From Bacteroidales bacterium (lineage in GTDB: Bacteria > Bacteroidota > Bacteroidia > Bacteroidales > VadinHA17): a stretch of DNA of 18,227 nt. Under the pieces are notes generated by a model. It was given only the letters and a program-made list of their open reading frames with translations, did no database searches and was not told the origin of the DNA. Location of the stretch: the NCBI GenBank assembly GCA_025455535.1, contig JALOMM010000002.1:1-18227 (forward strand), read 5' to 3'. Made by a program: the position numbers and the translations under genes. The first letter of the stretch is position 1; every line of letters starts with the position of its first letter. This document shows, one piece after another, positions 1-18,227 of this stretch.

Positions 1-650
1 AGGTTGACCGATCTCTCCTTATCCTCATAATAGATCATTATGCGGCAGGTATCTTTCAGAAAGTTGATCGGGCCAATCTCGACCTTTTTGATATCCTCAA
101 TGCCCGTGCGTTCACGAAGGTCAGCAAGCATCTCTTCACGTTTATCGGGGGTAATGAGGTTTATCTTTTCATACACAATTGATTTTGAGGAGATATGTCT
201 CAGCAGCCATACCTTCTCAAGTCCAAGCACAATAAGGAAAAGAGCCACGTTTGCAAAAAGGATCTCTGCGATGCCGGTCACGGCCGTCAGCGCATTTATC
301 ACTGAGATTCCAATGACAAGAAAGAGGTAGGTCATTTCCCTGATCGGCATGGGATTGGTCCTGTACCTTATTATACCGAATATCGCGAACAGTCCCAGGG
401 CGAATCCGATCTGCAGGCTTACGCTCTCAAGGAGATAACAGAGAAGGAATACGACACTCGAGATGAGGATGTACGTGAAGAGATAATCCTTTCTTCTGGT
501 TGAGGTATAGTAGAGCCAGCGCACCAGGAGGAGCACTGATACCATGTTTATCCCGAAACGCAATATCAGTTCAGGCATGGCCTGCATATTAAATAACTCC
601 GTTGTCGATGCTACGCTGAGGTTAAGCAGAACCATTCCTGTCATATTCAT
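1..650 (-). CDS. DUF4956 family membrane protein (C-terminus cut by window edge)
   Basis: The reading frame is open from the ATG at 650 to the first base of the window, giving about 216 residues without a stop, so the C-terminus lies outside. The N-terminal half is strongly hydrophobic, with about four membrane segments. The middle carries FAIFGIIRYRTNPMPIREMTY, the kind of conserved loop I associate with DUF4956 proteins, followed by a soluble C-terminal domain (VYEKINLITPDKREEMLADL onwards). In Bacteroidota and other bacteria DUF4956 genes often sit next to VTC-domain polyphosphate polymerase genes, as here; their molecular role is not settled. The start overlaps the end of the VTC gene by 29 bp, suggesting translational coupling. 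ATG codons at 644 and 635 are in-frame alternatives. The protein itself appears intact although its VTC partner is broken. Confidence 0.8.
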   Translation of the reverse strand, partial: MNMTGMVLLNLSVASTTELFNMQAMPELILRFGINMVSVLLLVRWLYYTSTRRKDYLFTYILISSVVFLLCYLLESVSLQIGFALGLFAIFGIIRYRTNPMPIREMTYLFLVIGISVINALTAVTGIAEILFANVALFLIVLGLEKVWLLRHISSKSIVYEKINLITPDKREEMLADLRERTGIEDIKKVEIGPINFLKDTCRIMIYYEDKERSVN

Positions 651-1292
651 TACTGATCTTGTTTAAGAGTAGTATTTTTGGTTTTATATTGTTCTTTTTT
701 GGGATGTTATTCAGCAGTGCCATTCCGGTGCAGTACTTGCTGAAACCTGTGCTTCGCACCCCCATGCTTTTCAGTTTCTGATAGAATAGTGACATGACAT
801 TTGATCTATCCCTTTTTATCTCAGCGATGGCCAGAAAGGGCATTTCAACGGCACCTCCCCTGAAATTATGCCAGGAAAGGTTATAATCAACAGTAATTCT
901 CTCCTCATCAGTCAGGTTCACCAGGGTAATCCTGGTAAACCCGGTGTTAATGACCGGCTTCAGCGAAGCAGCATCTGCAGATACCAGTTCCTGAAGAAAA
1001 CTGCGCGACTGTTCATCTTCCTGAGGATCAGCCTCGTCACTTCTTATACGGGTCTTTGAGGTCCTTCCCTTGTTTGATTTCTCCTTTACCTCGAGGAAAG
1101 TCAGGCCGTTAGTCTCATAAGTCCTCATTCTTACCTTATACCTGGTAAGTTTGCCTGTGACATGCTGGTTATAGAAAAGCAGTGAGGGTGTGTCAAAATA
1201 GACTGTCTTGTAGTTGAACTCTCTCTGACCTTATCCTCCAGGCTTACCGGGTCAAACCGGGCTATAATATCAGATTGATGGTCTTTAACCAT
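622..1292 (-). pseudogene. VTC-domain polyphosphate polymerase, broken by an internal frame-changing deletion
   Basis: The 3' part (about 1221 to 622) encodes a good VTC-domain C-terminal region: NYKTVYFDTPS, then GKLTRYKVRMRTY, FLEVKEKSNKGRTSKTRIR, SRITLVN-like ITLVNLTDEERITVDYNLSW, a conserved AEIK segment and SKYCTGMALLN. VTC domains make polyphosphate from ATP inside a tunnel of basic residues. The natural start is probably the ATG at 1292, which begins MVKDHQSDIIARFDPVSLED, the usual N-terminus of these proteins. That start is in a different frame from the rest, and the frame of the rest meets a TAA just upstream, near 1233. Between the LED segment and NYKTVYFDT roughly 40-50 residues expected in the family are missing, including the RTDTKF-type basic strand. 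The join lies in an AGAGAGAG tract. A truncated 168-residue product from the ATG at 1128 could be made but should not be catalytic. An assembly error is possible. Confidence 0.75.
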
Positions 1293-1307
1293 TGTTTAAA
1301 AATCATG

Positions 1308-1315
1308 CAAATATA
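1308..1315 (-). promoter_or_regulatory. Bacteroidota-type -7 promoter element TATATTTG
   Basis: Read on the minus strand this is TATATTTG, a match to the Bacteroidota -7 consensus TAnnTTTG. It lies 15 bp before the ATG at 1292 of the VTC pseudogene. No clear -33 TTTG is seen at the usual spacing. It would drive the VTC/DUF4956 pair, with a very short leader. Confidence 0.4.
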
Positions 1316-1368
1316 ACTGACTTTCCACTATTCTGGCCAGATGGCTGAACCCTGCCGGGAATCTTATC

Positions 1369-2910
1369 CTATTCATCGAGTGACACAAACCTCCATCGGG
1401 GGGTTGATGATCTGAGGTGCTCCTTTTTAATTATTTCATTGACCTTCCGGATGATTTCCGGGTGTTGGTCAGCGATATTATGTGTCTCCTGCGGATCAGA
1501 AATTATGTTATAGAGCTCAAATTCCGTGTTCCCTGCATGCATCTCTTTACGGATCGCCTTCATGTCACCTATTATTACAGCCTGTTGTCCACCGTACTCG
1601 GGGAACTCCCAGTAAAGATATTCATGGCTTCCCTGCTTTTTGCCTACCAGTTCAGGAAGAAAACTTAAGCCGTCAATGCTGTCAGGCGGATCAATACCTG
1701 CCGCCTCGCACAGTGTTGGCATGACATCCCAGAAGGCAGACATATGTTCTGATGTGCTTCCGGGTTTTATCTTCCCGGGCCAAAGGGCAATCATAGGCAC
1801 TCTGAGGCCTCCTTCATTTAAAGAGCCTTTTGTATAGCCGCGTTCGCTGCGGAAAGGGTGAGCGCTTGCGAACCACGGAGAATCCGTTCCTGCATTGTAC
1901 GCCGGGCCGTTGTCACTCGAGAAAATGATCAGGGTGTTTTCATAAATCCCCAGTTCCTTCAGGTGGTCAATGAGCCGGCCTACCTGCTCGTCAAGGTATG
2001 AAACCATGGCTGCATAGGTTGCTCTCGGATACCTGACAGGGAAATATCCCTCACCGCCGGTGTAAGGTTCTTCGTCTCCGAATTTACGGACATAATGTTC
2101 AACCCATCTCTCCGGGGCCTGCAGTGGCAGGTGGGGAACAGGGGTCGCCCAGTAAAGGAAGAACTTTTCGTTGCTGTTCGCATCGATAAATGAGATCATC
2201 TCATCAAACATCAGGTCAGGAGCATAATGGGCCAGTCTGAATTTTTCATAGCCAGACGGGTCATACGGATCAGCTCCGGGGTCCAGCCCGGTATGCGGGG
2301 CAAGAGTGTCATTTCCGGTATATATCCTGGCCTGGTTCCTGTAGAGGTGTACAGGGTAATATGTATGTGCCTGTCTCTGGCAGTTATATCCGAAGAAGAA
2401 ATCAAAGCCCTGTTTGTTTGGTATCCCTTCTGTGTGAGGAGCGCCTAGGCCCCATTTACCAACTGCGCCGGTAGCATATCCGTTTGCCTTGAGCAGGCCG
2501 GCTATGGTGACGGTGCCGCTCTCCAGGGGACGCTGCCCCTCAAGTGTAGAGTCTGCCAGCATCGCCCTGTAGTTCCATACCTCTCCCCTCTCCGCCCATT
2601 CGTCATTGCCTCTGACCTGTGAGTGTCCCGTATGCAGACCTGTCAGAAGAACGCACCGTGACGGCGCACTGACGGCAGAGCCTGAATAGTGCCTGGTGAA
2701 ACGCATCCCGTTCTCAGCCATACGGTCTATGTTCGGCGTTTCAATCCTTGTCTGTCCGTAAGGGCCGGTGTCACCGTAGCCAAGATCGTCAGCCAGAATG
2801 AATATGATATTGGGTCTTTCCGGATCAGCGACCGTGCAGCAGGTGGTGAGTGCACTAACTAAGGCACTGTTGAACAGGACTACAGCTGTTTTCAACTGGT
2901 CAGAATGCAT
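1369..2910 (-). CDS. Sulfatase, S1 family, Ser-type (arylsulfatase A-like), exported
   Basis: This is a sulfuric ester hydrolase of the alkaline phosphatase superfamily, about 513 residues. The N-terminus has a hydrophobic signal segment ending near ALTTCC, followed by the metal-binding motif PNIIFILADDLGYGD. The formylglycine motif is S-A-P-S-R (Ser at about residue 81 of this start), so it is the Ser-type that needs the anaerobic radical-SAM maturase anSME. GKWGLG, NKQGFDFFFGY and SSDNGP follow, and the C-terminus has the usual ELYNIISDPQETHNIAD. Such enzymes remove sulfate from algal or host glycans in the periplasm. I prefer the ATG at 2910, which overlaps the upstream DUF4870 gene by 11 bp; a TTG at 2937 is the only longer in-frame start. 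Two Cys at the signal end could make it a lipoprotein, but the preceding LTT is a poor lipobox. No maturase or other glycan genes lie nearby, so the substrate is unknown. Confidence 0.93.
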   Translation of the reverse strand: MHSDQLKTAVVLFNSALVSALTTCCTVADPERPNIIFILADDLGYGDTGPYGQTRIETPNIDRMAENGMRFTRHYSGSAVSAPSRCVLLTGLHTGHSQVRGNDEWAERGEVWNYRAMLADSTLEGQRPLESGTVTIAGLLKANGYATGAVGKWGLGAPHTEGIPNKQGFDFFFGYNCQRQAHTYYPVHLYRNQARIYTGNDTLAPHTGLDPGADPYDPSGYEKFRLAHYAPDLMFDEMISFIDANSNEKFFLYWATPVPHLPLQAPERWVEHYVRKFGDEEPYTGGEGYFPVRYPRATYAAMVSYLDEQVGRLIDHLKELGIYENTLIIFSSDNGPAYNAGTDSPWFASAHPFRSERGYTKGSLNEGGLRVPMIALWPGKIKPGSTSEHMSAFWDVMPTLCEAAGIDPPDSIDGLSFLPELVGKKQGSHEYLYWEFPEYGGQQAVIIGDMKAIRKEMHAGNTEFELYNIISDPQETHNIADQHPEIIRKVNEIIKKEHLRSSTPRWRFVSLDE

Positions 2911-3211
2911 TAAACCATGCCTGAAACTGTTCACCAACCCAGGGAACAGGCTTCATTTCGCCCTGAATAGACCAGATCAGGCTCATCAGCCAGAAGACAA
3001 AAAGGATAATAATTCCTACTACCCATATTATCTGACCGAGAATAGGAATTAAATTGAGGAAACTAAGTCCTATCCCAAAAATGATTATTCCAAGATTCTG
3101 CCTGATATAATAACTCGCATATTCCTCTTTGTTGCTCATATTTACAATCAGTGCTATCAGCCATCCGATACCGAAGAGATGCGATACTATGGCTTTCATT
3201 TTTGCGTCCAT
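2900..3211 (-). CDS. DUF4870 / Tic20-like small membrane protein
   Basis: This protein of 103 residues is made mostly of three hydrophobic segments (about residues 8-25, 40-62 and 63-85). The sequence SHLFGIGWLIALIVN, then YYIRQNLGIIIFGIG and a C-terminal GEMKPVPWVG, fits the DUF4870/Tic20-like proteins common in Bacteroidota. Their function is not established; the fold resembles the chloroplast import component Tic20, but that says little about role. The ATG at 3211 is preceded by a TAATTTTG promoter element. Its TGA overlaps the ATG of the sulfatase, so the two are probably co-transcribed. I see no functional reason for the pairing. Confidence 0.85.
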   Translation of the reverse strand: MDAKMKAIVSHLFGIGWLIALIVNMSNKEEYASYYIRQNLGIIIFGIGLSFLNLIPILGQIIWVVGIIILFVFWLMSLIWSIQGEMKPVPWVGEQFQAWFNAF

Positions 3212-3234
3212 TGAGTTTTGTTTTAAGGTTATCC

Positions 3235-3242
3235 CAAAATTA
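3235..3242 (-). promoter_or_regulatory. Bacteroidota-type -7 promoter element TAATTTTG
   Basis: On the minus strand this reads TAATTTTG, matching TAnnTTTG, 23 bp before the ATG at 3211 of the DUF4870 gene. It should drive the DUF4870-sulfatase pair. A canonical -33 TTTG is not evident. Confidence 0.45.
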
Positions 3243-3286
3243 GGAATTATTAACCGGTAAATTCATGTCACAGTCATTCTCTTTGC

Positions 3287-3294
3287 TATTTTTG
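3287..3294 (+). promoter_or_regulatory. Bacteroidota-type -7 promoter element TATTTTTG
   Basis: TATTTTTG matches TAnnTTTG and lies 22 bp before the ATG at 3317 of the EamA transporter gene. It faces away from the minus-strand element at 3235-3242, forming a divergent promoter region of about 105 bp. Confidence 0.45.
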
Positions 3295-3316
3295 TGCCCT
3301 GACATTTTTAACCTGA

Positions 3317-4219
3317 ATGGAATATATAACCAGTCATCTGGGGGAATTTGCCGCTCTGGCAGTGGCGGTTTTCTGGACAATCACTGCACTGGCGTTTGAA
3401 TCTGCAAGCCGCAAGATAGGTTCACTGACAGTCAACATCATGAGGCTGGTGTTGGCTTTTCTATTTATCGGACTGTTCACACTCTTCAGCCGCGGCCACT
3501 TTCTGCCTGTCGATGCCTCCCGTCATAACTGGATCTGGCTGGCTGTCTCCGGAATAATAGGTCTTGTCCTGGGCGATTACTATCTTTTCAGGTCATACGC
3601 TCTGATAGGTTCCAGGTTTGCCATGCTGATAATGACGCTTGTTCCTCCCCTGGCAGCCTTCTTCGGATACATTATCCTTGGAGAATCGCTCGAGGTGATA
3701 CAACTGACAGGTATGGCCGTGGTCATTTCAGGTATCATCATGGCCATCTTCAACAGGCCGGTAAAAGGCGAAAGGCTTTCCATCAAGATTGCTCCTGCAG
3801 GAGTGGTATTTGCATTTATAGGTGCCTTCGGTCAGGCACTGGGGCTGGTGCTGAGCAAATATGGCATGGAAGGCTACGATCCGTTTGCCTCGACACATAT
3901 AAGGGTCATCGCGGGTGTAGCAGGTTATTCACTGATAATCACTCTTATGAGACGCTGGCGCCAGGCAGGGGAATCACTCCGGAACACGCCGGCGATGAAA
4001 GCTCTCGCGCTGGGAGCATTTTTCGGTCCGTTCCTCGGCATCTCATTCTCACTGCTCTCGGTAAGACACACTGAGACAGGGATAGCATCAACGATTATGT
4101 CTATCGTGCCGATTTTGATCATTGCACCCTCAGTCTGGCTTAACAAGGAGAAGATCACTGCAGCCGAGGTGACAGGCGCAGTAATAAGCGTCGCAGGTAT
4201 CGCTCTTTTCTTTATCTGA
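3317..4219 (+). CDS. EamA/DMT-family inner-membrane transporter
   Basis: A 300-residue, strongly hydrophobic protein with about ten membrane segments arranged as two EamA repeats (roughly residues 10-145 and 158-299). The typical end of the first repeat is visible as LGESLEVIQLTGMAVVISGI, and the same pattern recurs at the C-terminus (NKEKITAAEVTGAVISVAGI). Length and topology fit drug/metabolite transporter proteins, which export or exchange amino acids, nucleosides or other metabolites; the substrate cannot be told from sequence. It is a single gene with its own promoter, and its stop lies six bases from the stop of the convergent MATE gene. I see no terminator between them. Confidence 0.92.
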   Translation: MEYITSHLGEFAALAVAVFWTITALAFESASRKIGSLTVNIMRLVLAFLFIGLFTLFSRGHFLPVDASRHNWIWLAVSGIIGLVLGDYYLFRSYALIGSRFAMLIMTLVPPLAAFFGYIILGESLEVIQLTGMAVVISGIIMAIFNRPVKGERLSIKIAPAGVVFAFIGAFGQALGLVLSKYGMEGYDPFASTHIRVIAGVAGYSLIITLMRRWRQAGESLRNTPAMKALALGAFFGPFLGISFSLLSVRHTETGIASTIMSIVPILIIAPSVWLNKEKITAAEVTGAVISVAGIALFFI

Positions 4220-4225
4220 TTGAGG

Positions 4226-5635
4226 TCACACTTTTCTGAGCTTCCATTTTCCCCTTCTGAAAACCAGCCAGGCTGTCACTGTCAGCAGTGTCTCGCTGAA
4301 TACAATGGCATAATATACGCCGAACTGATCCAGTCCGAGCGGTAATGCCAGGAGCCACGCGAGAGGTATCTCGACCATCCAGAACACAAAAAGGAATATT
4401 TTTGTAGGGGTAAAGGTGTCGCCTGCACCGTTAATAGCGCCTATCATTACCATCCCCAGAGCGTATGAGACGAATCCTGCACTTACAATGCGGAGGGCAG
4501 GTATCCCCTCAGCAATGACATCCGGGTCATCAATAAAGAACCGGATGAATGGTTCAGGCCAAAGGACAAGAATAAGGCCTATGAGCCCCATAAGGACGGA
4601 GTTTACCCAGCCTGCCTGCCATGCGGCTTTTTCTGCCCTGTCAGGTTTCCCTGCCCCAAGATTCTGACCCACAAGCGTCGATGATGCATTACTTATACCT
4701 GCTGAGGGCAGCAGTGCAAAGATCACAATACGGATTGCGATAGTATACCCCGCAATGGCCGTGCTTCCGAACACGGATATAATTCTCACCATGAATATCC
4801 AGCTTGTGGTGCCGATGAGATTTTGTCCTATGCCTCCCAGTGCAAGCCTGAAAAGCTTGACAATAATAACCGGATCAGGCACCAGATGTCTTAAACGGAG
4901 CTTCACCCTTTTATGCCCCCGGAAGAGTATTATTAACTGCCACACTACGGCAACGCCTCTTCCTGTAGCTGTTGCAACAGCGGCACCTTCTATGCCCATC
5001 TCCGGGAATGGTCCCCAACCGAAAATGAGGCAGGGATCAAGAATGATATTCAGGATGTTGCCCAGCCAGAGTACTTTCATTGCCGTAGCCGCATCACCTG
5101 AACTTCTGAATACGCTGTTGATGATGAATAGCAGCATTATGACGGTGTTGGTGCCGAACATAATCGCGGTATACCCTGACAGTTCGCTTACCATAGTAGA
5201 TGAGGCTCCCATCAGGGAGAGGATTTCACCTGCAAAATGGTACCCCGCTACTGCCAGCACTGATGAGACAAGTATACCTGCAACTATTGCCTGGAAAGCT
5301 GTACGTGAGGCCTGCTCAGGGTCCTTCTCTCCAATTCTTCTTGACACCAGCGATGTAGTGGCAGTGGCCAGCCCCATACCTATGGCATAGATGATGGTTA
5401 TTACTGATTCGGTGAGGCCTACCGTGGCAACGGCTTCAGTACCCAGGCGGGAGACGAAGAAGATGTCAACCACGGCAAAGACCGACTCCATGAGCATCTC
5501 AAGTACCATCGGCACTGAGAGGAGAATAATGGCTCTCTGAAGCGGTATCTCGGTAAAATCCTGGTCACTTCCTTTTAATGATGCCAGAAGATCCCTGAAA
5601 AGCTCCCTGATTCTATTTTTCTTTAAAAAATACAC
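4226..5635 (-). CDS. MATE-family multidrug/Na+ antiporter
   Basis: This 469-residue protein has about twelve membrane segments in two six-helix halves. It begins with a short cytoplasmic stretch and then IPLQRAIILLSVPMVLEMLMESVFAVVDIFFVSRLG, the standard N-terminal MATE helix 1 region. LVGQNLGAGKPDRAEKAAW in the second half matches the conserved repeat element. MATE proteins export cationic compounds using Na+ or H+ gradients. The start is a GTG at 5635 whose first base is the last base of the TAG stop of the upstream GH18 gene (TAGTG), so translation is probably coupled. No earlier in-frame start is sensible, and the next Met lies inside helix 1. The cargo is unknown. Confidence 0.93.
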   Translation of the reverse strand: MYFLKKNRIRELFRDLLASLKGSDQDFTEIPLQRAIILLSVPMVLEMLMESVFAVVDIFFVSRLGTEAVATVGLTESVITIIYAIGMGLATATTSLVSRRIGEKDPEQASRTAFQAIVAGILVSSVLAVAGYHFAGEILSLMGASSTMVSELSGYTAIMFGTNTVIMLLFIINSVFRSSGDAATAMKVLWLGNILNIILDPCLIFGWGPFPEMGIEGAAVATATGRGVAVVWQLIILFRGHKRVKLRLRHLVPDPVIIVKLFRLALGGIGQNLIGTTSWIFMVRIISVFGSTAIAGYTIAIRIVIFALLPSAGISNASSTLVGQNLGAGKPDRAEKAAWQAGWVNSVLMGLIGLILVLWPEPFIRFFIDDPDVIAEGIPALRIVSAGFVSYALGMVMIGAINGAGDTFTPTKIFLFVFWMVEIPLAWLLALPLGLDQFGVYYAIVFSETLLTVTAWLVFRRGKWKLRKV

Positions 5636-6789
5636 TAATTGCTCTTTTCACCTCTTAATCCGCTGACCACGATTTCCAGCAGTTTGCCATCCGGGTCTTC
5701 GGCGTATTCCCAGAACATCACTCCTGCCAGACCCATGTCTTTAACCCATTTCATTTTCGCAGCGAGAGAGATCTCATCGTCATAGGAAATGAATACGGAA
5801 TCTCTTTCATTCCAGAGAAACGGCGAACAGGCAGAGGAATCATATATCCTGACGAAAGCAGTATCTGCGATGGCTTTCATGACGTCGATATAAGGGATAA
5901 ACTGTCCTGTTGTCCTCGCTTCACGGTAGAGCCCGTTGTTGACCGGCTCCGCACCACGCCATATACGTCCGTAGAACGGAACACCGATATTCAGTTTTGA
6001 AGGGCTCACCCCTGCCTCAAGATGCATTGTGACACTTCTCTCGGTGGCATCGCCGAAGGGTGAATCCCACTCTGACAAAAACAGATTTGAGTGATGCCCT
6101 GTCTGCGAGGTCAGTCCGTTGTGAAGGTCATAGCTCATAATATTAATAAAGTCAAGATATTGCGATGCCTCCCCAAGCCTTGTGTTGGCTATGTATGCAG
6201 AATCTCCTCCGGTAGCAATGGTAAGAAGATAGGGCATTTCCCTTCGCTGCTCCCTTGCAAGTGAGTCGATATGTACCCTGACAGCTTCAAGCAGGAGGGT
6301 GAAGTTCTCAATGTCTTCAGGTCTGTGTATGTTGCCTGCACCCACCTGGTTGGGATATTCCCAGTCGAGATCAATACCGTCAATCCCTGTTGCAAGGATG
6401 AACTCAGCCGCGCTTTTTGCAAAGCTGGTACGGGATGAGTCGGTGAGAGCGGCATCGGAAAAATTCCCGGACCATCCCCATCCTCCAACGGAGACAAGGA
6501 CTCTGAGGTCGGGATTAACCTTTTTGAGGTCGTTTAGTTTCCTGATATCGTCTATGTTCCTCCCTGTATCATCTATCCGTGCGGTATCAAACGATACCCT
6601 TCCGTCAATGATATTTGCAAATGCGTAGTTAATATGTGTGAGTTTCGTGGCATCAATTTTCGATATGTCGAAACCCCTGTAGCCCGCTACATATCCCACG
6701 ATCATATACTCTTTTACCGCTTCCTGTCTGCCGCAGGAACAAAGACACAGTAAGCCGGCAGCAAGCACAGTTAAACCTGCAATTCTCAT
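5635..6789 (-). CDS. GH18 family glycoside hydrolase, putative lipoprotein (chitinase-like)
   Basis: About 384 residues from the ATG at 6789. That start has GGGAT just upstream and yields a clean lipoprotein signal (MRIAGLTVLAAGLLCLCSC, lipidated Cys near residue 19); the longer version would need a TTG at 6819. The mature protein is a GH18 barrel. YVAGYRGFDISKIDATKLTHINYAFAN opens it, SVGGWGWSGNF is the SxGG strand, and DGIDLDWEYP carries the complete DxxDxDxE catalytic motif with the acid Glu at about residue 144. MSYDL and GVMFWEYAEDPDGKLL close the barrel. It should hydrolyse beta-1,4-linked GlcNAc polymers such as chitin or its oligomers by substrate-assisted catalysis at the cell surface or in the periplasm. 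No carbohydrate-binding module is visible. It is the first gene of a pair with the MATE exporter. Confidence 0.93.
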   Translation of the reverse strand: MRIAGLTVLAAGLLCLCSCGRQEAVKEYMIVGYVAGYRGFDISKIDATKLTHINYAFANIIDGRVSFDTARIDDTGRNIDDIRKLNDLKKVNPDLRVLVSVGGWGWSGNFSDAALTDSSRTSFAKSAAEFILATGIDGIDLDWEYPNQVGAGNIHRPEDIENFTLLLEAVRVHIDSLAREQRREMPYLLTIATGGDSAYIANTRLGEASQYLDFINIMSYDLHNGLTSQTGHHSNLFLSEWDSPFGDATERSVTMHLEAGVSPSKLNIGVPFYGRIWRGAEPVNNGLYREARTTGQFIPYIDVMKAIADTAFVRIYDSSACSPFLWNERDSVFISYDDEISLAAKMKWVKDMGLAGVMFWEYAEDPDGKLLEIVVSGLRGEKSN

Positions 6790-6885
6790 TTTTATCCCTA
6801 TGATTGGTTCAGATGGCAATTTATAAAAGTTTGTACAATAAAATTACAGTCCCGCCTCAAGGTAATATCGGGTTTCTTTATCCGT

Positions 6886-6893
6886 TATATTTG
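6886..6893 (+). promoter_or_regulatory. Bacteroidota-type -7 promoter element TATATTTG
   Basis: TATATTTG matches TAnnTTTG and ends 23 bp before the ATG at 6917 of the GH130 gene, similar to the spacing of the two elements at 3235 and 3287. No canonical -33 TTTG is seen. Confidence 0.5.
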
Positions 6894-6916
6894 AGCAATA
6901 ATTCAAGGCTTTTAAA

Positions 6917-8116
6917 ATGAAGAGAGAAGAATTTGATGCAAGGGTTGAACTGCTTTTTAAGGAGCATAAACAGCTTATTGACCGTCAGAATATCAAGCAG
7001 TCAGGTGGAAACGGAATATATGACAGGTATCTTTATCCTGTCCTGACCCGTGACCACACTCCGCTGTTCTGGAGGTATGACCTTGATTACAACACCAACC
7101 CCCACCTGATGACACGGCTGGGGATCAACACAACCTTCAACGCAGGGGCAATTAAGCTAAACGGCAAATACTGTCTGGCGGTCAGGACGGAGGGATTCGA
7201 TGTCAAGTCATTCTTCGCTGTGGCAGAGAGCCCTAACGGAATTGATCAGTGGAGGTTTCGTGATCATCCTATTGTGATGCCGGTGACTGGTGATCCTGAA
7301 ATGAATGTTTATGACATCAGGCTGACACAGCATGAGGATGGATGGATCTATGGACTGTTCTGTGCAGAGCGGAAAGACCTCAGCAAGCCTGATGACTCGT
7401 CTGCCGCTCTGGCAAGCTGCGGCATTGCACGAACCAGGGACCTTGACAGGTGGGAAAGGCTTGATGACCTTGTCTCAACAGCTGCGCAGCAGAGGAACTG
7501 TGTCCTTCATCCCGAATTCGTAAAAGGAAGGTACATGATCTATACGAGACCCCAATCCGGATTCATCGAGACCGGAGACAGCGGCATCAGTGCAGGTTTC
7601 TGCGACAGCATGGAGCATGCCGTCCTTGGCGAGGAGATACTTGTTGATGCAAGAAAATACCATACCGTCAGAGAGGTCAAGAACGGACAGGGACCTTCCC
7701 CTCTGAAGACCGAACACGGATGGATACACCTGGCGCATGGTGTGAGGCGGACAGCGGCAGGACTCAGGTACACCCTTTATCTCTTTCTTACGGCTCTGGA
7801 TGAGCCCTGGAGAGTGATCAGAAGACCTTCAGGACATTTCATCGAACCCCTTGATGAAGAGCGTGTCGGTGATGTGTCAAATGTGGTCTTCAGTAACGGC
7901 TGGATAGCCGATGATGATGGCACAGTATTTGTTTACTATGCTTCTTCAGATACAAGAATGCACGTGGCTGCCACAACAATGGAAAAACTGATTGATTATG
8001 TACTGAATACTCCCGAGGATGCGGGACGTACTCAACTGTGTGCTGCACAGAGGGATCAGATGATTGAAAAAAATCTGAAAATTCTTTCCCTGAAGTATCC
8101 GAATATCAAATTTTGA
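6917..8116 (+). CDS. GH130 family glycoside phosphorylase, probably 4-O-beta-D-mannosyl-D-glucose phosphorylase
   Basis: A 399-residue protein with the five-bladed propeller sequence signature of GH130. GGNGIYDRYLYPVLTRDHTP, RLGINTTFNAGAI, AESPNGI, GDPEMNVYDIRL, FCAERKD, PEFVKGRYMIYTRPQSGFIE and YYASSDTRMHVA match what I recall of the GH130 subfamily 1 enzymes such as Bacteroides fragilis mannosylglucose phosphorylase. The Asp in VYDIRL (residue 133) corresponds to the family's catalytic proton donor. The reaction would be phosphorolysis of 4-O-beta-mannosyl-glucose to mannose 1-phosphate and glucose in the cytoplasm, the last step of beta-mannan use. It lacks a signal peptide, as expected. 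The usual partners (mannobiose 2-epimerase, mannanase, sugar transporter) are absent here, so the gene stands alone. Exact disaccharide specificity is inferred. Confidence 0.9.
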   Translation: MKREEFDARVELLFKEHKQLIDRQNIKQSGGNGIYDRYLYPVLTRDHTPLFWRYDLDYNTNPHLMTRLGINTTFNAGAIKLNGKYCLAVRTEGFDVKSFFAVAESPNGIDQWRFRDHPIVMPVTGDPEMNVYDIRLTQHEDGWIYGLFCAERKDLSKPDDSSAALASCGIARTRDLDRWERLDDLVSTAAQQRNCVLHPEFVKGRYMIYTRPQSGFIETGDSGISAGFCDSMEHAVLGEEILVDARKYHTVREVKNGQGPSPLKTEHGWIHLAHGVRRTAAGLRYTLYLFLTALDEPWRVIRRPSGHFIEPLDEERVGDVSNVVFSNGWIADDDGTVFVYYASSDTRMHVAATTMEKLIDYVLNTPEDAGRTQLCAAQRDQMIEKNLKILSLKYPNIKF

Positions 8117-8371
8117 TTTAAGTTTGCGCCTCAATATCGGGGCATCAGTTTTATGCTCATAAAATGACCGGTGAATAACTCAGGTTTATATGATGTATAA
8201 TATTGATAATCAGATATTAACTTATGGCATGGCCGTGTTAATATCTTTTGCCCCGGAGGAATACGACAGATACAGCATTATTTATCTTAGACAAAAATTT
8301 TGTAACATTTATTAATAACCAAATAGCAGTAATTAAAAACCAGAAAAAAGGTAAGTTTCATTTACCGAAGT
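8117..8371 (+). other. AT-rich leader/intergenic region between GH130 gene and kamA-like gene
   Basis: This 255-bp gap is the longest non-coding stretch of the window. It holds a weak AT-rich inverted repeat (8149-8164), a much stronger hairpin followed by Ts (8212-8249, listed separately), a small palindrome ACAAAAATTTTGT (about 8290-8302), and a short GGTAA/TTACC hairpin (8350-8366) just before the start codon at 8372. AGAAAAAAGG at 8342-8351 is the best Shine-Dalgarno candidate, but it is over 20 bases from the ATG. I found no clean TAnnTTTG promoter for the downstream operon, and no resemblance to a lysine (L-box) riboswitch. Confidence 0.5.
8212..8249 (+). terminator. Hairpin plus T run: terminator of GH130 gene or attenuator before kamA operon
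   Basis: AGATATTAAC (8212-8221) pairs perfectly with GTTAATATCT (8237-8246). After a two-base bulge, ATGGC pairs with GCCGT with one G-U pair, closing an ATG loop. The 15-bp stem is followed by TTT. The T run is short (CTTTTG), so termination strength is uncertain. It lies 95 bp after the GH130 stop and 122 bp before the kamA-like start, so either role is possible. Confidence 0.5.
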
Positions 8372-9616
8372 ATGAACGCTAACAGAAAAGAGGCTACGGT
8401 TGCTCATGTTGAGAACCGCCTCATGGGCTGCTCCTCGGAAGAGGAGCCTGGCGCGGGTACCATGATCTTCCCGCAGATCGGATCCCTCGATCAATTAGTT
8501 AGCAACCGGAGTTCGGAATTCATACGCCGCTACTTCCCCCTAACCAACACTGATTCATGGAATGACTGGAGATGGCAGTTACGTAACTCCTTTACTTCAG
8601 CCGAGGCACTGTCTCGAGTCATGAGACTGACTGATGACGAGACACATGCGCTCAACAGTCTGAAGAACAGGTTACCGCTCAGGATAACCCCCTACTATCT
8701 CTCGCTTATTTACGATGCGGCACCGGAGAGTGCCTTGCGCCGGACAATGATACCTTCCGTCAGTGAACTGACAATCACTGATGCCGAGAAGGCCGACCCG
8801 CTCGATGAGATGGGAAGCAGTCCTGTGCCTGGCATTGTTCACCGTTATCCTGACAGGGCACTGTTTACCGTGACCCAGTTCTGCTCATCCTACTGCAGGT
8901 ATTGTACCAGGTCGCACTCTGTCGGCAAGCTGGGGCATCTTACCAGGGGTGAATGGGACAGAGCGTTCAGGTACCTCGCCGAACATACCGAAGTCCGTGA
9001 CGTGATTATCAGCGGCGGTGACCCGCTGACGATGAATGACGACAAGCTCGAATACCTGCTCTCGAGTCTGAGGGCCATCAAACATATTGAAATTCTCAGG
9101 ATAGGCACGAAAGTGCCGGTGGTGCTGCCGCAGCGCATAACACCCAAGCTGGTGGCTATGCTCCGCAAATATCACCCCCTCTTCATGAGTCTCCATTTCA
9201 CACATCCCGATGAGATAACACCTGAGACCGCAAAGGCCTGCGAGATGCTCGCCGATGGCGGTATGCCGCTTGGCAGCCAGACGGTCCTTCTCAGCGGCAT
9301 CAATGATGATCCGGCAGTAATGAAGAGCCTAATGCATAACCTGCTGAAGATCAGGGTCAGACCTTATTATCTCTACCAGTGTGATCTTATACCGGGGTCA
9401 AGTCATTTCAGGACCTCTATTGAGAAGGGTATTGAGATTATTGAGAACCTGAGAGGACATACAAGCGGCTATGCCGTACCACAGTTTGTCGTTGACGCCC
9501 CCGGCGGAGGCGGCAAGATACCTATACTTCCGAATTATGTGGTCGAAAGCGGACCTGAGAAATGGGTGCTCAGAAACTATAAAAGGAAGCAATACACATA
9601 CCCCAATAAAAAGTAA
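8372..9616 (+). CDS. kamA: KamA-family radical SAM/PLP aminomutase, lysine 2,3-aminomutase-like
   Basis: A 414-residue protein aligned by eye with clostridial lysine 2,3-aminomutase, which turns L-lysine into L-beta-lysine. The radical SAM motif is C171-SSY-C175-RY-C178. The PLP-lysine motif is VVDAPGGGGK with K382. Two Asp known to hold the lysine side-chain amino group in the Clostridium enzyme (Asp293 and Asp330) are present as D338 (YQCDL) and D375 (VVDAPG), at the same 37-residue spacing. Glutamate mutases of this family replace these, so lysine is the likely substrate. RPYYLYQCDLIPGSSHFRT and RGHTSGYAVPQFVVDAP are near-family consensus. The protein stops where the clostridial enzyme continues into its Cys-rich zinc tail, so that tail is missing. 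The first 30 residues look unconserved; Met31 is an alternative start. It is the first gene of a tight cluster with two ATP-grasp ligases and a GNAT. Confidence 0.92.
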   Translation: MNANRKEATVAHVENRLMGCSSEEEPGAGTMIFPQIGSLDQLVSNRSSEFIRRYFPLTNTDSWNDWRWQLRNSFTSAEALSRVMRLTDDETHALNSLKNRLPLRITPYYLSLIYDAAPESALRRTMIPSVSELTITDAEKADPLDEMGSSPVPGIVHRYPDRALFTVTQFCSSYCRYCTRSHSVGKLGHLTRGEWDRAFRYLAEHTEVRDVIISGGDPLTMNDDKLEYLLSSLRAIKHIEILRIGTKVPVVLPQRITPKLVAMLRKYHPLFMSLHFTHPDEITPETAKACEMLADGGMPLGSQTVLLSGINDDPAVMKSLMHNLLKIRVRPYYLYQCDLIPGSSHFRTSIEKGIEIIENLRGHTSGYAVPQFVVDAPGGGGKIPILPNYVVESGPEKWVLRNYKRKQYTYPNKK

Positions 9617-9623
9617 CTGAGGG

Positions 9624-10598
9624 ATGACAATCGGGCTTACGTATGACCTTCGTTCGTGGTACCTCGAACGCGGTTATACTATGGAGGAAACGGCAGAGTT
9701 TGACAAGGAAGATACGGTAGCAGCCCTCGAAGATGTGCTGGCAAGGCTCGGATACCGGACTGAACGGATCGGCAACATCTTTGAGCTGGTTGATAAACTC
9801 GCTGCCGGTCGCAGATGGGACATGGTTTTCAATATCACAGAAGGGCTGTACGGTGACGGACGTGAGTCTGTCGTCCCTGCGTTGCTTGACCAGTACAGGA
9901 TACCTTATGTTTTCAGCGGACCGGTTGTCATGGGCATCTCCCTTAATAAATACTATGCCAGGCTTGTGGCTGAGGCGGCAGGAGTGCCCGTTAGCCCGGG
10001 TATCCTGGTCTCATCGGCTGACGATATTCCACTGGCAGCGTCCCTTACATATCCCCTCTTCGTTAAGCCTGTTGCAGAAGGTACCGGGAAAGGCATAACT
10101 GAGAGAAGCATCGTCAGAGATACCCTTTCTCTCAAAGACCTGGCAATTGAGCTCCTTCAGAGGTTCAGCCAGCCTGTCCTGGTCGAGGAGTATCTTCCCG
10201 GGAGGGAGTTCACCGTCGGTGTTACTGGCAGTGGAGCAGAGGCAAGGGTTGTAGGCGGAATGGAGGTGATATGCAAGGACAACCTGCCCTATTCAGTTGA
10301 GGTAAAGGAGAATTACCAGGATATAGTGCAGTACAGGACCATTGATGAAAGCTACAGGGATGAATGCAACGCTGTTGCACTGGCGGCCTGGCGTGCACTG
10401 AGCGCCGTTGACGCCGGCCGTGTAGACCTGAGGGCTGACAGGCACGGGAAGATATGTTTCATTGAAGCCAACCCGCTGGCAGGTCTCAACCCGGTGCACT
10501 CCGACCTTCCCATCCTTTCGCGAATGAGCGGTGTTGAATATGATACACTTCTTGAGATGATAATAACCTCTGCCAAAAGACGTTACGGACTTAAATAA
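9624..10598 (+). CDS. D-Ala-D-Ala ligase-like ATP-grasp enzyme 1
   Basis: A 324-residue cytoplasmic ATP-grasp protein starting 7 bp after the aminomutase stop. The N-terminal domain resembles that of Ddl enzymes (NITEGLYGDGRESVVPALLD, then YRIPYVFSGP). The ATP-grasp domain has the nucleotide-binding lysine in FVKPVAEGTGKGI (about residue 148), VEEYLPGREFTVGV (187-200), and the Mg-binding residues D268 (RVDLR) and E281/N283 (FIEANPLAGLNP). Family members join a carboxylate, activated as acyl-phosphate, to an amine. The N-terminal D-Ala-binding Glu motif of true Ddl is not seen and the end of the active site differs from EVNTLPGMT. A role in peptidoglycan is therefore less likely than a role in a specialised amide-forming pathway with the neighbouring aminomutase. 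Substrate is inferred from context only. Confidence 0.88.
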   Translation: MTIGLTYDLRSWYLERGYTMEETAEFDKEDTVAALEDVLARLGYRTERIGNIFELVDKLAAGRRWDMVFNITEGLYGDGRESVVPALLDQYRIPYVFSGPVVMGISLNKYYARLVAEAAGVPVSPGILVSSADDIPLAASLTYPLFVKPVAEGTGKGITERSIVRDTLSLKDLAIELLQRFSQPVLVEEYLPGREFTVGVTGSGAEARVVGGMEVICKDNLPYSVEVKENYQDIVQYRTIDESYRDECNAVALAAWRALSAVDAGRVDLRADRHGKICFIEANPLAGLNPVHSDLPILSRMSGVEYDTLLEMIITSAKRRYGLK

Positions 10599-10600
10599 TA

Positions 10601-11563
10601 ATGAAAGAGTGTCTTATAATCTATAACGAGCCCTCAGCTGACGCCCTGCCTGATGAGCTTGATGTGCTCGACCAGGTAAATTTTATCGGAGAAACCCTGC
10701 AGACACTGGGGTACGATGTATCGCGCCGGGGTATAACTGATGATTTCTTTCATGAAATATCTGAAATTGCAGGCAGCAGGTATGAGTTTGTATTTAATCT
10801 TGTTGAATCAGTGGGAAAGAAGGCGGAGATCCTTTATTTTATCCCGGCATTGCTCAACATGCATCATATTCCCTATACCGGATGTCCGCTTGAGGCAACC
10901 TTTATTACCGGCAGCAAGGTGCTGGCCCGCCAGATAATGAAAGCCGGAGGGATACCAGTTGCGGGCGGATACAAGGTTTCAGAGGCTGACAGGCTTACGC
11001 CGGGAAGGAAATACATTCTCAAGCCCGTGTGGGAAGACGGTTCGCTGGGAATTACTGAGGAATCTGTATTTACCTTTGACGGTACCGTGCCCGAAATAGT
11101 CAGGGAAAAGAATGACAGGCACTGGTTTATTGAGGATTTCATTGACGGGAGAGAGTTTAACGTGAGTGTCATGTCAGGGCCAGGCGGACCGGAGGTCCTC
11201 CCCCCTGCCGAGATGCTTTTTCACGATTACCCCGGAGACATTCCCCGTATTGTCAGTTATAAGGCGAAATGGGTTGAGGGGACCTTTCAGTATGAGAACA
11301 GCAAGCGTAACTTCCCGGGAGACCTCAGTGAGAGACTGATGAACAATATCAATGAAGCAGTGCTGGGGTGCTGGAAAACTTTCGGACTGAAGGGATACGC
11401 CCGTGTCGACATGCGGGTGGATGAAAAAGATAATGTATTTGTCCTGGAAGCCAACGCCAACCCCTGCATCTCGCCTGACAGCGGTTTTATCTCAGCAGGA
11501 TTGCATGCAGGTTATACCCACGCGGAGATTATCAGCCGCATCATCAATGACCTTAATAAATAA
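10601..11563 (+). CDS. D-Ala-D-Ala ligase-like ATP-grasp enzyme 2
   Basis: A 320-residue protein starting two bases after the previous stop. It has the same ATP-grasp architecture but is clearly divergent from its neighbour. The ATP lysine lies in ILKPVWEDGSLGI (about residue 141). WFIEDFIDGREFNVSV occupies 175-190, YARVDMRVDEKDNVFVLEANANP carries D270 and the Mg ligands E283 and N285. The acceptor side reads NPCISPDSGF instead of NPLAGLNP, so the two ligases probably use different substrates or act at successive steps. The N-terminal part contains VFNLVESVGKKAEILYFIPALL and IPYTGCP, as in Ddl-like proteins. I infer a second amide bond formation in the same pathway. Whether the pair forms a heterodimer cannot be told. 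Confidence 0.88.
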   Translation: MKECLIIYNEPSADALPDELDVLDQVNFIGETLQTLGYDVSRRGITDDFFHEISEIAGSRYEFVFNLVESVGKKAEILYFIPALLNMHHIPYTGCPLEATFITGSKVLARQIMKAGGIPVAGGYKVSEADRLTPGRKYILKPVWEDGSLGITEESVFTFDGTVPEIVREKNDRHWFIEDFIDGREFNVSVMSGPGGPEVLPPAEMLFHDYPGDIPRIVSYKAKWVEGTFQYENSKRNFPGDLSERLMNNINEAVLGCWKTFGLKGYARVDMRVDEKDNVFVLEANANPCISPDSGFISAGLHAGYTHAEIISRIINDLNK

Positions 11564-11568
11564 TTCCG

Positions 11569-12048
11569 ATGGCCGAAATTTCATTCGATATTACAGCTGA
11601 TGACCGTCCCGTCCTTGAAGCAATCCTAAAATCTTCAGGCTATTTCTATGATTTTGAGGTTGATGTAGCTCTCTCACTGGCAGATGAGACTATAGAAAAA
11701 GGGCAGGAAAAAAGCGGCTACTACTGGATTCGTCTCATTGAAGATGGTAAAGTCATTGGTTTTGCCAATTTCGGACCCAATCCGTCATCGGTGCATTCCT
11801 ACGATCTTTACTGGATTGCAATAATGGAGGAGCACAGGCAGAAACGGTACGGATCACTGATCCTTAAGAATGCTGAAGAGAGGATCAGGGCTCTCGGCGG
11901 GAAGATAGTATGGATAGAGACATCAGGCCGCCCTCTCTATGAACCCACAAGAGGGTTCTACCTGAGGAACGGCTATGAGCTGGAGGCCACATTGCGTGAT
12001 TTTTATGGCCCTGCTGATGCAAAACTGGTATACAGGAAAGAGTTATGA
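11569..12048 (+). CDS. GNAT-family N-acetyltransferase
   Basis: A 159-residue single-domain GNAT. The order of elements is a mixed N-terminal helix region, strand YYWIRLIEDGKVIGFANFGP, DLYWIAIMEEHRQKRYGSLIL (strand 4 and the acetyl-CoA pyrophosphate loop), VWIETSGRPLYEPTRGFYLRNGYE, and ATLRDFYGPADAKLVYRK. The loop is RQKRYG rather than R/QxxGxG/A, but Gly95 is kept. The C-terminal RDFYGPADAKLVY is typical of a GNAT subgroup whose members I recall often lie beside Ddl-like ligases. The ATG at 11569 follows the ligase stop by five bases. It is too short for AblB, the beta-lysine acetyltransferase of about 270 residues. It may cap an amino group of the cluster's product, which is inference. Confidence 0.88.
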   Translation: MAEISFDITADDRPVLEAILKSSGYFYDFEVDVALSLADETIEKGQEKSGYYWIRLIEDGKVIGFANFGPNPSSVHSYDLYWIAIMEEHRQKRYGSLILKNAEERIRALGGKIVWIETSGRPLYEPTRGFYLRNGYELEATLRDFYGPADAKLVYRKEL

Positions 12049-12081
12049 AGGGTCTATGGACAGTTTACTGCTAGCCCTGCA

Positions 12082-12750
12082 ATGGATGTAAAGATTGAAG
12101 CGAGCTGGAAGGATAAGCTCTCTGCAGAGTTTGAGAAGGAGTATTTTGTGTCGCTGACAAAGTTTGTAAGGGAGGAATACAAGACACGCCAGGTCTTTCC
12201 GCCGGCAAACAAGATATTCAATGCCTTCGATCTTTGTCCTTTTGACAGTGTCAAGGCTGTAATAATTGGCCAGGACCCGTATCATAATACCGGCCAGGCT
12301 CACGGACTTTGTTTTTCCGTGACCGATGGCACAGAGTTTCCTCCCAGCCTGGTCAATATCTTCAAAGAGCTTAACCGTGACCTTGGCATTCCGGTACCTC
12401 TTTCAGGAAGCCTTGAGCGCTGGGCAAGGCAGGGAGTGCTGCTTCTGAATGCCATCCTTACGGTCAGGGCACACCAGGCTCTGTCACATCAGAACAAAGG
12501 CTGGGAAAAATTCACTGACGCTGCAATTAATGCCCTTAACCGTGACAGGGACGGGATAGTCTTCATGCTCTGGGGCAACTACGCTCTTCAGAAGGGAGCT
12601 GCGATAGACACATCGCGCCACCTGGTGCTCAAGACGGTCCATCCCTCTCCCCTGTCGGCCAGCAGAGGCTTCTTCGGGTGTTCGCACTTCAGCATGTGCA
12701 ATGAATGGCTCAGTTCAAAAGGGATGACGCCGATATCCTGGCAGTCATGA
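12082..12750 (+). CDS. ung: Uracil-DNA glycosylase, family 1
   Basis: A full-length 222-residue UNG. It removes uracil from DNA to start base excision repair. The water-activating motif GQDPYH is at 63-68 (D65, H68), followed by the uracil-pocket GLCFSV. NAILTVRAHQALSH and the minor-groove motif HPSPLSA (187-193), then FFGCSHFSMCN, complete the signature. The start at 12082 is 33 bp after the GNAT stop, so it may be co-transcribed with the aminomutase cluster, although no functional link is apparent. It converges on the downstream PLP enzyme gene and shares a palindromic stop region with it. Confidence 0.97.
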   Translation: MDVKIEASWKDKLSAEFEKEYFVSLTKFVREEYKTRQVFPPANKIFNAFDLCPFDSVKAVIIGQDPYHNTGQAHGLCFSVTDGTEFPPSLVNIFKELNRDLGIPVPLSGSLERWARQGVLLLNAILTVRAHQALSHQNKGWEKFTDAAINALNRDRDGIVFMLWGNYALQKGAAIDTSRHLVLKTVHPSPLSASRGFFGCSHFSMCNEWLSSKGMTPISWQS

Positions 12751-12754
12751 CTGC
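12741..12754. repeat. 14-bp perfect palindrome spanning two overlapping convergent stop codons
   Basis: GCAGTCATGACTGC is its own reverse complement. The TGA of ung (12748-12750) and the TGA of the convergent PLP enzyme gene (12747-12745) lie in its centre, so both genes end in CAG TCA TGA (Gln-Ser-stop). It has no T run on either side, so it is not an obvious bidirectional terminator. Confidence 0.7.
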
Positions 12755-13914
12755 AGTCCCCTCCTGATAACTTTCTCCACCTCCTCCCATGGCTCAAAGC
12801 CCAGAGACATCCTTATCATCCCCGGCTCAGGATATTTGGCCCCCCATACTGCCTCAACGGGCATCAGTATCGTATGAGAATCGCCCAGGGTTGGGATAAG
12901 CCTTATTTCAGGATAAACGGCAGCGATGAACCTGTCGCGTCTCGACCTCTTCCCTTCAGCATTGTCGCCCTTCAGGTCGAAGGTGACCATTGCGCCATAC
13001 CCTTTACCTCCTGTCAGTGCCCGGGCTGCCTCATGAGTGGGGTGTGTCGCAAGCCCCGGATAAAGCACGCTGCCTACTTCATCTGAAGAGCTCAGCAATG
13101 CAGCCACACCGGAAGCGTTATGGCACTGCCGCGTGAAGCGCAGGTCGAATGAGGCCAGTTGTGTCTGTAACCTGTAGGCGTCGTCAGGTGAGAGCATATG
13201 ACCTACATACTTACGGTATTCTATCGCGCTCTTCATCAGCGTTGTGTCGTTGCCGCATAAGACTCCGGCAGTGAGGTTGCCGTGACCGGAGAGATATTTT
13301 GTTGCGCTGTGAATGACAATATCGGCACCTTCATCCAGTGGCTTCCACAGTAGAGGTGTGGCAAAGGTGTTGTCAACAAGAACGCGTGCTCCGTAGTGCC
13401 TCGCAAGGGCTATAATCCTCCTCCCTTCAGCCACCATCAGCAGCGGGTTGGAGATAGTCTCGAAGTACAGAATCTCCGGACGCGTATCGTCCAGGGTCTT
13501 CTCGAGAAGCTCATAGTCATAGCTGTTGCCTGACGGCCTGAAGAAGTCAATCTGCAGGCCCCTTCTCTTTTCAAGAACACTGCTTATGTAAGAGAGTGTG
13601 CCTCCGTATATCTCAGAGAAGAAAAGCCATCTGCTCTCTTTGCCTGCCTCCTGGAAGATTGACAAGGCTATATCTATGGCCGACATCCCTGACTGGGCAA
13701 GAAGAGCCCAGGCCGAACCCTCCGTTGCCATTACAGCCTCCTCGGCGGCAACCACCGTCGGGTTGCGGTAACGGGAGTAAATATATAGCTCAGGCTCTCT
13801 CTCGTGATCAATCTCGGCGGCAAAGGCATCAGATGTTGTGCCGGCTGACGGGAGTTCGAAGCCGGCGTCACGATATACCGGCGTCCTGGCGCTGTTTATC
13901 TCTTTCTTTTTCAT
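12745..13914 (-). CDS. Cys/Met-metabolism PLP-dependent enzyme (cystathionine gamma-synthase/lyase-like)
   Basis: About 389 residues from the ATG at 13914; a longer frame continues upstream but is only the shadow of the preceding gene. It is a fold-type I PLP enzyme of the trans-sulfuration family. YSRYRNPTVVAAEEAVM corresponds to the usual YSRxGNPT phosphate-binding region. DNTFATPLL supplies the Asp (about 181) that contacts the PLP ring nitrogen. SATKYLSGHGNLTAGVL holds the Schiff-base Lys (about 206). At the place where methionine gamma-lyase has its Cys (YGCT) this protein has YGGT, so it is not a classical methionine gamma-lyase. Cystathionine gamma-synthase, gamma-lyase, or O-acetylhomoserine sulfhydrylase activity are all possible. 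It overlaps the end of the ferredoxin/anchor gene by 47 bp and is the last gene of the molybdoenzyme operon, suggesting a sulfur-linked role. Confidence 0.9.
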   Translation of the reverse strand: MKKKEINSARTPVYRDAGFELPSAGTTSDAFAAEIDHEREPELYIYSRYRNPTVVAAEEAVMATEGSAWALLAQSGMSAIDIALSIFQEAGKESRWLFFSEIYGGTLSYISSVLEKRRGLQIDFFRPSGNSYDYELLEKTLDDTRPEILYFETISNPLLMVAEGRRIIALARHYGARVLVDNTFATPLLWKPLDEGADIVIHSATKYLSGHGNLTAGVLCGNDTTLMKSAIEYRKYVGHMLSPDDAYRLQTQLASFDLRFTRQCHNASGVAALLSSSDEVGSVLYPGLATHPTHEAARALTGGKGYGAMVTFDLKGDNAEGKRSRRDRFIAAVYPEIRLIPTLGDSHTILMPVEAVWGAKYPEPGMIRMSLGFEPWEEVEKVIRRGLQS

Positions 13915-15202
13915 ATGTGTCGTTGAAATTTTCAAGTATAGATTCCCTGATATTAATCGGGGAAAAGTCATCGTAAAAGAGAACCCTGTCGGCAGCAACA
14001 CCGGTAAAAAAGACAATGGCAGCGGCAAGGCTGGTAGCTTCGCTTCCGGGGTACAACAGCATGAAGGCGGCGGGAAGGGAGAGCGCACGGTAGTAATAAA
14101 GAAAACGGATCAGCGGTTCTTTTTCTGATGACCTGTATCTCATGACCACTGACAGTGCTGCCAGCAATGAGAAGAGAAGAAAAAGTGTATTCGGTGTAAT
14201 AAACCATGATGTAACAAAAACAGCTGAGAAGAATGACTGTCCGGTATGGAGTTTAAGCCTGTAAGACCGGTCTGAGGCAAAATAGACCATGTCTACCGAG
14301 ATAAGGGTCAGCAATGAGACTGATGCCAAAAGCACTGTGTTAATTATCCCCGGAAGGAACCAGTTGACGGCAGCCATCGCTGACAATGCCGTCACTAACA
14401 GTATTTCACGGCTCAGGGGTGATGAAATAACGTTCAGTGGTGCCCGCCATGCTCTCAGGGGAAGGCCCAGGTGGGCAAAAGAGATCAGTACTGCGCCGGC
14501 CATAAGTATGGCCGGCAGTCCTGCCCCCGGGACATCTGCCTTTAGTGCTGAAGCTAACAGCAATGATGAAGCTGAAATAACCATTAAAGAAAAAAGTATG
14601 AGGCTCCATTCCTTCATAACCCTGTTTTCAGCGACCGGTGTGTCAGGAATCACCTCATCGTCTTCAGCCGGTATTATCACCGGGCTGTTGGCATCGGGTA
14701 CCCCTTTCAGGATGAAGGAAGGCCCTATCCCTGTCTCAGGGAACCATGCCACTCCAACAGGGGGAAACTCATCCTTTGTGGCCATTCTGAGTGCTCCGGT
14801 AGGACATGCTGATGTACACGCTGTCTCAACACCTTCAGAGACTCTCCCGAAGCAATACTGACACTTCTCGATATAACCTTTTGCCGGGTTGATCCTGGGA
14901 GCGTCATAAGGGCATCTCCATGTGCAGTAGCGACAACCCATGCATTTATCCTTATCGTACAGGATAGTTCCGGAGATGTCTTTTGAATAGGCATTTACAG
15001 GACATCCTTCGAGGCACTCCGGTTTCTCGCAGTGGTTGCATGCCAGGGAGAGGCTGTACACGCTGAAGGGAGGCAGCGTCTCATCGTTCCACCCGTATAG
15101 AGACCTCGTACCAGGCTGAAGCCCGTTCTCAAGGGTGCAGGCAGCGTTGCAGGCGTTGCACCGCACACAGAGTGCCGCATCAAATTCGAATCCTCTTCTC
15201 AT
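13868..15202 (-). CDS. Fused four-cluster ferredoxin and DmsC-like membrane anchor subunit
   Basis: A 444-residue fusion. Residues 1-140 form a DmsB-type electron-transfer subunit with sixteen Cys arranged for four 4Fe-4S clusters: C12/15/18/22, C55/58/63/67, C87/90/93/97, and C114/117/129/133. A linker rich in Pro, Glu and Asp follows (about 150-200), then a hydrophobic DmsC/NrfD-like domain of about eight membrane segments (about 205-425). In DMSO-reductase-type enzymes these are separate subunits; here one polypeptide should carry electrons between the quinone pool and the molybdenum subunit encoded just upstream. There is no signal peptide, so the clusters are probably on the cytoplasmic side. 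The ATG overlaps the stop of the molybdoenzyme gene as ATGA. Confidence 0.92.
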   Translation of the reverse strand: MRRGFEFDAALCVRCNACNAACTLENGLQPGTRSLYGWNDETLPPFSVYSLSLACNHCEKPECLEGCPVNAYSKDISGTILYDKDKCMGCRYCTWRCPYDAPRINPAKGYIEKCQYCFGRVSEGVETACTSACPTGALRMATKDEFPPVGVAWFPETGIGPSFILKGVPDANSPVIIPAEDDEVIPDTPVAENRVMKEWSLILFSLMVISASSLLLASALKADVPGAGLPAILMAGAVLISFAHLGLPLRAWRAPLNVISSPLSREILLVTALSAMAAVNWFLPGIINTVLLASVSLLTLISVDMVYFASDRSYRLKLHTGQSFFSAVFVTSWFITPNTLFLLFSLLAALSVVMRYRSSEKEPLIRFLYYYRALSLPAAFMLLYPGSEATSLAAAIVFFTGVAADRVLFYDDFSPINIRESILENFNDTYEKERDKQRQDAGIS

Positions 15203-17214
15203 GCTGATTCTTTTTCTGCTCCGACCCTTGTATTATGAAAGGCTGCGCCATAACCCATATCTGTTTCCGCCGGGGTTATCAGGTCATTGACCCCTCCCCC
15301 TTCGTCAAGCCATATGCCGTTGGGAAATACCAAACTTCCCTTCTTCGTCCTTGCCGTCACTCTCACCTTGCCTGTTACTTCGCCGCTGGAGTTATATACT
15401 CTGATCCTGTCTCCACTCCTGATACCCAGCCTGCGCGCGTCTGACGGCGACATTTCCCATGCCGGCGGTTCGACCACACCTCTGATAACCTCAAGGTTGC
15501 CGAACTGCGAGTGTATCCGTGACGCAATGTTGGGTGTCATCAGCCTGAAAGGGAGGTCCGTTTCACCGAAGTCATCAGGAGGCGTATATGAAGGTAATGG
15601 ATTCACTCCCCAAAGCTTCTCAGCAGTCTCTGAAAAAAGCTCGATCATTCCGGAAGGGGTGGTGAAGTCCCTTTCACGGAAAGCGGTCTGCTCAGCCTGG
15701 TCTGGTATTACAGGTGCCCTGAAGAGCTCTTCGCGGGAAAAACCCCCGGTCCCGCTGATGCGGTTAAGAAGCCATTCATCATACGCCGCGGGAGAGATTA
15801 TCGCAGCTTCCATGTTCATTCTGCGGGCAAGCTCAAAATATATCTCACTCTCAGGCTTTACCTCACCCGGAGGATCAATTACAGCAGGCTTATACTGAAC
15901 GTAAGGATGCCAGTATGAGCTGACTACATCTGCCTGTTCGAAAAGCCCCTTCGCAGGAAGTATAATGTCGGCCATTGCTGCTGTATCAGTAATAAACTGA
16001 TCGACAACGACTTTAAATGGAACAGAGTGCAAGGCTCTCTTCACCTCCTTGCTTCCGGGAAGCTGTGTAACCGGGTTGCCTCTTTCAATCCATGCGACCT
16101 CTATCCCAGGCTCCCTCAGGGAGAAGAAATCAGTGCCGAACTTCGCCATGGATATCTCTCTTCTGAAGGGTTTATCGAGCTCATGATCTGGATAATAGCA
16201 CAACGGTTCTTTTACTGCGTCGAAAATATATCCCTGTAGGTTGGCATAATTGAATCCGCATCCTTTCCGTCCAATCATACCAGTAATTACCGGTATCGAC
16301 AGGATGGAACGGATGGTCTGTCCGCCGTTTGTATATCTCTGCAGTCCGAAACCGGCCACAATCGTTACAGCCCTGCTCTGCCCTATCATCAGGGCCAGCT
16401 GTTCTATATTTTCGGCGGGGATGCCGGTTATCTTAGCTGCCTGCTCCGGTGAAATCTCAAGTGAGGCAGCAAATTTTTCAAATCCGGACACATATTTGTC
16501 AATGAATTCATGATCGGCAAGACCCTTATCGATAATCAGTTTCGCAACCGCCAGTGCAAGTGCCGCATCGGTTCCGGGATAAGGCCTTACAAGGATGTCA
16601 GCCTTGTCAGCTGTCGGCGTTCTTCTCGGGTCGATGACCACCAGCTTCGCCCCGTTCTTTTTCGCAATGTCTACGTGGATCATCTCCTGGACATTTGTCT
16701 CGGCAGGATTCTTTCCCCACATTATTATAAGCTGTGCATTTGCCAGGTCCCAGGGAACATTATGCCTTACATCCCCGAGGGTAAGCCTGACAGCCTCAAG
16801 CCCGGCAGGCCAGCACAGGTTGCCGTATGTCGTGGTGGCTCCCCCGAAAGTCTTCCAGAAGAGAGAGGCGATGTCATTACTCAATCCGGAGTGCCCGCTC
16901 CCCTTATAGAAGAGAACTGAATGAGGCCCGTGTTTCTCCCTTGCCTCAAGGAGCTTTTGGGAGATAGTCGAGAAAGCCTCCTCCCAGGATATCCGGATAA
17001 AGGCACCCTTTTCGGTTCGTTTATGAGGATAAAGGATTCTTGACGGTGAGAACTCCCGTTCGAGGTAGGAAAGGCCTTTTATACAGGGACCCTCCGGAGT
17101 GGCCAGATTGTCACGGTATGGCAATATCCGCTTAACCTTTCCATCTTCGGTAAATACCCTGAATGAACAGGTACTGTAGCAGTTGCGCGGACATGCGGTA
17201 ATAAATTCCTTCAT
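15199..17214 (-). CDS. Molybdopterin-dependent oxidoreductase, DMSO reductase superfamily catalytic subunit
   Basis: A 671-residue catalytic subunit holding bis-MGD and one 4Fe-4S cluster. The N-terminal cluster motif is C8-x3-C12-x3-C16 with C44 in EGPCIKG. FYKGSGHSG and IIMWGKNPAETNV are cofactor-binding segments. In YGNLCWPAG the Cys134 occupies about the place of the molybdenum ligand, which would make this a Cys-ligated enzyme like NapA or PsrA/PhsA rather than a Ser-ligated DmsA; this is a prediction. The C-terminal guanine-dinucleotide domain is visible from about 555 (PFRLMTPNIASRIHSQFGN) to ARRLGIRSGDRIRVYN. There is no Tat leader, so it probably faces the cytoplasm. Substrate is unknown; sulfur compounds such as polysulfide, thiosulfate or sulfoxides are plausible because a Cys/Met PLP enzyme is co-encoded. 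Confidence 0.93.
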   Translation of the reverse strand: MKEFITACPRNCYSTCSFRVFTEDGKVKRILPYRDNLATPEGPCIKGLSYLEREFSPSRILYPHKRTEKGAFIRISWEEAFSTISQKLLEAREKHGPHSVLFYKGSGHSGLSNDIASLFWKTFGGATTTYGNLCWPAGLEAVRLTLGDVRHNVPWDLANAQLIIMWGKNPAETNVQEMIHVDIAKKNGAKLVVIDPRRTPTADKADILVRPYPGTDAALALAVAKLIIDKGLADHEFIDKYVSGFEKFAASLEISPEQAAKITGIPAENIEQLALMIGQSRAVTIVAGFGLQRYTNGGQTIRSILSIPVITGMIGRKGCGFNYANLQGYIFDAVKEPLCYYPDHELDKPFRREISMAKFGTDFFSLREPGIEVAWIERGNPVTQLPGSKEVKRALHSVPFKVVVDQFITDTAAMADIILPAKGLFEQADVVSSYWHPYVQYKPAVIDPPGEVKPESEIYFELARRMNMEAAIISPAAYDEWLLNRISGTGGFSREELFRAPVIPDQAEQTAFRERDFTTPSGMIELFSETAEKLWGVNPLPSYTPPDDFGETDLPFRLMTPNIASRIHSQFGNLEVIRGVVEPPAWEMSPSDARRLGIRSGDRIRVYNSSGEVTGKVRVTARTKKGSLVFPNGIWLDEGGGVNDLITPAETDMGYGAAFHNTRVGAEKESA

Positions 17215-17231
17215 CCGATCTGCTTTAAATC

Positions 17232-17639
17232 TTATAACGGACCCTCAAGGATGGTTCTTATTTTCAGAATGTGATTAACCGGATCTGTTATTGTGATCTC
17301 ATATGTCACTTTATCCTGGCCAATATATGTCAGATAGGTGAAATCAACAGCTGGCGTTGAATACTCAATACCTGAAATAGTCAGAGAAATGTCAGCTGCT
17401 TCCCGGTAGGCAATGTCAAACCTGTGGTAACCGGAGTATGCTCCCGGACTGATGGTGCCGAAGTTATGCTCTGTTTCCGCATAGGCAGGATTATCAGAGG
17501 TTATGATGACCACATTATCGAACCGCTCTGCCGTCTTGTTGAATATGCGCACATCAGTAGGACCCTTGGGCTCCATTTCGGTCTTCTTGCATGAGACAAC
17601 TGCAGTTAAGACACAAAGAAAAAGGAGTAGTTTCTTCAT
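17232..17639 (-). CDS. Small lipoprotein of unknown function
   Basis: A 135-residue protein with a clear type II signal peptide: MKKLLLFLCVLTAVVSC, lipidated Cys at residue 17, followed by KKTE. The mature part is rich in beta-strand-forming stretches and Thr/Ile, with FNKTAERFDNVVII and FGTISPGAYSGYHRFDIAYR. This may be an immunoglobulin-like sandwich, but I do not recognise a family. It ends 17 bp before the molybdoenzyme start and is likely co-transcribed with it, which could be a real link or simple neighbourhood. A hairpin lies directly before its ATG. Confidence 0.8.
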   Translation of the reverse strand: MKKLLLFLCVLTAVVSCKKTEMEPKGPTDVRIFNKTAERFDNVVIITSDNPAYAETEHNFGTISPGAYSGYHRFDIAYREAADISLTISGIEYSTPAVDFTYLTYIGQDKVTYEITITDPVNHILKIRTILEGPL

Positions 17640-17640
17640 A

Positions 17641-17667
17641 GTCAGATATCTTTCTCACTTATCTGAC
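17641..17667 (-). promoter_or_regulatory. Stem-loop immediately before the lipoprotein start codon
   Basis: GTCAGATA (17641-17648) and TATCTGAC (17660-17667) form a perfect 8-bp stem around an 11-base loop. In the minus-strand transcript the loop reads AGUGAGAAAGA, which contains the only purine-rich Shine-Dalgarno-like stretch, and the stem ends one base before the AUG at 17639. It could control translation start. It is not a typical terminator for batE because no U run follows. Confidence 0.45.
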
Positions 17668-17696
17668 CGAAAAGATAATAAAATAGTTGCAACAGG

Positions 17697-18227
17697 CTAT
17701 ATCTTTTCTATGCATTCCTCTTTTACCCACCCTTTGTTGCCGTCAGGCAGTCTCACCTCGGTGAAGGCACCAAGTTCCTCTTCTACTGTAACAGTTGTCC
17801 CGGCATGGATGACGAAAAGCTCATTTCCTCCGTCACCGGGGGCGCTCTTGCCCGTCACAATGCTGCATGTGACAACAGCCTTCCTGTTATGGCTGACCAG
17901 TGAATTATTCCTGATGGCAAGGGAAAGCATTATCAGTGAAAGAATTAAGCTGCTCAGGGCAAGCCAGAATGAGAGAAGTCTTCCCCCTGCGGCAGACCTG
18001 GTAAGAAAGATCAGGACAAAGAGAAGCGAAACAACAAAAAGAGCCAGCGACAAGACAGCCCAGGTATTTGTTGATGCCAGCAGCGAGAAGAAATCGAACC
18101 ACCTGACAAAGAACAGTTCGGGCAGGGTCTCGAACTTGTCTGTCACCCTGCTGCGTGCCACCTGAAGATTGTAATTAATGTCCTCGTCGGCAGGAGATAT
18201 CAGCCGGGCCCGTTCATAAAAGAGAAT
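17697..18227 (-). CDS. batE: BatE-like aerotolerance protein, C-terminal part (TPR + membrane segments + SH3-like domain)
   Basis: The frame is open from the window end at 18227 to the TAG at 17697 (176 residues), so the N-terminus lies outside. The visible part begins with a tetratricopeptide-like segment, FYERARLISPADEDINYNLQVAR. SRVTDKFETLPELFFVRWF and two membrane segments follow (about residues 50-72 and 83-105). Last comes an SH3-like domain with VVTCSIVTGKSAPGDGGNELFVIHAGTTV and LPDGNKGWVKEECIE. This order is that of BatE, the last protein of the Bacteroidota bat (aerotolerance) operon, whose molecular role is not clear. The GTG at 18161 is internal and not a start. A 57-bp gap separates it from the lipoprotein gene. 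Confidence 0.85.
   Translation of the reverse strand: MLFYERARLISPADEDINYNLQVARSRVTDKFETLPELFFVRWFDFFSLLASTNTWAVLSLALFVVSLLFVLIFLTRSAAGGRLLSFWLALSSLILSLIMLSLAIRNNSLVSHNRKAVVTCSIVTGKSAPGDGGNELFVIHAGTTVTVEEELGAFTEVRLPDGNKGWVKEECIEKI

Follow-up and report, generated by a model that had tools for sequence, protein, structure and literature searches.

A conserved aminomutase, tandem Ddl-like ligase and acetyltransferase cassette as a candidate beta-lysine amide pathway in Bacteroidales and other bacteria

Several described systems share parts of their logic with the locus reported here. The operon for the osmolyte N-acetylglutaminylglutamine amide (NAGGN) encodes a GNAT/ATP-grasp fusion, an asparagine-synthase-like amidotransferase and an M42 hydrolase. 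Enzymes of the Ddl fold supply the dipeptides of peptidoglycan, and ATP-grasp D-Asp ligases build its cross-bridges; the known Ddl enzymes are dimers. Lysine fermentation starts with the KamA reaction, and EpmB is related to KamA. The AblA/AblB pathway, as set out in the available parts of PMC3543383 and PMC9337991, pairs a KamA-type aminomutase with an acetyltransferase. Bacterial polyamine deacetylases form cluster 4 in PMC11532494, the available part of which makes no mention of a GNAT-deacetylase fusion or of a cassette such as the present one. A search of open-licence PMC full texts found no description of the cassette.

The window is a stretch of 18,227 nucleotides from an incomplete (61.88% complete) Bacteroidales genome. 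Four genes of the same strand, at positions 8372–12048, are separated by gaps of 7, 2 and 5 bp (Table 1). Both the order and the spacing claimed in the preliminary description are borne out exactly by the ORF coordinates. The products exceed the Pfam cut-offs for Radical_SAM and LAM_C (KamA), Dala_Dala_lig_C (Lig1 and Lig2) and Acetyltransf_1 (GNAT).

Table 1. Genes of the cassette in the window.
Gene	Position	Strand	Product and features
KamA	8372..9616	+	414 aa; lysine 2,3-aminomutase-type radical SAM enzyme; subfamily apart from AblA
Lig1	9624..10598	+	324 aa; Ddl-like ATP-grasp ligase; NPLAGLxPxxSDLP replaces the Ddl NTxPGMT loop
Lig2	10601..11563	+	320 aa; second Ddl-like ATP-grasp ligase; NANPCxSPDSGF loop
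GNAT acetyltransferase	11569..12048	+	159 aa

The cassette resembles the NAGGN operon in its logic of ATP-grasp ligation, GNAT capping and a hydrolase, but its ligases and GNAT are separate genes, the beta-amino acid would come from KamA, and neither an asparagine-synthase-like amidotransferase nor an M42 hydrolase was recognised by eye among the recurrent neighbours. With AblA/AblB it shares the combination of a KamA-type aminomutase with an acetyltransferase and the AblA-like active-site residues; it differs in a KamA below the AblA cut-off, a small GNAT that is not AblB, the two ligases and, in part of the loci, a deacetylase fusion and a DMT_6 protein. The chances are about even that the cassette is a dedicated pathway of beta-lysine formation, ATP-driven amide joining and acetyl capping, the cap being reversible in some genomes. 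KamA would convert L-lysine to beta-lysine, which Lig1 and Lig2 would then link, at the expense of ATP, to amino-acid-like partners through one amide bond or two. GNAT would acetylate the precursor or the product on a free amine, the GNAT-deacetylase fusion could make this cap reversible in part of the genomes, and DMT_6 may carry the product or precursor across the membrane. The product would be a small, neutralised amide of beta-lysine, and its most likely nature is that of a compatible-solute or polyamine-like metabolite. The pathway suggested in the preliminary description is supported in part by the conserved order, the kept KamA residues and the non-Ddl character of the ligases; its acetyl-capped beta-lysine pseudo-peptide is something we still infer.

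The KamA-Lig1-Lig2-GNAT order is held in 63 of the 80 named loci (the best 80 of 540 relatives by Lig1 alignment), a count of order and not of strict adjacency, as L075 and L084, for example, have an intervening ORF. Being the best-scoring of the 540 relatives, these loci lean towards the window's kind; in all 80 of them, the cassette genes found share one strand. The record labels of the loci with cassette order are Bacteroidota, Deltaproteobacteria, Acidobacteria, KSB1, Neomarinimicrobiota, Aminicenantes and Proteobacteria, and the neighbourhood check proposed earlier thus finds the order conserved in relatives under several phylum labels. In the 18 same-genus loci, Lig1, Lig2 and GNAT are always adjacent and KamA lies directly upstream in 16, the other two (L006 and L018) beginning inside Lig1; the arrangement is therefore not due to chance. 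At least six loci whose sequence continues past Lig2 (L038, L042, L046, L052, L060 and L061) have no GNAT next to it, so that the locus does not in every case supply the acetylation step. Among named carriers, the record of Ancylomarina sp. 16SWW S1-10-2 (L068) has the cassette together with the GNAT-deacetylase fusion described below, and a homologue of Lig1 with 67% identity to the L074 protein is named from Desulfonatronovibrio hydrogenovorans. The pairwise divergences of the four proteins show only moderate concordance (Spearman 0.47–0.74, 64 rows). Across the class, 247 genomes sampled at even spacing from a larger group contained Lig1 at E 1e-50 only in the window's own genome, which shows patchiness, and the GNAT-deacetylase fusion at E 1e-60 in none; as a control this sample is weak. 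No match to Lig1 was obtained with tblastn against a plasmid collection at E 1e-30, and the PADLOC search for defence systems gave no hit.

KamA exceeds the cut-off of model TIGR00238 and falls below that of the AblA model TIGR03820 (477.9 against 525.4 bits). The same holds for the two further cassette KamAs scored on it, those of L070 (432.7 bits) and L090 (496.4 bits). The AblA of G006 scores 776.7 on this model, and the window KamA shares 47% identity with a true AblA from its own genus. Residues 58–410 of KamA align to the lysine 2,3-aminomutase (LAM) structure 2a5h, the source species of which we take to be C. subterminale. Here D338, D375 and K382 match LAM D293, D330 and K337, presumably the aspartate pair that binds the epsilon-amine of lysine and the PLP lysine, and they are kept in 75 of 76 KamA rows, with a gap in the remaining one. 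As far as sequence can indicate, the residues thus agree with an action of KamA on lysine, on which the preliminary description depends. The GNAT matches rimI only, below the rimI cut-off, gives no hit to the AblB model TIGR03827, and has as its nearest solved relative 2r7h, labelled a putative D-alanine N-acetyltransferase (E 1e-29). TIGR03827 is matched nowhere in the window's own genome (61.88% complete) and in two of 22 same-genus genomes, outside the cassette; two same-genus genomes, G006 and G020, carry a true ablAB pair besides the cassette. With KamA below the AblA cut-off, GNAT without an AblB hit and ablAB separate, the contrast with the AblA/AblB route drawn earlier holds.

In 17 of the 80 loci (best 80 of 540), the cassette also includes, as an optional partner, a GNAT fused to a deacetylase (HDAC) of the acetylpolyamine amidohydrolase type; the fusion is found neither in the window nor in its own incomplete genome. 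The PF00850 domain scores 245–261 bits in the three copies tested. The best solved matches of the HDAC domain of the L070 copy, 9gkz and 6phr, are both named acetylpolyamine amidohydrolase, and this copy retains His-His, D-x-H, D and Y at the positions that we take to be catalytic. Among solved structures the domain is closest to bacterial ApaH, from which the cassette protein differs in its N-terminal GNAT and its location inside the putative beta-lysine/ligase cassette. The fusion occurs anywhere in the genome in 12 of 28 cassette-bearing relatives and in none of the 32 others (Fisher p 2e-5), in tests that ignore shared ancestry, 10 of the 12 carriers being of one genus; with three relatives showing only contig-end fragments removed, the counts are 10/25 and 0/32 (p 8e-5). 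In a second class sample, they are 6/20 and 0/35 (p 1.3e-3), or 5/19 and 0/35 (p 4e-3) minus G092, the centre of this sample, which was picked for having both cassette and fusion and of which G359 is a near copy. The fusion argues for a reversible acetyl cap in part of the genomes. As an essential part of the cassette it was considered and dropped, since it is missing from 16 of the 28 cassette-carrying relatives, including the well-completed G007, G018 and G020.

KamA and GNAT might instead replace AblA and AblB in an alternative route to an osmolyte like N-epsilon-acetyl-beta-lysine, with the ligases only extending or amidating it. The combination of KamA with an acetyltransferase follows the known AblAB logic (PMC3543383 and PMC9337991, in their available parts), and the deacetylase domain of the fusion fits the removal of an amine-linked acetyl group. 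However, we consider this route unlikely, as G006 and G020 have a true ablAB in addition to the cassette, the GNAT is without an AblB hit, and two ligases conserved with KamA would not be needed. The isolate names of the loci are mixed with regard to salt, which Old_saline suggests and fen_984 and LacPavin do not. Nor was a riboswitch hinting at osmotic control found: the window, 8 loci and 16 kamA-start stretches contain no Rfam element at gathering score, the stretches being of up to 2.2 kb from other genomes, with the kamA start present in 14 of the 16 (L165 and L172 being the exceptions). Upstream of the window kamA, a snoRNA family gave the one hit below threshold (E 0.89), which we take for chance.

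Neither ligase of the proposed amide pathway proved to be the housekeeping D-Ala-D-Ala ligase. A separate Ddl gene lies on a different contig (G000:C168) and scores 346.8 against an equivalog cut-off of 310, while Lig1 and Lig2 are below the cut-off of every NCBIfam model among the matches listed (best 25 of 42 and best 25 of 29, respectively), where the top curated Ddl scores are 129.2 for Lig1 and 106.9 for Lig2 against 243. The ligase tree contains four groups, each forming one side of a branch; Lig1 and Lig2 are each a clade of their own (support 100/96), with the housekeeping Ddl separate and well supported. The AF2 models of Lig1 (pLDDT 92.9) and Lig2 (pLDDT 88.7) have the Ddl fold, with TM of 0.73–0.83 among the top ten matches, the best PDB folds being all Ddl for Lig1 and Ddl and Van-type ligases for Lig2. 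Fold and ATP-grasp residues are thus shared with DdlA/DdlB and the Van types, but both ligases have another sequence in place of the PGMT-xSxxP loop of Ddl, and they stand in tandem in an aminomutase cassette. K148, E188, D268, E281 and N283 of Lig1, presumably its ATP-grasp site, are present in 81 of 81 rows.

Both ligases occur in 77 of the 80 loci (best 80 of 540), L100 being cut by the contig end. This, together with the dimeric nature of known Ddl enzymes, would suit a single enzyme, either a heterodimer or a catalytic subunit with a supporting partner, that forms one bond, for example in a beta-lysyl or acetyl-beta-lysyl dipeptide. We regard such a composite enzyme as improbable, because almost every row preserves the ATP-grasp residues of each ligase and its distinct loop, a pattern to be expected if both enzymes are active, and because Lig1 stands alone in L078 and L082 (best 80 of 540), where the contig is not truncated at that point. 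The part of Ddl-fold enzymes and D-Asp ligases in peptidoglycan building would also allow the addition of beta-lysine to peptidoglycan or another cell polymer with no free small molecule. There is little to be said for this: the host labels belong to groups that we take to be usually Gram-negative, no Mur or cell-wall gene was recognised by eye among the 25 most recurrent neighbour families, not all of them model-named, and the linked deacetylase is of a small-polyamine type. A KamA serving lysine fermentation, which it could open, or EF-P beta-lysylation, to which its kinship with EpmB might point, next to unrelated neighbours is hardly credible, given the gene order conserved across phylum labels, the 248.1 bits of KamA against the 369.3 cut-off of the EpmB model TIGR03821 and the lack of KamD (PF09043) matches in 22 same-genus genomes, a weak result as the control was equally silent.

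In its fullest form, the dedicated beta-lysine amide pathway would be an undescribed one that crosses phyla, making an acetyl-capped beta-lysine pseudo-peptide by means of two non-Ddl ligases, with a fusion-switched cap and DMT-type transport, as a reversible neutral/cationic solute or polyamine substitute. We offer this version tentatively, as a possibility on the doubtful side. If the amide pathway is right, environmental bacteria under several phylum labels share a cassette for a metabolite of which we found no description, and the databases mis-name its ligases, to which sequence sources often give the name D-alanine-D-alanine ligase. In that case the Ddl fold would also gain new substrates, and the GNAT-deacetylase fusion a defined role.

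A third Ddl-like paralogue adjoins ablAB in G006 and G020 and sits among other genes in G007 and G010; because of its orientation, opposite to ablAB, and its other neighbours in the latter two genomes, it was not used as functional evidence. The small DMT_6 (DUF486) membrane protein is encoded in 17 of the 80 loci (best 80 of 540), directly after the last cassette gene in 15 and between Lig2 and GNAT in L096 and L107, and at the threshold used is missing from the window and the other 63. It lies directly 3' of GNAT in 13 of the 18 same-genus loci and adjoins the fusion in G086. The earlier remark that no dedicated exporter is adjacent is therefore correct for the window but does not extend to its relatives. 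Further recurrent neighbours (best 80 of 540 loci) are a uracil-DNA glycosylase (23/80), a Cys/Met-metabolism PLP enzyme (22/80), an EamA-type permease (15/80) and a MATE-type transporter (6/80); the loci with the first three all fall within L032–L060, under Bacteroidales/Bacteroidetes-type titles, and these genes are hence read as local synteny.

The KamA, Lig1, Lig2 and GNAT genes follow each other with intergenic gaps of 7, 2 and 5 bp. The source genome of the window is 61.88% complete and consists of 252 contigs.

Features of the window
Feature	Coordinates	Strand	Remark
Glyco_hydro_130 gene (Pfam)	6917-8116		stops 255 bp before KamA
KamA gene	8372-9616	+	
Lig1 gene	9624-10598	+	
Lig2 gene	10601-11563	+	
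GNAT gene	11569-12048	+	
Uracil-DNA glycosylase gene	12082-12750		33 bp past the GNAT end
Molybdopterin oxidoreductase and 4Fe-4S dicluster subunit, adjoining a Cys/Met-metabolism PLP enzyme	12745-17214	-	

The scan of named genomes with the Lig1 alignment gave at least 540 confirmed relatives, and the best 80 were analysed as loci. The cassette genes share one strand in all 80. Some of the shorter arrangements are cassettes truncated at contig ends. Taxon names of the loci come from the submitters and are possibly wrong for metagenome bins.

Gene arrangements among the best 80 of at least 540 Lig1 relatives (fusion, GNAT joined to an acetylpolyamine-amidohydrolase-type deacetylase)
Arrangement	Loci
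KamA-Lig1-Lig2-GNAT	50/80
KamA-fusion-Lig1-Lig2-GNAT	11/80
KamA-Lig1-Lig2-fusion-GNAT	2/80
KamA-Lig1-Lig2	10/80
fusion-Lig1-Lig2	2/80
KamA-fusion-Lig1-Lig2	1/80
KamA-Lig1	1/80
Lig1-Lig2-fusion	1/80
Lig1 by itself	2/80

Lig2 matches at E 1e-5 were obtained in 40 of 60 related genomes, a count that includes Ddl-like paralogues; a presumed orthologue (at least 40% identity) is present in 25. Three more genomes carry cassette fragments at contig ends (G001, G002 and G004, with KamA only in G001 and G004), giving 28 cassette carriers among the 60.

KamA matches the Pfam domains Radical_SAM and LAM_C and passes the cut-off of the KamA subfamily model TIGR00238, and no equivalog cut-off. The scores were 477.9 bits with the AblA model (cut-off 525.4), 428.7 with the glutamate model (650), 382.3 with the arginine model (600) and 248.1 with the EpmB model (369.3). 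Residues 58-410 align with lysine 2,3-aminomutase 2a5h, in which D293 and D330 contact the lysine epsilon-amine and K337 carries PLP. Of 76 rows in the alignment, 75 keep the matching D338, D375 and K382 and one has a gap at this place; lysine is therefore the expected substrate. In the N-terminal extension (window 8372-8482), E25 is kept in 68 of 71 rows of cassette KamAs; among 13 of these rows, the next residue is usually proline.

Both ligases match the Ddl C-terminal domain (Pfam) and lie under the cut-off of every Ddl/Van model among the best 25 of 42 matches for Lig1 and the best 25 of 29 for Lig2. The genome's own housekeeping Ddl, on contig C168, passes a D-alanine-D-alanine ligase equivalog cut-off (346.8 vs 310). 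The AlphaFold models (mean pLDDT 92.9 for Lig1 and 88.7 for Lig2) are nearest to solved Ddl structures, with TM values of 0.73-0.83 in the ten top rows, and the residues that presumably form the ATP-grasp site are kept in the alignments. The Ddl loop NTxPGMT-xSxxP is replaced by NPLAGLxPxxSDLP in Lig1 and NANPCxSPDSGF in Lig2. A tree built from 47 chosen rows resolves four separate groups (Lig1, Lig2, housekeeping Ddl and a third paralogue), with support of 100/96 for both cassette ligase groups; their branching order is tentative, since the program gave a warning about long branches that join Lig1 and Ddl.

Genomes G006 and G020 carry true AblA and AblB besides the cassette, which is therefore not simply their route to N-epsilon-acetyl-beta-lysine. 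The third Ddl-like paralogue, which groups with Lig2 in the tree, adjoins ablAB convergently in both (L116:9078-12389 and L117:8180-11888, respectively) and lies among other genes in G007 and G010. A gene of about 510 aa near ablAB in G006 (L116:13186-14742) has a carbon-nitrogen hydrolase domain, assigned on this copy; a counterpart matched by eye lies near the fusion in G078 (L123:11193-12713).

The fusion gene product, about 585 aa long, combines an N-terminal GNAT region scoring near the cut-off with a Hist_deacetyl domain that scores strongly, at 245-261 bits in the three copies compared, and whose closest solved structures are acetylpolyamine amidohydrolases. According to PMC11532494, polyamine deacetylases of bacteria belong solely to that paper's cluster 4. 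The fusion lies within the cassette in 17 of the 80 loci. A search of 55 chosen cassette genomes (19 G-numbered relatives and 36 of the 80 loci, with at least one duplicate pair, G010 = G060) found it at E 1e-93 or better in 19 distinct genomes; by coordinates it is inside the cassette in four (G026, G027, G071 and G092), and no cassette gene was seen beside it in the other 15. Genome-wide, the fusion occurs in 12 of 28 cassette carriers vs 0 of 32 other relatives, where the 12 include one split (G003) and two partial copies (G014 and G019) and exclude a 36% deacetylase-only match in the carrier G047. In the class of G092, it occurs in 6 of 20 Lig1 carriers (G355 with the deacetylase part only) vs 0 of 35 others. 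Fisher tests, which ignore shared ancestry, gave p = 2e-5 for the 60 relatives and 1.3e-3 for the G092 class; the first value becomes 8e-5 when the three relatives with fragments only are left out, and the second 4e-3 when G092 itself is left out. Because of this co-occurrence, we take the functional link between fusion and cassette as real, the fusion being optional. In G003 (C17:16430-18149), the fusion appears as two adjacent pieces, a GNAT part and a deacetylase part.

Another optional partner, DMT_6, is a small membrane protein (about 115 aa) matching PF04342 (putative member of DMT superfamily, 140.7 bits); from the family name, one might guess a transporter. Its gene is directly 3' of GNAT in 13 of 18 same-genus loci. 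It is present in 17 of the 80 named loci, immediately 3' of the final cassette gene in 15 of these and between Lig2 and GNAT in L096 (Deltaproteobacteria) and L107 (Syntrophaceae), both named by record title. Six loci lacking GNAT next to Lig2 carry DMT_6 at that place, and in G086 it adjoins the fusion. DMT_6 was not found in the window, where uracil-DNA glycosylase follows GNAT.

Judging by the kept residues, KamA would convert lysine to beta-lysine. By family chemistry, one or both ligases would convert a carboxylate to its acyl phosphate and couple this with an amine, and GNAT would cap an amine with acetyl; where present, the fusion could permit both addition and removal of acetyl, and DMT_6 might carry the product or a precursor. 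Ligase-plus-acetyltransferase cassettes making amino-acid-derived small molecules are known. A search of the open-licence literature found no description of KamA with tandem Ddl-like ligases, nor of the KamA/tandem-ligase/GNAT combination with the deacetylase fusion and DMT_6 as optional partners. A compatible solute is a plausible product, but the isolate names are mixed as to saline origin. The ablA case in PMC9337991 has a riboswitch upstream, whereas none was found upstream of the cassette in the window, 8 loci and 16 kamA-start stretches.

Relatives of the molybdopterin oxidoreductase, the 4Fe-4S subunit and the Cys/Met PLP enzyme recur around the cassette in 12-22 of the 80 named loci.
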